In this document: in pieces, positions 1-64,000 of the stretch | How positions within the stretch are numbered: position 1 is the stretch's first letter | How the letters are laid out: every line of letters starts with the position of its first letter | Source: a virus | Reading direction: 5' to 3' (one strand) | DNA: 64,000 bases | IMG/VR virus record: IMGVR_UViG_3300017963_000024 | Location: 1-64,000 of that record | Made by a program: the position numbers and the translations under genes | The notes under the pieces: generated by a model | The model's input: the letters and a program-made list of their open reading frames with translations, nothing else | Told to the model about the DNA's origin: nothing | Databases searched by the model: none

Positions 1-375
1 ACCCTCTTTGGAAAAATCGGAGTGTCACCTGATGGGGAAGGTACAGGACAACTCCTTTCGTCCGCCTTTACAATCCCCGCCAATTGGACTGGTTTTTTTC
101 TCGGGGGGACGGTCTACGTCGCAACGGCAAAGCCAGCCTCCGTCGAGGTGAAGCAAAGATTGAGTGCTGATGTGGTTTCTTCTCCTTTCGGCGGGATGAG
201 CTATTGGGTCACGGCTTTTGGAATTGAGGGGCCTTTTGCGATCCCCATGAAAGGACCTTCCAGCCCAATCCCTTCAAAAACTGATTTGTGGGCAGCAGCG
301 AAAGGAGACTCAGTCACGAGTAAGATCTCCATCGAATATGAACTTTTGCTTGTCGCTAATTCTGTGTTACCGTAG
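1..375 (+). CDS. Partial phage structural (tail-type) protein, C-terminal part
   Basis: The frame is open to the left edge, so the gene begins outside the window. A GTG at 22 exists but has no convincing ribosome site. The visible part is Gly/Ser/Pro-rich and beta-prone, with an Asn-Trp-Thr-Gly-rich stretch near its start, and shows no catalytic motif. Its place directly before small membrane proteins and an endolysin suggests the last of a run of tail or baseplate genes. That role is inferred from context only; no family was recognised. Confidence 0.55.
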   Translation, partial: TLFGKIGVSPDGEGTGQLLSSAFTIPANWTGFFLGGTVYVATAKPASVEVKQRLSADVVSSPFGGMSYWVTAFGIEGPFAIPMKGPSSPIPSKTDLWAAAKGDSVTSKISIEYELLLVANSVLP

Positions 376-384
376 GAGCAAACC

Positions 385-567
385 ATGATGAATAGACCAC
401 TAGGCTTGCCCGTTGGAACTGTCAGAGCGATTCTGGCTCTCAGTATCATTGGAGTAACCCTTGCCATGTGGTTCCTTGGCAAGAACGTTTCCTCTGAACA
501 GTTGGCCCTTACCTCAATGGTTGGCGGTGTCTACTTCGGGGCCAGAACGCAGAATGGACACCAATGA
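385..567 (+). CDS. Small membrane protein, holin candidate
   Basis: This 60-residue protein starts at ATG 385 just after a GGAGC-type ribosome site, 10 bp past the previous stop. Residues 10-32 form a hydrophobic helix that begins VGTVRAILALSIIGV. A second, shorter apolar stretch is near the end. It is the first of three overlapping small membrane-protein genes that run straight into the endolysin, so a holin or lysis-accessory role is plausible. Many small phage membrane proteins look like this, so the call rests on context. Confidence 0.6.
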   Translation: MMNRPLGLPVGTVRAILALSIIGVTLAMWFLGKNVSSEQLALTSMVGGVYFGARTQNGHQ

Positions 568-866
568 AATACCTTTGGGAAGTGCTCAAACTTTTGCCAG
601 TAAAAGCGATTGCCCTGATCGCTCTGGCACTCGCGGGCATTTCAATCTACCACGTCTATGCTGGTGAGGTCCGTACAAATCGAGAGGGTCTAGCGGATAC
701 GACAGCGAAGGTAGAGGCTCAAGAAAAGACCCAGCAGGAGGTCAATCGAAGTCTGGAGAAGATTGCAGATGGGCAGGAGCGGCGTATTCAGTTCATTGAG
801 CAGCAGATGATGAAAGCCGCTGGTGTGCCATCTCAACCAAGTGAGGCAGGAGCTACGGGTCCATGA
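564..866 (+). CDS. Small single-span membrane protein with coiled coil
   Basis: The start overlaps the previous stop by 4 bp (ATGA). Residues 11-33 form one transmembrane helix. The rest (about 40-85) is charged and heptad-like, predicting an N-in or N-out anchored coiled coil. The topology resembles inner-membrane spanins, but no partner outer-membrane lipoprotein is nested here. A holin-associated or spanin-like role in the lysis cassette is inferred from its place two genes before the amidase. Confidence 0.55.
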   Translation: MKYLWEVLKLLPVKAIALIALALAGISIYHVYAGEVRTNREGLADTTAKVEAQEKTQQEVNRSLEKIADGQERRIQFIEQQMMKAAGVPSQPSEAGATGP

Positions 867-1186
867 ATGAACTCACCATTATCGTCAACCTTATCCTGAA
901 AGTTGTTGTTTCTCTCGCAGCTTTAGGGGGACTGATAGGGCTTGGGGCATGGATTGCCAAAGCTTCTCGTTGGGCTGGAAAGCTCGACGAGAAGTTGGAT
1001 GCGGGATTCAAGCAGAACGCTAAGGATCACAGAGAACTGAAGGAAAGCTTGGACGAGCATTCGGCAACCCTAGCGTCCCACGCCCTTGAGTTGACGGAGC
1101 ATCGGGTGAGAATTACAGGGCTTGAGAAGCAAATCTACAAGCAAGAGTGTGTTCGGAATGGGAAACATCAAGAGGAACCAAAATGA
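863..1186 (+). CDS. Small membrane protein with coiled-coil tail, lysis cassette
   Basis: This 107-residue protein overlaps its upstream neighbour by 4 bp and the endolysin by 4 bp, so translation is probably coupled. Residues 5-33 are strongly hydrophobic (NLILKVVVSLAALGGLIGLG), followed by a long amphipathic helix rich in Lys, Glu and His (40-95). It repeats the plan of the preceding gene. Holin, antiholin or haemolysin XhlA-like proteins share this plan, but I cannot choose among them. Confidence 0.55.
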   Translation: MNELTIIVNLILKVVVSLAALGGLIGLGAWIAKASRWAGKLDEKLDAGFKQNAKDHRELKESLDEHSATLASHALELTEHRVRITGLEKQIYKQECVRNGKHQEEPK

Positions 1187-1632
1187 TCCCAAAACGAATC
1201 GTTCTCCACAACAGCGACACGAAGGATAGTGGAAGTGTCTCGTGGGGGGCAATCAGATGGTGGCACACAGACGGAAAGCACCATTGGCCCGACATCGGAT
1301 ACCACTTCGGGATCGAGGAAATCGAAGATGCTGCGAAGCGGGCTTATATCGAAGTGCTGCTCGGGCGTCTCCCCAACGTTCAAGGAGCACACACGAAGGG
1401 CCACAACTTCGACACACTCGGAATCTGCTTCGTGGGAAGCTTCGAGCAGGAACCACCGCCTCCCGTGAATTTGGCGAAGGGTCTCGATCTGGTTGAGTGG
1501 TTATGCCGAGTTCACGACATTCACCCATCGAATGTTTTCGGGCATCGCGAGCTAGCGAGCTACAAAACTTGCCCCGGATCACAATTTGATTTGGATGCTT
1601 TTCGTTTCGAGCTACTCAAACGTTTGGGCTGA
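1183..1632 (+). CDS. N-acetylmuramoyl-L-alanine amidase (endolysin)
   Basis: This 149-residue amidase_2/PGRP-type enzyme should cleave the bond between muramic acid and L-alanine in peptidoglycan at the end of infection. Visible zinc-site motifs are the early LHNS (first His), a late FGHRE, and a Cys ligand in TCPG near residue 135, as in T7 lysozyme-like enzymes. There is no signal peptide, so export needs a holin, which the preceding genes may supply. The start at ATG 1183 overlaps the previous stop (ATGA). An upstream in-frame ATG at 1147 would add residues unlike the family. Confidence 0.88.
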   Translation: MIPKRIVLHNSDTKDSGSVSWGAIRWWHTDGKHHWPDIGYHFGIEEIEDAAKRAYIEVLLGRLPNVQGAHTKGHNFDTLGICFVGSFEQEPPPPVNLAKGLDLVEWLCRVHDIHPSNVFGHRELASYKTCPGSQFDLDAFRFELLKRLG

Positions 1633-2801
1633 TGGGACACTACGGCACATTCAACTACGGAAGCGGTGTTCACTACGGAGACGGCCAAGGAGCAGTTGTT
1701 CCTGCGTGGACTCCTCTTGGTGGCGGAAACCATCTCGGCAAAGATTGGATTATTACCAAAGATACCGTCGTTGCTGGAGTTCACTACAACATTGGGCATT
1801 TCGAGGTTGTAGATGGCGTCGTTGCGATCATCAAGGAGTATGATGGCGCGGCCTATGGTGGTTTCGAGGTGCTATGCAAAAGCGCAAGGGTTCTCGGGTC
1901 TATCTCGGGTAGCTTGTCGGGGCATCCCGGTGGCCCCGGTGGAGGGGGAGGAGGTGGAGCCGGGTCGGTGTCGGCGGGGGTCGGCGGCTTAGGCGGCGTG
2001 GCCCCTGTCGGCCCCGATGGTGAGGCTGGACAGGATGGGGCGGTCGGAGCTTCGGCTTTGGGCGGAGAAGGGGGTGACGGTGCTGCCGGGACGGGGGCCT
2101 ATGGGGGCAATTTGGGCGCAGGAGGCGCGTCCGGGGGTGGAGATGGGGGTTCGGCTACGGACGGCGGCTACGCGGTCGCAGGGGGCCAAGGAGACGTGTC
2201 TACGGACGAATCCTTGAACATGGGCAGTGGTGGTGGAGGAGGTGGAGGGGGCGGTGGTCAAAACACCGTTCCATCTACTATAACGGCTGGCGGCGGTGGT
2301 GCTGGTGGCTCCTCCGGGGGGAGCGGGGGAGCCATCGTCAAGATCGAGGCAATCGGGGGGATCATCGTCTCAGGGAAGATCTTCAGCCACGGAGGATTCT
2401 CAGTGGGCGGCAAGGATGGCAAGGACGCCATCCAAGGCGGCTCGTGTATCTTGGGCTACCCTGTGGGCCGTAAGGGGGGTGATGGGGGTGCTGGTGGCTC
2501 ACCTACCGATACGGATGCTCTACCCGGAGTTGGCGGCGAGAGCTTGCCTATCGGGGCAGACCCCGGAGGTGATGCGGGGGTTGGTGGAGACGGGGCAGGG
2601 GGAGGTATCTTGCTGAAGACGGCAGGACCAATTGGACTTGTAATCACAGGTGCGGTAAAAACTTTGGGAGGGATGACAGAAGTGGGCACTGGTGGAACCT
2701 ACAAGAAGTTCTACGCAGAAGGAGAAGACCACACCACAGGAACAGAGGAGGCGGGGAGAATCTATCCGAATAGTTCTCTCACTCAGGGCCATTTGGTATG
2801 A
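1632..2801 (+). CDS. Glycine-rich repeat protein, probable tail appendage or adhesin
   Basis: This 389-residue protein has an ordinary N-terminal region (1-85). A middle of about 230 residues is dominated by Gly with Ala, Ser, Asp and Val, including runs of eight or more Gly. A short ordinary C-terminal segment follows. Such Gly-rich blocks form polyglycine-II sandwiches in some phage adhesins such as T-even gp38 types, which is known for those families and only inferred here. It starts at the endolysin stop (TGATG). No enzyme motif is seen. The third-position G/C skew of the Gly run makes its DNA locally G-rich. Confidence 0.6.
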   Translation: MGHYGTFNYGSGVHYGDGQGAVVPAWTPLGGGNHLGKDWIITKDTVVAGVHYNIGHFEVVDGVVAIIKEYDGAAYGGFEVLCKSARVLGSISGSLSGHPGGPGGGGGGGAGSVSAGVGGLGGVAPVGPDGEAGQDGAVGASALGGEGGDGAAGTGAYGGNLGAGGASGGGDGGSATDGGYAVAGGQGDVSTDESLNMGSGGGGGGGGGGQNTVPSTITAGGGGAGGSSGGSGGAIVKIEAIGGIIVSGKIFSHGGFSVGGKDGKDAIQGGSCILGYPVGRKGGDGGAGGSPTDTDALPGVGGESLPIGADPGGDAGVGGDGAGGGILLKTAGPIGLVITGAVKTLGGMTEVGTGGTYKKFYAEGEDHTTGTEEAGRIYPNSSLTQGHLV

Positions 2802-2870
2802 GGGGGAGGATTGAAACACAAATCTTTGTTGGACATCGTAGCGAGTCTCGGAAAGGAGATCAGAAGACCG

Positions 2871-3416
2871 ATGGACAAAATTGAAGTGACACGCGAAGAA
2901 GTTGTGGAGATGTATAACGCACTCCTCAACGCAAAGCTTTTGAGGGGGGACCCTCAGATCACGTATGCCCTTGGAAGGACGAAGCGATCATTGCGCGATC
3001 CGGCTGAGTCGATCACCGAGGGCAACGTCCCCTCTGACGAGTTCAATCAGTTCAACAAGCTTCGGGATGACCTGTGCCAGAAGTTCGCTTTGAAGGACGG
3101 CAAAGGGCGGCCTCTCTCCAGTGGCAATCAGTGGGTCATGGACCCCGACAAGGCCGAGGAGTTCGAGAAAGCCGCCGAAGACCTCAAAGCAAAATACGAG
3201 AAAGCACTCAAAGAAGAGGAAGAGCGGCGCAAGGGCTTCAAAGCTTGGAAACGTGAGAAGATGGACGTAAAGGTCCACAAGGTCAAGCTTTCGGCGCTGA
3301 AGCGAGTCTACAACAAGGAGAAGCCAGAAGAGTCCCTGACGGTTGACCAGATGGACGCACTAGCTCCGATGATTATCGTAGACTTCGACCTCAAAGACGA
3401 AAAGGTTCCCGAGTGA
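2871..3416 (+). CDS. Conserved-looking charged helical protein, function unknown
   Basis: The protein begins MDKIEVTREEVVEMYNAL and is about 181 residues long. A central Lys/Glu-rich helix (about 105-145) is probably a coiled coil. I chose ATG 2871, preceded by GAAAGGAG 12 bp upstream. A TTG at 2811 directly after AGGGGGAGGA would add 20 residues and is the alternative. It is coupled to the next gene by a TGATG overlap. No catalytic residues or known domain were recognised. Confidence 0.6.
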   Translation: MDKIEVTREEVVEMYNALLNAKLLRGDPQITYALGRTKRSLRDPAESITEGNVPSDEFNQFNKLRDDLCQKFALKDGKGRPLSSGNQWVMDPDKAEEFEKAAEDLKAKYEKALKEEEERRKGFKAWKREKMDVKVHKVKLSALKRVYNKEKPEESLTVDQMDALAPMIIVDFDLKDEKVPE

Positions 3417-4717
3417 TGGCTCCCGCTACGCAAATGGTTTCGGCCAAGAAAAAGAAGAAAAAGAAGAAGGACAAAGTCAAAGCTTCGGATAATGGGAGGA
3501 ATCTTCGGCTAGAGTGGGTTGATCCCCGCACACTCTCTCCGAATCCGAAGAATTGGCGACGGCATCCAAAGACTCAGGTCGAGTCTGTAGAGGGAGTCAT
3601 CAAAGATGTGGGGTGGGCCGGAACTCTTCTGTTCAACGAAGCGACTGGACGGCTCATTGATGGACATCTCCGAAGAAATCTAGGCTTCAAGGAGGTTCCC
3701 GTTTTGATGGGTAGCTGGACAGAGGAGCAAGAGGCAGAGATTCTAGCGACTCTTGATCCAACAGCCGAGCTTGCTCTGATGAATGAGAAGGCTTTGGCTG
3801 TTGTCATGGCTCAGTCAAAAGCCAAGAGTCCCGCCGTCAAGAGATTATACGATGCCATGCTGAAAGAGAACGAAGGACTTCAGAGGGAAATGGAGTCTTT
3901 GCTCGATCAGCAACTCAGCGATCTTGAAGGCATGGACGACCTCGATCTCGACGAGGGTGATGACTTGACTCCTATCTCAGAAACACCAAACATCTTCTTT
4001 CGAGAAGACGCGGTGTTCTCCTCGACGAACAAGTGGGGATTACCTGATCTCAAAGAGGATATGCTGAGTGAAATCATTCCGACCGAAGTGTTTGGAGGCG
4101 AGTCCATCGAGCAGATTGGTGATCCGTCTCGGTGGTTATTCATGTACGGTAAGGCAAAGTTCACTCCTGAGATGGTACAAGGCGGTGTGCTGGGCTTCTA
4201 CGTTGAAGACGAGAATTTCAACGTGGTGTGGCAAGAAGCTGTTGCGACTGTCGAAAAGCTTTACCGGCTGAATTGGGGTGGGATTATCGCTCCAGACTTC
4301 TCATTATGGGCAGACGATCCACTTGTCGTTCAGCTTTGGAATGTCTATCGGGCAAGGTGGGTTTCTCGATTCTGGCAGGAAGCTGGAATCAAGGTGATCC
4401 CGAACATGGGATGGTCCGACAAGCGAAGCTACGATTTCTGCTTTGACGGGATTCCGAAGAAATGTCCTGTGATTTGCTGTCAGTGCCGTTCCCTCGGACG
4501 GGCGAAAGAGGAGAAAAAGCAGGGTCAAAAAAGTTGGCTCAGAGGATTCATTGAGGGGTGCAAAACGCTTGAACCCGCCAACATTTTGATCTATGGGGGA
4601 ATTGAGCATAGGGCATGGATCGAGAAGGGACTGCCAAAGAAGGGCCTTCCAAAAATCTACTGGCTAGATTCTTGGATGGCAAAACGAAGAGCAGCCAACT
4701 TCAAGATCGGAGACTGA
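3416..4717 (+). CDS. ParB-like nuclease/CTPase N-domain fused to DUF4417
   Basis: Residues 1-25 are a poly-Lys leader. Residues about 30-130 match the ParB/sulfiredoxin fold, with the hallmark LIDGHLRR. Residues about 200-410 match DUF4417, with an IIAPDFSLW segment and a SYDFCFDGIP segment followed by a Cys-rich patch. DUF4417 is widespread in phages and plasmids with no settled function. ParB-like domains in phages often accompany DNA-modifying or nuclease activities. ATG 3416 overlaps the upstream stop; a GTG at 3413 is possible. The fusion suggests a DNA-associated enzyme, but the reaction is unknown. Confidence 0.75.
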   Translation: MAPATQMVSAKKKKKKKKDKVKASDNGRNLRLEWVDPRTLSPNPKNWRRHPKTQVESVEGVIKDVGWAGTLLFNEATGRLIDGHLRRNLGFKEVPVLMGSWTEEQEAEILATLDPTAELALMNEKALAVVMAQSKAKSPAVKRLYDAMLKENEGLQREMESLLDQQLSDLEGMDDLDLDEGDDLTPISETPNIFFREDAVFSSTNKWGLPDLKEDMLSEIIPTEVFGGESIEQIGDPSRWLFMYGKAKFTPEMVQGGVLGFYVEDENFNVVWQEAVATVEKLYRLNWGGIIAPDFSLWADDPLVVQLWNVYRARWVSRFWQEAGIKVIPNMGWSDKRSYDFCFDGIPKKCPVICCQCRSLGRAKEEKKQGQKSWLRGFIEGCKTLEPANILIYGGIEHRAWIEKGLPKKGLPKIYWLDSWMAKRRAANFKIGD

Positions 4718-4733
4718 AAAGGAGGTGAATCGA

Positions 4734-4874
4734 ATGCGCGCAATCGTAAACCCGAACACTCGGCCCGAAGTTGGAGCCGGGGGCGGCGGTGGCCGTGGAG
4801 GTCGTCGGCGTCGGGGAGCAGGGCTGGCTCGTGCCCTCGGCGGCGTCGGCGGAAGATTCCGTCGAGGCGGCTGA
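4734..4874 (+). CDS. 46-residue Arg/Gly-rich small protein
   Basis: A short gene directly behind a perfect ribosome site (AAAAGGAGGTGA, 4717-4728) and just ahead of a strong terminator. The product starts MRAIVNPNTRPEVGAG and then becomes almost purely Gly and Arg, with a six-residue Gly run and RRRR. RG-rich stretches bind RNA, nucleic acid or phospholipid, and phages use similar peptides in several ways, so no function is assigned. The start signal and its place inside the transcription unit support it as real. Confidence 0.6.
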   Translation: MRAIVNPNTRPEVGAGGGGGRGGRRRRGAGLARALGGVGGRFRRGG

Positions 4875-4925
4875 GAGCTAGAGTAGTCCTCCAATCCCTC
4901 ACATTCAGCCACCTAGTAGCACAGG

Positions 4926-4963
4926 CGGCCCCGGTCTTACCCACCGGGGCCGTTCTGTTTTTT
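4926..4963 (+). terminator. Rho-independent terminator between convergent genes
   Basis: A perfect 10-bp stem (CGGCCCCGGT, 4926-4935, with ACCGGGGCCG, 4943-4952) and a 7-nt loop are followed by a T-rich tract (4953-4963). It ends the rightward unit of genes up to 4874. It overlaps the last codons of the leftward peptidase gene, so it works best for rightward transcripts. Confidence 0.85.
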
Positions 4964-5353
4964 CAACTCTATCCAAAGCTTCACCCACCAATGTCCATTC
5001 GGGTAGTCTACCAGAGCAACCCGCCCGTAATCAGGATCAAACACCTTCCGATCTCTCACAGCAACCCAATGCCCTGAGAGGGATCGTCTTTGCCGCGTGA
5101 TGAGCACGGCACCTTCCCGGCAAATCTCTTGGTCACACCAATCATAGAGATTGAGAGTCTCATCCCAAGTGAACATCTCGTAACGCTTCCCCGTTAGTAT
5201 TCGGAGAAGTTCGATCAACTTGGAACCATCGAGAGATTCTTCTACTCCTAAGCTTTTAGCTGCACGGTATGTCTTACCGTAGGGCTTTCTGGCTAACATT
5301 GCAGCCACAGCTATTCCACAGTCATCTTCCTCTCGTTGCTCGATGATCCGCAT
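4937..5353 (-). CDS. C39-like/papain-fold cysteine peptidase
   Basis: This 138-residue protein is the only clear leftward gene in the window. The N-terminal QREEDDCGIAVAAMLA carries the Gln (oxyanion) and Cys of C39-type peptidases. GHWVAVRDRKVFDPDYG carries the His and downstream Asp. It has no transporter domain, signal peptide or membrane span, so it is a free cytosolic domain like the phage and toxin-system C39-like proteins. It starts at an ATG behind AGGAGGGG and has its own promoter (5378-5405). Possible roles are cleaving a phage or host protein, or a deubiquitinase-like or isopeptidase activity; none is shown. Confidence 0.75.
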   Translation of the reverse strand: MRIIEQREEDDCGIAVAAMLARKPYGKTYRAAKSLGVEESLDGSKLIELLRILTGKRYEMFTWDETLNLYDWCDQEICREGAVLITRQRRSLSGHWVAVRDRKVFDPDYGRVALVDYPNGHWWVKLWIELKKQNGPGG

Positions 5354-5377
5354 TTGCCCCTCCTATCAGCACTCACA

Positions 5378-5405
5378 TTATTTTCTTTTCCCTCTGGACA
5401 GTCAA
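5378..5405 (-). promoter_or_regulatory. Leftward sigma-70-type promoter
   Basis: Reading the minus strand: TTGACT (5405-5400), a 17-bp spacer, then AATAAT (5383-5378), about 25 bp before the peptidase start. It lacks the AAGCTT element of the rightward promoters. Confidence 0.65.
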
Positions 5406-5423
5406 GCCGATCCGTGGGATAAA
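5395..5423 (+). promoter_or_regulatory. Possible rightward promoter overlapping the leftward one
   Basis: TGGACA (5395-5400), 17 bp, GATAAA (5418-5423). Its -35 box overlaps that of the leftward promoter through the shared core TGGACAGTCAA, so the two could compete or share one regulator. It would drive the replication genes starting at 5484. Confidence 0.4.
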
Positions 5424-5483
5424 AGGGGGCAAGCTAAAAGAGGGTAAAAACAGAAAGACCAAATCTTTGGAGGATTCGATGAA

Positions 5484-6965
5484 ATGACAGAAACCGTTAC
5501 AATTCAACGACTTACGGGGGTCACCTGTCGGCTGATTGGCCCAAAAGATGCGGCTATCTTAGCAGATGAAACCCTGATAGTTCCTCACCCGTCGGCAAAG
5601 TTTCAAAAGCGGTACAGAAGAAGGGGTTGGGATGGAATGGTTCACTTCTACCAAAAAGCGAAAGGTGTGTTCCCTTCTGGACTAGCCTACAAGGTTTCAA
5701 AAGCTTTGAAGAAGGGTGGATTCAAAGTCAAGTTCGACTACCCGAACTTGTCCTACCGCCCGATTCCTCTCGATTCACTTCTAGGAATCGAACTCAGGAG
5801 TTACCAGAGCAGGGCCGTGGATGTTGTCGAGAAAAGCCGAGGAGCCAGCATTCAATGCCCTACCGCTGGGGGCAAGACAGAAATAGGGGCTGAACTTATC
5901 CGAAGAACTGGTTTCAGAACCTTGTGGATGTGCAATGGAATCTCTCTCATGTACCAGACTCAACAACGACTCATGCGGCGGCTTGGAGTTCGAGTTGGAG
6001 TCATTGGTGATGGAAAGTTTGATCTTGAGGACATCACAGTAGGGATCGTAAACTCGCTTTCCCGTATCACTGACAAAGATTTCTGGCCGATTTGGGAACA
6101 ACTGATAATCGACGAAGCTCACCTTGGGAGCGCAAAGACGTGGTATGATTGTTCAAATCTTTGTGTCAACGCCTACATTCGGATGAATCTATCAGGGACC
6201 ATGAAGACGGGGGACGAGTTCAGAGACATGAGGGCGGAAGCTGCTGCTGGCCCCGTTGTTCCTATCGTCACGACTATGGAACTGGCAGACCTTGGATTCG
6301 TAGCTCGTCCAACAGTGGTTATGCTCCGCGCTCCTCGTGAGAGCTATCCTTCTTGGGAGCAAATTCGTGACAATGTAGCTCCTGATTGGAGAGACAATCC
6401 ACAAGTTTTAAGGCCGCGTGGAGGTGAGTTGTTTTCTCATGCGTATGATCTTGGAGTGATCCGAAATAAAGCACGTACAGAACTTGTGACAGCTATTGTC
6501 AAAAAGCACCTGAGAAGAAAGGAGCGTATTCTACTCGCGTGCAAGAGAACGTACCACGGTTCTGTCCTACAAGCGGCAATCTTCGACGCACGATGCACTT
6601 GGCTATGGGGTGAATCTTCGGCCAAGGAGAGAGAAACCTCAATTGAGAAGTTCAAAAACACAGAAGGGGGAGCGGTTCTCGTTGCCTCAGAGATTTTCAA
6701 AACAGGCATCGACATTCCAGAAATCGACGTGTTGATCCTCGCCACTGGAGGAAAATCTTCAATCGACATTTTGCAATGGTGTGGCCGCTCTATGAGAGTC
6801 CGACCGGGCAAAAAAACCGTGTTGATCTATGACTTTATCGACGGACGCACAACAACTGACAAGCGTGATTACTTGGGCAGCCACTCGAAGGCCCGATTAG
6901 AGGAGTACGAAAATGCGGGGTTTACTGTTGCAACGCCGAAGAAACTCGACTATTCGTGGCTATAG
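5484..6965 (+). CDS. Superfamily 2 DEAD/DEAH helicase, UvsW-like
   Basis: A 493-residue SF2 ATPase. The N-terminal 100 residues are a DNA-binding domain of the kind seen in UvsW and SSL2 proteins (YRRRGWDGMVHF). Walker A is CPTAGGKTEIG (near residue 127), Walker B is IIDEAH (near 208), and motif VI is WCGRSMRVRPGKK near 435. In T4, UvsW remodels branched DNA and R-loops and turns off origin-type replication. Here it heads the replication operon. It starts at ATG 5484 behind TTGGAGGA; an ATG at 5479 stops at once. Confidence 0.9.
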   Translation: MTETVTIQRLTGVTCRLIGPKDAAILADETLIVPHPSAKFQKRYRRRGWDGMVHFYQKAKGVFPSGLAYKVSKALKKGGFKVKFDYPNLSYRPIPLDSLLGIELRSYQSRAVDVVEKSRGASIQCPTAGGKTEIGAELIRRTGFRTLWMCNGISLMYQTQQRLMRRLGVRVGVIGDGKFDLEDITVGIVNSLSRITDKDFWPIWEQLIIDEAHLGSAKTWYDCSNLCVNAYIRMNLSGTMKTGDEFRDMRAEAAAGPVVPIVTTMELADLGFVARPTVVMLRAPRESYPSWEQIRDNVAPDWRDNPQVLRPRGGELFSHAYDLGVIRNKARTELVTAIVKKHLRRKERILLACKRTYHGSVLQAAIFDARCTWLWGESSAKERETSIEKFKNTEGGAVLVASEIFKTGIDIPEIDVLILATGGKSSIDILQWCGRSMRVRPGKKTVLIYDFIDGRTTTDKRDYLGSHSKARLEEYENAGFTVATPKKLDYSWL

Positions 6966-7079
6966 GGTGTTTGCCCACACCCGTTGTCGAATGTGGTCGG
7001 TTGACCTTGTGTGCCACGAGGTCTTCGGATCGCTCCTCCGCCGCCCGCAGGAGACGACAAACGGCAGGGGGCTTCAGCG

Positions 7080-8183
7080 ATGAGGTCCCCTGCCATATTC
7101 ACCAATCTTCATTGGAGAGATCTGTCCCCATCGGCAGCAAAGCTTTATTTGATTCTTCTTTCTCTTTCTACTGAAAAAAGAAGAATTCGTATCCGCCATG
7201 TGGACCTAGCTAAAGAAGCCGATTTGACTGAGAGCACCTTCCGATTGGCACGTCGGAAATTGCAGCATTGTGGCCTAGTTACAATCAGGTCTGGACTAGG
7301 TCGGGGAAATGAGTCAGAATGGATTCTTCTGAAGGTAGAGGACTTATACAACGGTCTAGTACAAAGGAGCGAACCAATGAGGAAGGCAGTAAGGGGGCTG
7401 AGTGGCACTGAAACAAAACTTCTAGGCGCAGCACTTTTTCTTGCAGATAACACAGGAAGATTCCGGGCAACGCTCTCAAAGCTTCAAACACTTTCTGGTT
7501 TGGGGAAAGACTCAATCAGAACAGCTAGAAAAGCTTTGAGACAGAGGCGAATGCTGGACTTTCAAGTTCAGAACGGAGCACTCACATTCTATCAGCTTTT
7601 GCAGCCAGCCTCTCGCGTCTCACAGGTAGAAATGTCGCCTGTCACAGGGAACGGCAAAGCTTTTGCTGATTATACATTAACAAATACACGTAAGAGTAAA
7701 AGAGTAAATAGTATTCTATCCCCATCTAGAGATGGGGAAGCCCTAGCCAGAATACAAGAAGAACTGGAGCTTCAACCGCACGAGATTTACGCTTTCATCA
7801 ACGAATGCAGCTTGCTGGTTGGCTCGGTGAAGTACAACCCCGGAAGACCGGGGCCGGGAGCACGGCTCAGAAAGATGCTCGCGGCTCGTCTCAAAGACGG
7901 GTACACACTCAAAGATTTGAAGAGAGCCTGTCAAGCAGCCGCCGCCGACCGCGCCAACGGAAGTCGCTGGAGAATGCTGTCAAATCTTTTCTACATTTGG
8001 GGCAATGGTCTACATTCATTTCTCGCAAAACCAGCAGATGTTCCCGTTGCAACAGGAGGAAAGAGACGACGCGCTCCTGTGTTCAGAAAAGGCGAGGAGT
8101 TGGAAAGCTGGAGAAAGGGGTCCACGACGGAAGAGCAACGACACGCCCGCGTCGAGGATTTCATAAAACGAATGGGCAATTAA
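7080..8183 (+). CDS. Replisome organizer-like protein with two winged helices
   Basis: About 367 residues. Two winged-helix units can be read: residues about 20-75 (VDLAKEADLTESTFRLARRK) and about 115-165 (LQTLSGLGKDSIRTARKALR). A Ser/Lys-rich linker and a C-terminal helical domain (220-320) containing MLSNLFYIWGN follow, like DnaD-type or phage replication protein O domains. It should recognise origin DNA and recruit the helicase loader encoded three genes later. ATG 7080 follows a G-rich site; GTG 7011 would add 23 low-complexity residues. Confidence 0.7.
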   Translation: MRSPAIFTNLHWRDLSPSAAKLYLILLSLSTEKRRIRIRHVDLAKEADLTESTFRLARRKLQHCGLVTIRSGLGRGNESEWILLKVEDLYNGLVQRSEPMRKAVRGLSGTETKLLGAALFLADNTGRFRATLSKLQTLSGLGKDSIRTARKALRQRRMLDFQVQNGALTFYQLLQPASRVSQVEMSPVTGNGKAFADYTLTNTRKSKRVNSILSPSRDGEALARIQEELELQPHEIYAFINECSLLVGSVKYNPGRPGPGARLRKMLAARLKDGYTLKDLKRACQAAAADRANGSRWRMLSNLFYIWGNGLHSFLAKPADVPVATGGKRRRAPVFRKGEELESWRKGSTTEEQRHARVEDFIKRMGN

Positions 8184-8216
8184 CCCCGGCGGGCAAGCCG
8201 GAGAAGGAGGAGCGAA

Positions 8217-8489
8217 ATGGAAAACAACAGTGTGGAGCAGTGCGCCCAAAATGCTGCCGTTGTAAAGGTAAGGATCATCTATGGGTTCTTACACCAACTC
8301 TCAAAGATTGGTGGCATAGATGCGGCAGCCGTTGCAGGAGAGCTAGCCAAGGTCCGTTGTGATGCTGACGGACAAACAGTCGTTCCAAAAGCAGAACGCA
8401 AAGCTTGCTGGGATCATTTTTGGGATGTGTTGATGAACATTGAAGAGGCGTTCGACCAGCGAGCGCATGAAGATGGGTATGCAGAATGA
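8217..8489 (+). CDS. Small hypothetical protein in the replication operon
   Basis: 90 residues, behind a perfect GAAGGAGGAGCGAAATG start site. It is helical and acidic at the end, with an aromatic patch (CWDHFWDVLMNIEEAF). No domain was recognised. It overlaps the next gene by 4 bp (ATGA), so it belongs to the helicase-loading operon. Confidence 0.65.
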   Translation: MENNSVEQCAQNAAVVKVRIIYGFLHQLSKIGGIDAAAVAGELAKVRCDADGQTVVPKAERKACWDHFWDVLMNIEEAFDQRAHEDGYAE

Positions 8490-8704
8490 AAGGCATACTC
8501 CACGAGGTTTTCGAGGGTGTTCCAAAGGGTAAGTGGACTGAGCTACCTTGGTACTTCATCGTAACAGTCGCTTACCTTCGTAGAGCACTTCCAGAATTTG
8601 ACGAACATCATCCACCGAAAGCAGCAAAGCTTTACAATAGATACTATGAGCAGATCGAAAGGATGAGGAGGGAGGCGAGGAGGTTCAGCAAATGGCAAAG
8701 CTGA
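8486..8704 (+). CDS. Small hypothetical protein before the helicase loader
   Basis: 72 residues, coupled at both ends (4-bp overlap upstream, 13-bp overlap downstream). The N-terminal half is hydrophobic-aromatic (WTELPWYFIVTVAYLRRALP) and the end is strongly basic. No family was recognised. A role near the helicase loader is suggested only by position. Confidence 0.6.
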   Translation: MKGILHEVFEGVPKGKWTELPWYFIVTVAYLRRALPEFDEHHPPKAAKLYNRYYEQIERMRREARRFSKWQS

Positions 8705-9372
8705 CAATCGAGCAGAGGTGTAGGCTGGAAGCCGCCGGATTGAAAGGTCGTCAGTTGAAGTGGTCGTTCAAGTCAGCACCAACACAAGTACAGAATTCAA
8801 CAGCTTACAAGGCAGTCAAAGCTTGGTCTAATACGAAGACCCCAAAGCCGCCGGGTCTTGTTTTGTACGGACCAGCCGGGTTGGGAAAAACAGGGCTTGC
8901 CATCTCTACTGTCAGGGAACGTGCCTTCGCAGGAGATGGGGCGGCAATTGATTGGGTTAGTACGGCTCATCCTGATGTTCGTAGAGGAATGGCAACGAAG
9001 GGTTTGAGAGTTCGAGCGGCCCCCGTCTGGTTCGAGTCATGGGCCAGCATTTCGATGAGACTGTGGTCAGCTTCGATGAATGGAGTTGATCGAAGCGACC
9101 CAAGGTCTGTCGGGGAGTTGATCGACGAGCTTCAAAGCTTGAGCCTTCTGGTGGTAGACGACCTCGATGTTGGCACTTACACTGAGTTCCGCGAAATGGT
9201 CATGCTCTCGATTCTCGAACGTGTCAGCTTGGGCAAACGTTTGATTATTGTAATGAACAGAGCGCCGGAAGAGTTGATTGACTCATTCGGGGAGAGGGTG
9301 GCGGATAGGCTGCAAGACACCGAAATGGTGCTGGTGATCCCGATGAGTGGCGAGTCACTTCGGAGGAAATGA
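8692..9372 (+). CDS. DnaC-like AAA+ helicase loader
   Basis: 226 residues. Walker A is YGPAGLGKT (near residue 60), Walker B is LLVVDDLD (near 155), sensor 1 lies in IIVMNRAPEE, and an arginine finger is likely in GERVADRL. This is the arrangement of DnaC/IstB/DnaI loaders, which open the hexameric helicase ring to place it on single-stranded DNA. It sits directly before a DnaB-like helicase with a 4-bp overlap. The family is clear. Confidence 0.88.
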   Translation: MAKLTIEQRCRLEAAGLKGRQLKWSFKSAPTQVQNSTAYKAVKAWSNTKTPKPPGLVLYGPAGLGKTGLAISTVRERAFAGDGAAIDWVSTAHPDVRRGMATKGLRVRAAPVWFESWASISMRLWSASMNGVDRSDPRSVGELIDELQSLSLLVVDDLDVGTYTEFREMVMLSILERVSLGKRLIIVMNRAPEELIDSFGERVADRLQDTEMVLVIPMSGESLRRK

Positions 9373-10769
9373 GGATGGGACAGAGATATAGGTTCGGGGA
9401 GGAATTCCGAAGAAAGATTCTCGCTCAAGCTATCCGTGGTGATCTGCTTCGGACTTCAAAAGATACATTCAAAGCAAAGTTTTTCTCAGAGGGAAAGAAA
9501 ACTTTCTCTCCACAACAAAGACTAGCGAGCCTCGTCGAGAAGTTTGCCAAGACCAACCGGGGGGAGCGTCCCGGTGTCATCACGATGGATGAGCTAGTGA
9601 AGGAGGAGGCGCGTAGACTAGGTACAAACGAAGCCAAAGCCTTGAAGAGGGAATGGAGGGGGGTCCGCTCAATCAAGATACCAGACCCGCGTTACGTTAC
9701 CTCCAAGGTTCGTGAGTTTGCACAGGAAGCGGCATTGGCATCTGCTGTAATGGATGCTGCCGAATTGATCGACCAAGCTCGACTATCTGGAGATCAAGTC
9801 GATGCAACGCGGATACGGAGTCTGATCGACTCTGCAATGCAAGTTGGACAGGCTGATTCAGTCCGACGTGGCTACCTTCTCAAAGATGCTGCCATGCGAA
9901 TGGTAAGGTGGGGGGAAGACGACACGAGGCGGCGAATACCAACTGGCCTCAAAACTTTGGATGGTATGCTAAGTGGTGGACCTTCCTTCGGGGAGGTCTT
10001 CTACGTTCTGGCCGAACCAAAAGGAGCGAAATCTTGTTTCCTTCTGAATGTTGCCCTTGGAGCTATCCGAAGAAGACACAGTGTTGCATTCTTCTCCTAT
10101 GAAATGCGCTGGGAAAAGATGCTGATGAGAATGGATCAGAACGTCTCCCGTATGACAAAGGTAGACCTGAAGACAGGCTCAGGGCTGTCAAAGCTTGAGC
10201 GGTCTATGAAGGGCCTGACCAAGGCAGGAGTAGGAGAGATCGTGGTTCAGGAGTTCAACTCGCGTCAGCATGGCTGTGCAGAAGCGGCTCGTGTAGTAGA
10301 GGAATTGAGAGGCTACGGTCTGAATATAGATTTGATTGTCCTAGACTACCTCAACATCATGGGTTCAGGAGGAAGGGGGGAGCGTCGGCACGAGATTGCT
10401 GACATCTCGCGTCAAATGAGCTTCCTCGGAAAAGAAACTGACACACTCATCTGGTCAGCGGCATTGGTGAACAGGGCTGCCGTTGAGAAAGCAATCATCA
10501 CGAAGACGGACATCGCGGAAGCTTTCGAGGTCATCGCAATTCTGGACGGTGCTGTTGCCATCTGTGGAGACAAAGGTTTGAGAGAAGCTGGAATGCGGGG
10601 ACTCTATCTAACTGCTCTCCGTGAAGAAGAGGACGAAAGATTGGCGGGCATCTACAGGGTTGACCGTGCTCGAATGAAGTTCTTTGACGTGACGGATGAG
10701 GTATTGGGGGCGGAGGAGATGATTTCTCCAGATGATGTGGAGGCTTTGCCAGCGGCAGACTTGAGGTGA
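9369..10769 (+). CDS. DnaB-like replicative DNA helicase
   Basis: 466 residues. Residues about 1-180 are an N-terminal helical region. The RecA-like motor begins near 195 (IPTGLKTLDGMLSGG). Walker A is non-canonical, AEPKGAKS, with Ala in place of the Gly before Lys. H2/H3-type motifs follow in FFSYEMRWEKM and LIVLDYLNIM. The family unwinds DNA at the fork with ATP. ATG overlaps the loader stop (ATGAGG). Despite the Walker change the rest of the core is intact, so it is probably active. Confidence 0.85.
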   Translation: MRMGQRYRFGEEFRRKILAQAIRGDLLRTSKDTFKAKFFSEGKKTFSPQQRLASLVEKFAKTNRGERPGVITMDELVKEEARRLGTNEAKALKREWRGVRSIKIPDPRYVTSKVREFAQEAALASAVMDAAELIDQARLSGDQVDATRIRSLIDSAMQVGQADSVRRGYLLKDAAMRMVRWGEDDTRRRIPTGLKTLDGMLSGGPSFGEVFYVLAEPKGAKSCFLLNVALGAIRRRHSVAFFSYEMRWEKMLMRMDQNVSRMTKVDLKTGSGLSKLERSMKGLTKAGVGEIVVQEFNSRQHGCAEAARVVEELRGYGLNIDLIVLDYLNIMGSGGRGERRHEIADISRQMSFLGKETDTLIWSAALVNRAAVEKAIITKTDIAEAFEVIAILDGAVAICGDKGLREAGMRGLYLTALREEEDERLAGIYRVDRARMKFFDVTDEVLGAEEMISPDDVEALPAADLR

Positions 10770-10772
10770 ATC

Positions 10773-11348
10773 ATGCCTGTTTACATACGAGACTCACGAA
10801 TGCAATTCATGCAGGACCCTGTAGAGATGCAAAGTTTTGGTGGGCCATCGCTGATGTTCCGTGGTCGTGGATGGGTTGAGATTGATATTAGTATCATCAT
10901 CGAAGGCGAGACTGATGGTCGTGGCTTGTGGAATGCACTCTCTGAGCGGGATGCTGCAAACTTTGCTGTGGCTCTCTGGCGTGCAGCAAAAAGTGATGAG
11001 ATTCAGCGGGGTGAGGCACCCTTAGAACCTATGGTTGCTGTTGGGGATCCACTCAAAGAGGCGGTTTACAACGGTCCAGATCAGCCGATCATCTCCACAT
11101 TCAAGGTAGAAAGGATGACGTTCAGGGATGCCTCGGAAACGAAAAGAGCCGTTAAGCGAGAATCTTCTAAACGTTCTGTCGCTGAAAGATCAAGCAGAGA
11201 AAGTGCTGGAGATGCCAAGGAGCTTCCCGTTGCTAGTAGCGGGAGAAGAGCCATCCGAAGGGTACGTCCTTCCAAGACCGCTCGTAGACAAACTCCTGAA
11301 ACGGAACAGAGCACGACGGAGGAGACAAGCAATGAAGGCGGCGCTTAA
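10773..11348 (+). CDS. Hypothetical protein with low-complexity C-terminus
   Basis: 191 residues. Residues 1-115 look like a folded alpha/beta protein (VEIDISIIIEGE, FAVALWRAAKSDE). Residues 120-191 are Ser/Arg/Lys/Glu-rich and coincide with a second long frame starting at 11128. The tail may be a by-product of overlap with the next gene, or this protein may shift frame. No family was recognised. Confidence 0.55.
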   Translation: MPVYIRDSRMQFMQDPVEMQSFGGPSLMFRGRGWVEIDISIIIEGETDGRGLWNALSERDAANFAVALWRAAKSDEIQRGEAPLEPMVAVGDPLKEAVYNGPDQPIISTFKVERMTFRDASETKRAVKRESSKRSVAERSSRESAGDAKELPVASSGRRAIRRVRPSKTARRQTPETEQSTTEETSNEGGA

Positions 11349-11661
11349 CACCACAAAATTCATTGTGTCTGCTGATCCCGGTAATGGCGTGTCCGCTAAC
11401 TTGCATTTGGATTTCGCAATCTTCAAGGAAGAATTCGGGAAGGAGATTCAAGGCTGTTTTGCAGAAGACCTTGGCGGAAAATTCATGGGGAGGATGTCTC
11501 CTGTTGGTATTCTGCACCTACTAGAACTTCTACTAGATTCTCAGTTAGAAGCTTTGACCCTAGAAGACAATGTTGTACTTCGGATGTTCTCCCGCCAGTA
11601 TGCGCCAGAAATCAAAGCTTCGACTGGTAGGGCAATAAAAAAGGTGAGGAAAAAAACATAA
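11128..11661 (+). CDS. Hypothetical protein overlapping its upstream neighbour by 221 bp
   Basis: 177 residues from ATG 11128. The region before 11332 reads as plausible protein (EMPRSFPLLVAGEEPSEG), then RRRRQ and a C-terminal domain with hydrophobic strands. A second good start, ATG 11332 behind GGAGGAG, would give 110 residues and only a 17-bp overlap. Both starts may be used. No known domain was seen. The following AT-rich gap holds the next promoter. Confidence 0.55.
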   Translation: MPRKRKEPLSENLLNVLSLKDQAEKVLEMPRSFPLLVAGEEPSEGYVLPRPLVDKLLKRNRARRRRQAMKAALNTTKFIVSADPGNGVSANLHLDFAIFKEEFGKEIQGCFAEDLGGKFMGRMSPVGILHLLELLLDSQLEALTLEDNVVLRMFSRQYAPEIKASTGRAIKKVRKKT

Positions 11662-11684
11662 TAAAATCAATAATTTAGCAAAAC

Positions 11685-11713
11685 TTGACAAGGGAAAAGC
11701 TTTGTGGCATACT
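11685..11713 (+). promoter_or_regulatory. Sigma-70-type promoter with AAGCTT in the spacer
   Basis: TTGACA (11685-11690), 17 bp, CATACT (11708-11713). AAAAGCTTTG lies inside the spacer. It should drive the genes from 11771 through the primase. The leader ends in GAAAGGAGGAGCGATATG. Confidence 0.75.
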
Positions 11714-11770
11714 CTAGGCACGTTAAACGTCAGTCCGATGGGCAACGGGCAGACGGAAAGGAGGAGCGAT

Positions 11771-12355
11771 ATGCAGAAGCTAGCAGAACTTCTGGACCCT
11801 ATTCGGGACAGAATCAAGATCAAGAGACAGATGGCACCCCCGGAACATTACGTTTCGGAAACAGGTGTCACTCCACGGGAATTCGTTGAGCCTTGTGATT
11901 GCGTGCTCATCGAAGACCGGAAGAATCCGACATGGACCTATATGGTTCCAGAAACGGAGGAGGAAGTTCCTGTGCGGGTCATCAAGCTTTGTGACCACCA
12001 CATGAAGCACCCGGAGGTCATGTCGGTTGGCGGGTACGTCCTAGACCGATGGGCTGAAGAAAAGCTTGCAGAGTTTCGTGAAGTTCCCGATCCCCGTCAG
12101 GCTGAGATCACTGTTGATTGGGTGAAGGGGACGCGGAAGAAGCCGGGATACTTCAAAGCCAAGATCGGCAGAAAATTCTGTCGAGGTGAGTCATTCAATG
12201 AGGCGGTTCAGAAGCTCGTCCGAAAGGTAAAAGAGGAGGATGGCACCAACTTCGATTTTCGGGTAGTAGCTGGACGCGAGAAGAGAAAGGCAACCGTAAA
12301 GATCAGCCTTCCAAAACCAGCGCGGAAGGATGATGGTTGGTTCCCGTGGTTCTGA
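11771..12355 (+). CDS. Hypothetical protein with Cys/His pairs
   Basis: 194 residues starting MQKLAELLDPIRDR, set by the perfect site AAAGGAGGAGCGATATG. EPCDCVLIEDRKNP and a VIKLCDHHMKHPEV segment suggest one metal site built from Cys-X-Cys and Cys-X2-His. The C-terminal half has a basic, strand-rich region (FKAKIGRKFCRGESFNEA). It is first in an operon ending with the primase. The function is unknown. Confidence 0.65.
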   Translation: MQKLAELLDPIRDRIKIKRQMAPPEHYVSETGVTPREFVEPCDCVLIEDRKNPTWTYMVPETEEEVPVRVIKLCDHHMKHPEVMSVGGYVLDRWAEEKLAEFREVPDPRQAEITVDWVKGTRKKPGYFKAKIGRKFCRGESFNEAVQKLVRKVKEEDGTNFDFRVVAGREKRKATVKISLPKPARKDDGWFPWF

Positions 12356-12555
12356 TGAAACAGAAATTGAAAAAGGAGATCGTGAAGTGTATTACTTACA
12401 TTGTGGAGAATGACTATCCTGCGGAAGCTGGATGGTTCCCAATGGGTAGTTCTTTCGATGCTGTGATTTGGGGCTACAATCATCCGAAGACCGTCAAGAA
12501 GCTTGTAGCGGCTGCGCGAGAAACACTGGTCAGAAAAAGGAGGCGGCGAAAATGA
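12355..12555 (+). CDS. Small hypothetical protein
   Basis: 66 residues from the ATG that overlaps the upstream stop (TGATG at 12353). No separate ribosome site is seen, so translation is probably coupled. The end is very basic (VRKRRRRK). No family was recognised. It overlaps the next gene by 4 bp. Confidence 0.5.
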   Translation: MKQKLKKEIVKCITYIVENDYPAEAGWFPMGSSFDAVIWGYNHPKTVKKLVAAARETLVRKRRRRK

Positions 12556-12866
12556 GCTATATGTACGTTCTGGAAGGACAAACTCCTGTTCCTACTGACA
12601 ATGCGGTTGAATGGGGAAAATGGTTCAAGGCGGCGGATCGCCATGTTGGTCTTGACAGGCTTTCGGAGGATATTGTCGTCAGCACGGTTTTCCTCGGGAT
12701 GGATCACAGCTTCGGCGGTTGTCCTCCACTCCTGTTCGAGACAATGATCTTCGGAATAGAGGAGGACGAGCTTCTTAAGGATTATCAGGTGAGGTACTGC
12801 ACATGGGATGAGGCTGTGGCGGGTCACGCCCTCGCGGTCAAGTTTGCAAAGGAGTATTTGGAATGA
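12552..12866 (+). CDS. Conserved phage protein of unknown function
   Basis: 104 residues. The patterns NAVEWGKWFKAADRHVG and STVFLGMDHSFGG followed by PPLLFETMIFG are those of a small protein family common in actinobacterial and other phages, usually annotated only as hypothetical. The start at ATG 12552 follows AGGAGGCG; a longer frame from 12468 has no support. It sits two genes before the primase. A replication or nucleotide-related role is a guess from context. Confidence 0.7.
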   Translation: MSYMYVLEGQTPVPTDNAVEWGKWFKAADRHVGLDRLSEDIVVSTVFLGMDHSFGGCPPLLFETMIFGIEEDELLKDYQVRYCTWDEAVAGHALAVKFAKEYLE

Positions 12867-13342
12867 GCGATATGGATTTGGAAGAAGAAGCAGCAAAGTT
12901 TGCTCTTTCTTCAATGGCTGACGCTCGTGACCACTTCATGCAGTTCCGTGATCTCTTCCCTCCCGGCAAGGTTCTCATTCACAAAGAGCACTTGGGTTGG
13001 GTAGCAGCGGGCGTCTTTGAGTTCCCCAATGACCTCAAAGATTTCGGAGAGGCGATTAACTACCTGCTGAAGGAACTTGATTGTGATGCTGTGGTGATTG
13101 TTCAGGATACAATCCTTTCCATCGAGGGTGACGACGCGGAGATCACTCCTGCGATCTTGGGAGTGGCGATTACAGAGTGGATGAGCAAAGCTTGGATACT
13201 GACTTACTACGAGGAAGACAATCAGTTCCACTTTGCAAAGAGCGCGGAGGAACTGGACGATGATGCTCTTCAGGGAGGTTACATCCTTGAGTGCATCACA
13301 GCGATGCGTCCAGAGATGCCAGAAGGGACGATGCTCCAATGA
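12863..13342 (+). CDS. Acidic hypothetical protein
   Basis: 159 residues, overlapping both neighbours by 4 bp. It is acidic, with alternating strands and helices (NYLLKELDCDAVVIVQD). No motif was recognised. It is co-translated with the primase, so it may be an accessory factor of the replication set; no direct evidence. Confidence 0.6.
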   Translation: MSDMDLEEEAAKFALSSMADARDHFMQFRDLFPPGKVLIHKEHLGWVAAGVFEFPNDLKDFGEAINYLLKELDCDAVVIVQDTILSIEGDDAEITPAILGVAITEWMSKAWILTYYEEDNQFHFAKSAEELDDDALQGGYILECITAMRPEMPEGTMLQ

Positions 13343-14346
13343 GTCGCTTCAGCGCATGGGCACCTCTACCCGATCTCGTGGACATCCCTCGATACGTTCG
13401 ATCCCGCGTCGCAGTTCGTTCGACTCGCTACAACGGCATCATGGTTTTCGATTGTCCTTTCTGTGGAGATAGCAGAGGACGTGGATGGGTCCTGCCCGTC
13501 ACAGATCGAACAAGTCATGGGGCCGCTGGGTGTTGGAATGAAGGATGTGTGGCAAACCCGAAGATGGAAGGAGGTTTTCTCGCTTGGGCACAGAAGCTAG
13601 AGGGCTACAGAATGAAGGGTGAAGCCTATACGTTTCTGAGGTTGACTTTTCCTGGCAGGACGCGGCCACCAAAACGGGAGAAGATAAAGCATACAGAAGT
13701 TGAAATTCCTTTTCCTGTTGATCCGATTCTCGACAGGCGTGATGCGATCAAGTTCGTTCGAGATCAATGGGGAGTCCAAGCTTGGAAAGCGGCAAAAGCT
13801 GGTTTGGTAGTTTCAACCAGTAACGTTTCATCCATGCCGGATGAGCACAAAGCTTGGTTGTGGCGTATAATCGCTCCCATTTTCCAAGATGGAAAGATGG
13901 TCGGGTTTCAAGGTCGAACGATGTACGACCACGTTCTACCGAAGTACAAAGTTGAAGCGGGAATTCCAACACACTCCTTGCTCTACGGATTGGATGATGT
14001 CGAGAAAGGAGATGCGGTCCTGCTAGTTGAAGGAATAGGGGATGTTCTCCGGTGGAATCAGGATCACAAGGGAGGTCCAAAGGCAGTCGGTCTGTTTGGT
14101 GCGGAACTGTCCTCAGAAAAGCTTGCCTTGGTCTATCTGAAGAAACCACGAAGCGTAACCTTGGCTCTTGATGCAGACGTTCCCCGTAGGAAGGTTATCC
14201 GCTTAGGAGCAGAGGTCAAAGCTTGGGGCATTCCTACCAAGCTAGGTTTCTGGGAGAATGGAAAAGATGCTGCAAGTGGAGCTACCCTATGTACCGTACC
14301 TATGAATACTTTATTGGGTGCTGTACGCGGATTACTTACTGATTGA
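13339..14346 (+). CDS. DNA primase, zinc-binding and Toprim domains
   Basis: 336 residues. An N-terminal zinc-binding domain carries FDCPFCGDSRGRG and a second Cys pair (CWNEGC) near residues 35-75. A Toprim fold follows, with the catalytic Glu in LLVEGIGDVLR (near 235) and the Asp pair in LALDADV near 280. This resembles the primase half of T7 gp4 and DnaG. It makes RNA primers for the lagging strand. ATG 13339 overlaps the upstream stop (ATGA). No helicase domain is fused; the DnaB-like protein is separate. Confidence 0.85.
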   Translation: MSRFSAWAPLPDLVDIPRYVRSRVAVRSTRYNGIMVFDCPFCGDSRGRGWVLPVTDRTSHGAAGCWNEGCVANPKMEGGFLAWAQKLEGYRMKGEAYTFLRLTFPGRTRPPKREKIKHTEVEIPFPVDPILDRRDAIKFVRDQWGVQAWKAAKAGLVVSTSNVSSMPDEHKAWLWRIIAPIFQDGKMVGFQGRTMYDHVLPKYKVEAGIPTHSLLYGLDDVEKGDAVLLVEGIGDVLRWNQDHKGGPKAVGLFGAELSSEKLALVYLKKPRSVTLALDADVPRRKVIRLGAEVKAWGIPTKLGFWENGKDAASGATLCTVPMNTLLGAVRGLLTD

Positions 14347-14409
14347 TCCCCACAAGACCGAAAAGCTTGCCAGCCGTAAACGGTTGATTTTTAAGCCATT
14401 TTTCGGCAC

Positions 14410-14439
14410 TTGACAAACCCATTATATGTGTGGTAAAGT
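14410..14439 (+). promoter_or_regulatory. Promoter placing the +1 at the HNH start codon
   Basis: TTGACA (14410-14415), an 18-bp spacer ending in TGTGG (extended -10 type), TAAAGT (14434-14439). The ATG of the HNH gene is at 14446, where transcription would begin, so this mRNA may be leaderless. No Shine-Dalgarno site is visible. Confidence 0.55.
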
Positions 14440-14445
14440 CTTGCC

Positions 14446-14889
14446 ATGACAAAAAATGAGATCGAGGCATGGGTGCGGGACTTTTGGCAGAGTGTCAGAA
14501 TTAGAGGAGAAAATGATTGTTGGAACTGGAAGTATCCTCTACGGAATGGGTATGGTGTTTGGAGCGGTAAGCCAGCCTCTCGTGTGGCTTGGATGCTTGC
14601 TAATGGCAGAGTTGCTCCAAAAGGAATGTTTGTTTGCCATACGTGCGATAACAAAGCTTGTTGCAATCCAAGACATCTCTACTTAGGAACACCAGCGGAT
14701 AACTCACAAGACATGGTTGAACGTGGTCGAACTCGCCGAGGTAAAATCACACACAGTGGCAAGCAACTTCGTGTGGCTGTTCTTCGTTTGATTGGTACTC
14801 TTCCTCAACGAGACATCGCCCGTCGCTTTGGAGTATCTGAAAGTTATATTAGCCGTATTAAGTCGGGCGACCGATTGAACGGAACTTGA
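14446..14889 (+). CDS. HNH homing endonuclease with C-terminal helix-turn-helix
   Basis: 147 residues. The HNH_3-type core is seen from CWNWK (residue 25) through a VCHTCDNKACCNP segment to HLYLGTPADNSQDM (to about 95). A helix-turn-helix follows (DIARRFGVSESYISRIKSG). Free-standing HNH nucleases of this type nick or cut specific sites and spread with their flanks. It stands between primase and AAA genes with its own promoter and no ribosome site. Two paralogues occur at 30941 and 32921. Confidence 0.87.
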   Translation: MTKNEIEAWVRDFWQSVRIRGENDCWNWKYPLRNGYGVWSGKPASRVAWMLANGRVAPKGMFVCHTCDNKACCNPRHLYLGTPADNSQDMVERGRTRRGKITHSGKQLRVAVLRLIGTLPQRDIARRFGVSESYISRIKSGDRLNGT

Positions 14890-14914
14890 CAAAGCTTTGA
14901 ACTTGTGGGATAAT
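14886..14914 (+). promoter_or_regulatory. Promoter with CTTGACAAAGCTTTG box
   Basis: TTGACA (14886-14891), 17 bp, GATAAT (14909-14914). AAAGCTTTGAA follows the -35 directly. The -35 overlaps the HNH stop codon. The leader holds a hairpin (GCCCCCACGGGGGC near 14932-14945) before AAAGGAGGAGCGATATG. It drives the AAA module. Confidence 0.85.
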
Positions 14915-14965
14915 CCCGACACATTGGGCAAGCCCCCACGGGGGCACAACGAAAGGAGGAGCGAT

Positions 14966-16513
14966 ATGAAAGAGATTCAGGAACTTGTGTTGTCTGCAAG
15001 GAGTGTTTCGACTCCCTTGATAGGAGTCGAGACATCCGATCCAGCAGCGACGATTGCGGCCATCTCAGAGGCAGTCGTCAATGAGGAGGAAGGCGGAGAC
15101 AAGGTCCCTCAGATCGAGTGGGACATCATCCGTGGTTTGGTTGGAAGAAATCAGATCGGACAGAAGGTAGTGGCGAATTTGGCACCCCCGGAAGTGGACA
15201 TTGCTGCCATCTCACAGAATCCTTCGGAAGCGTTGGCACTTCTCCCGAAGGTTCCCGAACAGACAATCGTCTACTTTCACAATGCACAACGTTACTTGAA
15301 CCCACAGCTTCCGGGTAGTGAGGCGGTGGCACAGGGTATCTGGAACTTGAGGGATCAGTTCAAGTCAACATTCAGAACTCTCATTCTTCCCTCACCGATG
15401 TTGCGGCCCCCGGACGAACTGGCACAGGACATCATTGTGTTTAGTGAGCCGCTTCCAGATGACGAAAAGCTTGGAGAGATCGTCGATACTGTGTACGCAG
15501 CAGCGGACTTGGAAGCACCGTCGAATAGAAAGAAAGCCGATACGATATTTGCTCTGAGGGGCTTGGCAGCGTTTCCAGCAGAGCAAGTGACGGCAATGTG
15601 CCTCACCGAAGAGGGAGTCGATCTTGACGATGTGTGGGACAGAAAGCGGACGATGATCGAGCAAACTCGTGGACTAGCATTTCTCCCACGTCGATTCACC
15701 CTCAACGATGTTGGTGGATTGGATCAGATCAAGAAATTCAGTAAGCCGCTGTTTGCTGGGGAGTACCCACCGACTACGGTACTATTCATCGACGAGATCG
15801 AAAAGATGTTCGCTGGAGCGTTCGGCGGCGTGGCTGATTCTTCTGGTGTCAGTCAGGATCAGTTGGGGGTGATGCTTAGAGCGATGGAGGACAACAACTG
15901 GTCTGGCTGCATCTTCGTAGGTCCTCCGGGGACTGCAAAGTCGATGGTGGCACAGGCGATGGGCAACACCTACGGCAAACCAGTGATCGCAATGGATCTT
16001 GGAGCGGTCAAAGGCTCTCTCGTTGGTCAGTCGGAAGCTCAGATGAGAGGCATGATGAAAACCGTCTACGGAATCGGTGGTGATGGTGTGTTCATTGTGG
16101 CAACGTGCAACAGGCTGGAAAGCTTGCCACCGGAATTGCGGAGACGGTTCAAGTACGGCATCTGGTACTTCGACATTCCTTCAGAGGACGAGCGAAAGCC
16201 TATTTGGAAGTTGAACCTCAAAAGGTACAACCTGAAGAACAGCACTCTTCCAAACGATCACAACTGGACGGGTGCGGAGATCAGAAATGTTTGTGAACTC
16301 TCGTGGAGGTTGGGCATCTCTCTCGAAGAGGCTTCCAACTACATCGTCCCCGTGATGAAGAGCGATCCTGAAGCAGTCAATCGTCTCAGGAAGATGGCGG
16401 ATGGAAAGTTCTTGTCGGCAAGCTATGAAGGAACCTACGTGAGGCTGGACGTGGAGAAATCAACCAAGAAGGGGCGAAAGATTCGGGTAAAGGGACCGAA
16501 GACTCGTCAGTAG
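14966..16513 (+). CDS. Ycf46-like AAA ATPase with rearranged Walker B/Walker A order
   Basis: 515 residues. Residues about 85-165 resemble the degenerate first AAA unit of Ycf46 proteins. The active unit starts at LNDVGGLDQIKKF (247-259). A Walker B-like TVLFIDEIEK lies at 271-280, before Walker A GPPGTAKS (319-326). Downstream come LVGQSEAQMR (352-361), sensor 1 IVATCNR (377-383) and LPPELRRRF. In ordinary Ycf46 the Walker B segment lies between the QSE-type motif and sensor 1. The start is ATG 14966 behind AAAGGAGG. It should be an ATP-driven remodeller of its neighbours; the substrate is unknown. Confidence 0.82.
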   Translation: MKEIQELVLSARSVSTPLIGVETSDPAATIAAISEAVVNEEEGGDKVPQIEWDIIRGLVGRNQIGQKVVANLAPPEVDIAAISQNPSEALALLPKVPEQTIVYFHNAQRYLNPQLPGSEAVAQGIWNLRDQFKSTFRTLILPSPMLRPPDELAQDIIVFSEPLPDDEKLGEIVDTVYAAADLEAPSNRKKADTIFALRGLAAFPAEQVTAMCLTEEGVDLDDVWDRKRTMIEQTRGLAFLPRRFTLNDVGGLDQIKKFSKPLFAGEYPPTTVLFIDEIEKMFAGAFGGVADSSGVSQDQLGVMLRAMEDNNWSGCIFVGPPGTAKSMVAQAMGNTYGKPVIAMDLGAVKGSLVGQSEAQMRGMMKTVYGIGGDGVFIVATCNRLESLPPELRRRFKYGIWYFDIPSEDERKPIWKLNLKRYNLKNSTLPNDHNWTGAEIRNVCELSWRLGISLEEASNYIVPVMKSDPEAVNRLRKMADGKFLSASYEGTYVRLDVEKSTKKGRKIRVKGPKTRQ

Positions 16514-16528
16514 AAAGGAGGAGCGAAA

Positions 16529-16852
16529 ATGCCTTGTGACAGAATCATCTACAATAGGTTGGAGTTGAAACTGGCCGATAGGAAAAAGCTGATCGAAGCT
16601 TTGAAGGCGGAGGGCATTCAGTTCAATGAGTACGGAAGAACTGTCAGTTTCTATGACAAACAAACCGGAATCTCAGGAGAGATCGGAAAAAGCGACATCA
16701 GACTCGATGCAACAGGGCAACGGGCAACCGATTTCGTCAACCGAATCAAGCGAGCCTACTCAACCCAAGTCGTCAAATCCACTGCCCGAACGTTCAAGTG
16801 GAACCTCAAGCAAGTTGGGCCTAATCGGTTCGTTGCTCAGAGACGCTTCTAA
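16529..16852 (+). CDS. Ycf35/DUF1257-like protein
   Basis: 107 residues behind AAAGGAGGAGCGAAAATG. The pattern of an N-terminal LIEALKAEGIQF, a strand-rich middle (GRTVSFYDKQTG), NRIKRAYSTQVV and a C-terminal RFVAQRRF resembles DUF1257 (Ycf35). To my knowledge such genes often lie beside Ycf46-like AAA genes and DUF2997 genes, as here. The assignment is by motif pattern only. A partner or substrate of the AAA protein is the likely role. Confidence 0.6.
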   Translation: MPCDRIIYNRLELKLADRKKLIEALKAEGIQFNEYGRTVSFYDKQTGISGEIGKSDIRLDATGQRATDFVNRIKRAYSTQVVKSTARTFKWNLKQVGPNRFVAQRRF

Positions 16853-16898
16853 AGGTGTCTTTGGCTTTGTGAAGCAAGCACAAGAAGCAGAGATAGCG

Positions 16899-17552
16899 AT
16901 GAAACGATTTACGTCCACAGTACAAAAGCTGTCAGCCGATGCGGAACTGGCAAAAGCCATGCGTTCCAAGTTGGTTCAGCAGATGAGGGAGGACAGAAGG
17001 CGAGCCGATGAACTAAGGCTTGATAGGAATGCAAGGCAGCGGGCAATCAGTCAGCTTCGTCGGGATCTGGAAGCCGAAGCGATGACTAGCATTCAGGTTC
17101 CCGTTGAAACTTTCGATTCCATTTCCACACCTGCCAAAGCTTTTGGAAAGCAGATGGATGCGGTTGCTGTTTGGTGGGTTGAGGAAGACGAAAAGCGGCA
17201 CGTAGTGGTTCTGGATGTGGAAGGTACTCTGCGGTGTTCTTGCATGGCGTGGCCGGACAATCTCAGTTGTGAGCACGTTAAAAAGTTTGCTGTGCTCGCA
17301 AGACAGCGTTGGGATTCATGGCAAGAGGAAAGACTGCTACAGCAAACAAGGGAACGAGAGACAGTCCAACTTCAGCGGAGAACTCTTGAACTTCGAGAAC
17401 GCCTTGAGGAGATAATGGGGCAGATGAAGATGTTGAAGGAGCGAGCACCGACAACATTTGCCATGCCGTCCGATGATGGTGGCGGGGCACTCTCACAAGC
17501 TGCAAAAAAACTTGGTCGGGCAATTCGGATCAAGAAGAAAGGAGGAGCGTAA
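16899..17552 (+). CDS. SWIM zinc-finger protein with coiled coils
   Basis: About 217 residues from ATG 16899. A SWIM-type zinc motif Cys-X-Cys-X8-Cys-X-His is clear in CSCMAWPDNLSCEH (near residue 110). Long charged coiled coils lie before and after it, and the C-terminus is basic. SWIM domains bind DNA or protein. The start is uncertain: the frame is open back to 16626, overlapping the previous gene, and GTG 16869 is also possible. The gene lies inside the AAA module, so it may be its adaptor. Confidence 0.7.
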   Translation: MKRFTSTVQKLSADAELAKAMRSKLVQQMREDRRRADELRLDRNARQRAISQLRRDLEAEAMTSIQVPVETFDSISTPAKAFGKQMDAVAVWWVEEDEKRHVVVLDVEGTLRCSCMAWPDNLSCEHVKKFAVLARQRWDSWQEERLLQQTRERETVQLQRRTLELRERLEEIMGQMKMLKERAPTTFAMPSDDGGGALSQAAKKLGRAIRIKKKGGA

Positions 17553-17752
17553 TGGGCAACGATCAGTTGGAGATCGAGATCATGGAAGATGGGACGATCA
17601 AGACAACGACAGGGAGGATCAGCGCAGCGAATCACAAGAACGCAGATGAGTTCATGGCAATGATGGCACGCATGACTGGTGGCAAGACAGAGTCACAGAA
17701 GAAAGCGCAAGCAACACCGACGCAGCATCATCACCAACTCATCCGTCGTTAA
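17552..17752 (+). CDS. DUF2997-like small protein
   Basis: 66 residues behind AAAGGAGGAGCG with a TAATG overlap. The N-terminal strands (LEIEIMEDGTIKTTTGRIS) match the pattern of DUF2997, small proteins often found next to DUF1257 genes. The end is His/Gln-rich. It probably belongs to the AAA-Ycf35 module; the function is unknown. Confidence 0.55.
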   Translation: MGNDQLEIEIMEDGTIKTTTGRISAANHKNADEFMAMMARMTGGKTESQKKAQATPTQHHHQLIRR

Positions 17753-17777
17753 TTGGGCAAACGAAAGGAGGAGCGAA

Positions 17778-18740
17778 ATGGCACAACAGGAAACAAAGAG
17801 AGTTCAAATCCAGAAGGGAACGATGATCCTTCATCTCTCATTCAGCAAACCGGGAATCGAGAGAAAGATTGATTCGGCGGACGTGGAACTTGAGGCAGAC
17901 AATTCGATGTTCCATGTCACGAAGGACATCATGGACAGCAAGGAACTGAAAGCGGTTCAGTCCTTCGACAACCAGACAACGAACCTCATCAGGAAGCGAC
18001 CGACGACGTTTCCATTCTTCAGAGGGATGCACGGTTTCTATACCATCCTCATTACCGATCTTGCCAGTGTCAATGCTTTGCTGCGGGATCGAGAGGCAAT
18101 CCGTAGTGGATTGATCGAGAAGTTCATCAAAGCCATCCCCCGTCTGAAGGAGGAAGCGAAACGAAGACTCGGCAAGCACTATGACGAGTCGGATTACTAC
18201 ACGGAGGAGCAGTATCGTGAGTTGTTCAGAATGCGGTGGACACCTGTGGAACTCGATGTTCCTGCCCGACTCGAAGACATCGACCCGGAGGAATACAAAG
18301 CGAAGTCGGCAGAGATGAATGAGCAGTACAATCTCCTGTGGGACGACATTCGATTGCTCATGCGGGTTGGGCTTCAGGGTATGCTCGACAAGTTCTCTGG
18401 TATCTTGAAGGGTGAGAAAGACGGCAAGCCGCTGACATTCAAGAACGTCACCTTCGACCGGATCATCGAGTTTGTTGACAACTTCGGAAGCAGAAACATC
18501 ACGAGTGACAAAGACCTCGCAGCGATTGTTGGGGAGGTCAAGGAGTTACTGGAACAGTTCGAGCCGGATGAACTCCGGTACTACTCCACCGACAACGATG
18601 AAGCACGAGGCGCAGTGAGAGAGCTTCGTAAAGCTGTTGCTGAAGGGTTGGACGAGATTACCGAGACGTTGAGCGGCATGGTTGGACCGAAACCTGTGAG
18701 GGCAATTCGTCTCAGGAAGAAGGTCAAGGCCAAGAAGTAA
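17778..18740 (+). CDS. Large helical protein of the AAA module, function unknown
   Basis: 320 residues starting MAQQETKRVQIQKG, set by AAAGGAGGAGCGAAATG. It is mostly helical, with WDDIRLLMRVGLQGMLDKF and DNFGSRNITSDKDLAAIV segments reminiscent of DUF3150-type proteins that accompany MoxR-like ATPases on plasmids and phages; I hold this loosely. The C-terminus is basic. It is the last large gene of the unit begun by the promoter at 14886. Confidence 0.6.
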   Translation: MAQQETKRVQIQKGTMILHLSFSKPGIERKIDSADVELEADNSMFHVTKDIMDSKELKAVQSFDNQTTNLIRKRPTTFPFFRGMHGFYTILITDLASVNALLRDREAIRSGLIEKFIKAIPRLKEEAKRRLGKHYDESDYYTEEQYRELFRMRWTPVELDVPARLEDIDPEEYKAKSAEMNEQYNLLWDDIRLLMRVGLQGMLDKFSGILKGEKDGKPLTFKNVTFDRIIEFVDNFGSRNITSDKDLAAIVGEVKELLEQFEPDELRYYSTDNDEARGAVRELRKAVAEGLDEITETLSGMVGPKPVRAIRLRKKVKAKK

Positions 18741-18755
18741 TCCAAGGAGGCAGCG

Positions 18756-19190
18756 ATGCCTACGATCAATGATTACCTTAATGATCCTTTGAATGACATA
18801 GCAACACAGGAAGAGATCATCCGGGCCTTGAGTCCAAAGCGAAAAAAAGCTTTACCCAAGGTCCGGTTGACGAACCGAGGAAGGAGGTTAGAAGGCAAAA
18901 GGCCGCCTCCTAAGAAAAACTTTAAGCCGGGTGTGATGGCAACTGCCGTTGCTCTCATGCTGAAAGCAGGGAGCAACGGGTTCACACGGTCGGAGGTTGT
19001 GGATGAACTCCATAGGATCTTTCCGAAACGGAAGCGATCTGGTTTGGAAACAACCGTCTATCTCTTGTCTCTTGGTAATCTACCAAATGGACACAGGATG
19101 AGGGTGATCGAAAAACCAGACGGGCGGCTGGTCGTGCTTCCGAAATCGGTGCCAGAAAGTTTTGGCAAAAGACCAGCAGCGGAGGTCTGA
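18756..19190 (+). CDS. Basic protein with C-terminal winged helix
   Basis: 144 residues behind AAGGAGGCAGCG. The N-terminal half is basic and probably disordered (PKRKKALPKVRLTNRGRR). Residues about 65-125 look like a winged helix (NGFTRSEVVDELHRIFPKRK), suggesting DNA binding. No closer family was seen. It is the first gene of the group leading to the polymerase. Confidence 0.6.
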   Translation: MPTINDYLNDPLNDIATQEEIIRALSPKRKKALPKVRLTNRGRRLEGKRPPPKKNFKPGVMATAVALMLKAGSNGFTRSEVVDELHRIFPKRKRSGLETTVYLLSLGNLPNGHRMRVIEKPDGRLVVLPKSVPESFGKRPAAEV

Positions 19191-19191
19191 T

Positions 19192-19479
19192 ATGCTGAGT
19201 GAGTTCAGAGAAGCTTTCGAGAAAGACTATTGGCCGAAGAGACGAACCGCCTGTCATCTTTACTTCATCAGTGGGGTAGCCCTGACGACAGCCGCAAAAG
19301 CGTTTATAGAGGAATCCTTTATCATGTTTGGAGTTCTTCTGCTTGTCTGTATCATGTTCTGGCAAGCAGGGCTGCGATTGGTGAATCGAGAAATCCAAAT
19401 CGAAGAAGAAGAGATTAGGAAGATGGAGGAGAAGGATGGCACTCGTAAAAGCGTTGGGAAGGACGAAACTGCTGGGTGA
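19192..19479 (+). CDS. Small two-span membrane protein
   Basis: 95 residues. Two hydrophobic helices lie at about 20-37 and 44-62 (FGVLLLVCIMFWQAG), followed by an acidic tail. It overlaps the start of the UDG-exonuclease gene by 44 bp. Membrane anchoring of the replisome or an unrelated role are both possible; no family was recognised. Confidence 0.6.
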   Translation: MLSEFREAFEKDYWPKRRTACHLYFISGVALTTAAKAFIEESFIMFGVLLLVCIMFWQAGLRLVNREIQIEEEEIRKMEEKDGTRKSVGKDETAG

Positions 19480-20656
19480 CTGCTGTGAGGATTGTCCGCT
19501 TCGGGAGAGAATCAAAGTTCTGCCGACTCTCCCACCGAACAGAAAAGTAACAGTCGTCGGGTTGGCACCCGGACAGACTGAGGAAATACAGGGCAAGAAC
19601 TTTGTAGGTCGGGCTGGTGCGCTCCTCCGAAAGATACTAGCTAAAGCTGGTCTTGATCCTACAGAGGATGTCGGCTACGTCAATCTGACTCGTTGCCGCC
19701 CAATCGACGATCAGTTCAATGCCGAATGGAACAAGGCGCGACGTAGGTGTGAAGGTTTCTTCATGGATGACCTTCTCACTCCCACCACCAGTTACAAGAC
19801 GGGCACTGGCCCGCTGCTGGTGTGTGGGACCGACGCAGTTAAGGTAGTCAAAGAAGACCGGAAAGCGCAGATCACGCAGGAACGTGGACTCTGGCAACTC
19901 TCTCCCGTTCGTCGTCCATTCATTGCTACATGGCACCCAGCAGCGATCTTGAGATCGGGAAGTCTCGAACGAGCAAAGCAGTTCGAGGAAGACATCTTCC
20001 GAATGGCAAAGCGGGTGAACCGTCAGGACAAACTGCCAAGCATCAAGCAGATCGTCTGCAAGAACATCGACACCGCTATTCCTTTTCTGACAAAGCTTGC
20101 CTTGCAGAAAACTCCGTGGGCGTTCGATATTGAAACCTATGATGCGAAAAAGTTTCCCTCTAGGAAGGGAGTGGCTGTTGATCCTTTCCACCCCGACTTC
20201 AGAGTTCGAGGAATCGCTTTTGCAACAAGTGACAAAGGGGGATTCTATGTCGATCTGAAAGAGGATGAGGAAAACATCCCGCTGGAGATTCGTACCGAAG
20301 GTGGTCAACTACTTACTGAAGTATTCACCAGTGGTGCGGACAAGTGGGCATACCACGGGAACTTCGATGAAGAAGGTTTAGTCGCACAGGGTTGGACGCA
20401 GAAAGTCACGAATAGGCGAGGTGATGGTCTGCTAGCTCTGATTGCTTTAGGTGACGGTAGACGATCCTCGAATACGCTTGCTCGTGCTGTGACTGAAGTC
20501 TTGAAAGAACCAACATATTGGGAAGCTGACAAAACAGAAATGCGGGATCTTCCCTTGGAGGTGGTAGCTGAAGGTGCAATCCGTGATGCCGTAGCAACTT
20601 TCCGCCTCGTGAAAAAATTGCATGGGTTCATGGAGAATGGAAAGTATTGTGTATGA
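19436..20656 (+). CDS. Uracil-DNA glycosylase fused to 3'-5' exonuclease
   Basis: 406 residues. Residues 1-200 match iron-sulfur UDGs (families 4/5): ligand Cys at 17, 20, 87 and 105, the GLAPGQTEE and FVGRAG motifs, and an ATWHPAA motif. Residues about 205-400 match a DnaQ-like/PolA exonuclease with FDIETYD (Asp231, Glu233). The polymerase domain is absent and is encoded separately at 21052. The fusion would remove uracil and proofread at the fork. The start follows GGAGGAGAAGG. Confidence 0.88.
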   Translation: MALVKALGRTKLLGDCCEDCPLRERIKVLPTLPPNRKVTVVGLAPGQTEEIQGKNFVGRAGALLRKILAKAGLDPTEDVGYVNLTRCRPIDDQFNAEWNKARRRCEGFFMDDLLTPTTSYKTGTGPLLVCGTDAVKVVKEDRKAQITQERGLWQLSPVRRPFIATWHPAAILRSGSLERAKQFEEDIFRMAKRVNRQDKLPSIKQIVCKNIDTAIPFLTKLALQKTPWAFDIETYDAKKFPSRKGVAVDPFHPDFRVRGIAFATSDKGGFYVDLKEDEENIPLEIRTEGGQLLTEVFTSGADKWAYHGNFDEEGLVAQGWTQKVTNRRGDGLLALIALGDGRRSSNTLARAVTEVLKEPTYWEADKTEMRDLPLEVVAEGAIRDAVATFRLVKKLHGFMENGKYCV

Positions 20657-21021
20657 AAAAATTGATCCTCGTTCTGGACGATACGCTTATTCAGAAAATG
20701 GATGGGCAGATCGAGACTGCTGAGAAAAGAGCGAAGAACATGAGTCCTTCCTCTGGACTGATCTTTCAGGGACAGAGAAATGATGATTCCTATCGTTGGG
20801 GATTCGAGGAGGGCAAAGCCGCTGCAATGCGCGAACTCTTGAAATATCTAAAGGCCGAACTGATGACAGCAACAACCGATCTACAATGCGCGAAGTGCGG
20901 TTCTTCATTCAACTTCGATGGTGAAACTTTTCTACGTGCTCAGAAGTCGGGGTCCGGTAGGGCAATTCGTCCACGAAAGCGAAAAGAAATGGAGCAGCAA
21001 AGTGGACGCGGAGCACCATAG
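20653..21021 (+). CDS. Hypothetical protein with a Cys pair
   Basis: 122 residues, ATGA overlap with the UDG-exonuclease gene. One CAKCGSSFNF motif near residue 80 could be half of a zinc ribbon. A helical region before it holds RWGFEEGKAAAMREL. The end is basic. It sits between the two polymerase parts; an accessory or linker role is possible but unproven. Confidence 0.6.
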   Translation: MKKLILVLDDTLIQKMDGQIETAEKRAKNMSPSSGLIFQGQRNDDSYRWGFEEGKAAAMRELLKYLKAELMTATTDLQCAKCGSSFNFDGETFLRAQKSGSGRAIRPRKRKEMEQQSGRGAP

Positions 21022-21051
21022 AACTAGAAGCCATAAGCGCGGAGGAGCAAA

Positions 21052-22644
21052 ATGAAGATTGGAGACTACTACCACAAGATCTTGATGCCAGCGAATACTG
21101 CTGTAAGTTCCATGCGTATCGCTGGTATTCCCGTTAGCATGGAACGACTTAACGATTGCTATGTTGACTTCAACAAACGCATAGCAAAGCTTGAAAAGAG
21201 GCTAACGCGGAAGGCAAAAAAGAAAGGAATGGACCTCACATTCAGTGCAGCCCATCGACCTAGTACGATTGCGCTTCGGCAGTTTCTCTACGGACGCAAG
21301 GGCTTGGGGCTGGAATGTACGGTTTTTACGGACAAAACGAAGCAGCCCGCCACCAGTGCTGAAGCTTTAATGAGATACGCCTCCATCGCAAATCCTAGAA
21401 AAGACGATGTTCCAGAGGTTTCTGATCTTCTGAAGCTCAGTTCGCTGGCAAAGGCTGTAGCTACTTACGTTCTACCCTTTGCTAGAGCCGTTCGCGCTGA
21501 TGGGGCAATCCATCCAAAGTTTAATTGGGGAGTTGTGAGAACTCCGCGTCTGAGTGCTTCCGATCCCCCTGTTCATCAGATTCCAGAGAAAGCAGACAAA
21601 GAAGTAGCGGCTGGGATCAAACGTTGCTTCGTTCCCCGTGAAAAACCGTGCTTGGACCCGGAGGATTGGGACCCGCGTAAGCACGGTTCCTGTTTCAAGT
21701 GGGACATTTCGGGTGCTGAGATGGCTGTTCGCGCTGCTATGCTCACAAAGCTTTTTTGCAAGAGTGAGTTGACTCTGTGGGATTACATCCGAAATGGTAA
21801 GGACCCGCATGGCAAGACTGCTGCTCTGATGTACGATACTGAAGACGGAACCTACAAGAAGGGAGATTACGAGCGGGATGTTGTTGGCAAAATTTCAAAC
21901 TTCTCACTTCTGTACGGTGGATCGTCTTATACCCTACAACGAACGTTGCTCCTCAAGGCGCGTGTATTCTGGACGGATGAGGAATCTGCCTTGAGGCACG
22001 GACGATTTTTCGAGGGCTATCCCGAACTCGCTGAAATGTACGAGTGGGACAAAGCTTTTCTTGGGAAGAATGGGTACTGCCAAGATGGATACGGCAGGAG
22101 GCGTTGGATCGAGCTTCCAGCAAACGCAAAGTTCCTTGGAATTCGCTTTGGAAAAAGTCAGTGGAGGGTTCCTAGAGGTGATCGGCAAGCTTGGAGAGAA
22201 CTCGACCACTGCTTTCACGTTGCTGCGAACACACCTACTCAGGGAATGTCAGCAACAGACAATCTGTGGATGCTCGCTCTTTGCTTTCATGGTGAGTACG
22301 TCGAGTTGAGAGTTGTTCCCATGTGGGAGGACAAGGGTGGAGTGCTCTTTCCCGAAGCGAAGAACTGGCAGTTCCACGAAGGACCGGGACCGGGAGGGAA
22401 ACCATTCAAAGCTTGGCATACGAACACGGTTCACGACTCAGGTTGGGGGGATTGCGGTCCGGGGTATGTCGAACCAGTGATGAAGGTGATCGCACGGAGA
22501 TGCAGTGCGCTTCCGTTTGATTGGAGATTGAAAGCAGACGTTCCGTACAGAGTTGATCTGGAAGTAGGTCCAGACATGGGCAATCTGCGGGACTACAACG
22601 ACGTGGCGAAGGAGTTTGGACTTGAGCCAATGCCCGTCAGATAG
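21052..22644 (+). CDS. DNA polymerase family A, palm-fingers-thumb subunit
   Basis: 530 residues. Motif A is WDISGAEMAVRAA (Asp218). Motif B is RDVVGKISNFSLLYGG (Arg275, Lys280, Phe284, Tyr288). Motif C is VHDS (His461, Asp462), with Ser where most family A enzymes have Glu. There is no exonuclease domain; that is in the gene at 19436, so the enzyme is split in two polypeptides. It replicates phage DNA with the DnaB-like helicase and primase. The ribosome site is GCGGAGGAGCAAAATG. Confidence 0.9.
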   Translation: MKIGDYYHKILMPANTAVSSMRIAGIPVSMERLNDCYVDFNKRIAKLEKRLTRKAKKKGMDLTFSAAHRPSTIALRQFLYGRKGLGLECTVFTDKTKQPATSAEALMRYASIANPRKDDVPEVSDLLKLSSLAKAVATYVLPFARAVRADGAIHPKFNWGVVRTPRLSASDPPVHQIPEKADKEVAAGIKRCFVPREKPCLDPEDWDPRKHGSCFKWDISGAEMAVRAAMLTKLFCKSELTLWDYIRNGKDPHGKTAALMYDTEDGTYKKGDYERDVVGKISNFSLLYGGSSYTLQRTLLLKARVFWTDEESALRHGRFFEGYPELAEMYEWDKAFLGKNGYCQDGYGRRRWIELPANAKFLGIRFGKSQWRVPRGDRQAWRELDHCFHVAANTPTQGMSATDNLWMLALCFHGEYVELRVVPMWEDKGGVLFPEAKNWQFHEGPGPGGKPFKAWHTNTVHDSGWGDCGPGYVEPVMKVIARRCSALPFDWRLKADVPYRVDLEVGPDMGNLRDYNDVAKEFGLEPMPVR

Positions 22645-22652
22645 GAGGAGCG

Positions 22653-23165
22653 ATGGAAAGAGAATGTGGTGAGTGCAAGCTTTGTTGCAAGTGTCTCTCA
22701 ATCGTCGAGATCGTCAAACCGGGCGGAAAGTGGTGCCCTCATGCAAAAGGAAAGGGGTGTGACATCTACGAGGACAGGCCGCCTTCATGCAAACAATTCA
22801 GATGTGCTTGGCTCGATGGATTGACTCCTGAAGAATTCCGACCAGACAAAGTTCATGCGGTATTCGTAGTTGAGGGTACTCCAGATATTCCTATCATCTC
22901 TTGCTATGAGCACATCAATGGAATCGCCCTTGCATCTAAGAAACTCCGTTGGTGCATTGAGAACTTCAAGGCAGAGGATGGAGAGCGTCTTGAAACGGGG
23001 ATCATTTCTCCACAGGGAGAACGAACTCTTCTCAATGAGAGGCTGGAAGTAATCGAGAAGCTTCCGCCTCACGTCATGTTTACATTGGAAGACGGGTGGG
23101 AGTTGGAAGTTCAAAAGCTTGCTGAGTCATTCAGTAAATTTCTGGCAAAAGGAGGAGCGAAATGA
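22653..23165 (+). CDS. YkgJ-family Cys-cluster protein
   Basis: 170 residues. The N-terminus carries CGECKLCCKC, and CPH, GCDIYEDRPPSC and FRC follow, together the metal- or iron-sulfur-binding cluster of the YkgJ/UPF0153 family. The biochemical role of the family is unsettled. A second such protein is encoded at 35726. It sits immediately after the polymerase with GGAGGAGCG. Confidence 0.8.
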   Translation: MERECGECKLCCKCLSIVEIVKPGGKWCPHAKGKGCDIYEDRPPSCKQFRCAWLDGLTPEEFRPDKVHAVFVVEGTPDIPIISCYEHINGIALASKKLRWCIENFKAEDGERLETGIISPQGERTLLNERLEVIEKLPPHVMFTLEDGWELEVQKLAESFSKFLAKGGAK

Positions 23166-23395
23166 GCAAGAGAATAAAGGCAACGTTCAGGAAAAGCTTC
23201 CAAGTTGGGCAGGGACCGTGGCAAACAGTCGAACTTGGAATCGAAGAGGACATCAAGAGCGAGAAGAACGCAATCGAAGAGGTACGGAAGCTTCACCGGG
23301 AACTGGTCATTCTAGGGGAAGAGATCGTAGCCCAAGAGATTCGGAAGAGCCGTCCCGCGCCCGGAACGAAAAATCGTCAGTCAAAACTTTTTTAG
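23162..23395 (+). CDS. Small hypothetical protein
   Basis: 77 residues, overlapping the YkgJ gene by 4 bp behind AAAGGAGGAGCGAAATG. Basic at both ends with an acidic helical middle. No family was recognised. It is the last gene before the promoter at 23404. Confidence 0.6.
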   Translation: MSKRIKATFRKSFQVGQGPWQTVELGIEEDIKSEKNAIEEVRKLHRELVILGEEIVAQEIRKSRPAPGTKNRQSKLF

Positions 23396-23403
23396 TTGGA
23401 CAC

Positions 23404-23432
23404 TTCACAGGGGCTTGACGACTTGATATAGT
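23404..23432 (+). promoter_or_regulatory. Promoter of the SSB-recombinase operon
   Basis: TTCACA (23404-23409), 17 bp, TATAGT (23427-23432). A TTGACG inside the spacer is too close to serve as -35. It has no AAGCTT, unlike most promoters here. The leader (to 23493) holds GTTGGGATTCCTATTCCC and AAAGGAGGAG. Confidence 0.55.
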
Positions 23433-23493
23433 GTCGTGTGAGTGGGCAAGCACCGTTGGGATTCCTATTCCCTAAACTGAAAGGAGGAGCAGA

Positions 23494-24057
23494 ATGAAGC
23501 GACAGGAGAAGAACGAAGTGGACATCACAGAGAATGAGGTGTCCATGTCAATTGATTTGAGTGGTCGGGTTTTCGATGAGGACCTTACCGCTCAACTGGC
23601 CTTCAGTTCGGACCCCCAAGGTCTGAATGAAGCTTTGGTTGACCACGCAAATCGGTTTGCTCATTGGGCAGCGATGGAATGTGTGGCGAAAGAAAACTTG
23701 GAAGAGGCAAAGAATGGAATGAAGCTTTTGGAAGCTGATCTCTTCCGGCGGATCGAGAAAACTTTGACCGAAGAACAGGACGGGAAAAAACCGACTCTCG
23801 ACCGGATTCGGTCAGAGATGGTGAAGCGAGACGACTACCAAGAAGGATCAGATACGGTTGCACGAGCACAAGTCATGCTCGACAGAATCGTTGTCGGGCG
23901 TCAAGCGATGATGCACCGGAAAGACTGTCTCATCGAGGTAGCCAGAAACATGAGGGCGGAAATGGACGCTGGGCTGGTGGTTCAGAGCAGACCAGAGAAA
24001 GGAGTGGAAAACGCAAAGAGGAAAGAAGAAAGAGCGAGAAGGAAGAGGATGCAGTAA
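23494..24057 (+). CDS. Helical protein upstream of SSB, probable recombination accessory
   Basis: 187 residues behind AAAGGAGGAGCAGAATG. Helical and charged, with FAHWAAMECVAKENLEEAK in the middle and a very basic end. It opens the operon for SSB and recombinase, so a recombination or single-strand-associated role is likely by position. No conserved motif was recognised. Confidence 0.6.
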   Translation: MKRQEKNEVDITENEVSMSIDLSGRVFDEDLTAQLAFSSDPQGLNEALVDHANRFAHWAAMECVAKENLEEAKNGMKLLEADLFRRIEKTLTEEQDGKKPTLDRIRSEMVKRDDYQEGSDTVARAQVMLDRIVVGRQAMMHRKDCLIEVARNMRAEMDAGLVVQSRPEKGVENAKRKEERARRKRMQ

Positions 24058-24096
24058 AGAGGGGCCAAGTTCAACCAACAGAGAAGGAGGATACAA

Positions 24097-25407
24097 ATGG
24101 CATTGAGCAAAGCGTTGAAAGAGGAAATGATGAAGCAAAGCGCCGCCGTCAAGCAGTCGATGTTTGGTGGTGGTAACCGGATCGACCTTTCTGGCAAGAA
24201 CGCAATCGTGCAGCCGGGAAGTTCCGTGACGCTGCGTCTGCTGCCCCGGTGGGATGGTGACGACAACAAACCGATCTATGTGGCAGCCAAGCAGCACTGG
24301 CTCGACTCCGCGACTCAGCCGGGAGTCCGAATTCCTGTCTGGTGTCGGAAGCAGTTCGGGAAAACTTGCCCCGTCTGTGAACAGTCGAAAGCTTTGTCCA
24401 AGAGCAAGGACCCAGACGAGCGGCAGACGGCAGTCGATCTCTCACCCTCTGAGGTGTTTCTTTACAACGTGGCGGTTGGCAAGAAGGAAGATCGGACCAC
24501 TGACGACATCGGCTACGTGGTTCTGCAAGGAACGCTCTTCACTCAGATCATCGACATTATGACCGGGGGCGGTGACGATGATGCTGCTTACGACGACGTG
24601 TCTGACATCAAGAAGGGATACGATCTCAGGTTCATCCGTCCTGCCAAGAAGGGCGACCGCTGGTCAGTCAAGCCCGTGAAGAACTCCTCGCCACTGTTCG
24701 ATAAGGCGGACAAGCAAGAGTGGAAGGGGTGGGAAGACGAGATGGCTAACCTTGAAGAGATCGTGCAAGGCGACGTTCGTAGCTACTCCGAAATCTACAA
24801 GCTTTTGTTCGGAGTGGAACCGGATGAGGTCCCCAATGAGGACAATGCCTCTCCGAAGAAGTCCAAGGTGCGGAAGTCGAAGAGCAAGGCAAGCGACGAC
24901 GAGGAAGAGGAAGAAGAGGACTTTGGCTTCGACGACGAGGAAGAAGAGGACGAAGGCGAAGAAGAGGAGGAGACGGACGACGAGGAGGAAGAAGAGGGGG
25001 AAGAGGAGGACGACGAGGAAGAGGAAAGCGACGAAGACGAGGAAGAGGAGGACGACGAGGAAGAGGAAAGCGACGAAGACGAGGAGGACGATGAGGAGGA
25101 CTCCGACGAAGAGGGGGAAGAGGAGGACGACGACGAGGAGGAAGAAAACGACGAAGACGAGGAGAATGAAGGTGACGATGAGGACGAGGAAGAGGATGAC
25201 GAGGAGGATGACGAGGAGGATGATGAAGATGATGACGATGACCTCTTCGCCGCTCTCGACAAAGAGGTGAGCAGCAAGGGCAAGGGCAAGAAGGCTCCTA
25301 CCAAGAAAGCACCTCCAAAGAAACAGCCCGCCAAGAAGAAGGCTCCTGCCAAGAAGAAGGCGGCTCCGAAGAAGGCTCCTGCCAAGAAGGGGAAGGGCCG
25401 AAAGTAG
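24097..25407 (+). CDS. gp32-like single-stranded DNA-binding protein with acidic then basic tail
   Basis: 436 residues. The core (1-265) has a zinc site like T4 gp32: His67, Cys83, Cys91 and Cys94, and an LRLLPRWDG strand. Residues about 267-383 are almost only Asp and Glu. Residues 390-436 are Lys/Ala/Pro repeats (KKAPAKKK), like histone H1 tails. gp32-type proteins coat single strands and use an acidic tail to recruit partners. A tail of over 110 acids plus a polycation is extreme. Start: AGAAGGAGGATACAAATG. Confidence 0.82.
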   Translation: MALSKALKEEMMKQSAAVKQSMFGGGNRIDLSGKNAIVQPGSSVTLRLLPRWDGDDNKPIYVAAKQHWLDSATQPGVRIPVWCRKQFGKTCPVCEQSKALSKSKDPDERQTAVDLSPSEVFLYNVAVGKKEDRTTDDIGYVVLQGTLFTQIIDIMTGGGDDDAAYDDVSDIKKGYDLRFIRPAKKGDRWSVKPVKNSSPLFDKADKQEWKGWEDEMANLEEIVQGDVRSYSEIYKLLFGVEPDEVPNEDNASPKKSKVRKSKSKASDDEEEEEEDFGFDDEEEEDEGEEEEETDDEEEEEGEEEDDEEEESDEDEEEEDDEEEESDEDEEDDEEDSDEEGEEEDDDEEEENDEDEENEGDDEDEEEDDEEDDEEDDEDDDDDLFAALDKEVSSKGKGKKAPTKKAPPKKQPAKKKAPAKKKAAPKKAPAKKGKGRK

Positions 25408-25416
25408 AGGTTAGCA

Positions 25417-26595
25417 ATGGGACGGAAGCCTAAGAGTGGTGACGCCGCTGATTATCGAAAAACTTTGATCGAACTGGCAAGCACAGCAGTCGAGAAGAGG
25501 TTCAAGAAGAAAGGCGGTGTTGCCATCGAGACAGCTTCCGACTCCCTCATTACTCCCTCGCTGTGGGTGTCCACGGGGAGCTTGGCCCTAGACCGGGTCT
25601 GCCGGGGTTTCAACCCCGGTGGAATCCCGGTCGGCCCCAAGCGAGGTCGGCTTGTCCATATTGCGGGCAAGTGGAGCACACTCAAAAGTTTGATCCTCGA
25701 CCATCTGTTCAAGTCGGTTCAAGAGTTGGAGGGGATTGCGGTGTGTACTGAGTCGGAGGGGAGTCGGGACCCGTACTTTCCAGACCGCATTGGACTTGAT
25801 CTGTCGGAAGTGAAGATCATGTATCCAGATACGATTGAGTCTGCTTTCGATGCGGGACTCAGCTTTGCCAGTACAATCCGTGCTGTCGATAAGGAGATAC
25901 CTATTATTTGGGGTGTTGATTCAATCGAGGCAATGGAAGCGAAGAAGACGGCAGACTCAGGGTTGTCTGAGAGTGGTTCCTTCCACTATGGAGGAGGAAG
26001 GACACAAGCTTTAGGTGCGGCCTTCAGAAAGGTCGTAGGCGAAACGAACAAGCACCCAACAACTGTAGTTCTCATCAACCAGACACGGACAAACCCAATG
26101 ATCCTGTTCGGTGACAAGAGCACAACGGGGGGAGGCAATGCACCTCACTTTTACGCTTCTCTCGAAATCTTTCTCAATCCCTCACAGAAGGGTAAAGTGT
26201 TCTCCCCGTATCGCGGATCGAGGCTCCCGAAGGAACTCCGAAAGAAGCTAGGCTTGAAGGTTACGGAGAAGGGGCACGTCGCTGGCTTTTGGGTTCATGC
26301 CCGTGTAAACAAGTCCAAGGTTGGAGGAACGCTTGGGCGGGAATGTGACATCTACCTCGACTTCCAAACCGGGATCAATCCTGTAGCAGGACTTCTTGAA
26401 GTTCTGCTCGAAGAAGGCGTTGTGGACTTCGATGGTAAGAAGGTTGTCCACCATCTTCCAACTGCAAAGAAGCGAACATTCTCTTCACAAGCTTTGTGGG
26501 AGGAGTGGATTCTGGACAATCTCGAAGTTCTCGGGCCGGAAAGTGTGAGGCGCAATGGCAAGAGGACTAAGAAGAAGAGACGTAAAGAAGATTGA
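25417..26595 (+). CDS. RecA/UvsX-like recombinase
   Basis: 392 residues. Strand-exchange core: LALDRVCRGFNPGGIP, Walker A GKWSTLKS (near residue 87) with Leu instead of Gly before Lys, Walker B-like IIWGVDSIEA, and LINQTRTNP near 215. The Walker A departure parallels T4 UvsX. The C-terminal end is very basic. It should assemble on single strands coated by the protein of the preceding gene and act with the SbcCD pair downstream. Confidence 0.83.
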   Translation: MGRKPKSGDAADYRKTLIELASTAVEKRFKKKGGVAIETASDSLITPSLWVSTGSLALDRVCRGFNPGGIPVGPKRGRLVHIAGKWSTLKSLILDHLFKSVQELEGIAVCTESEGSRDPYFPDRIGLDLSEVKIMYPDTIESAFDAGLSFASTIRAVDKEIPIIWGVDSIEAMEAKKTADSGLSESGSFHYGGGRTQALGAAFRKVVGETNKHPTTVVLINQTRTNPMILFGDKSTTGGGNAPHFYASLEIFLNPSQKGKVFSPYRGSRLPKELRKKLGLKVTEKGHVAGFWVHARVNKSKVGGTLGRECDIYLDFQTGINPVAGLLEVLLEEGVVDFDGKKVVHHLPTAKKRTFSSQALWEEWILDNLEVLGPESVRRNGKRTKKKRRKED

Positions 26596-27100
26596 GAAAG
26601 CCTTTCACAAGGCCACCGAGCGCATTACTGAGGAAGTTTCAAAGGGGCAGGACAACTTGTTCGAGGAAGTTGTGTTTCCTTCTCCACAGTCAATGAATTC
26701 GCTGGTTAAGCTTCTAACTCTCACCAATGAAGCTGTCGCAGGTGCTATTTCAGATCACATCAGCGAGCCTCAGAATGAGGGTACTCTTAAAATCTTGGGG
26801 ATGATAGACGCTGCTTGCGTGGAAATGGCTTCTGTAGTTGAAGCTGAAAAGACTTCTATTTGTCTATCCACGCCTCTTTGGGCGCACGTTATCCTATCCC
26901 TCGAAAGCTTTTCAGACGGATTGAAAAATAAGCTTGCTGATCCTGAATGTGGAAAGGAAGCGCGTATTACCTTTACATTGATGAAGGAAATGTCCTCAAT
27001 CATTAGAGGACAAGCTTTGAACGCAGCAAAGGAGGCTGACAAGCTGAGTAACACTTATAATAACCATGTCGCTTCGATGAAACCAATGGGTTCGGCATGA
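26555..27100 (+). CDS. Hypothetical helical protein
   Basis: 181 residues, overlapping the recombinase by 41 bp. Mostly helical with no motif seen. The ATG overlaps the Lys/Arg-rich end of the recombinase. It is translationally linked to the SbcD gene by a 4-bp overlap, so a recombination-accessory role is possible. Confidence 0.6.
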   Translation: MARGLRRRDVKKIEKAFHKATERITEEVSKGQDNLFEEVVFPSPQSMNSLVKLLTLTNEAVAGAISDHISEPQNEGTLKILGMIDAACVEMASVVEAEKTSICLSTPLWAHVILSLESFSDGLKNKLADPECGKEARITFTLMKEMSSIIRGQALNAAKEADKLSNTYNNHVASMKPMGSA

Positions 27101-28206
27101 ACTGCTGCTCATTCATACACACGGCAGATTGGCATCTACATCGCTTTCGGAGTTGTTCCAAGAACAACGGACTAGACCGGCTGAATGATGGTCTGTCCGT
27201 AGTCGAACAAATTTTTGATTACGCTTCTGAGTACGAATGCCCCATCGTGGTTGCTGGTGATCTGAAACAGCAAAAAGGAACATGGGACCAGCTAGCTCTG
27301 AGCGGCCTCATCGACATCTGTGAACGGCACTCTCACGTTCAGGTCCTCGCTCTTTCAGGCAACGGTAATCACGACGGCACAGGGAAAGAGACAACGGGGG
27401 AGTCAGCATTGGCTCCCCTTCGCTTGCACATGAGATGCCATTCAGAACCCTTCGTCGGTCGCCTCGACATCTTCGATGAGATGCCCATCGCTCTTTGGCC
27501 TTGGCAACCAACACTGGAAGCCTTACCTCAGTTTCTTAGAGATGCTGAGTTCCACGGAGCGAGGATTCTCTTTGGTCATGGTATGTTCGAGGGGTCAGCC
27601 GTGGGTCCAATTGAATACCGACCATCGGGGGCACCGCTCAAGCTTTCTGACTTTGGACTTTCAGGACCACCGAAGAACAGGAAGTTCGATGCCGCTTTCT
27701 TTGGGGACGTTCACAAGAAACAAAAACTTGGTGGCGTCTACTACTGTGGTAGTCCTTATGCTCAGAATTGGGGCGAGCGGGAAATCGACAAGGGTGTGTA
27801 CTTTGTAGAGATCGACTGGAATGCTGAGAAGGGACGCATTGACAGCATCAAGGCTACTGAACTGCGGATCAAAGCACCACGGTATCGAGTGATCGACCTA
27901 TCGAAGCGGCTTCCCAGCAAGGTGCCGTGGGGAAAGTTCAAGGATGACTTCGTTCGTGTGCTTGTTCCAGTGGGAATGAGTCTCAACACGGAACAGGTGC
28001 AGGAAGAAACCAAAGCCCGCTGGTTAGAGTTCAGACCAATTCGGAAGGTACAGAAGATCGAGAGAAAGGAGGAGATCAACGCTGCGATGTCTCCAGTGGA
28101 CATCATCGAGGGCTACGTCCGGGCAGTGCCGCCGGGTGAGGAGTTTTCGGCACGAGACGTAGCAAAGCTTGGACTTAAACTCTGGAAGGAAGGAGGAGCG
28201 AAATGA
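27097..28206 (+). CDS. SbcD/Mre11-like nuclease (T4 gp47 type)
   Basis: 369 residues of the calcineurin-like phosphoesterase fold. Metal motifs in order: HTADWHL, VAGDLK, GNGNHD, FGHGMF and FGDVHKKQ. With the ATPase encoded at 29103 it should form the SbcCD/Mre11-Rad50 complex that processes DNA ends and hairpins; in T4 the pair gp46-gp47 makes 3' tails for recombination. Two small genes lie between the partners. Confidence 0.87.
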   Translation: MNCCSFIHTADWHLHRFRSCSKNNGLDRLNDGLSVVEQIFDYASEYECPIVVAGDLKQQKGTWDQLALSGLIDICERHSHVQVLALSGNGNHDGTGKETTGESALAPLRLHMRCHSEPFVGRLDIFDEMPIALWPWQPTLEALPQFLRDAEFHGARILFGHGMFEGSAVGPIEYRPSGAPLKLSDFGLSGPPKNRKFDAAFFGDVHKKQKLGGVYYCGSPYAQNWGEREIDKGVYFVEIDWNAEKGRIDSIKATELRIKAPRYRVIDLSKRLPSKVPWGKFKDDFVRVLVPVGMSLNTEQVQEETKARWLEFRPIRKVQKIERKEEINAAMSPVDIIEGYVRAVPPGEEFSARDVAKLGLKLWKEGGAK

Positions 28207-28610
28207 GTAGAGGAAGATTTGAATTTTTCATCTGCTTAGGACAAAACGATTACCACTTCATGTTCTTTGCAGCACGGGTGATGCTGAACGATTCGGAGAC
28301 AGGCGAGAATGTTCGCTGGTGTCGTTACATGGGCTGCCAAGTATCTGTAGACAATCATCCCATTGAACCGATACTGGCGCGGGTTTATCTGAGTGACAAA
28401 GACAAATGGGATACCCTCACCGGGCGAAGACGCGCTTTGGAACGTGCTCTCCAAATGTCGATGGTCGATAGGGAGGAGCGCATCAAAGTTTGGAATCGCT
28501 TCAACGAGCAACCAGAGATCAAGAAGCTGGTGGCTAGGGCTGCTGCAAAGTCGAAGAGTGAACGGGAGTGGGCTGCTTACTATGCTAAGTATCCCAAGCG
28601 ATGCCGATGA
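28203..28610 (+). CDS. Hypothetical protein between sbcD- and sbcC-like genes
   Basis: 135 residues behind AAAGGAGGAGCGAAATG. The N-terminus is strand-rich (FEFFICLGQNDYHFMFFAAR), the C-terminus helical and basic. No domain was recognised. Confidence 0.6.
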   Translation: MSRGRFEFFICLGQNDYHFMFFAARVMLNDSETGENVRWCRYMGCQVSVDNHPIEPILARVYLSDKDKWDTLTGRRRALERALQMSMVDREERIKVWNRFNEQPEIKKLVARAAAKSKSEREWAAYYAKYPKRCR

Positions 28611-29116
28611 CCGTCGAGGAGTGTCAGGACTTTCTCCCGCTTTGGCACGGCAAAGGACTAAAGCTTGCACCAAAGGTTGAAGCGGTTACTGATTGGCTTC
28701 TCAGTCAGTATCAACCAAGAAATCGGGAATCTCTTCCTCCTGATATCGCTAAGGTGATGAAGGATTTTGGTGGACCGATCAAGGAATGCTTCCACACGAC
28801 GCAGACGCTCGTGGCGAGCTTGGACAGAGCACAGTACGTCGAAGGCTTTGTATTCAACTGTGCGATCATTCCCATCGAACACGCTTGGATCGAAGTAGAC
28901 GGGTACGTTGTCGAACTGACTTTACGGTCAGACCCGGAAAGAAAGGGTGAAGCGGTTATCACTCCTGACCCGGAGTGGATCTACATAGGAATTCCTATGG
29001 GTACTTCGTTTGTTTTGCATACGATGTTGGAGCGGAAGTTCACTGGCCCACTGAAGTATGTACTAGCAGCGAAGGCTCTTGGGTATCCAGAGGGAGAGTA
29101 TCATGCTTGCTTTTGA
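28601..29116 (+). CDS. Hypothetical protein before the sbcC-like gene
   Basis: 171 residues, overlapping both neighbours (10 and 14 bp). It has CAIIPIEHAWIEVDGYVVEL, with His and Asp arranged as in small papain-like or NlpC-like folds, and an earlier Cys in KECFHTT. This weak hint of a cysteine-hydrolase fold is not enough to assign a function. Confidence 0.55.
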   Translation: MPMTVEECQDFLPLWHGKGLKLAPKVEAVTDWLLSQYQPRNRESLPPDIAKVMKDFGGPIKECFHTTQTLVASLDRAQYVEGFVFNCAIIPIEHAWIEVDGYVVELTLRSDPERKGEAVITPDPEWIYIGIPMGTSFVLHTMLERKFTGPLKYVLAAKALGYPEGEYHACF

Positions 29117-30986
29117 GTTTCTGGAATTGGAAAACTTCATGTGCTTCCAATCCCCCGTGAAGATACCGCTACGGGATCAGGGTTTGGTTGTCATCAAAGG
29201 TGACAACCAAGTCAGCAACGTTTCCGATGCGAACGGAGTTGGAAAGACGGTGGTGGCCGCTGATGGTTTGGCATGGGTTCTATACGGACAAACCCTTCGG
29301 GGCCTCAAGGCAGATGCCGTCATCAATCGCTTCTCTGGAAAGAAGACGTGCAAAGGCAAGCTAACGTTCGAGAGTGATGGTGAGTTGTGGAGGATCGTCC
29401 GTGAGCGCCCGCATCGAATCTATGTCGTCAATGGAAGCAATGAGGAATGGACGGGACCGGAAGCTGAAGAGGTCATCCAGCGAAAGATTGGCATTGGCTT
29501 CAAAACTTTCTGCAATGCCGTTGTGTTCGGTCAGGGTGCATTCGAGCGATTTGCCAAGGCCGATCAAGCAACGAAGCTTCGGATGTTCGATGAGATTCAA
29601 GGGGTGGACTTCAGAAAGATGAGGGAAGCCGCTGTTGCTCTCCGTTCCAAGATCGAGGCAGAGCAATCTATCGTTGAATCAAAGCTCCAATCGCTGCGAA
29701 GCACTGGAGTAGACCTTGCCGACGAGAAGGAACAACTCGAAAGGGAACGAGACGACTTCAAAGCGGCGCAGAAAAAACGGCTGGCAGCGCGTCGTAAGGC
29801 GGAGGAAGAAGCGTTGGACGAATACCTCCGGGCCAAGGAAGCTTTCGAGGAGTTCAAGGCAGAACAGGCTAAATTACCGGAATTACAGCGGAAAAAGGCA
29901 AAGCTTGAGAAGGCTGCTGAGATTCTGGACGAGATGAGAGACGAACTAAACTCCGCAGAGTCCGAGAAGCGGGTTATCGACACGATCATTGCCAACGAGT
30001 TGAAAAGCTTGGAAAAGCTTGTGGCAGAAGGAGTTTGTCCTACCTGCCGCCGGGAGGTGCTCGATAGGGGTGATGTGAATGTCGTGACGGAGGCTTTCGA
30101 GCGTGAGGTCGCACCCTCCATTGAAGCTCAGAAGGAAGCTGAGAAGACTATCACTAGGTGTGTAAAAGCTTTGAACAAGGCTCAAGCGAGGTACGACAAG
30201 GCTGTTGCCGACAGTGGGGGTGTGACTTCAATCGAGATCGCCCGCTTAGAGGCAAAGTACGATGACGATGCCGAGGACATCCGACGAAAACGTCTGAAGA
30301 CCCTCAAGGCCGCTGCGGAGAAAGCACGCGACGAGTACCAAAATACTGTAACAACTGATACTTGGGGCGGTGAGCAAGCTTTAGCTAGGATAGTAGAGAA
30401 GCAACTGAAGGTTGGCAAGGAACTCAAGAAGCGAGTGAAGGAAAACGATAAGCTTCAACTCAAGTACGACATGGCGGACTATTGGGTGGTTGCGTTTGGT
30501 GATCGTGGGATTCGCTCCCGATTCCTCATGTCTCAGGCCGACTTTCTCAATGCTCGACTGTTGCAGCATCTCGAAACGTTAGCGGGTAGCGAAGCCGAAG
30601 TGCTCCTCTCACCAGAGAGGACAACAGGAAAGGGGGCAACCAAGCAGCAATTCAACATTCAGACGAAGTGGAATTGGGGCGGAGAAACCTACGAATCAGA
30701 AAGTGGAGGTCAAGAACGTCGGGTAGACCTTGCAATCTTTCTGGCTCTTCAAGACTTGGCAGAGAAAACCTCCGCGTCCCCGTTTCCTCTCCGAATGTGG
30801 GACCAGCCAGAAGAGGGCTTGGATGCGACGGGGTTGGAGATGTTCGGTAGGTGGATGAAGGTCGAAGCTCGTCGCAGAGGAACAGGTTTTCTAATCACAC
30901 ACAATCCAATTTTGGCGGAGGCAGTACAGGCGGATCAGGAATGGACAGTGCAGCTAACAGAAGATGGAAGTCGCTTAGTGCTCTAA
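29103..30986 (+). CDS. SbcC/Rad50-like ATPase (T4 gp46 type)
   Basis: 627 residues. Walker A is DANGVGKT near residue 45. Long coiled coils flank a zinc hook, VCPTC. Near the end come the ABC signature region SGGQERRVDLAIF and the H-loop LITHNP. It pairs with the SbcD-like nuclease. The start is ATG 29103 behind AGGGAGA; the frame is open to 29079 but MLAFEFLELENF is the typical family start. Confidence 0.88.
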   Translation: MLAFEFLELENFMCFQSPVKIPLRDQGLVVIKGDNQVSNVSDANGVGKTVVAADGLAWVLYGQTLRGLKADAVINRFSGKKTCKGKLTFESDGELWRIVRERPHRIYVVNGSNEEWTGPEAEEVIQRKIGIGFKTFCNAVVFGQGAFERFAKADQATKLRMFDEIQGVDFRKMREAAVALRSKIEAEQSIVESKLQSLRSTGVDLADEKEQLERERDDFKAAQKKRLAARRKAEEEALDEYLRAKEAFEEFKAEQAKLPELQRKKAKLEKAAEILDEMRDELNSAESEKRVIDTIIANELKSLEKLVAEGVCPTCRREVLDRGDVNVVTEAFEREVAPSIEAQKEAEKTITRCVKALNKAQARYDKAVADSGGVTSIEIARLEAKYDDDAEDIRRKRLKTLKAAAEKARDEYQNTVTTDTWGGEQALARIVEKQLKVGKELKKRVKENDKLQLKYDMADYWVVAFGDRGIRSRFLMSQADFLNARLLQHLETLAGSEAEVLLSPERTTGKGATKQQFNIQTKWNWGGETYESESGGQERRVDLAIFLALQDLAEKTSASPFPLRMWDQPEEGLDATGLEMFGRWMKVEARRRGTGFLITHNPILAEAVQADQEWTVQLTEDGSRLVL

Positions 30987-31453
30987 CAACAGACAGTACC
31001 ATCGTCCAGCGAATGTCGAAAAAGATCAAGAAGGGACCCGGATGCTGGGAGTGGACTGGCTCAAAAACTTTGTGTGGCTACGGGCAAATTCGCTTTGAGG
31101 GAAGATTGGAATTGGCCCATCGTGTCATGTGGATATTGGTAAAGCTAAAGCGTATTCCAAAAAAGCTTTGTGTGATGCATTCTTGTGACAATCCCGGTTG
31201 TGTTCGTCCTACACACCTAAAGCTTGGAACACACGCTGAGAACTCGCTAGATATGAAAGAGAAAGGAAGAAGTGCTGTAATTAGAGGAGGTGACAGCCCG
31301 CGAGCAAAGCTTTCTTGGGATGATGCGTATGAGATTAGGCGACTGTGCTATAATGGATTGGCAAATCAGAAGCAGCTTGCAGAGCGATACGGTGTTACAC
31401 AGCCAACTATTTCTTACATTGTAAACAAGAAGCATTACGTGAGACAGACATAG
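30941..31453 (+). CDS. HNH homing endonuclease (second copy)
   Basis: About 170 residues, overlapping the SbcC end by 46 bp. Core: CWEWTGSK, then HRVMWILV, MHSCDNPGCVRPTHL, LGTHAENSLDM. A C-terminal helix-turn-helix follows (QLAERYGVTQPTISYIVN). The start is ambiguous: ATG 30941 is favoured because the homologous region begins before ATG 31013. Same architecture as the HNH proteins at 14446 and 32921. Confidence 0.83.
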   Translation: MDSAANRRWKSLSALTTDSTIVQRMSKKIKKGPGCWEWTGSKTLCGYGQIRFEGRLELAHRVMWILVKLKRIPKKLCVMHSCDNPGCVRPTHLKLGTHAENSLDMKEKGRSAVIRGGDSPRAKLSWDDAYEIRRLCYNGLANQKQLAERYGVTQPTISYIVNKKHYVRQT

Positions 31454-31477
31454 AGTGGCTAAAGAAAGGAATGTACG

Positions 31478-31867
31478 ATGACAATGTTTGCTTTCGTAAG
31501 AGGAAGTCACAGGGCACATGAGATTGCGGAGGACAAAGTTCACACCCGATGTGGACTCATCTTTGATGAGGTGCAGGATATTACCCCTTGTGCGGCGACC
31601 AAGTTTTGTAAGGAGTGCCCACGAGAGGATGCCGCTTTTCCACCCGAAGCTGATATTCCAGAAGAGGTCGAGGTGAAGGAGTCCTCCCGTCAAAACGAGA
31701 TCGAACAGAAGCTCGCTGCTCTAGATTCTCTCTTCCCTAACAATCCGTACTTCTGGAACGCGGCTCTGATGCTGGCCTTTGCAGAACCTCACCGATACGA
31801 TTTTCGTTGTGATACAGCCATTGCCTTCATCAACGAGGCCCGGAGGATGCGAAAACTCAAAGGGTGA
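31478..31867 (+). CDS. Hypothetical protein with Cys-rich middle
   Basis: 129 residues. CGLIFDEVQDITPCAATKFC and ECP suggest a single metal site near residues 25-50; the rest is helical and acidic. No family was recognised. A T-rich stretch follows its stop. Confidence 0.55.
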   Translation: MTMFAFVRGSHRAHEIAEDKVHTRCGLIFDEVQDITPCAATKFCKECPREDAAFPPEADIPEEVEVKESSRQNEIEQKLAALDSLFPNNPYFWNAALMLAFAEPHRYDFRCDTAIAFINEARRMRKLKG

Positions 31868-31893
31868 GAGGTCAAAGTTTTTTCTTTCAGCCC

Positions 31894-31922
31894 TAGACAG
31901 CCAAAGCTTGACTTGATAGAGT
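31894..31922 (+). promoter_or_regulatory. Probable promoter of the PD-(D/E)XK nuclease gene
   Basis: TAGACA (31894-31899), 17 bp containing CAAAGCTTGAC, TAGAGT (31917-31922). The +1 would fall near ATG 31930, and no ribosome site is visible, so the transcript may be leaderless. Confidence 0.45.
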
Positions 31923-31929
31923 GAGCACA

Positions 31930-32526
31930 ATGGAACACAGGTCACGGAGAGCCAAGGGAAGGCGGCTGCAAGTGAAGGTTGCCGAAGCTCTAGCTCGTGA
32001 ATACAGCTTGACGATTGAGGCTGCTCCGCCCAGCAAACCGGGGATCAGGAAGGGAGTCCGATACGTTCCAGAGGGTTCCAATCCTGATCTCCGGGTCCGC
32101 GTCGGGGGTCAGCCGGGTGAGGATGTTGCTTTGGTATCGAAGAAGGCTCAAGAGGCGTGTGCAATTGGTGGAGACAAGCTCTACATCGAGTGCAAAAATG
32201 CGGAGGCTTGGGACTTCGGAGCAAACTTTTGGAACAAAGGAGGAAGACTAGAGTTCATCATCAGAGCGTTGGAGCAATCAGAGAGAGGCTTGGAGAAAAG
32301 GAGGGGGTCTTGGATTCCTGTCGCTTTCTTCTCGAAGAACCACTGGCCGATCCTTGTGGCTTTCACAGCACGGGGAGGCGAGATCATTCGGATGAGGGAA
32401 GAGACTCCGATCTTGGTTGCATCGGGATTCATCGTTGTAACCCTCCCCGCCTTTCTCAAAACTCTGGATGGGAGGAGTCTCAATGAAGACCAAAAAGAAA
32501 AAGGCATCCAGTGCCTCACCGACTAA
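31930..32526 (+). CDS. PD-(D/E)XK nuclease, Holliday-junction-resolvase-like
   Basis: 198 residues. The active-site pattern is SNPDLRV, then after about 40 residues KLYIECKNAEAWDF, giving Asp...Glu-X-Lys. The N-terminus is basic (RRAKGRRLQVKVAEALARE), like phage resolvase-type nucleases. It would cut branched recombination intermediates before packaging. A GTG at 31921 is an alternative start; neither has a Shine-Dalgarno site. Confidence 0.75.
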   Translation: MEHRSRRAKGRRLQVKVAEALAREYSLTIEAAPPSKPGIRKGVRYVPEGSNPDLRVRVGGQPGEDVALVSKKAQEACAIGGDKLYIECKNAEAWDFGANFWNKGGRLEFIIRALEQSERGLEKRRGSWIPVAFFSKNHWPILVAFTARGGEIIRMREETPILVASGFIVVTLPAFLKTLDGRSLNEDQKEKGIQCLTD

Positions 32527-32764
32527 GAGGCAACCCCCGAAGAAGAGAGAAGTAGCGAAGGGATCAAGTCAGCCCAAGGGCAACTACTACGCACAGATCA
32601 CTGATGAGAAGACAGGAGTTGAGCGGAAGGCCCAGTTCCAGTACGTCGAGGATCGAGATGTGTGGTTCCTTGCTTGGGGCATCAGAGACGCGCTGGAGAC
32701 GAAGGACAAAAAGTACCTCCGTGAATGTATCACGCTCCTCAAGAAGATTCCGGTGCTGCACTGA
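32483..32764 (+). CDS. Small basic protein
   Basis: 93 residues behind GGGAGGAG. Residues 1-35 are Lys/Ser/Pro-rich and probably disordered; the rest is a compact alpha/beta segment (WFLAWGIRDALETKDKKYL). No family was recognised. It overlaps the nuclease gene by 44 bp. Confidence 0.6.
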   Translation: MKTKKKKASSASPTKRQPPKKREVAKGSSQPKGNYYAQITDEKTGVERKAQFQYVEDRDVWFLAWGIRDALETKDKKYLRECITLLKKIPVLH

Positions 32765-33012
32765 TGGAAACTTTGAGAGAATTGGTGAGGCTAATCGTGC
32801 GGGAGTCGGCTTGGTGGCTTGTCGTCCTCTTCTGTGCCTACCAGCTTGGTTACATGACTGCCGTGAATCGAATGAGGGGAGCGGTCTTGGAAGAGCAGAT
32901 GGTGGATAGCGAGGTCTACAGTGGCAGTGTTCAAAAGGAAAAACCGGGCAAGTCTCTCTGCGAACCAAAGCGTTCAAGACCGATTTCTAGCCAAGGTCAG
33001 CAAAGAATCTAG
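32764..33012 (+). CDS. Small single-span membrane protein
   Basis: 82 residues from a TGATG overlap. A hydrophobic segment (AWWLVVLFCAYQLGYMTA) lies at about 14-31, followed by a charged tail. Its last 92 bp overlap the next HNH gene, which may have been inserted into or extended over this gene. Confidence 0.5.
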   Translation: METLRELVRLIVRESAWWLVVLFCAYQLGYMTAVNRMRGAVLEEQMVDSEVYSGSVQKEKPGKSLCEPKRSRPISSQGQQRI

Positions 33013-33475
33013 GGAAGATGGTTGCTGGATTTGGACAGCGTCAATCCGAACGGATGGCTACGGTCAGTTTGGTTGGAAGGGGCGGATCATCGGTGCTCAC
33101 AAGTTTTCGTATATGCTCTTCGTTGGTGACGTTCCCGATCCACTTGTGGTGTGCCACAGATGCGACAATCAACTCTGCGTGAACCCGGACCACCTGTTTC
33201 TCGATACTCAGTCAGAAAACGTTTGGGATATGCGGAGAAAAAATAGGAACTTCAGGGCGACGGGTAACATGAACGGCATGAGACGACGACCAGACCGCGT
33301 GGCGAAAGGAGAAAAGCATGGACAGGCCAAGCTGACAAGAGAGACTGTGAAGGCGATCAAGCGTTTTGCAAAGCTTGGGTGGAAGCCGAAGGAGATAGCG
33401 GATCACTTCGGAGTCGGCCCCTCAACTATTCGTGATGTCCTCACGGGTAAGACATGGAAAGGAGACACAGCATGA
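32921..33475 (+). CDS. HNH homing endonuclease (third copy)
   Basis: 184 residues from GTG 32921. RFLAKVSKE begins the domain, then CWIWTAS, CHRCDNQLCVNPDHLFL and the SENVWDMRRK end. A C-terminal helix-turn-helix is seen (EIADHFGVGPSTIRDVLTG). Same architecture as the HNH genes at 14446 and 30941. Confidence 0.85.
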   Translation: MAVFKRKNRASLSANQSVQDRFLAKVSKESREDGCWIWTASIRTDGYGQFGWKGRIIGAHKFSYMLFVGDVPDPLVVCHRCDNQLCVNPDHLFLDTQSENVWDMRRKNRNFRATGNMNGMRRRPDRVAKGEKHGQAKLTRETVKAIKRFAKLGWKPKEIADHFGVGPSTIRDVLTGKTWKGDTA

Positions 33476-33945
33476 AGATGAAAAAGCGAAAGAAGAAGAT
33501 CGGACTGGTCAACGCACTTGGCGGTGGCTCGGATAAGCCCAAGAAGAAAAAGAAGCAGGTCGAGGAAGCTGCCATCGAAGAGAAGCCCAAGAAGAAAAAG
33601 AAGCTGAAGAAGACGAAGAAGACGAAGAAGGGCAAGAAGGACCTCGCTGAACTGAAAGATAAGGTCAAGGCCGAACGTAAGAAGCCGAAGGGCCGCACCA
33701 TTGAGTTTCTCGATCTGAAGGTGGAGTACGATGTCGAGATTCCAGCCAAGGGCCGCCCGTCCTTGAAACGGATTCCGTTCGACAAGCTGAACAAGAAGAA
33801 CGCTTCTTTCTTCATTCCGTTCGAGGAGATGGCTCCTTCACAGGTCAACTCTGCCGTGGGTCAGGAAAATCTCCGTGCCGAAGGGAAGCGCAAGTACATC
33901 TACCGTTCGGTCGAAGGTGGCTCACGAGTCTTCCGAATCGACTAG
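33472..33945 (+). CDS. Lys-rich protein with C-terminal domain
   Basis: 157 residues. The first 75 are Lys runs (KKKKKLKKTKKTKKGKK) resembling histone-like tails. Residues 80-157 look folded (IEFLDLKVEYDVEI). ATG overlaps the HNH stop and follows AAAGGAGACA. The protein probably binds nucleic acid; no family was recognised. Confidence 0.6.
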   Translation: MKMKKRKKKIGLVNALGGGSDKPKKKKKQVEEAAIEEKPKKKKKLKKTKKTKKGKKDLAELKDKVKAERKKPKGRTIEFLDLKVEYDVEIPAKGRPSLKRIPFDKLNKKNASFFIPFEEMAPSQVNSAVGQENLRAEGKRKYIYRSVEGGSRVFRID

Positions 33946-33946
33946 A

Positions 33947-34171
33947 ATGGCTGGTGTTTTTTCGAGAGACTACGGCTCGCACGTTGCAAAGTTTGAGGAC
34001 GTGCGGGCCACAGGGCAGACGATGGGGGGTGCTCTGATTTGTGAGATCAACGGCAAGTCGGAGTTCATCCCCCAAGGCTGTATTGACGACACCAGCGAGG
34101 TTTGGGAACCGGGGCACGAGGGGACGCTTGTGATTTGGGAGAAGATCGCAATCGAAAAAGGTCTGGTGTAG
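33947..34171 (+). CDS. Small hypothetical protein
   Basis: 74 residues beginning MAGVFSRDYG, one base after the previous stop. Strand-rich. No ribosome site is clear, so it is probably translated by coupling. No family was recognised. Confidence 0.45.
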   Translation: MAGVFSRDYGSHVAKFEDVRATGQTMGGALICEINGKSEFIPQGCIDDTSEVWEPGHEGTLVIWEKIAIEKGLV

Positions 34172-34182
34172 AATGTGTTCCC

Positions 34183-34401
34183 ATGAAGCTTGCGACGAAG
34201 AGGTGGTTGCTGGCGGCTCTTGACGACATTCAAAAGCTTTCAGATGAGTTTGCGAATGACCCACGGGGAGTCGCTGATGCGTTATGGGAAGTGGGCTTTG
34301 AGGTGGAACAGGAACTAGCTTCAATGGATGGGCTACTGCCCAACGAAAGGAGTGATAATGAAGACAAGGCGAGTAACGGTGACGATGGAGATCGAGACTG
34401 A
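34183..34401 (+). CDS. Small hypothetical protein with acidic tail
   Basis: 72 residues; helical (AALDDIQKLSDEFANDPRG) with an acidic end. The start has no strong ribosome site. Its last 44 bp overlap the next small gene. Confidence 0.45.
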   Translation: MKLATKRWLLAALDDIQKLSDEFANDPRGVADALWEVGFEVEQELASMDGLLPNERSDNEDKASNGDDGDRD

Positions 34402-34522
34402 CATCCCTCTGAGTGATCTTCGCAAGAAGGCGAACTGGCATACTGATGTGTGCCGAAGAGGAGAGCGAGTAGCTGAACCTGTGGATGTGAAGCAAGTCAC
34501 GGTTCAGGTCGCCGCCAACTGA
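34358..34522 (+). CDS. Small hypothetical protein
   Basis: 54 residues, start set by GAAAGGAGTGATAATG. N-terminal basic strand (MKTRRVTVTMEIETDIPL) with one Cys near the middle. No family was recognised. Confidence 0.55.
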   Translation: MKTRRVTVTMEIETDIPLSDLRKKANWHTDVCRRGERVAEPVDVKQVTVQVAAN

Positions 34523-34605
34523 CAAGCTTCGGTGTACCTGCGGGCTAGGCCAGCACATTGTTTAACCGTGAATAGAATACAGGCACTCATCCTCGTTGTC
34601 AGCGC

Positions 34606-34636
34606 AAAGAGCACGAGTAGCCTTTTTTCTTTTCCC
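34606..34636 (+). terminator. Weak terminator-like site
   Basis: In the 203-bp gap 34523-34725, a short stem (CTCGT with ACGAG) is followed by a T-rich tract (34622-34636). Further right is a GC hairpin (GGGCCGGG, 34671-34678, with CCCCGGCCC, 34687-34695) without T-run. I see no clear promoter in this gap. Confidence 0.3.
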
Positions 34637-34725
34637 TTAGACGATGTCGTGCGAAGTGTCCGCAGGAAACGGGCCGGGTTGCTGGTCCCCGGCCCACCCT
34701 TTGCAGATTCACGAGAAGGGGCGGT

Positions 34726-35040
34726 ATGGAGGATAGAGCTTTCAACAATGTCTGGTTACTGCCTGAACTCTGGAGAGCGTTAATCTCAGGTGTATGCTTT
34801 GCTGAGAACCAATCCAGCAATAGGCGGTATGATTACTCCGGTCTACTCCAAGCTTTGCTTCTCCTCGATCAGATGCGGGAGGACGACGACATCATCGAGA
34901 TTCGCCTACTCAAGCCAGATGAGATCGGACTGAATGGGGAGGACTTGGGGTTGAACACGGAAGCTGTGACCGAGGTGCTGAGAGAAAAGCGGGTCATCAA
35001 CGTAAGACAACTTAGGCAGTTGCGGAGGAGGGCTGGATGA
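34726..35040 (+). CDS. Hypothetical acidic protein
   Basis: 104 residues; ATG 34726 follows GAAGGGGCGG. Helical, acidic middle (DQMREDDDIIEIRLL), basic end. No family was recognised. Confidence 0.55.
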   Translation: MEDRAFNNVWLLPELWRALISGVCFAENQSSNRRYDYSGLLQALLLLDQMREDDDIIEIRLLKPDEIGLNGEDLGLNTEAVTEVLREKRVINVRQLRQLRRRAG

Positions 35041-35219
35041 GGACGTTCAACGTTTACGTTACATCACCCAATGGGGCAGGGCGGTTTTTCTCCGTTCCTG
35101 CCCCGTTCACTTTGAAGGGCAGAGCTAGAAAGGGGGAGCGAAATGAGAGTCAATCTAGGAACCATCGACATCAGCGACAAAGCACGAAAGGCGATCACAC
35201 GGCACCTGACCGATGGTAG
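35037..35219 (+). CDS. Doubtful small gene overlapping the next
   Basis: 60 residues from an ATGA overlap. The first 28 residues are protein-like (MRTFNVYVTSPNGAG), the rest is His/Arg/Gln-rich and lies over the better-supported gene at 35143. The end is doubtful. Confidence 0.25.
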   Translation: MRTFNVYVTSPNGAGRFFSVPAPFTLKGRARKGERNESQSRNHRHQRQSTKGDHTAPDRW

Positions 35220-35322
35220 GCGGGGCAGCTTGGCTGGCCGTGCCGAAGTCAAGGAAATCTTCCAGAAGGCGGGGAAGAAAGCCATCAAGAAGATGGTGAA
35301 GGAGTGGAGTGGGAGCGACTGA
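35143..35322 (+). CDS. Small basic protein
   Basis: 59 residues behind AAAGGGGGAGCGAAATG. MRVNLGTIDISDKARKAI begins the protein and Lys-rich helices end it. It is coupled to the next gene by TGATG. No family was recognised; DNA binding is possible from its charge. Confidence 0.55.
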   Translation: MRVNLGTIDISDKARKAITRHLTDGRRGSLAGRAEVKEIFQKAGKKAIKKMVKEWSGSD

Positions 35323-35729
35323 TGCAAACGTTCCTCCCGTATGCCGACTTCGATCAGACTGCAAAGTGTTTGGACTTTCGTAGACTCGGCAAGCAGCGTG
35401 TTGAGGCAATGCAGATTCTCAAAGCATTGTGCTTCCCCGGCACGAGTCGGTGGGAACATCATCCCGCAGTGAAGATGTGGAGTGGTTGTGAAGAAGCCTT
35501 GGCCCTCTACTACAACACCATTGTACGTGAGTGGGTGCGGAGGGGATACAGAAACACGATGCCTTCCCTGTTGCTGGAGGACATCGTTCTTCCCTCTTGG
35601 CTGGGGAGCGAAAGTTTTCACGCAAGCCACCGATCAAACTTGCTGCGGAAAGACCCTGAGTGGTACGGACAGTTTGGATGGGATGAGCCTTCGGACTTGC
35701 CGTACATCTGGCCGAAGGGGGAGCGATGA
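35322..35729 (+). CDS. Pyrimidine-dimer-glycosylase-like protein (MSMEG_6728 family)
   Basis: 135 residues. MQTFLPYADFDQTAKCLDFR and LGKQRVEAMQIL near the start, then HHPAVKMW and a late SFHASHRSNLLRKDPEW, match a small family related to T4 endonuclease V (DenV). Such enzymes cut at UV dimers; members of this branch are mostly untested. Start at the TGATG overlap. It fits with UDG as phage DNA repair. Confidence 0.75.
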   Translation: MQTFLPYADFDQTAKCLDFRRLGKQRVEAMQILKALCFPGTSRWEHHPAVKMWSGCEEALALYYNTIVREWVRRGYRNTMPSLLLEDIVLPSWLGSESFHASHRSNLLRKDPEWYGQFGWDEPSDLPYIWPKGER

Positions 35730-36211
35730 GAGCAATCACTCAAGAGGAGTTCGACAAACTTGAGTGCAACCAGTGTGGGGATTGTTGTGAACGTTTCTAC
35801 CTTCCCCTCCCAACAAAACTTTGGTCTGGTTGTCAGTGGCCGCTCGATCACTACAACTGGTCCGAAGAAGAAAAGGTAGAAGCCCGGAAGATGGCGATGT
35901 GGGTGTCTTTCGGAGTGGAGCCACTGGATGAACCGTTCACCGAGCGAAATAGGATGTCCTGCAAGTGCAACTGGTTCAGACGGATCACTCCAGACTACGG
36001 TGTCTGTACTCGCTACGAGGATCGCCCAAAAACGTGTTCAAGCTTTCCTCTCCACTGTACCATTGGGGATGAATTTCCCCGCTGCGTCTACAAAGTTTTC
36101 TCAGAAGAGGAGCAAACCAGTGACGACGAAGGCGAGGAGAAATTCGAGAAAGACAGAGAAGAAGCTGAAGTCACGCAAGAACCGATTACTGTCGAAGGAG
36201 GAGCGAAATGA
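35726..36211 (+). CDS. YkgJ-family Cys-cluster protein (second)
   Basis: 161 residues. LECNQCGDCCERFYLPLP starts the cluster, continued by CKCNWFRR, VCTRYEDRPKTC and FPLHC. The C-terminal 45 residues are acidic and probably disordered. It is a paralogue of the protein at 22653. Metal or iron-sulfur binding is expected; the role is unknown. Confidence 0.78.
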   Translation: MRAITQEEFDKLECNQCGDCCERFYLPLPTKLWSGCQWPLDHYNWSEEEKVEARKMAMWVSFGVEPLDEPFTERNRMSCKCNWFRRITPDYGVCTRYEDRPKTCSSFPLHCTIGDEFPRCVYKVFSEEEQTSDDEGEEKFEKDREEAEVTQEPITVEGGAK

Positions 36212-36660
36212 ATGTGTTGGTGTGTGGATCGAGGACATGGACCGACCGGGAGAGAATGAAGAGCGTGCTTGAAAAACTCCGTGAAGAGTTCGAGGGGGAA
36301 ATCCACCTCATCGTGGGGGGAGCGCGTGGAGCAGACGAGAGGGCTTGTCTGCTGGCAGAGGAACTTGGGTACACCTACGAGAACTACTACGCACAGTGGG
36401 ACCGCTACGGAAGGTCTGCTGGCCCGATCAGGAACAAGAAGATGGTGGACATCCTCGTTGAGGAGGGCGGCAAGCTTGTCCTTGCCTTCTTCGGCCCCGG
36501 CCCCTGCAAGGGAACGTGGAACACCGTCAAGTACGCCCGAACGAAGGAACTCACCGTCAGGGGGTTCCCGCAGGAAGGAATCTCCGTTGGCTTCAGCACA
36601 GAGGAGGACCATGATGGGAAAGGAAGTCGAGAAGTATCGACCAGTGTGGAAGGCAAGTAG
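36208..36660 (+). CDS. SLOG/YspA-like (DUF2493) nucleotide-binding protein
   Basis: 150 residues. VCGSRTWTDRE and VGGARGADERA are the nucleotide-binding loops, and AGPIRNKKMVD completes the DUF2493 pattern. The SLOG superfamily binds ligands such as NAD- or ADP-ribose-derived molecules and includes sensors in conflict systems. In phages these proteins may act on nucleotides or counter host signals; untested here. Start: AAGGAGGAGCGAAATG. Confidence 0.8.
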   Translation: MNVLVCGSRTWTDRERMKSVLEKLREEFEGEIHLIVGGARGADERACLLAEELGYTYENYYAQWDRYGRSAGPIRNKKMVDILVEEGGKLVLAFFGPGPCKGTWNTVKYARTKELTVRGFPQEGISVGFSTEEDHDGKGSREVSTSVEGK

Positions 36661-36802
36661 TGCGGGAGGACTCCACTACTACGGAGCGTGGTTGAAAGCT
36701 TGGACCTTCGATGAGATGTGGCGGTGTGAGCACAGGCACAGAACCAGAGAAGAAGCTCTGGCCTGTGCAATGAAGTGGAAGCCGGGAAAGGCGGATGGAT
36801 GA
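36611..36802 (+). CDS. Small hypothetical protein
   Basis: 63 residues behind GAGGAGG. Trp-rich (YYGAWLKAWTFDEMWRCEHR). No family was recognised. It overlaps the SLOG gene by 50 bp and the next gene by 4 bp. Confidence 0.5.
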   Translation: MMGKEVEKYRPVWKASSAGGLHYYGAWLKAWTFDEMWRCEHRHRTREEALACAMKWKPGKADG

Positions 36803-37056
36803 CGTACAAACTTTGGTGCTGCTGTGATGGAAGGTTCAAGTTGTGGTGGAGGCGAATCCAGAAAGTTTTAAAGGAAACCTACGGAGGAAAGAGGGGCTAC
36901 CAAGTGGTCAGCGTCGAGGAGTCCGAAGTCCCTCTGGAAGTCTTCGACCGGAGAAGAAGACTGGCAGGATTCGCTGGCCGGGGTAGATGCTCGTTCTGTG
37001 GGAGCAGGGACCCCCGGTACGAAGTCAAGCTTGAAATAGAAAGGAGGAGCGAATGA
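36799..37056 (+). CDS. Small zinc-finger-like protein
   Basis: 85 residues. LWCCCDGRFKLWWRR at the start, and CSFCGSRDP near the end suggests one zinc site. No family was recognised. Confidence 0.5.
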   Translation: MTYKLWCCCDGRFKLWWRRIQKVLKETYGGKRGYQVVSVEESEVPLEVFDRRRRLAGFAGRGRCSFCGSRDPRYEVKLEIERRSE

Positions 37057-37304
37057 AGGTGACGTTCTCAATCGACGTGGACGACCGGGTCAGGAGGGCA
37101 CTCCGCGCCTACCGAGGAAAGAGAGGGCTTGCCTCCCGTGAAGAGGTCAGGCATTTCTATATCAGCCACGGAGGAGCGGTCCTCGATGACGTGATGTGGG
37201 AATTTGAGAGGGGGGAGCGGTCTGATGAGGAAGAGGAGAGCGATAAAAAAGCAGAGGGGGGCGGGTCCTCCGATACCGTCAGCCCGCCAAGCCAGCATCT
37301 TTGA
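37053..37304 (+). CDS. Small hypothetical protein with acidic tail
   Basis: 83 residues behind AAAGGAGGAGCGAATG. N-terminal strand and helix (VTFSIDVDDRVRRALRAYRG) reminiscent of ribbon-helix-helix proteins, then an acidic low-complexity end that overlaps the next gene by 80 bp. Confidence 0.5.
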   Translation: MKVTFSIDVDDRVRRALRAYRGKRGLASREEVRHFYISHGGAVLDDVMWEFERGERSDEEEESDKKAEGGGSSDTVSPPSQHL

Positions 37305-37734
37305 AATCTACCGTGGAACCAACTCAGCCCTGACCAATCTGGTAGCCTCAGAAAGAGATCCGATTTTCATCCCCGGCGGGGTAAAAGACTCCACCCCGCC
37401 AGCTTTCAAATCCCCGGAAAAGAGGCTCATGGCTGCAATCCTAGAAGCAGCCCTAGACGACCTCCGCAAGAAACCCACCTACCTATCCAGCCACACCCCC
37501 GACGAGAGACAGAGAAAGAACCGTCTAATTCGCTTGAAAAACAATGCGATAGACTGGTTCGAGGACGATGACGACACCTACGTCTTCTCCTTCCCCTCAG
37601 TCACACAAACGCTCTTCTCAGCCCACCCAGCTTCCATTCGAGAAGCCCTGAGAGCGTCCCACCTCCTTGAAAAAGAATCACCAGAAATCCCCCGTCAATC
37701 ACCCAAGAGAATCAAAAAGCCCGCCCACAAGTAA
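37225..37734 (+). CDS. Phage protein with basic N-terminus, function unknown
   Basis: 169 residues behind GGGGGGAGCGG. Residues 1-25 are basic. Residues 70-150 carry DWFEDDDDTYVFSFPSV and a leucine-rich helix, a pattern seen in small phage proteins near replication genes. It ends before the non-coding iteron region. Confidence 0.55.
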   Translation: MRKRRAIKKQRGAGPPIPSARQASIFEIYRGTNSALTNLVASERDPIFIPGGVKDSTPPAFKSPEKRLMAAILEAALDDLRKKPTYLSSHTPDERQRKNRLIRLKNNAIDWFEDDDDTYVFSFPSVTQTLFSAHPASIREALRASHLLEKESPEIPRQSPKRIKKPAHK

Positions 37735-37951
37735 TTCCCCGCCTGTTATATGTAAGGGGTAGATTCAAACTACCCCTCCCACCTGATTCAAAAACACCCT
37801 CAAAGATTTCAGGACAGAAAATCCAGCAAAAACAACGGGAAGCGATTCCACACAACCCAAAACAAACGGGGAGAGTTGTGAAAAAGCGGCCCTACCGATT
37901 CCAAAAACCTTCAGGGGGACACATCGCTGAAAAAGGGGGTAATCTCGCCTT

Positions 37952-38003
37952 CAAAAGGTCCTAGAGGGGGTAATCCACCCTACAAAAGGTCCTAGAGGGG
38001 GTA
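37952..38003. repeat. Two 21-bp direct repeats
   Basis: Identical 21-mers at 37952-37972 and 37983-38003, 31 bp apart (about three helical turns). A truncated version, AAAAGGGGGTAATC, precedes them near 37930. The spacing suits cooperative binding of one protein. Confidence 0.75.
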
Positions 38004-38120
38004 CACGCTTGAATGAAGTATCAATACTCGCTCGTGTGAGCACTGCGGTTGCAATACTCGTGAGTATTCGCACCGCTCACGGAGCGGCGTTCCTTATATA
38101 GACAGAAACCCATAGCAGCC

Positions 38121-38225
38121 CTCCTACGGTGCGAATACTCGTGAGTATTCGTGCCCTCCTACGGTGCGAATACTCGTGAGTATTCGTGCCCTCCTACGGT
38201 GCGAATACTCGTGAGTATTCGTGCC
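38121..38225. repeat. Three tandem 35-bp repeats with near-palindromic core
   Basis: Perfect copies at 38121-38155, 38156-38190 and 38191-38225. Each contains CGAATACTCGTGAGTATTCG, 9-bp inverted arms around GT. A fourth, diverged core is at 38051-38073 and a half-site near 38021. No unique spacers lie between copies, so this is not CRISPR. Iteron-like: origin or operator. Confidence 0.85.
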
Positions 38226-38241
38226 CTCCCCCGCCCCCAAC

Positions 38242-38270
38242 TTGACAAAGCTTTGATAATGTGAGACAAT
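38242..38270 (+). promoter_or_regulatory. Promoter with TTGACAAAGCTTTG
   Basis: TTGACA (38242-38247), 17 bp starting AAGCTTTG, GACAAT (38265-38270). It is directly downstream of the iterons and drives the genes from 38325. Confidence 0.85.
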
Positions 38271-38324
38271 ATGACCGTGGAAAAAGCCCATTCTAACGGT
38301 CACAGACCAGAAAGGAGGAACAGA

Positions 38325-38606
38325 ATGGCGGTATCGAAATCATTGGAGGAGCAGTTGGCGGCTTTGACTGGAAAAGGGGGCAATACGAAGAAAGCCCCTG
38401 CCAAGAAGAAGGGGGGCCGCCCCAAGAAGACCGAGGCGGAAAAGATCGTGGAGAAGGTCCTGAAAAAGGGTCCGAAGTGCAACTTCTGCGGGCGTCCTGC
38501 CACGGTCGAAGTTCTCATCGCTGAACTGGACGGTAGCCATGTGAAATCGGTGATGCTCTGCAAGGGCTGCACGGGGAAGCGCATGAACTTCAGGAAGGAG
38601 GGGTAA
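38325..38606 (+). CDS. Small zinc-finger protein with AT-hook-like motif
   Basis: 93 residues behind AAAGGAGGAACAGAATG. Residues 20-40 hold KKGGRPKK, an AT-hook-like DNA-binding sequence. CNFCGRPATVEV and LCKGCTG give a four-Cys zinc site near 55-85. It is the first gene right of the iteron array, so it could be the protein that acts there; inference only. Confidence 0.65.
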   Translation: MAVSKSLEEQLAALTGKGGNTKKAPAKKKGGRPKKTEAEKIVEKVLKKGPKCNFCGRPATVEVLIAELDGSHVKSVMLCKGCTGKRMNFRKEG

Positions 38607-38607
38607 G

Positions 38608-39093
38608 ATGGTGGCGAAGAGCACGTTCGTTTCCCCGATTCGGTTCACAGAAACGTGGGAGCGGCTAACCGAGAAACAGAGGGAGTTCGTTCTGGATGCT
38701 TTCGATGGTACTTCACAGGACGAACTGGTGGACGCGCTCACACGCATCGACACGATCATCGTCTACCACGGAATGCTCAAGGACGCGGAGGAGCACGAGA
38801 GGAACATGGACCCGAAACGCGGCACAGAGGATGAGGACTGCACCTGTCCACAGTGTCGCGGGTTTGGGCACGATGACAGGATCGTGGTCGATCTCCAGAA
38901 GGAGAAAGCCACAACGGGGACGCTCATCTGTGAGCTACTCCAAACCTTCATCGACGATGTTCCCCGTAGCGAGATCCTCGATGCAATCCACAGACTCCGG
39001 GTGTGGGTCGAGCGGCATCCGGGTGTCAGCCCTGACATTCGTAATCTGAAATGCTCCGCTCCAGACTACGAACTCTTCGAGGTTTGTCCGTGA
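38608..39093 (+). CDS. Hypothetical protein with CTCPQC motif
   Basis: 161 residues. Helical N-terminus (TEKQREFVLDAFDGTSQDEL), a CTCPQCRGFGHDD metal-type knuckle near 75-90, helical C-terminus. No family was recognised. Confidence 0.6.
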   Translation: MVAKSTFVSPIRFTETWERLTEKQREFVLDAFDGTSQDELVDALTRIDTIIVYHGMLKDAEEHERNMDPKRGTEDEDCTCPQCRGFGHDDRIVVDLQKEKATTGTLICELLQTFIDDVPRSEILDAIHRLRVWVERHPGVSPDIRNLKCSAPDYELFEVCP

Positions 39094-39290
39094 GTACGCT
39101 CAAGCAACTCAGGAAGGTGCGTAACAAAGCTTACCGGCTGTCGATCATACTCGGGGATGTGATCGCAATCCTCAACGGGACTTACATCAAGCGTGTGATG
39201 AGAAAGCACGCGCTGAAGCGGGCCGGTAGAGCAACGATGTGGGGCATCCCCGTTTCAAAGCTGAAAGGAAAAAGGAGGAAGCGCAGATGA
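39090..39290 (+). CDS. Small basic phage protein, paralogue of 45722
   Basis: 66 residues from GTG 39090 (GTGA overlap). AYRLSIILGDVIAILNG, then YIKRVMRKHALKRAGRA, is the signature of a small basic family widespread in tailed phages. A second, diverged copy is at 45722. The function is unknown; nucleic-acid binding is plausible. Confidence 0.65.
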   Translation: MSTLKQLRKVRNKAYRLSIILGDVIAILNGTYIKRVMRKHALKRAGRATMWGIPVSKLKGKRRKRR

Positions 39291-39568
39291 AGGGGAACTA
39301 CGAAGAAGGGAAATTGGGGCGAACAGCGGCAGAGAGTCTGCTGGCGGCTGCCAACCTGATGGGAAACGAAGCAGAGGTTGATGCGTTCATGGACACGATC
39401 ATGCGGTCCCACCGTACTCTGCAACAGGGGGCGGGGCGTTTCATCCAAGCTTTGATCTTCAACACGGCGGAGGACAAGTGGGGCCACGATCTCCGTAATG
39501 AAGCGTGGGTGGAGTTCTGCAAGGCAGCCAAACCTCTCGTGTGGGACCACCCGCTGCCGTTCATGTAG
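39287..39568 (+). CDS. Small hypothetical protein
   Basis: 93 residues behind AAAGGAGGAAGCGCAG. Helical, starts MKGNYEEGKLGRTAAESL. No family was recognised. An inverted repeat follows its stop. Confidence 0.6.
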   Translation: MKGNYEEGKLGRTAAESLLAAANLMGNEAEVDAFMDTIMRSHRTLQQGAGRFIQALIFNTAEDKWGHDLRNEAWVEFCKAAKPLVWDHPLPFM

Positions 39569-39583
39569 CAGGGGGAGCGGCTC

Positions 39584-39610
39584 GCCATAGCGGGCCTACC
39601 CTGCTATGGC
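39584..39610. repeat. Inverted repeat GCCATAGC/GCTATGGC
   Basis: GCCATAGC (39584-39591) and GCTATGGC (39603-39610) with an 11-nt loop, between a stop and a promoter. There is no T-run. It is one of several intergenic CCATAGS boxes between 38 and 43 kb. Confidence 0.6.
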
Positions 39611-39622
39611 GGGACTGCTAAC

Positions 39623-39651
39623 TTGACAAAGCTTTGGGCATTTGGTACAAT
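39623..39651 (+). promoter_or_regulatory. Promoter with TTGACAAAGCTTTG
   Basis: TTGACA (39623-39628), 17 bp starting AAGCTTTG, TACAAT (39646-39651). The leader carries a GGGGATTTCCCC hairpin and ends AAAGGAGGAAGCGATG. Confidence 0.88.
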
Positions 39652-39707
39652 GTGCCACCATCGAGAAACGGGGATTTCCCCCACACACACAACGAAAGGA
39701 GGAAGCG

Positions 39708-40313
39708 ATGGCAGTAGATCTGAAGAAGAAGTTGGCGGCCTTGAAGGCGAAGGCTGCCGCCGCGAAGAAGGAGTCCAACGGGAAGGTGCCGAAGAAGGGT
39801 GCTTTCAAGGAGGACAAGAAGGCAGCGGCAAAGGTGAAGGGTGAGGTGAAGAAGAAGGGGAAGAAGGACTACGACCCGGACAAGGAGGAGTTGTTCGGCG
39901 GGATGACCGAGAAGGAGATGAAGAAGATCGAGCGGACGACCAATCCGAGGGAACTCGATGTCTCCACCCGGCGTTACCTCCCGCAGATCAACGAGACGTG
40001 TGCCATCCTCCGGCAGATCGAGAAGCTGAACGAGGAAGTCTTCTGCGCGGTGGGGACGTTGCTGTTCGACAGGACGGTGGCGGGAGAATTGAAGTGGGCC
40101 AACCAGTGTCTCAAGGCCAACGACATGGGGCTGGACTTCAAGGGCGAGGTGGATCAGCCTGTCGAGAAGGTGCTCGACGTTCTGTATCTGGCAGGGTTCT
40201 ACGTGGCGGAGGTGCAGAAGAAGCAGATTGCTTTGGCCCACCAGACGAGCAAGGCCAAGGCGGTGGTGCTGGCCGGGAAGGATTCCTGCAAGGTTGCCGT
40301 TGCCAAGGTGTAA
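39708..40313 (+). CDS. Lys/Ala-rich protein with helical domain
   Basis: 201 residues. Residues 1-65 are Lys/Ala-rich (LKKKLAALKAKAAAAKKE), histone-like. Residues 85-200 are a helical domain (QINETCAILRQIEKLNEEVF). It is one gene in its own transcription unit with a strong promoter. DNA binding by the N-terminus is likely; no family was recognised. Confidence 0.65.
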   Translation: MAVDLKKKLAALKAKAAAAKKESNGKVPKKGAFKEDKKAAAKVKGEVKKKGKKDYDPDKEELFGGMTEKEMKKIERTTNPRELDVSTRRYLPQINETCAILRQIEKLNEEVFCAVGTLLFDRTVAGELKWANQCLKANDMGLDFKGEVDQPVEKVLDVLYLAGFYVAEVQKKQIALAHQTSKAKAVVLAGKDSCKVAVAKV

Positions 40314-40340
40314 AGCGGCTCGCCATAGCGGGGAGGAAAG

Positions 40341-40369
40341 TTGACAAAGCTTTCCTCCCTTGCTATAAT
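40341..40369 (+). promoter_or_regulatory. Promoter inside a 10-bp inverted repeat
   Basis: TTGACA (40341-40346), 17 bp, TATAAT (40364-40369), a perfect consensus. GGGAGGAAAG (40331-40340) and CTTTCCTCCC (40350-40359) form arms around TTGACAAAG, so the -35 box lies in the loop. The leader holds GGGAAGGG (40383-40390) facing CCCTTCCC (40396-40403). Confidence 0.88.
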
Positions 40370-40424
40370 GTATGCACAGTGAGGGAAGGGATTTCCCCTT
40401 CCCCTTAGACGAAGGAGGAGCGAA

Positions 40425-40676
40425 ATGGCAACATCGAAAGACAGAGAGATCGAGAAGCTGCGGAAGGAACTGGCTGCCATGAAGTCGAAGAAGTCGAAGG
40501 TGGAGTCGGGTCTGAACCTCTCGGTCACGTCGGGCAAGAACAGGCTGGCCGTGGCGGGGCTGGCCGGGATCAAGGGCTACGTGTTCACGTTCAAGCGGGC
40601 GACGATCATGGACATTCTGGAGAACGCGAAGCGCATCGTCGAGTTCCTCGACGAGCACCCCGAGATCGAGGAGTAG
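40425..40676 (+). CDS. Small hypothetical protein
   Basis: 83 residues behind AAGGAGGAGCGAAATG. The N-terminal 35 residues are charged coiled coil; the rest is a small alpha/beta unit (AGIKGYVFTFKRATIMDILE). Its strong promoter suggests high expression. No family was recognised. Confidence 0.65.
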   Translation: MATSKDREIEKLRKELAAMKSKKSKVESGLNLSVTSGKNRLAVAGLAGIKGYVFTFKRATIMDILENAKRIVEFLDEHPEIEE

Positions 40677-40689
40677 ACCGCCGGAGCAC

Positions 40690-40743
40690 GGCCCCCTTCG
40701 GGGGGCCGCCCCCTCCCGAAACGAACCGCTCCCCGAGGAGCGG
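40690..40743 (+). other. Two GC-rich hairpins between genes
   Basis: GGCCCCC-TTCG-GGGGGCC (40690-40707) and CCGCTCC-CCGA-GGAGCGG (40726-40743). The first has a stable UUCG tetraloop. No T-tract follows, so RNA processing or 3'-end protection is as likely as termination. Confidence 0.6.
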
Positions 40744-40762
40744 CCAGCCATAGGAGGCGAGT

Positions 40763-40921
40763 ATGACGTTGGCAGTACAAGTTTGCCGCGTCTGCCTCCG
40801 ACCGGAGAATCTCTGCAAGTGTACCGAAGCTCTCGAACGCGCCTATGCAGAGAGTGAAGGTCCTTGGATCATTCGGACGGAGGAGGAGATAGCGGCTTTG
40901 GATTGCAGGGGCAGACCATGA
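40763..40921 (+). CDS. 52-residue zinc-knuckle protein
   Basis: Starts at ATG 40763 behind AGGAGGCG. VCRVCLRPENLCKC provides two close Cys pairs (residues 8-20), a compact zinc knuckle. The rest is acidic helix. It overlaps the next gene by 4 bp (ATGA). Confidence 0.6.
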   Translation: MTLAVQVCRVCLRPENLCKCTEALERAYAESEGPWIIRTEEEIAALDCRGRP

Positions 40922-41109
40922 GCAAAACATTCAAGGATGATCGAGGCGATGGAGACAAACGTTACCGGCTGCTGATGAAGAAGGCGGAGCAGTCGAGGAA
41001 GGAACGGAGGAGGTATGAAGCTTTCAGTCGAAGCGAAGAAAGAACTCGTCAGGGTCGTGGACAACACATGGAGCGCAATCGCAATCGACGTGCTCCAGTG
41101 CCTAGCTGA
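40918..41109 (+). CDS. Small charged protein
   Basis: 63 residues, very rich in Arg, Lys, Glu and Asp (KKAEQSRKERRRYEAF). It begins in the ATGA overlap; its last 95 bp overlap the better-supported next gene. The second half may be non-functional. Confidence 0.4.
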   Translation: MSKTFKDDRGDGDKRYRLLMKKAEQSRKERRRYEAFSRSEERTRQGRGQHMERNRNRRAPVPS

Positions 41110-41296
41110 TTGCGAAGGCAAGAAGGTCGAGGCGGTCACAGTGGACCGGGAGTCCGTGTGTGACTCTGTCCTCAACTATTGGGAAACGCACGGCGGGAAG
41201 ATGAGTGACGAACTCAAAACCTTCCTCCGTTCGGGAAGCGATCTGGTCAGGAAGTCTGTCCGGGGGTGTCTGAAGTTCTCCCGTTACGGACTCTGA
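41015..41296 (+). CDS. Small hypothetical protein
   Basis: 93 residues behind GGAGGAGGT. Helical (ELVRVVDNTWSAIAIDVLQC), with several Cys but no metal pattern. No family was recognised. Followed by hairpins and a terminator. Confidence 0.6.
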   Translation: MKLSVEAKKELVRVVDNTWSAIAIDVLQCLADCEGKKVEAVTVDRESVCDSVLNYWETHGGKMSDELKTFLRSGSDLVRKSVRGCLKFSRYGL

Positions 41297-41360
41297 CCGC
41301 TACGGGCTGCTCCCTCTGTCCCCCCGGAGGGAGCGGTCCACCTCCCAGCCGCTTAGGGGT

Positions 41361-41389
41361 CGCCGCACAAGCGGCGCAATCTTTTTTTT
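41361..41389 (+). terminator. Rho-independent terminator
   Basis: CGCCGC (41361-41366), ACAA loop, GCGGCG (41371-41376), then CAATC and eight T (41382-41389). Just upstream GCTCCCTC and GAGGGAGC (41309-41334) form another hairpin. Confidence 0.8.
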
Positions 41390-41467
41390 AGCAAGCGGTG
41401 CAAGACCAGCCGCGAAGCGGCTGCTCATAAGGGCAACCCATAGGTGGGGGATAAGCCGCCTCTCGAT

Positions 41468-41496
41468 TTGACAAAGCTTCAAAGCTTTGCTATACT
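41468..41496 (+). promoter_or_regulatory. Promoter with two AAGCTT sites in the spacer
   Basis: TTGACA (41468-41473), 17 bp (AAGCTTCAAAGCTTTGC), TATACT (41491-41496). The spacer is nearly filled by two overlapping copies of the motif. Confidence 0.88.
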
Positions 41497-41528
41497 GTAA
41501 CCATCGAAAACAACCACGGAGGAAGGAC

Positions 41529-41996
41529 ATGAGAAAGACAAAGTATAGATGGCCCGCAATGACCAAGGCACTAGAGGCAAAGTACGAGAGAGCCAGAAAG
41601 GAGGTTCCGCGACTCTGGAACGGAATTGTGCTGGGACTCGGGGAAGAGTTCCTGCTCCACTGGAAGAACCAGAGAGAGTGCCATGATAACCGCGACCTCG
41701 AAGAAGTGTGGGAGGTGTGGAGGCACCTGACGAGTGGAGGTGGTGCCCGCCCCAAGACCCCGAACGACACCTACCGGATTGCAATGGCATGGCTCCCAAA
41801 GCTTGTCCACCGTACTACCTCCGCAGGTGAGGCAATCCGTTGGGTGCAGGGGGTTCTCAACGAAGACGGGGAACTGTCGGACAATGGTATCGCCATCCCC
41901 TTCTTTGCCGTCTCCCATCATGGGACAACCCGCGATGCTCTGGAGCACATTGCCATGAAGAGGCATGAAGAAGTCTTTGACATGGGTTCTTGCTAG
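41529..41996 (+). CDS. Hypothetical protein
   Basis: 155 residues starting MRKTKYRWPAMTKALEAK behind GGAGGAAGG. Helical, basic at the N-terminus, with a late FFAVSHHGTTRDALEHIA. No family was recognised. Single-gene unit with its own promoter. Confidence 0.6.
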   Translation: MRKTKYRWPAMTKALEAKYERARKEVPRLWNGIVLGLGEEFLLHWKNQRECHDNRDLEEVWEVWRHLTSGGGARPKTPNDTYRIAMAWLPKLVHRTTSAGEAIRWVQGVLNEDGELSDNGIAIPFFAVSHHGTTRDALEHIAMKRHEEVFDMGSC

Positions 41997-42011
41997 AAAG
42001 AGAGTGTGTGC

Positions 42012-42038
42012 GCGGCCCCCCGTGGGTGTGGGGGCCGC
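42012..42038 (+). other. GC-rich hairpin
   Basis: GCGGCCCCC (42012-42020) pairs with GGGGGCCGC (42030-42038) around a 9-nt loop, after the stop at 41996. No T-run follows; it may protect the 3' end or attenuate transcription into the next gene. Confidence 0.6.
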
Positions 42039-42057
42039 CGAACCATAGGAGGAGAAA

Positions 42058-42333
42058 ATGAAAGAACTACAGGGCAATGAATTCTTTGATCTGTTCGACC
42101 CGGAGGTTCACCAGACGCTCAAGGACGTGGCAAAGAAGTTCGACGCGGACGGGATGATCGTGTTCGAGAATCTCCAGATGGACTCCAGTCAGTTCGGGGA
42201 GCGAACTGCCGTGGTGTTCGGGTCATGCTGCACCTACAAGACGGCGCAGGACGCGGAGGGGAAGTGGCTGTACGATCTCCCGTCTCAGAGGCAGTACGCA
42301 ACGGCATGGGTGGATGCGGTGTGGTTGGATTAA
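42058..42333 (+). CDS. Small acidic hypothetical protein
   Basis: 91 residues behind AGGAGGAG. Strand-rich middle (GMIVFENLQMDSSQFGERTA). No family was recognised. Confidence 0.6.
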   Translation: MKELQGNEFFDLFDPEVHQTLKDVAKKFDADGMIVFENLQMDSSQFGERTAVVFGSCCTYKTAQDAEGKWLYDLPSQRQYATAWVDAVWLD

Positions 42334-42358
42334 CAGAAAACCATAGCGCGGGTCCAGC

Positions 42359-42387
42359 TTGACACTCCTTCAAAGCTTTGCTATACT
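42359..42387 (+). promoter_or_regulatory. Promoter with AAGCTT in the spacer
   Basis: TTGACA (42359-42364), 17 bp (CTCCTTCAAAGCTTTGC), TATACT (42382-42387). The motif lies next to the -10 rather than the -35. Confidence 0.87.
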
Positions 42388-42414
42388 GGTTGCAAATGGA
42401 GGAAGGAGATTCCA

Positions 42415-42900
42415 ATGACCAGAACCTATGAAGTTTGTGATCGGTGTTCCCGCGTCGTCAGCAAGTGGGAGAGAGATGCGGGCTGGGCTGCCTGTCATGG
42501 ACGGGGAGTCATCGAGGTCCCCGAAGAGGCAGCTAAGGACTACGAGTCCTGCCGCCTCTGCGATGAGCCAGCCGTCGCTTACGTGGAGTGGGTGAGTGAT
42601 GCTGATGGGTGGGACCGCAGGACGGGGCTGGCTACGGTGGTCGAACAGGTCGAACGGTTCCCGTACTGTTTGGAGCACGTTCAGACGACCATCTCCGATG
42701 GTGACGCTATCGGGAGTGAGCCTGTTGAGCCGCTGACGTTCGAGTTTCTGCTCAATATCTCGCGGAGTCTGGAGGATGTCTATGACTTCTTCTGGTCCTG
42801 CATGAAACACAAAGGAGTCTACCACCCGAACCACAGGAAGCGTCGTGGTCTTGCGCGTGCCTTTCGGGGGATTGGAGGAAGGGTTCGCCGAGGAGGGTGA
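42415..42900 (+). CDS. Zinc-binding hypothetical protein
   Basis: 161 residues behind GGAGGAAGGAG. Pairs CDRC (near 8), CRLCDEP (near 44) and CLEHV (near 83) suggest one or two metal sites. The C-terminus is basic (HRKRRGLARAFRG). No family was recognised. Single-gene unit. Confidence 0.6.
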   Translation: MTRTYEVCDRCSRVVSKWERDAGWAACHGRGVIEVPEEAAKDYESCRLCDEPAVAYVEWVSDADGWDRRTGLATVVEQVERFPYCLEHVQTTISDGDAIGSEPVEPLTFEFLLNISRSLEDVYDFFWSCMKHKGVYHPNHRKRRGLARAFRGIGGRVRRGG

Positions 42901-42922
42901 AAGCCCTACCTCATCCACCCGG

Positions 42923-43020
42923 TAGGCGGAATCTTCGGATTCCGCCTATGGCTGACCCCCACCCGTGGGGCTGATCGTGCGTAGCACGCGGGATCGTGGG
43001 GAACACCTAGCGGGTGCTCA
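42923..43020 (+). ncRNA. Structured intergenic region, possible RNA element
   Basis: A perfect 11-bp stem with a TTCG loop (42923-42948) is followed by CCCCCAC-CC-GTGGGG and CGTGCG-TA-GCACG hairpins and an AGCGGGTGCT segment. There is no T-run and no gene in this part of the gap 42901-43119. Candidate structured 3' UTR or small RNA; unproven. Confidence 0.35.
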
Positions 43021-43049
43021 TAACAGAAACCCATAAGCCGCTAGTCCAT

Positions 43050-43077
43050 TTGACAAAGCTTTTAGATTTGCTATAAT
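43050..43077 (+). promoter_or_regulatory. Promoter with TTGACAAAGCTTTT
   Basis: TTGACA (43050-43055), 16 bp, TATAAT (43072-43077). AAGCTTTT follows the -35. Confidence 0.87.
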
Positions 43078-43119
43078 GTAGTCACGTTGGAAATGAATCC
43101 AACAACAAAGGAGGAAGGT

Positions 43120-43206
43120 ATGCACGCAGAAGGAAAAGTTGGAGTAAGTGAGTTCGTGCGGAGGCAAACCCCGGAATCACGCTTCGGGCACTTCGAGGGA
43201 ACGTAG
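43120..43206 (+). CDS. 28-residue small protein or leader peptide
   Basis: ATG 43120 follows a perfect AAAGGAGGAAGGT. The product, MHAEGKVGVSEFVRRQTPES and eight more residues, is first behind a consensus promoter and ends 9 bp before the next gene. It may be a functional micro-protein or a leader peptide that sets translation of the next gene. Confidence 0.55.
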   Translation: MHAEGKVGVSEFVRRQTPESRFGHFEGT

Positions 43207-43215
43207 GAAGAACTG

Positions 43216-43689
43216 GTGAAGATGGTCGAGGCAGTTGAAGTGGAGAAGTGGGAGCGTGGCTACCGGGATGGTGTGTGGCTCGTCCCCATAACGCGGAGTG
43301 AGCCGTGGGGGGGTGCGGTACAGAGATTCTTCACCAGCATCGTTCCCACGAAAGGCCGAATCATGTACGGGAGGTGGGAGGCGAGGAGGCCGGGTGAGAA
43401 ACCTGTGATGGTCCGAACGGTAGCTGGTGACAAAACCAGAGCTAACTTCGTGGCAATCGTGCTCTACGAAGATTGGGTGCTCGCGGAAGACAACGAACGG
43501 TCCACCGACAAGAAGTACGAGATCATCTCCATCAACGCCTCCCCGTTGGACAAGGATGTTCCGATGACCCCGGAAACGATGAAGCGCAACATGAACCACG
43601 AGGCTGGGGGAACGAAGGGAACATACACAGACGAGGAGTTCGCGGAGTCGGAGGCTTTCTGGAAGGCTCACGCAATGGTGGAGAGGTGA
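43216..43689 (+). CDS. Hypothetical protein
   Basis: 157 residues from GTG 43216 (AGGAAG six bases before). Strands in the first half (VMVRTVAGDKTRANFVAIVL), and a C-terminal MTPETMKRNMNHEAGGTKG with TDEEFAESEAFW, a pattern I have seen in phage hypothetical proteins. No function is assigned. Confidence 0.6.
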   Translation: MKMVEAVEVEKWERGYRDGVWLVPITRSEPWGGAVQRFFTSIVPTKGRIMYGRWEARRPGEKPVMVRTVAGDKTRANFVAIVLYEDWVLAEDNERSTDKKYEIISINASPLDKDVPMTPETMKRNMNHEAGGTKGTYTDEEFAESEAFWKAHAMVER

Positions 43690-43690
43690 G

Positions 43691-43846
43691 ATGCTGAAGA
43701 CGATGCTGGGCGGACTGGTGAAGGAGGGGCTGAAACAAACGAGTGAGTTCAGGAATCGCCCCTCCGGGTTGTATGACAGGAACGAGGAAGAATTGACGTT
43801 CGAGGAGGTTTTCAAACACCTCCTCGATGCGCTAAGAAAAGGATAA
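43691..43846 (+). CDS. 51-residue small protein
   Basis: ATG 43691, one base after the previous stop, preceded by GAGAGGTGAG. Helical, begins MLKTMLGGLVKEGLKQ. Followed by a strong terminator. No family was recognised. Confidence 0.5.
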   Translation: MLKTMLGGLVKEGLKQTSEFRNRPSGLYDRNEEELTFEEVFKHLLDALRKG

Positions 43847-43891
43847 TCTGCGAGCGGTGAGACGGATACCTTCCCCCGTCACCCGTGTCGA

Positions 43892-43922
43892 GGGGCAGTC
43901 TTTCGGGACTGCCCCTTTTTTT
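43892..43922 (+). terminator. Strong Rho-independent terminator
   Basis: GGGGCAGTC (43892-43900), 6-nt loop, GACTGCCCC (43907-43915), then seven T (43916-43922). It separates the short-unit array from the odd island to the right. Confidence 0.9.
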
Positions 43923-44073
43923 GTCCTCGTCGCTCTGTGGACGAGCGGTGCATTTGACTTGCTAGCGGCGCGCCTTACGCTTCGTGGAGGTCGTTCAGTC
44001 AAAGCTTTCCTGAAAACGCGCGGTGCAGCTTTTAACGGCAGACTCGACGCTTTTGGACCCCCCCCGAACAGAA

Positions 44074-44106
44074 GTTCGTACCCCCTGACCGACCCCCTGA
44101 CCGGGG
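44074..44106. repeat. Left copy of island-flanking direct repeat
   Basis: GTTCGTACCCCCT (44074-44086) and CTGACCGACCCCCTGACCGG (from 44085). The same two words recur in the opposite order at 46535-46590. They bracket the motif-dense island. Confidence 0.65.
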
Positions 44107-44269
44107 GTGTCAAAGCTTTGACGGTGCCGTGAAGTGTCACATGGTCAAAGTTTGTCACTTTCCAAAAGTCAAAGCTTTTCGACCACTTAGGGGGGAAGGT
44201 TCAAGGAAATTCGACCTTTGTGTCAAAGCTTTGACGGTAGTGCGAACAAACGTTCACGATAGGACGTCA

Positions 44270-44322
44270 AGGACCGTGCCAAAAGCTTTGAACCTTCAAA
44301 GCTTTGACGTTGGCACGGTCCT
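44270..44322. repeat. 53-bp nested inverted repeat containing two AAGCTT sites
   Basis: Outer arms AGGACCGTGCCA (44270-44281) and TGGCACGGTCCT (44311-44322). Inner perfect arms AAGCTTTGAA (44283-44292) and TTCAAAGCTT (44295-44304). It could form a cruciform or bind a dimer of dimers. Confidence 0.85.
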
Positions 44323-44610
44323 AGCTACCATTCCGAACCATGATCGGTTCACGTTCCCCCCCTTCGGTTCCCCTTCGGTCAAGCCTTCCCCTTGGAAGGT
44401 GAGGAACCAAAGGGGATTCGGCACCTTCCAAGGTGAGCAGTCAGGGATTGCAGAATAATCGTGGCTCCTGATTGGCCGAACGAAGGTTCGGTCACGTCAC
44501 TCCAGTTCTGATGATCGAAACCTTGGAAGGGGTGACAGGGAAGGGGAACCCTTCCTACCGAATAAGAACCCAAAAGCTTTGAACCTACAACGATCAAGGG
44601 AAGGTGAGAA

Positions 44611-45663
44611 ATGGCTACTGACAAAACTGAGTTTGTTACTCCTGAAGGGTTTGTTTTCTACGTTCCTACCTCTGATGCCGATGTAATCATGCAACAGAGG
44701 AAGGAAGGCCGTCGAACCCTTCTCGAAATTCTAGAAGGAAGGGGATATGAGCCTTCCGAAGTGACCGAACCTTCCGAACCCTTGGAAGTGGTCAAAGGCT
44801 CCGAGCCTGAACTTCCGATTGAACTTACAGACGTGGTCAACGAACCGAAGGTTCAAACGAAGCCACTTCGGAGAACAATCGTTGACCGTTCCCGTGAGTC
44901 AAAGCTTGAAGAACTGACAAGCCTTCTGACTCAACAGAACGAAGCTTTGAAAGCTCAGTTGCTTGAACTGAGGAAAGAAGCCAACGGGAACGAACCTGAA
45001 GCCAACGAAGCCACTTCGGAAACGGTCAACGGTCCTGTCACTCCTGAAATGGTCGAAGCCTTTTTCGTTTCCATTCTGGCAACAATCGGAAGGGATGTTA
45101 AAGCCTTCGTTTCCACGTTCGTTCGGTTCACCTTCAAGCTTGTTTCCTTCACCTTCAAGCTTGCCACTTCCCCCCTTTGGGTTCCTATCAAGTGGCTTGT
45201 CCGGTTCGGATTGTACCTGAACGGAGTTTCCCCTTCGGGAACGGTCAAGCCTTCAGGAACCGTCAAGGCTTCGGTTCCTTCCGAACCTTCCGAACCTTCG
45301 GGAACGAAGGGAACGAAGGGAACGAAGGGAACGAAGGGAACGAAGGCAAAGTCAAAGCTTATCCCTGAAGCCACTTCCTACAAGGCTTTGACCGAACGAA
45401 TCCGAACGAACTTTGGTTACGGTGCCGACCGTTGGCTTTGTGGCTGGATTGCAAACGAAGGTGAGGAACCGGGAGACGTTCCCGAACTTTCCAAAAGCCC
45501 TAGGATTGCAGACACGTTGGCTTTCCTTCATGCAATCAAGGAACGTGTTTTCAACGGGAACGAAGCTTTGACCGTCAAGTGGTACAACGAACACGTTCGG
45601 CAAGACAACGAATGGAAGGTTCGGAAGGGGAAGGCTTCAGCTAACGTCTACATTTCAGAGTGA
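44611..45663 (+). CDS. Island protein with membrane-like middle, unknown function
   Basis: 350 residues. N-terminal region 1-150 is acidic with Glu/Pro/Ser runs and a coiled coil. Residues about 150-212 hold hydrophobic, Phe-rich helices (VSTFVRFTFKLVSFTFKLA). A Gly-Thr-Lys repeat follows (five units near 233-247), then a compact C-terminal domain (FGYGADRWLCGWIANEGE). Codon choice is skewed to GAA, TTC, AAG and AAC. Start: GGGAAGGTGAGAAATG. No homologue family was recognised. Possibly membrane-associated. Confidence 0.65.
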   Translation: MATDKTEFVTPEGFVFYVPTSDADVIMQQRKEGRRTLLEILEGRGYEPSEVTEPSEPLEVVKGSEPELPIELTDVVNEPKVQTKPLRRTIVDRSRESKLEELTSLLTQQNEALKAQLLELRKEANGNEPEANEATSETVNGPVTPEMVEAFFVSILATIGRDVKAFVSTFVRFTFKLVSFTFKLATSPLWVPIKWLVRFGLYLNGVSPSGTVKPSGTVKASVPSEPSEPSGTKGTKGTKGTKGTKAKSKLIPEATSYKALTERIRTNFGYGADRWLCGWIANEGEEPGDVPELSKSPRIADTLAFLHAIKERVFNGNEALTVKWYNEHVRQDNEWKVRKGKASANVYISE

Positions 45664-45673
45664 AGCCAACGAA

Positions 45674-45703
45674 GGGGGGAACGTTCCTCAGTTCCCCCCT
45701 TTC
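45674..45703 (+). terminator. Terminator-like hairpin
   Basis: GGGGGGAAC (45674-45682) and GTTCCCCCC (45691-45699) with TTT after it. The T-run is short, so strength is uncertain. Confidence 0.5.
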
Positions 45704-45721
45704 CTGAAGGGAAGGTGAGGA

Positions 45722-45892
45722 ATGAACATCAGGAAGGCAAGGGGAAAGCTTTACAGGCTTGCAAGGGTACTCGGTGACGTTCAGGCAATGCTAGACGGTC
45801 CCGAAGCCTACGTGAAGAGGCTTGCAAGGAAACAAGCCTTGAAGGCTTCGGGAAAGTCGATCAACCATGCAATCAGAAGGAAGGGAAGGTGA
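45722..45892 (+). CDS. 56-residue basic phage protein, paralogue of 39090
   Basis: ATG 45722 behind GGGAAGGTGAGGA. KLYRLARVLGDVQAMLDG and YVKRLARKQALKASGK align with the protein at 39090 and mark a small basic phage family of unknown function. Its DNA follows the island's codon habits, so the copy has adapted to, or came with, the island. Confidence 0.65.
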   Translation: MNIRKARGKLYRLARVLGDVQAMLDGPEAYVKRLARKQALKASGKSINHAIRRKGR

Positions 45893-45896
45893 GGAA

Positions 45897-46196
45897 ATGG
45901 AAATGAACTTCAGAAGGAACTACAACGATCAAAGCTTGATAGTTCCCCTTTGTGGACTGTGCAACGAACGGACAACAATCAACGAATTAACCGTGGCTAC
46001 AGTGCAAAGGGAAGGTGAGGAACCGAAGGTGAAGGCCGTGTGCTTCGATTGCTTAGGAGCCTACTCCGACTCTGAAGTGTCGAAGATCACTCGGACGTCA
46101 ATCGTGAAGGTTCGACCTTTTCCCGTTCGGGAAACTGAAGGGGGGGAACTGAAGGAACGTTCCTTCGGTAGAGTTCACCGATTCAACGTGTACTGA
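45897..46196 (+). CDS. Small zinc-ribbon protein of the island
   Basis: 99 residues from ATG 45897 behind GGGAAGGTGAGGAA. CGLCNERT and CFDCLGAY form a four-Cys zinc ribbon over residues 20-55. The rest is strand-rich. It may bind DNA or protein. Third and last gene of the island. Confidence 0.6.
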   Translation: MEMNFRRNYNDQSLIVPLCGLCNERTTINELTVATVQREGEEPKVKAVCFDCLGAYSDSEVSKITRTSIVKVRPFPVRETEGGELKERSFGRVHRFNVY

Positions 46197-46214
46197 CAAA
46201 GCTTGAACAACGAA

Positions 46215-46252
46215 GGGGGGGAAGGGGGGAACGTTCCCCTTCCCCCCTTTTT
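46215..46252 (+). terminator. Strong terminator at the end of the island genes
   Basis: A purine-rich G run with GAAGGGG (from 46215) pairs with CCCCTTCCCCCC (46236-46247) around AACGTT, then TTTTT (46248-46252). Confidence 0.8.
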
Positions 46253-46534
46253 CTGGCTTCGTTCCTTCAATCAAACGTCATTCTAAAAGCTTTGATATGC
46301 AACGAACGTGCCACTTCCGAACCGTCAAAGCTTTGACACGTTCGGGAACCGTTGGCACAAAGCTTGCAAGCCAACAGACGTTTGGCCTAGTCAAACGATT
46401 CCCCTTCAAGGAACGTGCCAAGTGGCTTCCCCTTGCCAAGTAAAGCTTTGACAAAAAGTGGCACCGTAGCAACGAACGTGCCAAGGCCAGTAACAAAATT
46501 TGACCATGCACGGCTAGCACGAAGCCATTTTTGG

Positions 46535-46590
46535 CTGACCGACCCCTGACCGGGGACCCCTCTCCGCACGAATTTTCGTTCGTACCCCCT
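46535..46590. repeat. Right copy of island-flanking direct repeat
   Basis: CTGACCGACCCCTGACCGGG (from 46535) and GTTCGTACCCCCT (46578-46590), matching 44085-44106 and 44074-44086. Confidence 0.65.
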
Positions 46591-46614
46591 CTTTAGGACC
46601 CCCTCGAAAATATA

Positions 46615-46668
46615 GCGGAAAAATCTATCAAAACTTGGAAATTTGGCGGAAAAATTTATCAAGTTTTG
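46615..46668. repeat. AT-rich 23-bp direct repeats
   Basis: GCGGAAAAATCTATCAAAAC (from 46615) and GCGGAAAAATTTATCAAGTT (from 46646), period 31 bp, both ending in TTG. They include AAACTT/AAGTTT variants of the main motif. Candidate unwinding element. Confidence 0.65.
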
Positions 46669-46815
46669 AGGACTGCCTTAATGCGAGCGGGGGGAAATGG
46701 TGAAATGTGTGAATTGAAAAAAGTTTCGTTGTGCAGTGGAAGATTTCCGCTCGGCGTGCTAGGGTCCCATGTGTAAGCTGGCAGTAGGTCGAATAGCTAG
46801 AAAGGAGTATGCACG

Positions 46816-46890
46816 ATGGAAGATGCCGAAGTGGTCGAACTGGTCATGGCCCTGTCCCGCGAGATCGGGTGGAGGAACGAGGAGGAGTGA
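46816..46890 (+). CDS. 24-residue micro-protein
   Basis: ATG 46816 follows AAAGGAG with 8-bp spacing and its stop overlaps the next ATG (TGATG). Product MEDAEVVELVMALSREIGWR plus four acids, amphipathic. It may be a true micro-protein or a translation leader. Confidence 0.4.
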   Translation: MEDAEVVELVMALSREIGWRNEEE

Positions 46891-47195
46891 TGGACACAAT
46901 TGACGCTGAACACTGGTCACGTCTACAAGACATCTGGAAGCGACTCGATGACCTCAAGTGTGACATTCGCGGCATTGGGGCCGACGACCAGCGGATTGAT
47001 AGCCAAGTGGATGATGTGGTCGAGCTACTCTACACGGCACAGTGCCGCGTGGAGGAAGCGCAGGGTGCCATCGCAGACCACTATGACGAGATGATTGAAC
47101 AGAAAAACCAGCGCATTGAGGAGCTGGAAGAAGAGGTTGCCAGACTAAAGAAACCCGGCTCAGTAACCGCAGCCCGCGAGACTGAGGAGGAGTGA
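46890..47195 (+). CDS. Small coiled-coil protein
   Basis: 101 residues, almost entirely heptad-like (QKNQRIEELEEEVARLKK near the end). Start coupled by TGATG. No enzyme motif. Possibly a dimeric accessory protein. Confidence 0.55.
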   Translation: MDTIDAEHWSRLQDIWKRLDDLKCDIRGIGADDQRIDSQVDDVVELLYTAQCRVEEAQGAIADHYDEMIEQKNQRIEELEEEVARLKKPGSVTAARETEEE

Positions 47196-47196
47196 G

Positions 47197-47514
47197 ATGA
47201 GGGCTACCGACACGCGAATTGTTTACGGCGCTAAGTGTACGTGGTGGGACGTAATCCAGACCGTCGCTACGCTCCCCCCGCGCATAGGAGATCGTGGTCT
47301 GGCGGGTCTACCATGCTGCCCACACTGCGACAGCGTCCTGATATTTGAGGTGGATGCCGCAACCGCGTGGCGCAACGTGGACGAATACGAACGGGATGGT
47401 CATCCGGGTTATAGGGCCATGATGGAGTGGGCATGGAAGAAATGCTTCCCGTCGAGGGTATGGACTTGGAGTTCGAGGACGGTTACGGCTTCCGCATCGA
47501 CTACATCAACGTGA
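47197..47514 (+). CDS. Conserved phage zinc-knuckle protein
   Basis: 105 residues. The order CTWWDVI, LPCCPHCDSVL, GHPGYRAMMEWAWKKCFPS matches a small protein common in tailed phages. The conserved part ends near KCFPS; the last 20 residues overlap the next gene and are unusual. Metal binding is likely; the role is unknown. Confidence 0.65.
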   Translation: MRATDTRIVYGAKCTWWDVIQTVATLPPRIGDRGLAGLPCCPHCDSVLIFEVDAATAWRNVDEYERDGHPGYRAMMEWAWKKCFPSRVWTWSSRTVTASASTTST

Positions 47515-47717
47515 AGCTGCCCAATGGTGAGATCGTCCTGTCCGAGAAGGAGGAAAGGTTGCAGATCAGCAGTGATCCACAGCACCTCCGCGATGCGATG
47601 GTACATCTCGACAAGCTTGCCGAAGAGTGGATAAGGAACGGATGGTCTGTCACCCGTTCGCCTGACATCAAGAAGATCGCAAATGAAGAGCGAGAGAGGA
47701 GGGCGAATGAAGGCTAA
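47433..47717 (+). CDS. Hypothetical protein
   Basis: 94 residues from ATG 47433 (GGAG five bases before). Strand-rich start (MEEMLPVEGMDLEFED), helical end. It overlaps the previous gene by 82 bp. No family was recognised. Confidence 0.55.
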   Translation: MEEMLPVEGMDLEFEDGYGFRIDYINVKLPNGEIVLSEKEERLQISSDPQHLRDAMVHLDKLAEEWIRNGWSVTRSPDIKKIANEERERRANEG

Positions 47718-48021
47718 GAGCACACTGGACTTCCTTCCGGGGTACAACCGGAAGAGGATGACAAGGCGGGAAGACTACGACACGAGCAACGAAGCTGCCG
47801 ACAGAGTGTTCACAAAGCTTCGCCCGTTGCAGAAGAGGGTTCTGGCTGCGCTTAGAAAGAAGCCGATGACTGACAGGCAGCTTGAAGCTTTGCCGGAGTT
47901 CGAGGAGTATATGTACTCCACAGTTCGTAAGCGGAGGAGTGAACTTTTCCAAGACGGGCTGGTCGAGAAAGCCGGAAGGGACCCGGAGACTCGAATGACG
48001 ATCTGGAGGGCTGCAAGATGA
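47707..48021 (+). CDS. Winged-helix protein
   Basis: 104 residues. LRPLQKRVLAALRKKPMTDR, STVRKRRSELFQDGLVE and a final wing are a typical winged helix, as in small phage regulators and helicase-loading proteins. It could be a DNA-binding regulator. Overlaps its neighbours by 11 and 4 bp. Confidence 0.65.
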   Translation: MKAKSTLDFLPGYNRKRMTRREDYDTSNEAADRVFTKLRPLQKRVLAALRKKPMTDRQLEALPEFEEYMYSTVRKRRSELFQDGLVEKAGRDPETRMTIWRAAR

Positions 48022-48233
48022 GCTTTGAAATCTGGAGGTTCTCCTGCAATTTCCTCCGCCGTGGAGTTTTCATCTTCTTCAGGTTCGGACCTAACAAGAA
48101 GACTGGTGGCTGGATAGATTACAGAAAAGTAATCGGTTTCTATTGGCCTTGGTGGGGTTGGCTGGTCAGACGGGAGGAAAAGCGAAGGAGGCAGAAAGAT
48201 GGGGTATCTATTTCTGACGGCGAAAGACGGTAG
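48018..48233 (+). CDS. Small aromatic-rich protein
   Basis: 71 residues, rich in Trp, Phe and Arg (VIGFYWPWWGWLVRR). It may associate with a membrane. ATGA overlap. No family was recognised. Confidence 0.45.
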   Translation: MSFEIWRFSCNFLRRGVFIFFRFGPNKKTGGWIDYRKVIGFYWPWWGWLVRREEKRRRQKDGVSISDGERR

Positions 48234-48408
48234 TGAAACAATCATCAATCTTTTGCACGTCAAGATGATCTGCACCTCCCGTGAAGGTGGAAGTGAGATC
48301 CGAATGAGCGATGGTGGTTACTACACGACAACCACTTCCGTCAGTGAGTTGAAGAACCAAGTTGTTCAAGCCCTGCGGCAAGCTTTGTTTGGTCTAAGGG
48401 GTGTGTGA
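48199..48408 (+). CDS. FlbD-like small protein
   Basis: 69 residues behind GAAGGAGGCAGAAAG. TIINLLHVKMICTSREGG and a late SVSELKNQVVQAL resemble the small FlbD fold, here of unknown use. It overlaps the previous gene by 35 bp. Confidence 0.45.
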   Translation: MGYLFLTAKDGSETIINLLHVKMICTSREGGSEIRMSDGGYYTTTTSVSELKNQVVQALRQALFGLRGV

Positions 48409-48770
48409 TGGGCGTCGAATTCGGAGTTGATGGTCACAGTACACAGGACAAGCTTGCCCGAATGACCGAGAAGGCTCGCTTGCTGGACGAGCATCTGGTA
48501 AAAAGGACGGCAGAGAGAAACGCAATCATCTTCGAGATCGAAAGGATGGCCGAGAGCTACAGGGCGGAAGCAAGTGAAAGCTTGAAGGGGGCAGCTAGAT
48601 TGCTGTACGGAACCATCGCCCGTGAACTGGACGGGATAGCCAAACGTTTCAGGGGAGAGTTCAATGTCAGAGCAGTTGAAAGCGGAGTTGGACAAGAGGA
48701 TCAGGGAGAACACGGCACTACGGAGAGAGAATCGGGGAGCGAAACTTCGGATCAAGCATCTGGAGATTGA
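48408..48770 (+). CDS. Helical hypothetical protein
   Basis: 120 residues; coiled-coil middle (RMTEKARLLDEHLVKRTAER). The last 36 residues are low-complexity and overlap the gene at 48664, so the true end may be functionally earlier. No family was recognised. Confidence 0.5.
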   Translation: MGVEFGVDGHSTQDKLARMTEKARLLDEHLVKRTAERNAIIFEIERMAESYRAEASESLKGAARLLYGTIARELDGIAKRFRGEFNVRAVESGVGQEDQGEHGTTERESGSETSDQASGD

Positions 48771-48819
48771 GAATGAAAGGTTGACGGACAAGCTTCGGGA
48801 TGCTGGACTGGAGCCATGA
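48664..48819 (+). CDS. 51-residue coiled-coil protein
   Basis: ATG 48664 behind GGGGAGAG. Begins MSEQLKAELDKRIREN and continues as regular heptads. Its stop overlaps the next start (ATGA). No family was recognised. Confidence 0.5.
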   Translation: MSEQLKAELDKRIRENTALRRENRGAKLRIKHLEIENERLTDKLRDAGLEP

Positions 48820-49049
48820 AGCGTAGAGAGTGGAGGATCGGGATTTCGATGGCTACGTTGGGACAAGTTTTGTGTGGGATTGGTGTCCATGATTACAGGC
48901 TGGACACTTCGTCAGGCTCGCTCGACTCGACTTTCCGTATCTGCAAACGACCGGGTTGCCACCACAAACAACGGTGGGTATCCTACGAGGAACTACCCGA
49001 CCCGCTCTATGGTCGGGCAACAGGAAGATGGGAGGACATAGAGGAATGA
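48816..49049 (+). CDS. Small hypothetical protein
   Basis: 77 residues. CGIGVHDYRLD and FRICKRPGCHHKQRWV could make a Cys/His zinc site, a pattern common in phage small proteins. ATGA overlaps both sides. Confidence 0.5.
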   Translation: MKRREWRIGISMATLGQVLCGIGVHDYRLDTSSGSLDSTFRICKRPGCHHKQRWVSYEELPDPLYGRATGRWEDIEE

Positions 49050-49165
49050 AAAAGCTTTGTTTTCTGCTCATTTTCTTTACATTCATGGGCTGCGATGGCA
49101 AGTTCAACCCAATCACCAAGCAGCCTCGTCCGTTGCCAACCGCTGCCGTAGAGGTGCCACAATGA
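49046..49165 (+). CDS. 39-residue lipoprotein
   Basis: Signal peptide MKKLCFLLIFFTFMGC with a lipobox ending at Cys16, then 23 Pro-rich residues. It is exported and lipidated if the host has Lgt and LspA. Rz1-like spanin lipoproteins have this form (short, Pro-rich), but no adjacent inner-membrane spanin is evident. It overlaps the next lipoprotein gene by 4 bp. Confidence 0.6.
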   Translation: MKKLCFLLIFFTFMGCDGKFNPITKQPRPLPTAAVEVPQ

Positions 49166-49839
49166 GAAAACTTTGTTTGCTGCTGGTTTTTCTGTTTCTT
49201 TTCGGTTGTGGTTCTCTGGCCCACAACAATGCAGACCCACGACCAGACCTCGCCTTGCCTGATCTTTGGGAGGAGCAACCTGCATCCTTCTACTTCGCAC
49301 CTCTGGCAATCGAGGATCACCCCGACAGTGATGTTGTACGGGAGACGGAACGGTCGATCCGCTACCTCAAGAACCACTACCTCCCGTACCTCGGGATGTA
49401 CGAGGACGAGGAGAATCCTGAGATCACGTTCCATACTATCCTGTTCGAGGACAACGACGACATCAACTTCGGGCGAACGTATCACCTAACCAAAGCTTGC
49501 CGAATCGAGTTGAACGAGGACAGGATCAAGGAAGTTCCAGTTCTTTGGGACCGTGCTCTGAAGAACACCTACGTCCACGAAGCGGGTCACTGCCTTGGCC
49601 TTGTTGTCACACCAACAGAGTCGGCCCAAAGATCACCGGGGGACACGCTTAACCATTGCCGTCATTTTGACTGTGCCATGACGATTCGTGGGATTGGCAG
49701 TGACCTCGATCAGTTTCTCGGCTGGCTGGAGAATGTTGGGAGTGACGAGCCAACTTTCTGCCGCCACTGCGAGGAGTATCTAATGAAACGCTTGGAGGAG
49801 AGGCACAATGAGCAGGAGAATGCTTCGGTTGCCCACTGA
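49162..49839 (+). CDS. Lipoprotein zinc metallopeptidase (HEXXH)
   Basis: 226 residues. Lipobox signal MRKLCLLLVFLFLFGC. Zinc motif YVHEAGHCLGL near residue 140 matches the metzincin type (HEXXHXXGXXH), and a later DTLNHC segment supplies a possible third ligand. A Cys-rich end (FCRHCEEYL) follows. An outer-surface or periplasmic peptidase encoded by a phage could modify the host surface, aid superinfection exclusion, or act at lysis. No family closer than matrixin-like was identified. Confidence 0.72.
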   Translation: MRKLCLLLVFLFLFGCGSLAHNNADPRPDLALPDLWEEQPASFYFAPLAIEDHPDSDVVRETERSIRYLKNHYLPYLGMYEDEENPEITFHTILFEDNDDINFGRTYHLTKACRIELNEDRIKEVPVLWDRALKNTYVHEAGHCLGLVVTPTESAQRSPGDTLNHCRHFDCAMTIRGIGSDLDQFLGWLENVGSDEPTFCRHCEEYLMKRLEERHNEQENASVAH

Positions 49840-50059
49840 GAACCCCTACCCGTTGGAGGGATCAGCGGCAGTACCGGGAACAAGGGCTAGGGGTACTTTC
49901 ACCAGTGAAGAACTCGTCAAGCAAGTTTTGATGAGGTTGGCCGAGAAAGGCTTTCTGCGTGACGACACAGACGAGCGGCGAGAAGGCATCCTCAAGACGG
50001 TGAGTGAAGTGATGACGATCACAGATTCGGAGGAAGAATGGAAAGGGTTCCTGTCGTAA
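49808..50059 (+). CDS. Small hypothetical protein
   Basis: 83 residues behind GGAGGAGAGG. C-terminal helix-rich part (ELVKQVLMRLAEKGFLRDD). No family was recognised. It overlaps the metallopeptidase by 32 bp. Confidence 0.5.
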   Translation: MSRRMLRLPTENPYPLEGSAAVPGTRARGTFTSEELVKQVLMRLAEKGFLRDDTDERREGILKTVSEVMTITDSEEEWKGFLS

Positions 50060-50268
50060 GCTCGAACATCCACAGCGTCGGGTACGATCCAGACACCGAG
50101 ACGCTTCAAATCCAGTTCAAGACAAAGAACGGAGGACCGGGGTATGTCTACAACTATCCCGGTATTCCAGCCTCAAAACACGAAGATCTGATGACTGCTA
50201 AGTCGAAGGGAAAGTTCTTCGCAATGGAGATCAAGCCTCTCACCAAAGGTGAGCGGATTGAAGAGTAG
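50038..50268 (+). CDS. KTSC-domain protein
   Basis: 76 residues. The Ser-X-X-Ile-X-X-Val-Gly-Tyr-Asp start and YVYNYPGIPASKHEDLMTA, then SKGKFF, match the KTSC domain, a small fold found beside lysyl-tRNA synthetases and in phages. Its molecular role is unclear. Confidence 0.75.
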   Translation: MERVPVVSSNIHSVGYDPDTETLQIQFKTKNGGPGYVYNYPGIPASKHEDLMTAKSKGKFFAMEIKPLTKGERIEE

Positions 50269-50272
50269 GAGA

Positions 50273-50363
50273 GTTGGGGTCCCATCGGCATAGCCTGTTG
50301 TGAACCGTGCGTACTTCGACCTACGCCAGCCCGCAACGTGAGTGCTCCGGTAGGGACCCCGAC
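50273..50363 (+). ncRNA. Possible structured RNA closed by an 11-bp stem
   Basis: GTTGGGGTCCC (50273-50283) pairs with GGGACCCCGAC (50353-50363), one G-T pair. Inside lies GCGTA-CTTCGACC-TACGC. The 3' end reads GAC-ACCA, recalling a tRNA acceptor end, but no T-arm adjoins it, so it is not an ordinary tRNA. It sits directly before a gene lacking a Shine-Dalgarno site, so a 5' regulatory element is also possible. Confidence 0.35.
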
Positions 50364-50371
50364 ACCAAATT

Positions 50372-50578
50372 ATGACGAACGAACAATTTGAGGAACTTCT
50401 AAACGAGATCAGGATAGGATTCGTGACTCTGAGTTCTGCCACACTGCACGGGTTTGACAATCTGGCGGAGTGCTTCAGAAAGTCACAGCACCAGTGGACT
50501 TCCCCGCATCAACTTGTTGACAAAGCCGAAGCTTTAATGGCAGATGTGAGGAGACACTATGGGACGATCAAAGACTAA
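50372..50578 (+). CDS. Small hypothetical protein
   Basis: 68 residues, helical (QFEELLNEIRIGFVTLSSAT). No ribosome site precedes ATG 50372; the upstream DNA is the structured element ending 9 bp before. No family was recognised. Confidence 0.5.
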   Translation: MTNEQFEELLNEIRIGFVTLSSATLHGFDNLAECFRKSQHQWTSPHQLVDKAEALMADVRRHYGTIKD

Positions 50579-50639
50579 GAGCAAGAAGCCGACGCAGGAG
50601 AAGAGGGCTAAGAAGAGGCGTGGCAAGAATCACAACTGA
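50559..50639 (+). CDS. 26-residue basic micro-protein
   Basis: ATG 50559 behind GAGGAGACACT. Product MGRSKTKSKKPTQEKRAKKR plus six residues: almost only Lys and Arg. TGATG overlap downstream. Similar in style to the peptide at 52255; nucleic-acid binding is possible. Confidence 0.4.
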   Translation: MGRSKTKSKKPTQEKRAKKRRGKNHN

Positions 50640-50860
50640 TGAAGCCACCGGGACATACGATGTACCACTGTGACACGGGTTTTGCCTGTGGTTCTCTTTG
50701 CCTTGTCGGAGATACAGTTTGTGCCGCCCATTCAGCACCAATCTTTCGGAAGTGGAATGGAACAAGGTACAACAGGACATGGAAGCTCAATCGTTTGGGA
50801 GGAGCGAAAAATGCCAAGAGCCAGTCCGTAGTAAGTCCTCAGAGAAAAATTTCGATCTGA
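50639..50860 (+). CDS. Small Cys-containing hypothetical protein
   Basis: 73 residues starting MKPPGHTMYHCDTGFACG, with three Cys in the first 20 residues and His, possibly a metal site. A ribosome site (GGGAGGAGCG) inside it precedes an ATG at 50811 with only six codons, hinting at a decayed downstream gene. Confidence 0.4.
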   Translation: MKPPGHTMYHCDTGFACGSLCLVGDTVCAAHSAPIFRKWNGTRYNRTWKLNRLGGAKNAKSQSVVSPQRKISI

Positions 50861-50887
50861 AACCCAAAACCTAAGAGGAGAAAAGCG

Positions 50888-51139
50888 ATGTCTATGAAAG
50901 TTTTGTTAGGAGTTCCTTCCCCCTGTGAGTGTGCGCCCGGATTGGTTGAGAACCTGATCGAGGAAGTGCTCGACGAGTTTGCCTATCCGCCGGGACAGGA
51001 AGACCTTTGGGCTGGAATGTTTCTTTGTGGCGTGCTGATGAGCCGCCAAGACATCCTCGACAAGCTTCCGAAATGGCCCGGTACGGATGTTCCGATGATT
51101 ACCCCTGAGACGGTCAAGATCGGGATTCTCTCGACATGA
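50888..51139 (+). CDS. Small hypothetical protein
   Basis: 83 residues behind AGAGGAGAAAAGCG. Hydrophobic and acidic (EVLDEFAYPPGQEDLWAG). No family was recognised. ATGA overlap with the exported protein gene that follows. Confidence 0.5.
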   Translation: MSMKVLLGVPSPCECAPGLVENLIEEVLDEFAYPPGQEDLWAGMFLCGVLMSRQDILDKLPKWPGTDVPMITPETVKIGILST

Positions 51140-51960
51140 CCCGCTTTGCGCTTCTGCTGGCTCTGCTTGTCCCGGTGCTGGCCGGGGCGCAGACTTCCAT
51201 CGACGTTAAGGCTGCCGTGGCTCGCGCTGAAAGTGCGGCCATTCGAGCCGAAGTAGCCGCAATCAAGGCCCAGCAAAAATCCACAGTGGCTACAGAGGCA
51301 GCCGAACGTGCCGAAGCGGTTGTCAGAATCATGGAGGTTCCTCCAAAGCTTGAAGTAACTCCAGAGGAGCCTGTAATTACAGAATACACTGCCCCCTTAA
51401 CCTTCGTACCTCGTAGAGCGTCAATGGGCGGAGGAGGGGGAACTGATGCGTGTGGGGTGGACCCCGGAGCCGTTACTACGGACGGCTTCGGGATGTACGA
51501 GATCACGAATATCGAGAGTGGCACGAAGATCAAGCCCTTCAAGGTTGGTGGAACGTGCAACGCAATTTCTGCTCTCGATGCCTCGTGGATTCTGCAATAC
51601 GTGGTCGGAAAGAGGGAGTTCGACTCGTTCCAACTTTTAGCCTGTGACACTACAGGAAATGGTACGTGTTCGTCTCTCGATGCAGCAAAGATTTTACAGT
51701 ACATGGTGGGTAAGATTGACAGGCTCCCCGCTGCTGACCTCTGCTGCTCCGACTGGCTGTTTTGGCCCGTGATTTCGGCTCTTCCCGTTGGTGTGGATCT
51801 TGTGACGGTCGCTCCCAATTTCGCTGGAGGCGTCTGCACGATGGGTTCTGCTGAATATACTTGGGAAGAGCCTCCTCCTGACGGAAGGATCATAGGCCAG
51901 AATTACAAGGGGATCGTGATCGGTGACGTAACCGGAAACTGGCAACCTTGTGAGGAGTAG
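51136..51960 (+). CDS. Exported coiled-coil protein with dockerin-like EF-hand repeats
   Basis: 274 residues. Signal peptide MTRFALLLALLVPVLAGAQ. Residues 25-65 are an Ala-rich coiled coil. Residues about 135-195 hold two loop-helix units with DASWILQYVVGK and GNGTCSSLDAAKILQYMVGK, the calcium-loop and helix pattern of type I dockerins. Several Cys suggest disulfides in an oxidising compartment. Dockerins bind cohesins on cell surfaces or extracellular complexes. In a phage this may be a virion decoration or a secreted host-surface factor; inferred. Confidence 0.65.
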   Translation: MTRFALLLALLVPVLAGAQTSIDVKAAVARAESAAIRAEVAAIKAQQKSTVATEAAERAEAVVRIMEVPPKLEVTPEEPVITEYTAPLTFVPRRASMGGGGGTDACGVDPGAVTTDGFGMYEITNIESGTKIKPFKVGGTCNAISALDASWILQYVVGKREFDSFQLLACDTTGNGTCSSLDAAKILQYMVGKIDRLPAADLCCSDWLFWPVISALPVGVDLVTVAPNFAGGVCTMGSAEYTWEEPPPDGRIIGQNYKGIVIGDVTGNWQPCEE

Positions 51961-51962
51961 AG

Positions 51963-52262
51963 ATGAATGTGTTTGTGACCATGCTGATTCAGACCGCTCT
52001 AAAGCTTTTGGGCGAACTCATCGTTGCTTTCATCGAGAATCTTCGGAAGGCAAGGATGGATGATCCCGATCTCGCTGGTGTGGTTCTGAAGATCGTGCAG
52101 GGAATCAACAATGACCACCCTGAGTGGGACAACGAACAGAAATGGCGTTACGCAAAGGACGCCGTCATCCAGTACGGCAAGGGCCTTGGAAAAGATTTCA
52201 AGGATTCGCTCATCAACACGCTGATCGAGCTTGCCGTGCAGAAAGTGAAGCTCAATGGCTAA
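51963..52262 (+). CDS. Hydrophobic-helix protein, unknown function
   Basis: 99 residues. The N-terminal 25 residues are hydrophobic (VFVTMLIQTALKLLGELIVA), the rest a helical charged domain. It may be peripheral to the membrane. No family was recognised. Confidence 0.5.
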   Translation: MNVFVTMLIQTALKLLGELIVAFIENLRKARMDDPDLAGVVLKIVQGINNDHPEWDNEQKWRYAKDAVIQYGKGLGKDFKDSLINTLIELAVQKVKLNG

Positions 52263-52317
52263 GAAATGTGGTGGAGGCAAACGGAAGAGGCAGCGCAAGG
52301 GCCAAGGGGCGAAGTGA
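52255..52317 (+). CDS. 20-residue basic micro-protein (doubtful)
   Basis: ATG 52255 overlaps the previous stop; product MAKKCGGGKRKRQRKGQGAK. Its stop overlaps the next ATG (TGATG). Similar in charge to the peptide at 50559. Too short to be sure. Confidence 0.3.
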   Translation: MAKKCGGGKRKRQRKGQGAK

Positions 52318-52565
52318 TGAATCACCACATCCATGTCTACTTGGTTGCAGGGTTACGGGAGTATGACTTCAAGGATTGCACCGAGACAGAAGCTCTGCAA
52401 CGCGCTCTCGACAACGCACTGGACGGCAGAAAGAAATTCAAGCAAGCTGACTGTGTAGTTGTCGCGCTCTCTCCTTCTAACCCAGCAAACAAGACACAGT
52501 CGAAACCAAAGGGCGCTCCCGGTTCTGTGTTCTCGACCAGTGATCTCAGAGGAGGATCAAGGTGA
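52317..52565 (+). CDS. Small hypothetical protein
   Basis: 82 residues from the TGATG overlap behind AAGGGGCGAAG. Strand then helix (HHIHVYLVAGLREYDFKD), basic Ser/Pro tail. No family was recognised. Confidence 0.5.
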   Translation: MNHHIHVYLVAGLREYDFKDCTETEALQRALDNALDGRKKFKQADCVVVALSPSNPANKTQSKPKGAPGSVFSTSDLRGGSR

Positions 52566-52792
52566 TGTCCGACGAGACACCAAAAACCCCTGTTGCAATG
52601 GAAGCCGCGTACAAGGAGGTATGCGAGCTTCGTGCAAAGCTTTCTGTGGCTCAAGAGGCTATGGAGGAGCGAGCCAAAGCGCACGACCTGACGAGGCGAG
52701 AGTTGGATCGCGCTGCTACGGTTCGAGACAACCTTAAAGAGCAACTCGACAAGGCTCTGCAAAAGTTTCAGAACGCGACTTTGAAGGCTTGA
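52565..52792 (+). CDS. Small coiled-coil protein
   Basis: 75 residues, nearly all heptads (EERAKAHDLTRRELDRAATV). GTG 52562 is an alternative start. No family was recognised. It is the last gene before a terminator. Confidence 0.5.
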   Translation: MSDETPKTPVAMEAAYKEVCELRAKLSVAQEAMEERAKAHDLTRRELDRAATVRDNLKEQLDKALQKFQNATLKA

Positions 52793-52848
52793 CTTTGGTC
52801 TTGGCTACTTTACCCTAGAGAAGGGTGGATCGCTGTCCGCCTTCCTCC

Positions 52849-52908
52849 TTGGTGACGGGGGCTAGCCCCCCTTCAGGCCCCCGTCACCAACCCAAACTTG
52901 GATTTTTT
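52849..52908 (+). terminator. Long-stem terminator
   Basis: TTGGTGACGGGGG (52849-52861) pairs with CCCCCGTCACCAA (52878-52890); six T at 52903-52908 after a 12-nt gap. Downstream, in the leader of the next gene, another long stem joins the GGGCGGCCCTGATGGT region (from 52977) to ACCATCAGGG. A weak TTGACT at 52920 may be a promoter -35 but no good -10 follows at 17 bp. Confidence 0.65.
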
Positions 52909-53066
52909 AGAACAGGGTGTTGACTTTCATGGGAGAGTTGTGACCAAAATATGCACAATCCTCTTTCCCCCTCGTGGGGCGGCCCTGATGGTGGCCGAAG
53001 TTTTGTCCCCCGACCATCAGGGTCGCCCGCCTCGGAGGAAGAGGGGATGAGGAAAGGAGAGAGAGG

Positions 53067-53705
53067 ATGAGAGATCAGAGGTTCTTCGGGGTTCTTACAA
53101 CCCTGATTGTGCTGACGCTTCTTGGGCTTATTCTTCTGGCGTCTCCAACTTACGGTCAGGAAACCCCAACCGACACTCCAACGGACACGCCTACGGAGAC
53201 TCCGACAGAGACTCCAACGGATACGCCTACGGCAACTCCAACAGACACCCCAACCGAAACACCGACACCCACCGACACGCCTACAGAGACTCCAACTGAC
53301 ACTCCAACGGACACGCCTACCGACACACCTACTTCGACGCCAACCAGCACTCCAACAGCAACGCCAACAACCACATCTACGAACACTCCGACACCAACAG
53401 CTAGACCCGCTGGTTTCATGGGACCAATCTCATCGTGTCCAAGTCCTCCTTGTTGCACAAACATCATGGGAGGTCTGACCAAAGGTTTGAAGACGGTTTC
53501 GGTTAAGCAGACAGGCACGGCAACTATGAAAGTGATGTGCCGCGTCTGTGACGACTTCAGTTGCCCGTTTGTGCAGATTGGTTCTGACATTACCGATTCA
53601 GCCGCACTCCTGACCTTTAGTGACTGGTGTTCAGAGTTAAAGCTTTGCGTCGATCCTTACACAGACGGCTCTTCAATGGGATGGGTCCGGTCTACAGGCA
53701 AATAG
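53067..53705 (+). CDS. Exported Thr-Pro repeat stalk protein
   Basis: 212 residues. Signal peptide or anchor [18 protein letters not shown]. About 80 residues of Thr-Pro-Thr-Asp/Glu/Ala/Ser repeats follow (a rigid, probably extended stalk). A Cys-rich C-terminal domain (about 118-212) carries [19 protein letters not shown] and [13 protein letters not shown]. That domain is repeated at the end of the protein at 54463. Behind GGAAAGGAGAGAGAGG. Likely a cell-surface or virion-surface protein. Confidence 0.65.
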
Positions 53706-53713
53706 GAGAAAGT

Positions 53714-54463
53714 ATGGATATTTTAGCAGCGGCAATGGCCGCTTGGCTCATTGGAGCGCAGGACAAGCCAACCAGAACTCCCCGTCCACAGAGAACTCCA
53801 CGCCCCACCCGTACTCTGAAAGCTGTCCCTACCATTGGAGATAAGGACCACGGGGGCAAAGGAAAGAGTGAGAAGGCCAAGGCGGCAGACAAGAGCAAGA
53901 CGAAGGACATTTGGAACAACGCCAAGCCAGAAGACGCTCCCGGTCAGGTCAAGAAGCTGGCCGAGATCACGCAAATGTGCATGGCGGACAATCCAACAAA
54001 CACTGACAAGTGGGACAGAAAGTGGGGTAATGCCAATGGTCGAGGACGTGTGCTGAAGAAGAGTGGCAAAACTTTGGCTTTCACTACTCTTCCTCCAGCG
54101 TTTGAGGAAAGCGTCAGGAATATCAACGGAAAGATGTACTGCCCGTTCGACATCATTGTTCTCAACACTCAGGAAGCTGACGTTCAGGACGATGGTATTG
54201 CACTCTACAAGACGTTCTCAATGGACGTTGTGGGCGACTTGCAGGGAATGGGCTATGATGGCCTCTACGTCATCACACCAAAGCGCATTGGCGATTCGGA
54301 CGACAAGCTTCCCGGCTACTTTGTGACTCTCGGTGAACTCGGGTTCACTGAGTACGTCTACAAAATGGACGTGGATGGAAATGCAACGAAGTGGCTTTAC
54401 ACGGTTGACTTCAACGAAGTGCAGACAGGGATGATTCTCGATGCGGCGAGAGGAGGGGTGTGA
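53714..54463 (+). CDS. Pro/Thr-linker protein, unknown function
   Basis: 249 residues behind TAGGAGAAAGT. A short hydrophobic start (MDILAAAMAAWLIGAQ), a TRTPRPQRTPRPTRT linker, a Lys-rich segment and a folded C-terminal half (strands such as LYVITPKR). No family was recognised. It lies between two exported proteins, so it may belong with them. Confidence 0.55.
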   Translation: MDILAAAMAAWLIGAQDKPTRTPRPQRTPRPTRTLKAVPTIGDKDHGGKGKSEKAKAADKSKTKDIWNNAKPEDAPGQVKKLAEITQMCMADNPTNTDKWDRKWGNANGRGRVLKKSGKTLAFTTLPPAFEESVRNINGKMYCPFDIIVLNTQEADVQDDGIALYKTFSMDVVGDLQGMGYDGLYVITPKRIGDSDDKLPGYFVTLGELGFTEYVYKMDVDGNATKWLYTVDFNEVQTGMILDAARGGV

Positions 54464-55629
54464 TGAAGTTGGTCAAATTTTTGCTGACTCTTCTTCTGCT
54501 AGGCTCTCCAGCCTTCGGCCAGATTTGGCCCACTCCCCCTGCTGTAACTCCGACTCCTCAGACTGGTGGCCCTATCGCCGCTGATGTTGTCATGTTTGAG
54601 GGGACGTTCGAGGACACGCTTGAGGTTCTACACTTTTACGAGGGCGAATTCACTCCCGAGACTATCGAACCCACATGGGTTGGTGTATTTCCCTCCAAAG
54701 GTGGTGGCTTAGGCAACCTTACCCGTGCGCTTTATCAGTTGAACCTCTACGACATTGGAGCAGAACCGGGTGACACAATTCTTCAGTGCCTTGTAGGGCT
54801 GGTAACTGAGGAGGTTGGTGTAGGCTTCTCTGACGGCGAGGTTTACAAAACTACAGTTCCTTGGGAGCCTGTGCCGGGGCCTACATGGTGGACGGCTGCT
54901 GGGGATATAGTAAAGCTTTATGGTTTTTACGAAGATCCTGGCATTATAGAGGATGCGGGATTTGAAATGACGCCTCCTCTTCCTTTTGGTGCAACAGACC
55001 CCGGTTGGCCCACCTCAACGATTGGGGACTCGACCGTCATCTACCGCTCGCCTTATACGAACCTTCGGACGTGGGAAACTTCGGGAGGTGACTGGACTGT
55101 TACCGATGGAATTACTGGCATCGTTTGTGACACGGTCGATGAGTGGCTAATCCTTGATGTTCTGCCTTGGTGCAAGGACGCGGTTGAAGGTGGTGGAAAC
55201 GGGGTTGTGCAATTCATTTTCAAACGTGCCTCAGAGGATGTAACCGCAGGGGTGTGTGGCTACTCTGGAACAGACCACGCGGACGAGAGCCGCCATCCAG
55301 TCTTCGGCCTCAGTCTTCTTCGTGGTTCTGGTTTTGGACAGGTCGAAACGTGCTCGTCTGCTCCGTGCGCTTCTCCCCGAAAGCTTACAGGAGCAACTGT
55401 TGGACGAAAGACTATATCCATCAACAACGAAGAGGGAGCCTCAGTTTCGGTCTATTGCCGGATCAGCAGTGAATTTGCCGCCCCTCCCGTTGTGATCGAC
55501 AGCACAACGACTTCCGAAAACATTGTCTTCGATGATTGGTGCGAGGAAGTCTGGTACGAAGTAACGGCTACGTGCGATCCTTGCAATGTCACAGCTACTC
55601 TACGGATCGACAAAGGAGCTTGTTTGTAA
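54463..55629 (+). CDS. Exported beta-rich protein with paralogous C-terminal domain
   Basis: 388 residues. Signal peptide MKLVKFLLTLLLLGSPAFGQ, a Pro/Thr linker, then a beta-rich body. Residues about 295-388 repeat the Cys-rich domain of the protein at 53067: SSAPC, then KTISINNEEG, VYCRISSE, FDDWCEEV. No enzyme motif was seen. ATG 54463 overlaps the previous stop. A decoration, receptor-binding or host-surface role is possible. Confidence 0.6.
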   Translation: MKLVKFLLTLLLLGSPAFGQIWPTPPAVTPTPQTGGPIAADVVMFEGTFEDTLEVLHFYEGEFTPETIEPTWVGVFPSKGGGLGNLTRALYQLNLYDIGAEPGDTILQCLVGLVTEEVGVGFSDGEVYKTTVPWEPVPGPTWWTAAGDIVKLYGFYEDPGIIEDAGFEMTPPLPFGATDPGWPTSTIGDSTVIYRSPYTNLRTWETSGGDWTVTDGITGIVCDTVDEWLILDVLPWCKDAVEGGGNGVVQFIFKRASEDVTAGVCGYSGTDHADESRHPVFGLSLLRGSGFGQVETCSSAPCASPRKLTGATVGRKTISINNEEGASVSVYCRISSEFAAPPVVIDSTTTSENIVFDDWCEEVWYEVTATCDPCNVTATLRIDKGACL

Positions 55630-56207
55630 TGTCTAAGGGGGCTAAACCCAAAGTGAGTGCGGAAGTTCCCTCCGCTCATGGAGGGAAACGCCCCGGTGCT
55701 GGCCGACCAAGAGGCTCAAAGAACGCACCAAGGCCCACTGCTAGTTCACTTGCTAAGATGTCACGTCGGGAAGCTCGTGAAAAATTTAAGGAGCTTCTCG
55801 AACCAGTTGAGCGCGCCGCAGCAGTGAGGCTCACTCAAATCTTGCTAAAGGAAACAAAGGATCGACCAGACCTCGCGCTGGAAGCGTGTCGGTTGGTGTT
55901 TGAGTTCCGTCAGGGCAAACCGGCTCCGATGGAGTGGCTGGACGAGATGCCAGAAGGACTTGTGTCCGGGCAACAGCAACCTCAGATCGGACAACAAGCG
56001 AACATTGGCGTCCTGATGATCGGGGGAAACGAAGAGGAGTACAAAGAAGGTCTTCGTATGCTCCGAATGAAGATGAGGGGAACTGCCGAGCCTCAACAGG
56101 TTGACCTCTCCAAGATTCCTCCACCCCTTCCAGCCCCCGTGCAGTCCGACGTTGTGGACGTAACTCCTGAAGAGGAGTCAGAAGCGACGGGAACCGATGG
56201 CGACTAA
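55629..56207 (+). CDS. Probable terminase small subunit
   Basis: 192 residues. The N-terminal KRPGAGRPRGSKN motif is typical of small terminase proteins and AT-hooks; helices follow (SRREAREKFKELLEPVERAA), and the C-terminus is acidic and Pro-rich. It would recognise phage DNA and feed it to the large subunit encoded two genes on. Starts at a TAATG overlap. Confidence 0.72.
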   Translation: MSKGAKPKVSAEVPSAHGGKRPGAGRPRGSKNAPRPTASSLAKMSRREAREKFKELLEPVERAAAVRLTQILLKETKDRPDLALEACRLVFEFRQGKPAPMEWLDEMPEGLVSGQQQPQIGQQANIGVLMIGGNEEEYKEGLRMLRMKMRGTAEPQQVDLSKIPPPLPAPVQSDVVDVTPEEESEATGTDGD

Positions 56208-56484
56208 CGACGTTGATTTCAAGTTTACTTGGAAGATTCTCTCTTGGCCTGAACAGGAAGAAGGCTTTCTAACAAAGCTTTTTGATCCTGATCGCCTTGG
56301 ATTTCCTCTCGATCCTGACGAGAAGATTACTTCCGAGCGTATTAGAAGAGCCTTGGAATCTCCTCAATTCCGAGATGAGTTCAGACGGAACTTGAATGAG
56401 ATTGTGGAGGAAACGGCTAGAAAGATATTTCGAGAAGCTTTGGAAAAGGGTTTTACGGCCATTGAGCTAGAGCCAACACCATGA
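56197..56484 (+). CDS. Small hypothetical protein between terminase genes
   Basis: 95 residues. Aromatic start (FKFTWKILSWPEQEEGFL), helical end. Overlaps both terminase genes (11 and 4 bp). Could be a packaging accessory; no family was recognised. Confidence 0.55.
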   Translation: MATNDVDFKFTWKILSWPEQEEGFLTKLFDPDRLGFPLDPDEKITSERIRRALESPQFRDEFRRNLNEIVEETARKIFREALEKGFTAIELEPTP

Positions 56485-58925
56485 GTGAAGTAGCCTTTGA
56501 TCCGCTTTCGGTAATCGACGACAGCACTCCTTGTGCTTTTAGTCGGTTTCCTCAGACGGACGACGAACTTTGGGAGTTCGTGGCAACGGTTTGGGGCGTT
56601 GAGATCCCAAGGAAAAAGATTTGCCCCCAGCACTGTGCTCCGTTCGATGCTTTTGCCGATGCCTTCTTCTGTAAAGCGGAAAACGCGATCTGGCTCGCAA
56701 GCCGTGGGTTGGGTGGCAAGAGTTTCCTTCTTGCTACGCTGGGCCTCACTGAAGCAGTTTGTCTTGGGGCGACGGCAACGGTCCTTGGTGGATCAGGCGC
56801 ACAATCACAAAACGTTCACAGGTATATGCAAGATATGTGGAGTTACCCTGCCGCGCCACGTCAATTGCTTGCGGAGGACCCCACGAAAATGAGGACCGTT
56901 CTTAAGAACGGTGCCTATGTTCAAGCTTTGCTGGCTTCATCCACCAGTGTTCGTGGCCCTCACCCTGTAAGGCTTCGGTGCGACGAGTGCCTCACTGGAG
57001 ATTCACTCGTTCTAATGGCTGATGGTTCTAAGAAACGTTTGGACAGGGTAGAACCCTCAGACAAGGTGGTTACTTTCTATAGGGGTTGTTTATGTGAGGG
57101 TGTTGTGTTAGCCTCTGAGTATAAGGGTGTCAGAGAGACACTAAAGCTTAGAACGGAGGCTGGTAATGAAATCGTCTGCACAAAAGAACATCCGGTCCTC
57201 GGAGAAAGTGGTTGGCGAGAAGCGTCTACCTTTGCAGCGGGGGATTACATCTGGCTATCCGATAACTCTGCCGACGTACTCCCACCGGGACGTGAAGAAG
57301 TGTCTCGACTGTGGGAAAGCTTTGAAGCACAAGATGGCTCGGCTGGTGACGGGGTACTGCAAAGAGTGTCTAACGGAGAAGGTCAAGAAACCGAAGTTCT
57401 GCGAAGAATGCGGGACTCAGGTTGGAAGCCAATCGAAGCTTTGTCGGCCCTGTTGCTTCAAACGAAGGAAGAAGTCAAAAGCTTTTTGCAAGGATTGTGG
57501 AACCGAATTGCGTTTAGCTTCTACGAAGCGTTGTCGCCCCTGCCACCTCAAGTTCATGTCCTCGGAACGCATGGTTTCGAGGATGTCGGCTTCCAGAGCT
57601 ACGGCTATGAAAAACAGGGAGGAGAGATCGAGAGCCGAAACACAGGCGGCGGAGCTTCTTCGACTGTTCAAGATAAACTTTCGAGAGCAAGTTCCAGCCT
57701 CCCGTTATATTCTGGACTTCGTTCTGGACGACTACAAGGTTGTGATCGAGGTACACGGGGCGTATTGGCACGACAGGCCCGCTGCGAAGAAAAGGGATCA
57801 AGCAAAAAAGAAAGCTTTGGAGAAGAGGGGTTGGCAGGTTCTTTTCTGGCGAACCGAAAAGCTCCACCTGTGGTGGCTCGATCTCGTGTCGCCTCCATTC
57901 AACAAGCTGGGAGAAGTGGAGTCTATGATATAAGAGTTTCTCCTGGCAAGAGCTTCGTCGCTAACGGTATCATTGTTCATAACTGTGACGAGATGAAGCT
58001 CGACATTCTCGATGCGGCTCTAGGCCAGCCGATGTCGAAGGACGGAATTCCCGCTCAAACAGTAATGTCCTCGACGCACCACTATCCTGACGGTACGGTC
58101 ACAGAGCTTCTGAATCGAGCCAAAGAACGTGGGATGCCCGTCTATAACTGGTGCTACCGGGAAAGTATGGCCGGGGGCTGGCTTTCCCCTGCCGATGTGG
58201 AAGCCGCCCGTGCTCGTGTTCCACTGGCAATGTGGGATGTTGAGTTTGAGCTTCAGGAGCCGAGTCCTGAAGGACGCGCCATCCAGCCACAAGCTGTAGA
58301 GTGGACTTTCGATCAAAGCTTGGGATACTTTGAAGGCCAAGCGAATGAAAAGATCGTGCTTGAACCCCCACAGGAGGGGGCTAAGTACGTGACCGGGGCA
58401 GATTGGGCGAAGGAGAGTGACTGGACAGTCATCATTACGTTCCGAATTGACGTTACTCCTTGGAAGCTTGTCATGTTCGAGCGGCTTGGCCGACGCCCTT
58501 GGCCGGAAATGGTTGAAAAATTCAATGACAGGCTTACTCGCTACCGAGGTGTCGGCGTCCACGATGCAACAGGGCTGGGAAATGTTGTGGATGACTTCGT
58601 GACCAACAGAGCCGCCAGAGGGGAAGTTTTGGTGGGAAAGAATAGGGCTGAAATTTTCTCTGAATACGTTGCAGCACTGGAAAACCGTGAAGTGGTTGCA
58701 CCGAGAATTGACTTCATGTATGCAGAGCACAAGTATTGCACGGTGGATGATTTGTGGGGGAGTGGGCACCCGCCTGATTCCTTTGTTGCTGGTGCGCTGG
58801 CATGGCGAGGCAAACGTTTCAGCCAGTCTACGGGAACCGTAAGGTCCATTGTGTCCCACCCGAAGTGGAAAGAGCGGTCGGACGAGAGGATCGCACGTCG
58901 GCTTGAACCTTGGAAGTTCGACTAG
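56481..58925 (+). CDS. Terminase large subunit interrupted by an intein
   Basis: 814-residue precursor. Walker A-like SRGLGGKSF near residue 75. The Walker B Asp-Glu region is split: the host sequence RLRCDE is followed by an intein (residues 170-501) and resumes CDEMKLDIL. After splicing (about 482 residues) the ATPase is continuous, and the nuclease half carries GADWAKESDWTVII and VHDATGLGNVVDDF with metal-binding Asp residues. It packages DNA at the portal. Another gene is nested in a different frame within the intein. Confidence 0.87.
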   Translation: MSEVAFDPLSVIDDSTPCAFSRFPQTDDELWEFVATVWGVEIPRKKICPQHCAPFDAFADAFFCKAENAIWLASRGLGGKSFLLATLGLTEAVCLGATATVLGGSGAQSQNVHRYMQDMWSYPAAPRQLLAEDPTKMRTVLKNGAYVQALLASSTSVRGPHPVRLRCDECLTGDSLVLMADGSKKRLDRVEPSDKVVTFYRGCLCEGVVLASEYKGVRETLKLRTEAGNEIVCTKEHPVLGESGWREASTFAAGDYIWLSDNSADVLPPGREEVSRLWESFEAQDGSAGDGVLQRVSNGEGQETEVLRRMRDSGWKPIEALSALLLQTKEEVKSFLQGLWNRIAFSFYEALSPLPPQVHVLGTHGFEDVGFQSYGYEKQGGEIESRNTGGGASSTVQDKLSRASSSLPLYSGLRSGRLQGCDRGTRGVLARQARCEEKGSSKKESFGEEGLAGSFLANRKAPPVVARSRVASIQQAGRSGVYDIRVSPGKSFVANGIIVHNCDEMKLDILDAALGQPMSKDGIPAQTVMSSTHHYPDGTVTELLNRAKERGMPVYNWCYRESMAGGWLSPADVEAARARVPLAMWDVEFELQEPSPEGRAIQPQAVEWTFDQSLGYFEGQANEKIVLEPPQEGAKYVTGADWAKESDWTVIITFRIDVTPWKLVMFERLGRRPWPEMVEKFNDRLTRYRGVGVHDATGLGNVVDDFVTNRAARGEVLVGKNRAEIFSEYVAALENREVVAPRIDFMYAEHKYCTVDDLWGSGHPPDSFVAGALAWRGKRFSQSTGTVRSIVSHPKWKERSDERIARRLEPWKFD
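56988..57983 (+). mobile_element. Intein in the terminase ATPase site, 332 residues
   Basis: Block A starts at Cys170, CLTGDSLVLMADG. Block B is GNEIVCTKEHPVL with Thr-X-X-His. Block F/G is SGVYDIRVSPGKSF, ending ANGIIVHN before Cys+1. Both splice junctions are complete, so it should be a self-splicing standard intein. The middle (about residues 100-300 of the intein) shows no LAGLIDADG or HNH motif in this frame; instead the same DNA encodes a nuclease in another frame (57166-57933). Confidence 0.88.
57166..57933 (+). CDS. EDxHD/Vsr-like homing endonuclease nested out of frame in the intein
   Basis: 255 residues in the +1 frame relative to the terminase. ATG 57166 follows GGAGG with 6-bp spacing. 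Three Cys4 zinc ribbons: CLDCG to CKEC, CEECG to CRPC, and CKDCG to CRPC. A Vsr-like nuclease domain follows with RYILDFVLDDYKVVIEVHGA and YWHD, matching the Glu-Asp-X-His-Asp family described from split inteins. It would cut intein-free terminase genes and drive spread. The terminase frame is open across all 256 codons. Confidence 0.82.
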   Translation: MKSSAQKNIRSSEKVVGEKRLPLQRGITSGYPITLPTYSHRDVKKCLDCGKALKHKMARLVTGYCKECLTEKVKKPKFCEECGTQVGSQSKLCRPCCFKRRKKSKAFCKDCGTELRLASTKRCRPCHLKFMSSERMVSRMSASRATAMKNREERSRAETQAAELLRLFKINFREQVPASRYILDFVLDDYKVVIEVHGAYWHDRPAAKKRDQAKKKALEKRGWQVLFWRTEKLHLWWLDLVSPPFNKLGEVESMI

Positions 58926-58933
58926 GAGTGGTC

Positions 58934-60499
58934 ATGTCCCGAAGCAAAAAGCGAATAATGAAGACCGGGGGAGCCGTTCAGGTTTCCAAATCAACGGTCG
59001 TCAAAGAAGATCAAGAACCACTCCTGCCGACGATGTTCGTGAGGGTCATTAAGGCGGCAAAGCCAGTGACTTCTACTCCTCCAAGTCAGCAGATTACAAA
59101 CGATGACTTCAGTTCGTACTACGAAGGCGAGGTTGTCGTCCAACCTTATGTAGACCCTTCTGCGCTTCTAAACCTCGCTCAAGAGAATCCTGTTCATTGT
59201 GCTTGCATCACTGCTGTTGCGGCTGATGCTACTGGCCGGGGTTGGAAATTGGAGTGGTCTGGTCAGCCTGATCTTAGGATCGAGCAGAAGGATGTGAAGC
59301 AAGCACAGCAAGAACTTTGGCAAAAGCTTGAAGACATTACACCAAATCTCACGTTTTCCGAACTCCTTCGTCAGGCAGTTTGGGAGCTTCGGGCAATTGG
59401 GTGGGCCGCTTGGGAGGTCGCTCGTGACAGCAGTGGCGAAATTGGTGCTCTCTACCCAATTCCCGCCCACACCGTTCGAGTTTTGAAGGACAAGACTGGT
59501 TACATCCAGATTCGAGGTGGCAAAGCTCGATATTTCCGAAACTTTGGTCAGGAGGGCGCGCTTCCAGAAGGTGTGGAGTTCGTGAATGTGGATACAGGCG
59601 ATGCTTCCCGAGCCAATGAACTTCTTTTCTTCCAATCTTACCATCCACGAACTCCTTTCTATGGACTTCCCGATTGGGTTTCCGCCGTTTCGTCGATGGC
59701 TGAGATGACTCAGATTCGAGAGTTCAATATGTCGTTCTTCTCAAGTGGAGGGATGGCAGACAGAATCATCACTGTAAAAGCCGATAACGAGGCAGTTGCC
59801 GATGCGCTTGGTAAAAAGATCGAGGAGCAAGTCCAAGCTGCTAAAGGTCTAGCTCACGTTTCCATAGTAATCAGTGGAACGACTGATGTTGAAGTTCGTG
59901 TGGAATCAATGAGCCGAACCGAGGGCGATAGGGATGGTCAGTTCAGAACTCGGCGGGATGACCTCGTAAAAGAAATTCTCATGGCCCACAGTGTTCCTCC
60001 ATACAGAATCGGCTTTGCCGAGCTAGGAACTCTTGGAGGATCAGCAGCCCGTGAAATGCTTCGAGCCTACCGCTTTGGGGCAATCGAGCCTGTCCAGACA
60101 ATCATCGAAGACCGACTAACTCAAACTTTGTTCGGTCAACAAGGCTTGCAGATTCCATCAAGCATGAGATGGGTTCTGCAAGACGTTGATTTTGAGTTGG
60201 TTGATTTGAATCTTCTCATCGCTACCCGAGGAGTTCAAAATGGTTTTGCCACTCCCTCACAAGCTGGACAGTTGATGGGATTCGAGCCAACTGACGATCC
60301 AGCGGCAAACCGTCTCTATATGGATGGTGTTCCTATCACTGGAGATGTTCGTGAAGGCCAACCATCTGGATTATCTACAGAGCAACCAAGCGGATTGCCA
60401 GAAGGAATGGCTCCGACCGCCCCGACACCGATGGAGACTCCAGCACCACAGAGCGGGGGCAATGGTCGAGGAGGAACGATTGAGGTTGCTTCCGCGTGA
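58934..60499 (+). CDS. Portal protein
   Basis: 521 residues behind TAGGAGTGG. Typical portal-family passages: NPVHCACITAVAADATGRGW, AIGWAAWEVARDSSGEI, YHPRTPFYGLPDW, and a C-terminal Pro/Gly/Gln-rich tail. The portal ring is the entry for DNA and the connector to the tail. PBSX/SPP1-like family by pattern. Placed directly after the large terminase. Confidence 0.85.
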   Translation: MSRSKKRIMKTGGAVQVSKSTVVKEDQEPLLPTMFVRVIKAAKPVTSTPPSQQITNDDFSSYYEGEVVVQPYVDPSALLNLAQENPVHCACITAVAADATGRGWKLEWSGQPDLRIEQKDVKQAQQELWQKLEDITPNLTFSELLRQAVWELRAIGWAAWEVARDSSGEIGALYPIPAHTVRVLKDKTGYIQIRGGKARYFRNFGQEGALPEGVEFVNVDTGDASRANELLFFQSYHPRTPFYGLPDWVSAVSSMAEMTQIREFNMSFFSSGGMADRIITVKADNEAVADALGKKIEEQVQAAKGLAHVSIVISGTTDVEVRVESMSRTEGDRDGQFRTRRDDLVKEILMAHSVPPYRIGFAELGTLGGSAAREMLRAYRFGAIEPVQTIIEDRLTQTLFGQQGLQIPSSMRWVLQDVDFELVDLNLLIATRGVQNGFATPSQAGQLMGFEPTDDPAANRLYMDGVPITGDVREGQPSGLSTEQPSGLPEGMAPTAPTPMETPAPQSGGNGRGGTIEVASA

Positions 60500-60510
60500 G
60501 AGGTGAGATC

Positions 60511-62454
60511 ATGGCAGCAATGAAAACGGAAAGGGGCATGAAGTTCCCCTCCAAAGCCTACGCATACGTTCCAGATGCGTCCAAACCTTCAACATGGAAA
60601 CTTCGTCTCTGGTCAACCCCGACCAGTGGAGTGACGGCCCAACAGGTAGGAGCCGCAATCGCAGCAGTGGGTCCCAAAGGCTTCCGTGGGAAACGAGTTC
60701 AGATTCCGAGTTCCGCGATGGGTTCCGTGAAGCAAAAGATCAGGGGGGCTTTCAAAAAGTTGCACCCCGGTCGAATGCTCCCGGCAGCCCTCAAGAAAAG
60801 CTTTGAGGCCATCGAAAAAGCCGTTGAGCGGCTGGAGAAATCGGACAACGTCCTGAAAGCTTGTGGGGCCTGTATGTTTCCGACTCTCCCCGATGATCCT
60901 CTCTGCCAGTGGTGCGGAAGTCCTCTCGCAGAAACAGCCGAGGAGCTTATGAAAGAAGAAGTAAAGAAGGTCACTGGAGGAATCGAAGAGACGGATCGCA
61001 GCTACCGCGTTCGTGTGACGGCCCCGAAGGGCTTTCTCAAAGGAACCATGCGTCACAAGGAAATGACAGGTGGTGTTACAGGCTTGTTCGGAAAAAAGTC
61101 AGCTTCCGGCAAAATGATTCTGCGGACTCTAATCTTCGACAAGTCGGCGTTCAAGGACACCAGAGCTGTCCGGGCGTGGATGACCCGCAACAAGGTCAAG
61201 AAAACCGAGGATGGGTACGAGCAGCCGACCTTCCCTCTCTGGCTGGAAGACGACAAGGAGTTCGTTCTTGTAAAAGCTTTGATCGACTCCGATCAGGTTG
61301 CCGAGTACAGCTATATGCAGATCAACCGAAAGGATGGGGTCCGAATCTCGCTGGAGCACAACGGAACCGAGTGGTATGTCTCCAGCCTTGGATTCAGCCG
61401 TGATCCCTACCCAACGATGGAGCAAGCCGAAGCGTGGATCAACGAGACGCGCTCGACGGTAGAAGCCTCGAAGAACAAGTGGTCGGAGGGTGCCGTTCTT
61501 CCTCTGGATGGTGGCCCACAAAAATTTGTCATTCACGCTTCATTTGATGGCTTGTCGCAGAAGGAATCCACAGAATCCTTCCCGATTCTCAAGGAGAAGT
61601 TTCAGCCTGTGTTTGATGTACGATTCGGAACCTCACGGGATCGCAGTGGGTTCTTCGGCTGGCGCACAGACACAGATCTCTCCAAAGCTTGCCCGATCCT
61701 GAAACGGGCACCGGGTCCCGCGTTCTGGCTAGACACCGACAACGTGGCCCCTAAAGTCATCAAGACAGCCGGAGCCTACCCTCCCGTCTCGACATATCGT
61801 GAGACATTCGTGATGGACTATGGAGAGTGGCGGCTGCGGCACGCAACTCCCACCAATCTTTCGATTTCCATCGAAAGTGCTCTCAAGAAGTTTTCCGGTG
61901 ACGTTGAATTGGTCTATGACGAAGACATTGGCTGGTTGTGGTTGCCCGCTGCCAAAGCTTCTGACCCCGGTGATCGAATTACTTGGGCCAAGAAGGAACT
62001 GGAGTGGGTGATCGTTCCAGATGGTGCCACACACACGAAGATTGACGTGGATGCCTCCGCGACAAAGCTTCGTCAGTACAACGTTATCAAGTCCACCGGG
62101 GAACGTCGATTCACTCTCGGAGTAGCTTATCCGGTTGCTGAACTCGATGCTCACAAGGACTACATGACCAAGGAGCGACTGGAAGAAGCTGCTTGGCTCT
62201 ACATGGCGAAGTGTCAGGACATCGGCTTGTACCACAAGGATGGAACAAGTGGTTCCGGTCAAGTGGTGGAGTCCTACATCTATCGGGGTCCTGATTGGGA
62301 AGTTGGAGATCAGATCATCAAGTCTGGTGACTGGCTTCTCGGTGTGCTCTGGAGCGAGGAAGCTTGGGAAGTTGTGAAAAGTGGAAAAGTGAAGGGTTAC
62401 AGCTTCCAAGGGCTTGCCAAGAGGGTAATTCGAGAACTCAAGAATGCCGCCTAA
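60511..62454 (+). CDS. Large protein with C-terminal XkdF-like prohead protease
   Basis: 647 residues. Residues about 115-145 hold a zinc ribbon (CGACMFPTL with CQWCG). Residues about 150-520 contain two DUF-like strand-rich modules of unknown role. Residues about 525-645 match XkdF/S78-like putative serine proteases: FTLGVAYPVAELDAHKDYMT, LYHKDG (His) and QVVESYIYRGPDW (Ser). It would mature the scaffold and capsid. Most XkdF-like proteins are much shorter; the long N-terminal part is unusual. ATG 60511 follows GAGGTGA. Confidence 0.75.
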   Translation: MAAMKTERGMKFPSKAYAYVPDASKPSTWKLRLWSTPTSGVTAQQVGAAIAAVGPKGFRGKRVQIPSSAMGSVKQKIRGAFKKLHPGRMLPAALKKSFEAIEKAVERLEKSDNVLKACGACMFPTLPDDPLCQWCGSPLAETAEELMKEEVKKVTGGIEETDRSYRVRVTAPKGFLKGTMRHKEMTGGVTGLFGKKSASGKMILRTLIFDKSAFKDTRAVRAWMTRNKVKKTEDGYEQPTFPLWLEDDKEFVLVKALIDSDQVAEYSYMQINRKDGVRISLEHNGTEWYVSSLGFSRDPYPTMEQAEAWINETRSTVEASKNKWSEGAVLPLDGGPQKFVIHASFDGLSQKESTESFPILKEKFQPVFDVRFGTSRDRSGFFGWRTDTDLSKACPILKRAPGPAFWLDTDNVAPKVIKTAGAYPPVSTYRETFVMDYGEWRLRHATPTNLSISIESALKKFSGDVELVYDEDIGWLWLPAAKASDPGDRITWAKKELEWVIVPDGATHTKIDVDASATKLRQYNVIKSTGERRFTLGVAYPVAELDAHKDYMTKERLEEAAWLYMAKCQDIGLYHKDGTSGSGQVVESYIYRGPDWEVGDQIIKSGDWLLGVLWSEEAWEVVKSGKVKGYSFQGLAKRVIRELKNAA

Positions 62455-62794
62455 GATGGCTGAAGAAATTACAGAGAGTGCTGCCCTCAGTAAGTTGAGG
62501 GAGGTCAAAGACATCAACCGTCTGTTTGTTGACGTGCGCTGCCGCAAGTGCCGCAAGCTTTTCTTCAAATGGTTACCCGTGCAGCAGATCATGTTTGAGG
62601 TCAAGTGCAGTCGGTGTGGGCACATCGAAACTCGGAATATGTGCGGCATATTGACGCCGGACTTTTTTCCAGAAAGGGGTTGCAAAAAACAAAACAGCGG
62701 ATTAAAAGTTGGGACCGATGAGGAAGAAACTGAAGTGTCTGAGCACCCTTCAAGAGTGCCATCGAATGAAGCCATTCAAACTTTTGGAGGGTGA
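62444..62794 (+). CDS. Com-like zinc-finger protein
   Basis: 116 residues. RCRKCRKLFFKWLPVQQ and EVKCSRCGHIETRN with four Cys resemble the Mu Com translational regulator family. Com unfolds the mom mRNA in Mu; here no mom-like gene is adjacent. It may regulate a late gene. The start could also be ATG 62456. Confidence 0.65.
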   Translation: MPPKMAEEITESAALSKLREVKDINRLFVDVRCRKCRKLFFKWLPVQQIMFEVKCSRCGHIETRNMCGILTPDFFPERGCKKQNSGLKVGTDEEETEVSEHPSRVPSNEAIQTFGG

Positions 62795-62797
62795 ACC

Positions 62798-63400
62798 ATG
62801 AGTCTGTTCAGCTTTACCGTTGCAGACAAGCCGGAGACGGAACTCGAAAAGCTCCAAGTCGCCCGCGTGGATGCTGTCGAGGACCCGGCAACAGGCCGAT
62901 CTTTCATCATTACGAAATCGGAAGACACGGCTGAACTGCGGGCGAATATCGAGAAGCTTGCGAAGAAGACCGACGAGGTACTTCGCAAGATTCACAAGTC
63001 GAGTCCAAAGCTTTCGGACGAGGCAGTTGTGACTTCTCTCAACGAACTTTCAACGCTACTCGGTACGGAGAAAGACGTGAAGTTCGAGTACGCGAAGAAG
63101 GAAGAGGGTGATAAGCCCTCCGATGCTCCGGCAACGGAGGCCACGAAACCCGAAGACGACAAGGACAAGGTGGAGACACCGGAAACTCCGGCAACAGAAG
63201 CCGCCAAGTCCGCTCCCACTGTGGAGGAGATCGCCGATGCCGTCATCAAGAAGCTCGAAACAAAGCTTCAGAAGGACGACGGCAAGGAGAAGAGCAAGCC
63301 AGCTTCCCAGCAAGTTCAGGCGGGCGACGATGTGAAGAAGTCGAAGAAGCCCGATTTGGGAGAGGGCCTGTTCGAGAGTGTCGTCTTCTCGCAAGAGTAG
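62798..63400 (+). CDS. Scaffold-like protein of the head module
   Basis: 200 residues. Start MSLFSFTVADKPETELEKLQ with VARVDAVEDPATGRSFII, a passage seen in scaffold or protease-linked proteins; the rest is Lys/Glu/Pro/Ala-rich and mostly helical. It sits between protease and capsid. Scaffold proteins guide capsid assembly and are then cleaved or lost. Confidence 0.6.
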   Translation: MSLFSFTVADKPETELEKLQVARVDAVEDPATGRSFIITKSEDTAELRANIEKLAKKTDEVLRKIHKSSPKLSDEAVVTSLNELSTLLGTEKDVKFEYAKKEEGDKPSDAPATEATKPEDDKDKVETPETPATEAAKSAPTVEEIADAVIKKLETKLQKDDGKEKSKPASQQVQAGDDVKKSKKPDLGEGLFESVVFSQE

Positions 63401-63440
63401 ACGGACAACCTCAAATCTTTTCTGAGTGAGGAGAAGAAAC

Positions 63441-64000
63441 ATGAATCTTTCACAGTGGTTGGAGAAGGCAACTTTTACGACCGACGACATCGACCCCTCG
63501 ATCACCGCAGGAGCAGGTGGGCTTCTCTCTCCGCGTCAGACGCAGCAGTTCCTTCGCATCGCAATCGAAGCACAGGTAATTGCGCGTGAGGCCCGGATCG
63601 AGACTTCCCCCTCTCCGAAGTTCGAGGTTCCCCGGCTGGCAATGGCCGACCGCATCATGCGGGCTGGTGTCGAAGGTGCTCGCGTAGTGGATGGTGACAG
63701 GGTTAAGCCCCGTACCGGACTGATGGAGTTGTCCACGGTCCTCCTGAAGGGCGAAATGCCCGTCACTGACGAACTGTTCGAGGATCAGATCGAACGGGGT
63801 GCCATCGCAGACACTCTGATGATGATGCTCGCACAGGGAGTCGGTCGAGACATCGAAGAACTCGCCATCAAGGGTGACACCGACAGAACGGCAGCCGATG
63901 ACGGTCTGCTCGGAACCAGCGAGCGGGAATTCATGGCGTCGATGGACGGTATCGTCAAGCACGCGCAGGACGACTTCGATGCTGGTGTTCTGGTGGACGC
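63441..64000 (+). CDS. Major capsid protein, partial (N-terminal part)
   Basis: About 186 residues visible; the gene runs off the right edge. ATG 63441 follows GAGGAGAAGAAAC. Start MNLSQWLEKATFTTDDIDPS, then GGLLSPRQTQQFLRI, and strands and helices with MPVTDELFEDQIERG, a pattern of HK97-fold major capsid proteins with a spine helix and E-loop. Position after protease and scaffold supports it. Confidence 0.75.
   Translation, partial: MNLSQWLEKATFTTDDIDPSITAGAGGLLSPRQTQQFLRIAIEAQVIAREARIETSPSPKFEVPRLAMADRIMRAGVEGARVVDGDRVKPRTGLMELSTVLLKGEMPVTDELFEDQIERGAIADTLMMMLAQGVGRDIEELAIKGDTDRTAADDGLLGTSEREFMASMDGIVKHAQDDFDAGVLVD

Follow-up and report, generated by a model that had tools for sequence, protein, structure and literature searches.

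Locus and domain map of the ATPase

The window, by which we mean the whole stretch of DNA analyzed, covers 64,000 nucleotides (positions 1 to 64,000) of the 86.8-kb virus record IMGVR_UViG_3300017963_000024. On its plus strand, an open frame at 14966-16513 gives, by translation, a 515-residue product with the two-domain architecture of Ycf46-like proteins and an AAA domain in which the Walker B unit lies ahead of the Walker A unit. The Pfam profile PF00004 matched this product in pieces (E value = 3e-15; 57 bits against a cut-off of 21). The features of the gene, and of two genes downstream of it, are as follows, with the evidence in parentheses.

14966..16513, + strand: Ycf46-like AAA+ ATPase of 515 aa whose Walker A and Walker B blocks are exchanged (open reading frame and translation, PF00004, homologues)
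14966..15661, + strand: N-terminal domain, residues 1-232 (alignment, secondary structure, structural alignment on p97, tree of the N-terminal domain only)
15713..15757, + strand: alpha0 with GGLDQIKK, residues 250-264 (alignment; helix 253-264 in the model)
15767..15898, + strand: moved block beta3-alpha3, residues ~268-311, with beta3 at 271-275, D276/E277, K280, and alpha3 at 295-309 (order, conservation, model, covariation)
15791..15805, + strand: DEIEK Walker B core, residues 276-280 (sequence, alignment)
15899..16081, + strand: Walker A block with beta1, P-loop, alpha1, beta2, pore-loop-1 position, and alpha2, residues 312-372 (alignment, model, matches to p97, Cdc48, and others)
15920..15943, + strand: Walker A GPPGTAKS, residues 319-326 (G319, G322, and K325 invariant, n = 84)
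16100..16111, + strand: sensor 1 ATCN with Asn382 (N382 invariant in the alignment)
16142..16147, + strand: arginine-finger position R393-R394 in RRRF (R394 invariant, R393 at least 90% conserved, n = 84)
16178..16399, + strand: lid or C-terminal small domain with WTGAEI (model helices 407-420, 436-449, 453-457, 463-466, and 468-478; alignment)
16529..16852, + strand: DUF1257 (Ycf35)-like partner gene, 107 aa (downstream position; iterated HMM)
17679..18740, + strand: DUF3150-like cassette gene, 353 aa (downstream recurrence, PF11348)

Along the chain, TVLFIDEIEKMFAG, which holds D276 and E277, comes after LNDVGGLDQIKK, and GPPGTAKS (319-326) begins 43 residues past D276. The gap between VGQSEAQMR and VATCNR amounts to about 16 residues and has no hydrophobic-DE motif. 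In other AAA proteins, alpha0 runs into Walker A. At the pore-loop-1 position the sequence is KGSLVGQSE, in which the usual aromatic residue is missing. R393-R394 presumably serve as the arginine finger, as in the AAA family generally; canonical relatives have RxxRFD there, whereas this protein has RRRF. WTGAEI in the lid resembles the SGA(D/E)-type motif that classical AAA proteins carry.

The N-terminal domain (1-232) is shared with canonical-order Ycf46-like relatives by both alignment and tree, and the best BFVD matches of the model in Foldseek carry the name ycf46. The two-domain architecture, with a Ycf46-type N-domain fused to an AAA domain, bore out the Ycf46-like identity first suggested from the sequence. 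The N-terminal domain itself resembles a P-loop/AAA-like domain that has degenerated and has no Walker A: in the stretch at 14966-15661, strands and helices follow one another as in an AAA domain, and VIA places it on the D1 range of p97 (model residues 1..492 on p97 209..764, Z = 18.4, rmsd 5.6, 406 residues aligned). Ycf46-like proteins may thus be tandem AAA proteins in which the first domain is degenerate.

The exchanged order is a trait of a whole phage clade

We collected full-length relatives from viral contigs, bacterial genomes, and annotated phages and called the order in each protein with a separate HMM for each block (Walker B unit, Walker A unit, sensor 1, N-domain, and lid). When viral contigs were queried with one planctomycete protein, no canonical loci were returned; a query with an alignment did find them. 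Among the 424 loci classed, 270 had Walker B first (142 distinct cores after repeats were removed), 151 were canonical, and 3 were left unclassed. None of the 424 carried the Walker B or the Walker A unit in two copies, as an intermediate that arose by duplication would. The usual AAA order (Walker A before Walker B, with beta1-beta2-beta3-beta4-beta5 along the chain) is therefore reversed in 142 distinct homologues, as the original prediction had it for the single protein.

The spacing of the motifs agreed with the block calls. The Walker A Lys and the sensor-1 Asn were 55 to 60 residues apart in 97 permuted proteins versus 96 to 101 in 65 canonical ones, where the Walker A Lys stands 53 to 54 residues ahead of the Walker B Asp. 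This span, shorter by about 40 residues, shows that the Walker B unit is gone from its usual place, and a second hydrophobic-DE between the Walker A Lys and the sensor-1 Asn was absent from all 97 permuted proteins. The earlier observation that the usual segment is short and lacks Asp-Glu thus extends to the homologues checked, none of which had a second conserved Walker B there.

When the canonical-order profile PHROG 8638 was aligned to the homologue from phage Tunturi_3, its pieces fell, in chain order, as 16-288, 365-404, 307-364, and 406-541, which is a clean swap of two adjacent blocks, fixed at block resolution. What moved is the central strand, as predicted, together with a helix: beta3 travels with alpha3. 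The description of the change as circular-permutation-like did not hold, because the flanks keep their place and two adjacent inner blocks are exchanged instead; a circular permutation, the one-cut exchange seen in RsgA, was rejected since alpha0 stays N-terminal and the part from beta4 to the lid stays C-terminal.

Most members of the permuted set are metagenomic, which might point to an assembly or sequencing artefact. The same order recurs, however, in many independent samples, in the isolated phage Tunturi_3, and in the complete chromosome of Nitrospira moscoviensis; the number of independent records rules this reading out, and we give it a negligible chance. The swapped order is a trait of the whole phage clade and not an oddity of one protein.

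The Nitrospira moscoviensis locus (NZ_CP011801, 1451460-1462920; L108) holds the permuted ATPase beside DUF1257-like, small DUF2997-like, DUF3150-like, CHC2-type zinc-finger, and SNF2-type genes and may be either what is left of a phage or a cassette that has been domesticated. Besides this copy, the genome has another permuted one, as well as a match in canonical order that contains one internal TGA.

Conservation of the catalytic motifs

We aligned 84 permuted homologues and found E277, K280, G319, G322, K325, N382, and R394 to be invariant and D276 to be at least 90% conserved. The AAA+ hallmarks Walker A, Walker B, sensor 1, and arginine finger were all present and conserved. A Glu replaces the Walker B Asp (D276) in a few members (L067, L068, L074, and L079, with VRIEEIEK or VRLEEIEK).

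These patterns bear on two other readings of the protein. According to the first, DEIEK is a chance or decorative motif and the true Walker B is degenerate at the usual place; the linkers that flank the DEIEK block are short on either side, which would suit it. Chance would not be expected to leave E277 and K280 invariant and D276 at least 90% conserved in 84 divergent sequences, however, and the block matches the Walker B block of canonical relatives over its full 40 residues. At the usual place, moreover, the stretch is about 40 residues shorter and has no hydrophobic-DE in the 97 proteins checked, so we judge this reading to be highly improbable. According to the second, the protein retains its fold but is a pseudo-ATPase, a mere nucleotide binder or a scaffold. 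That D276 varies in some members and that Walker A is often GPPGxAKS would fit such a protein, but no homologue in the alignment departs from the Walker A Lys, the Walker B Glu, the sensor-1 Asn, or Arg394, and such constancy would be unexpected once catalysis had been lost; we hold a pseudo-ATPase to be unlikely.

Predicted fold and covariation

An AlphaFold2 model built from the 84-sequence alignment had a mean pLDDT of 94.3 and a pTM of 0.88, scores to be read with the caveat that the model may be biased towards the known AAA fold. Its strands were beta3 at 271-275, beta1 at 313-318, beta2 at 340-343, beta4 at 375-381, and beta5 at 399-401, with the helices where expected. We superposed the AAA part on p97 D2 (6g2v) with VIA in sequential mode (Z = 16.2, 199 residues, 2.7 A) and compared it with the model of a canonical planctomycete sister (pLDDT 88.0, pTM 0.77; on 6g2v, Z = 24.1, 234 residues, 2.3 A). 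In this chain-order alignment the permuted model falls about 35 residues short of the canonical one, approximately the size of the moved unit, and elsewhere it superposes about equally well. Foldseek searches of the PDB and BFVD returned Ycf46-like and p97-like matches, in chain-order alignments that are silent on the site of the moved block.

Covariation was computed from the 142 permuted sequences (Meff = 124). Helices alpha3 and alpha2 were coupled at helix-turn steps (D298-E357, z = 11; A306-Y368, z = 6.9; also V302-M364), the pattern expected of two helices that pack in parallel. The start of beta3 was coupled with the end of alpha2 (T271-G371, z = 6.8; T270-G372, z = 5.9), positions that are 100 residues apart here and chain neighbours in canonical proteins, and E279 was coupled with the Walker A serine (E279-S326, z = 4.9). 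In the ranking of strand pairs, beta3 scored highest with beta4 and beta2 and lowest with beta1 and beta5, by a modest separation; these ranks agree with a 5-1-4-3-2 sheet in which beta3 lies between beta4 and beta2. A residue-wise comparison with the canonical set is limited by the shallowness of that set (Meff = 45). The couplings suggest that the moved unit adjoins alpha2, beta4, and beta2 as in canonical AAA proteins.

Covariation does not distinguish contacts in cis from contacts in trans, and the beta3-alpha3 unit might therefore complete the sheet of a neighbouring subunit in a domain-swapped ring. The monomer prediction is confident in cis, however, and the linkers of about 6 residues (alpha0-beta3) and about 3 residues (alpha3-beta1) would give the unit little reach, which leaves a domain swap very unlikely. 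An unswapped domain with the usual AAA fold appears to be kept, judging from AlphaFold2 and covariation, and secondary structure, the p97 alignment, and covariation together would place DEIEK at the ATP site. The original prediction had held that, if the fold is kept, the protein would represent a new AAA topology; the first part is favoured by the model scores and couplings given above, and as to the second, a chain order of 5-2-4-1-3 is probable.

A single origin of the exchange

We constructed trees after returning the permuted blocks in silico to canonical order. All 83 permuted rows lay on one side of one branch (SH-aLRT = 100), while shuffled labels needed 45 changes. The permuted clade was also recovered from the N-domain only (SH-aLRT = 97), from the C-terminal part only (SH-aLRT = 99), and from the flanks only, with the rearranged part left out (SH-aLRT = 100). 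Its sister group consists of canonical-order phage/viral and planctomycete proteins (support of 97 to 99), and the C-terminal motifs WTGAEIxxCC and PVxxS...LR..A.GR are common to both clades. Since the permuted forms are monophyletic in all trees, these results indicate a single exchange, and no reversal was seen in them. Aligning homologues to date the move, as had been proposed, thus traced it to one origin in the ancestor of the phage clade, next to a canonical sister group.

Proposed topology and its meaning

We consider it quite probable that the protein is a tailed-phage ATPase of the Ycf46-like, classical AAA type whose beta3-alpha3 and beta1-alpha1-beta2-alpha2 units were swapped a single time, in the ancestor of a large clade of phages. 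The exchange would create three new junctions (alpha0 to beta3, alpha3 to beta1, and alpha2 to beta4), each before a strand and at the sheet edge away from the nucleotide. As in other P-loop proteins of ASCE-type topology, the strands would all be parallel, with the nucleotide at their C-terminal ends; because the junctions are at the far edge, the Walker A, Walker B, and sensor 1 loops (after beta1, beta3, and beta4) would be untouched and would meet at the same site. The spatial sheet 5-1-4-3-2 would be unchanged, and its numbering along the chain would now read 5-2-4-1-3. The crossovers from beta3 to beta1 and from beta2 to beta4 would share their direction with the canonical crossovers from beta2 to beta3 and from beta3 to beta4, so that alpha2 and alpha3 would stay side by side on one face and every crossover would be right-handed. 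ATP would be bound and split by a ring, with Arg394 acting in trans.

A bolder reading, which we put forward tentatively and rate at somewhat below even chances, is that natural evolution has produced a topological isomer of the AAA+ core (5-2-4-1-3) that is fully active, became fixed once, and has been retained across a broad phage clade. In this isomer, allosteric communication among the N-domain, the nucleotide state, and neighbouring subunits would be rewired and not merely preserved, because the Walker B strand now directly follows alpha0 and the P-loop strand follows alpha3.

AAA+ is an intensively studied motor domain, and the Walker A-first order is taken as part of its definition and of motif searches. 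The phage clade is Ycf46-like AAA by sequence and neighbourhood, yet it does not have the defining order of Walker motifs. A single swap with later diversification, a living canonical sister, and the same neighbours make it a natural experiment in the rewiring of a beta-alpha fold with its active site retained. It is also a warning about filters on motif order and about profile or structure searches that proceed sequentially, which break permuted proteins into pieces or give them too low a score; Pfam, PHROGs, and the p97 alignment were all affected here.

Gene neighbourhood and possible function

The ATPase gene lies in the early/replication region of the phage, with genes for a DnaB-like helicase, primase, DNA polymerase, SSB, UvsX, and SbcCD. 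An HNH endonuclease gene with a helix-turn-helix-like end, resembling a free-standing homing endonuclease, is located between the primase and the ATPase (14446-14889). The DNA polymerase (PHROG 17) seems to be split between two open frames, 19436-20656 (profile positions 479-824) and 21052-22644 (profile positions 835-1241), that are separated by a small frame.

Downstream of the ATPase, an iterated HMM from the 107-aa protein reached relatives above the Pfam DUF1257 cut-off, and one relative of the 353-aa protein was barely above the PF11348 DUF3150 cut-off (25.1 versus 24.9 bits). The frame that follows the DUF1257-like gene (16853-17552) has a CxC...CxH pattern (CSCMAWPDNLSCEH) similar to a SWIM zinc finger and had no Pfam match. 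Among permuted loci with enough flank, DUF1257-like genes were found downstream in 116 of 136, DUF2997 in 71 of 136, and DUF3150-like genes in 74 of 86. The three families also occur beside canonical relatives, and since they are common to both kinds of loci, the orthologous system seems to be continuous across the rearrangement.

The protein is most likely a ring-forming remodelling ATPase that works with DUF1257, DUF2997, and DUF3150-like partners. It would act with their products in phage replication or assembly, and a chaperone-like role is our likeliest guess. The profile of the anti-phage ATPase IetA/IteA matched parts of the AAA domain only, and weakly, and a defence role of that kind was rejected (partial matches, 31.4 bits against an NCBIfam equivalog cut-off of 510).

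Comparison with known systems

In the open-access literature searched, we found no precedent for a permuted AAA domain or for Walker B before Walker A, nor one for the swapped order in work on Ycf46/DUF1257/DUF2997 and DUF3150. The closest relatives are the Ycf46-like AAA proteins of cyanobacteria, plastids, planctomycetes, and phages (PHROG 8638), which have the same N-terminal domain and AAA domain. Some of them have DUF1257 and DUF2997 neighbours, and the permuted loci share this arrangement with canonical phage relatives. The D2 domain of p97/Cdc48, a classical AAA domain, is alike in fold by alignment, but its motif order is canonical; such classical domains have an aromatic pore loop where the 515-residue protein has KGSLVG.

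Reordered nucleotide motifs are established in another class of P-loop NTPases, the circularly permuted TRAFAC GTPases RsgA/YjeQ and RbgA/YlqF, whose motifs run G4-G5-G1-G2-G3 (PMC6912228). RsgA and RbgA are GTPases that have undergone true circular permutation, whereas the phage ATPase is an AAA+ protein in which two inner blocks have been swapped.

Follow-up and report, generated by a model that had tools for sequence, protein, structure and literature searches.

Fractured genes that combine split inteins with an EDxHD nuclease are said to have been described by Dassa et al. in 2009, and we take I-Bth0305I to be the prototype of the EDxHD nucleases. The closest published precedent for the locus analyzed here is the ShiLan domain of a phage methylase, an out-of-frame nuclease that leaves the host frame open and comes without a splicing domain (PMC11855218). 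For terminase inteins, Kelley et al. report that the TerL6-f intein of mycobacteriophage Chandler spliced in a reporter, and tie endonuclease activity to the identifiable HEN domains of TerL1-b and TerL1-c (PMC5050341); the hidden gene that we find in TerL6-f seems to have gone unnoticed. We analyzed a stretch of 64,000 nucleotides (the window) from a virus record of 86,832 bases. Our reading, which we hold to be very likely, is that its large terminase gene contains a mobile intein and that the homing nuclease of this intein comes from a gene of its own, which overlaps the HINT loop in the +1 frame (Table 1).

Table 1. Positions of the terminase, intein and nuclease features in the window, with the evidence for each.
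Feature	Position	Strand	Basis
Large terminase (TerL) ORF, running through the intein with no stop	56481..58925	+	phrog_9 terminase large subunit, 4.9e-6
Intein, 332 aa, Cys1 to His331-Asn332	56988..57983	+	Intein_splicing, HINT model, empty site in relatives
Splicing block A (CLTGDSLVLMADGS)	56988..57029	+	Sequence and alignment
SD sequence GGAGG, 6 nt ahead of the nuclease ATG	57155..57159	+	Standard start layout of the phage
Splicing block B (GNEIVCTKEHPVLG, TxxH motif)	57162..57203	+	Sequence and alignments
Nuclease gene in the +1 frame, 255 aa, ATG to TAA; zinc ribbons and Vsr/EDxHD-type nuclease	57166..57933	+	ORF, Pfam, fold, homologues
Terminase-frame linker, predicted disordered	57261..57914	+	pLDDT mostly 38-62; near-background identity between homologues
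Three zinc ribbons (C46/49-C65/68, C79/82-C93/96, C108/111-C123/126)	57301..57543	+	DZR 3.7e-6; ribbons 2 and 3 invariant in five homologues
Nuclease catalytic domain (E158, D184, E195-V-H197-G-x-Y-W-H202, D211, K214 invariant)	57631..57852	+	Model, Foldseek, invariant columns
Splicing block F (SGVYDIRVSPGKSFV)	57915..57959	+	Sequence and alignment
Splicing block G (ANGIIVHN) and Cys+1	57960..57986	+	Sequence; His331-Asn332 invariant in alignment

The insertion point of the intein is the Walker B region of the terminase, between RLRCDE and CDEMKL. The in-frame insert matches Pfam Intein_splicing (4.2e-11) and extends from Cys1 (TGC at 56988) to the last Asn (57981-57983), with Cys+1 at 57984; these are exactly the limits given in an initial annotation of the window, which had also reported complete splice blocks. 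Indeed, blocks A, B (TxxH), F, and G of class 1 inteins are all present (CLTGDS..., CTKEHP, VYDIRVSPGKSF, and VHN followed by C). AlphaFold models, built with alignments of the window and locus sequences, predict a HINT fold for residues 1-90 and 290-332 of the insert (pLDDT about 83-98, in blocks of ten residues), with a low-confidence loop between the two parts, and the best PDB matches of the HINT model are the DnaB and RecA mini-inteins. As is required for class 1, there are intein-less homologues with a continuous site, which reads LRLDE-IDEMDL in L002 and LRLDE-CDEMKL in L173 (69% identical); overall, intein-less relatives are 52-69% identical to the window terminase. In the best 80 terminase relatives in IMG/VR, no intein was detected at this site and all match as continuous genes, an absence that is no estimate of frequency because the search patterns favor intein-less copies. 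The insert is thus a complete class-1-type intein, and this copy would be expected to splice. A group I or group II intron was rejected as a candidate for the locus, as nothing in Rfam matched 55000-60000 in a search for intron RNA structure with a cutoff of E=1.

The overlapping +1 ORF matches Pfam DUF559 (3.2e-12), Vsr (2.7e-6), and double zinc ribbon (3.7e-6), and contains three zinc ribbons of the pattern CxxC...CxxC. Its AlphaFold model has a confident core around residues 156-229 (pLDDT about 86-96) and a poorly modeled zinc-ribbon half. In Foldseek, the best PDB fold is I-Bth0305I (3r3p, E=2.5e-5), followed by Vsr (1cw0, 1.4e-4). The Pfam and fold matches bear out the initial description of a 255-residue Vsr-like nuclease with three zinc ribbons in a +1-shifted frame. 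Based on its predicted Vsr-like PD-(D/E)XK fold and the conserved E, D, H (H197/H202), and D, we classify the +1 protein as a putative EDxHD/Vsr-like homing endonuclease, which would cleave the intein-less allele. The GGAGG-ATG start that had been assigned to it is also well founded, since GGAGG-N6-ATG is the layout used by this phage: it occurs 24 times in the window, the nuclease start included, versus 2.7 expected. A near-identical GGAGGAGCGAAATG start sequence is found at many genes of the window and represents a strong common ribosome-binding consensus. The nuclease had been placed within the linker between blocks B and F; it does overlap the linker, but because the ORF starts within block B and stops within block F, it overlaps these splicing blocks as well.

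We then considered the terminase frame opposite the nuclease, keeping the nuclease protein fixed and redrawing its synonymous codons with the codon usage of the phage in 20,000 samples. The mean number of terminase-frame stops expected is 16.2 over the nuclease and 13.7 between blocks B and F, and the observed number is 0; none of the 20,000 samples lacked a terminase-frame stop. The earlier estimate of about 12 chance stops was therefore of the right size. The third frame of the overlap contains 11 stops. In the reverse resampling, where the terminase-frame protein is fixed, 3.5 nuclease-frame stops are expected (P(0)=0.02), and the nuclease frame has, beside this result, strong homology of its own. 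Codon-usage log-odds favor the nuclease frame only in 57561-57920; since both frames are positive over much of the remaining overlap, this measure fails to separate them. At the level of the sequence, the resampling demonstrates selection that keeps the terminase frame free of stops.

When the nuclease or the terminase was used alone as a protein query, scans gave almost no matches, and relatives were reached only through alignments and a motif pattern. Specifically, a scan of DNA coding for EVHGxYWH returned 38 loci. In four of these (L351, L354, L356, and L368), the terminase is unbroken and intein halves flank a +1-frame zinc-ribbon nuclease; no additional member came from a final scan that used all five nested nucleases. 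Across the five copies, nuclease identity is 36-47%, and the identity of the terminase-frame linkers is mostly 21-31%, near background, with one short stretch of 60 residues at 42%. Each copy has 0 host-frame stops versus 5.8-17.7 expected (P at most 0.002). The ligands of zinc ribbons 2 and 3 and the catalytic residues are invariant. The start codons of the nuclease vary among the four homologues, where some SD sequences are weak, and the intein and nuclease identities are not clearly higher than the extein identities in every pair. Since five divergent copies have it, the +1 arrangement has been kept through much divergence. On 94 alignment columns, the five nested nucleases form one clade (support 99/93), apart from the nucleases of fractured genes.

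A parallel class uses the +2 frame. Among 80 loci from IMG/VR whose inteins resemble the N-part of the window intein, 77 have a +2-frame ORF of 131-222 codons between blocks B and F, and Endonuclease VII is matched by 45 of the 46 +2-frame members that were scanned; L028 and L062 have mini-inteins that contain no nested gene, and the intein of L082 carries LAGLIDADG in frame. The 57 non-redundant inteins with a +2-frame ORF, a set that still includes L082, contain 0 terminase-frame stops versus 166.8 expected, with 695 in the third frame; because the sequences are related, the product of probabilities over the 57 inteins is not a formal P value. SD cores of at least 4 nt stand at the right distance from 41 of the 57 ORF starts; for all ATGs of these loci taken together, the figure is 19%. 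In seven close pairs, the differences at nuclease codon positions 1, 2, and 3 number 88, 63, and 220. Since nuclease position 3, which has the most differences, is terminase position 2, the nuclease frame is the constrained one in this class, and all that is required of the splicing frame is to remain open. In Gordonia phage Angelicage, the linker is 74.5% identical in the terminase frame (tblastn) versus 89.4% in the nuclease frame. Cultured phages with a +2-frame Endonuclease VII are Angelicage and its relatives and the Mycobacterium phages Phlyer, Vincenzo, phi1_186018, and Chandler. The Gordonia and Mycobacterium phage records of L004, L011, L083, and L169-L172 give these loci no annotation beyond terminase or intein; the remark "homing endonuclease in intein" stands in the Vincenzo record.

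Other nested genes encode HNH nucleases. Terminase inteins at the Walker B site of L276, L315, L323, L329, and L332 contain a +2-frame HNH gene with zinc ribbons (HNH_3, 9.6e-18 in L276 and 2e-14 in L323), and the nucleases of L276 and L315 differ at 47, 28, and 74 sites in positions 1, 2, and 3. In L256 (4350-4881, minus strand) and L282, the nested HNH gene of the terminase intein is antisense (HNH_3, 3.4e-12 and 5.1e-13). Altogether, spliceable-looking terminase inteins host at least three nuclease families in three relative orientations, and the search for other inteins with out-of-frame nucleases that the initial annotation had proposed has yielded four +1 loci, many +2-frame cases, and antisense HNH cases. 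Separately, the terminases of L315, L329, and L332 apparently contain a second intein-like insert.

EDxHD-type nucleases also occur between split-intein halves (L095-L097, L161, L133, and L089), and in L095-L097, L161, and L133 the nuclease ORF overlaps the ORF of the C-half by about 10-16 nt. Relatives of the window nuclease are thus found in split-intein fractured genes, from which such nucleases had been said to be known. L095-L097, L133, L161, L338, L357, and L363 have the order of fractured genes, that is, a gene half with the intein N-part, a Vsr/EDxHD-type nuclease ORF, and the intein C-part with the other gene half. Elsewhere in the window, a family A DNA polymerase is split over two genes (19436-22644), with uracil-DNA-glycosylase-like and exonuclease parts at 19436-20656 and the polymerase domain at 21052-22644; the two genes are separated by a 124-aa ORF of unknown function.

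The window locus comes from a single metagenome-derived record, where a frameshift or assembly error might hide a nuclease that is truly in frame with the intein or a terminase that is truly split. We give this explanation practically no chance. Since the nuclease spans block B to block F and no stop interrupts the terminase frame, one indel cannot put the intein N-part, the nuclease, and the intein C-part in a single frame. In addition, sequencing error is excluded because four other, independent viral contigs have the same +1 architecture, and the +2 version is present in cultured Gordonia and Mycobacterium phages. A frameshift error was what the initial annotation had named as able to overturn its reading, and this challenge fails because the design recurs in five independent contigs and in cultured phage genomes. 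It is very unlikely, too, that the nuclease arises as part of a fusion protein through programmed ribosomal frameshifting out of the terminase frame, with no initiation of its own. The two frames do overlap, with the N-part of HINT directly upstream, but an upstream stop lies near 57142 and a shift into the +1 frame is possible only past it, the ORF starts with a standard GGAGG-N6-ATG, and ORF starts of the parallel set have SD cores far more often than ATGs in general.

The initial annotation took the locus for an evolutionary intermediate, which would lie on the way from an in-frame HEN intein to split-intein fractured genes. The EDxHD-type nucleases between split-intein halves, with their short C-half overlaps, speak for such a path; we nevertheless hold it to be distinctly improbable, as the five nested nucleases form a clade apart from the fractured-gene ones (with only 94 columns for the deep order) and the same layout is found with unrelated nucleases, namely Endonuclease VII and HNH. 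The nuclease frame might also be a dead relic or, as phage nucleases can have roles other than homing, might serve, for example, in packaging or phage competition. This seems unlikely to us: the catalytic residues and zinc ligands are invariant in five divergent copies, and third-position change dominates in the parallel class. Because the nuclease sits between blocks B and F, the usual site of a HEN, homing is favored over another role.

We therefore return to the mobile intein with a separately encoded homing nuclease. With both frames open, both domains recognizable, a start signal, selection against terminase-frame stops, homologues, and empty sites all readable from the DNA, the locus fits the earlier proposal that one stretch serves a splicing protein and an independent nuclease at once. 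Ribosomes on the terminase frame would make a precursor, in which the HINT domain includes an unstructured loop of roughly 200 residues and from which the intein should splice itself out to give a working terminase. Other ribosomes on the same mRNA would start at the internal GGAGG-ATG (57166) and make the free 255-residue zinc-ribbon nuclease of Vsr/EDxHD type. The most likely target of this nuclease would be the sequence coding for Walker B in terminase genes that lack the intein, and repair of the cut allele would copy the intein and its nested gene into it. Since we found no closely related pair of intein-plus and intein-minus phages at the window site, we infer homing there from the patchy distribution.

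More generally, intein mobility in phage terminases probably often depends on hidden homing nucleases of the HINT loop that lie in another frame or in antisense, are produced as proteins of their own, and have evolved repeatedly; we count at least Endonuclease VII in +2, HNH_3 in +2, HNH_3 in antisense twice, and Vsr/EDxHD in +1. If so, many inteins classed as long-linker or nuclease-free would carry an active nuclease, with "no stop" selection only in the splicing frame; intein surveys, which search for in-frame nuclease fusions, would call them nuclease-free. Placing the nuclease in another frame would uncouple mobility from splicing, since the nuclease has its own start and sequence and the splicing protein needs only an open, floppy loop. 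With constraint on one frame and nothing but avoidance of stops in the other, such loci would offer a clean natural system for dual-frame evolution. Whether inteins can acquire existing free-standing homing genes regardless of frame also becomes testable.

The comparison with known systems places the window locus as follows. As in ShiLan, a phage gene has received an insertion, its frame is open, and a mobile nuclease lies in another frame; however, the window nuclease is flanked by complete splicing blocks, whereas the ShiLan insert is thought to stay in the protein, and the window nuclease is of Vsr/EDxHD type with a clear SD start. With fractured genes, the locus shares the nuclease fold class and a separate ORF between the intein N- and C-parts, but its host gene is unbroken (56481-58925), its nuclease gene lies over the intein in a different frame, and this nuclease belongs to a separate clade. 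Canonical HEN inteins, with LAGLIDADG or HNH in frame (e.g., L082 and BAKA TerL1-b), likewise carry the nuclease between HINT blocks B and F; in the window, by contrast, it is unfused and in the +1 frame, and the in-frame linker is predicted to be disordered. I-Bth0305I and Vsr endonuclease (PDB 3r3p and 1cw0) have the same catalytic fold and E...D...EVHG..WH...D pattern, without the three preceding zinc ribbons and the nesting in an intein that distinguish the window nuclease. Finally, the TerL6-f inteins of mycobacteriophages Chandler, Phlyer, and Vincenzo and the Gordonia phage inteins resemble the window intein in having a nuclease gene in another frame of the B-F segment of a terminase intein, and differ from it in that this gene encodes Endonuclease VII (HNH), uses the +2 frame, and lies at the C-motif site.
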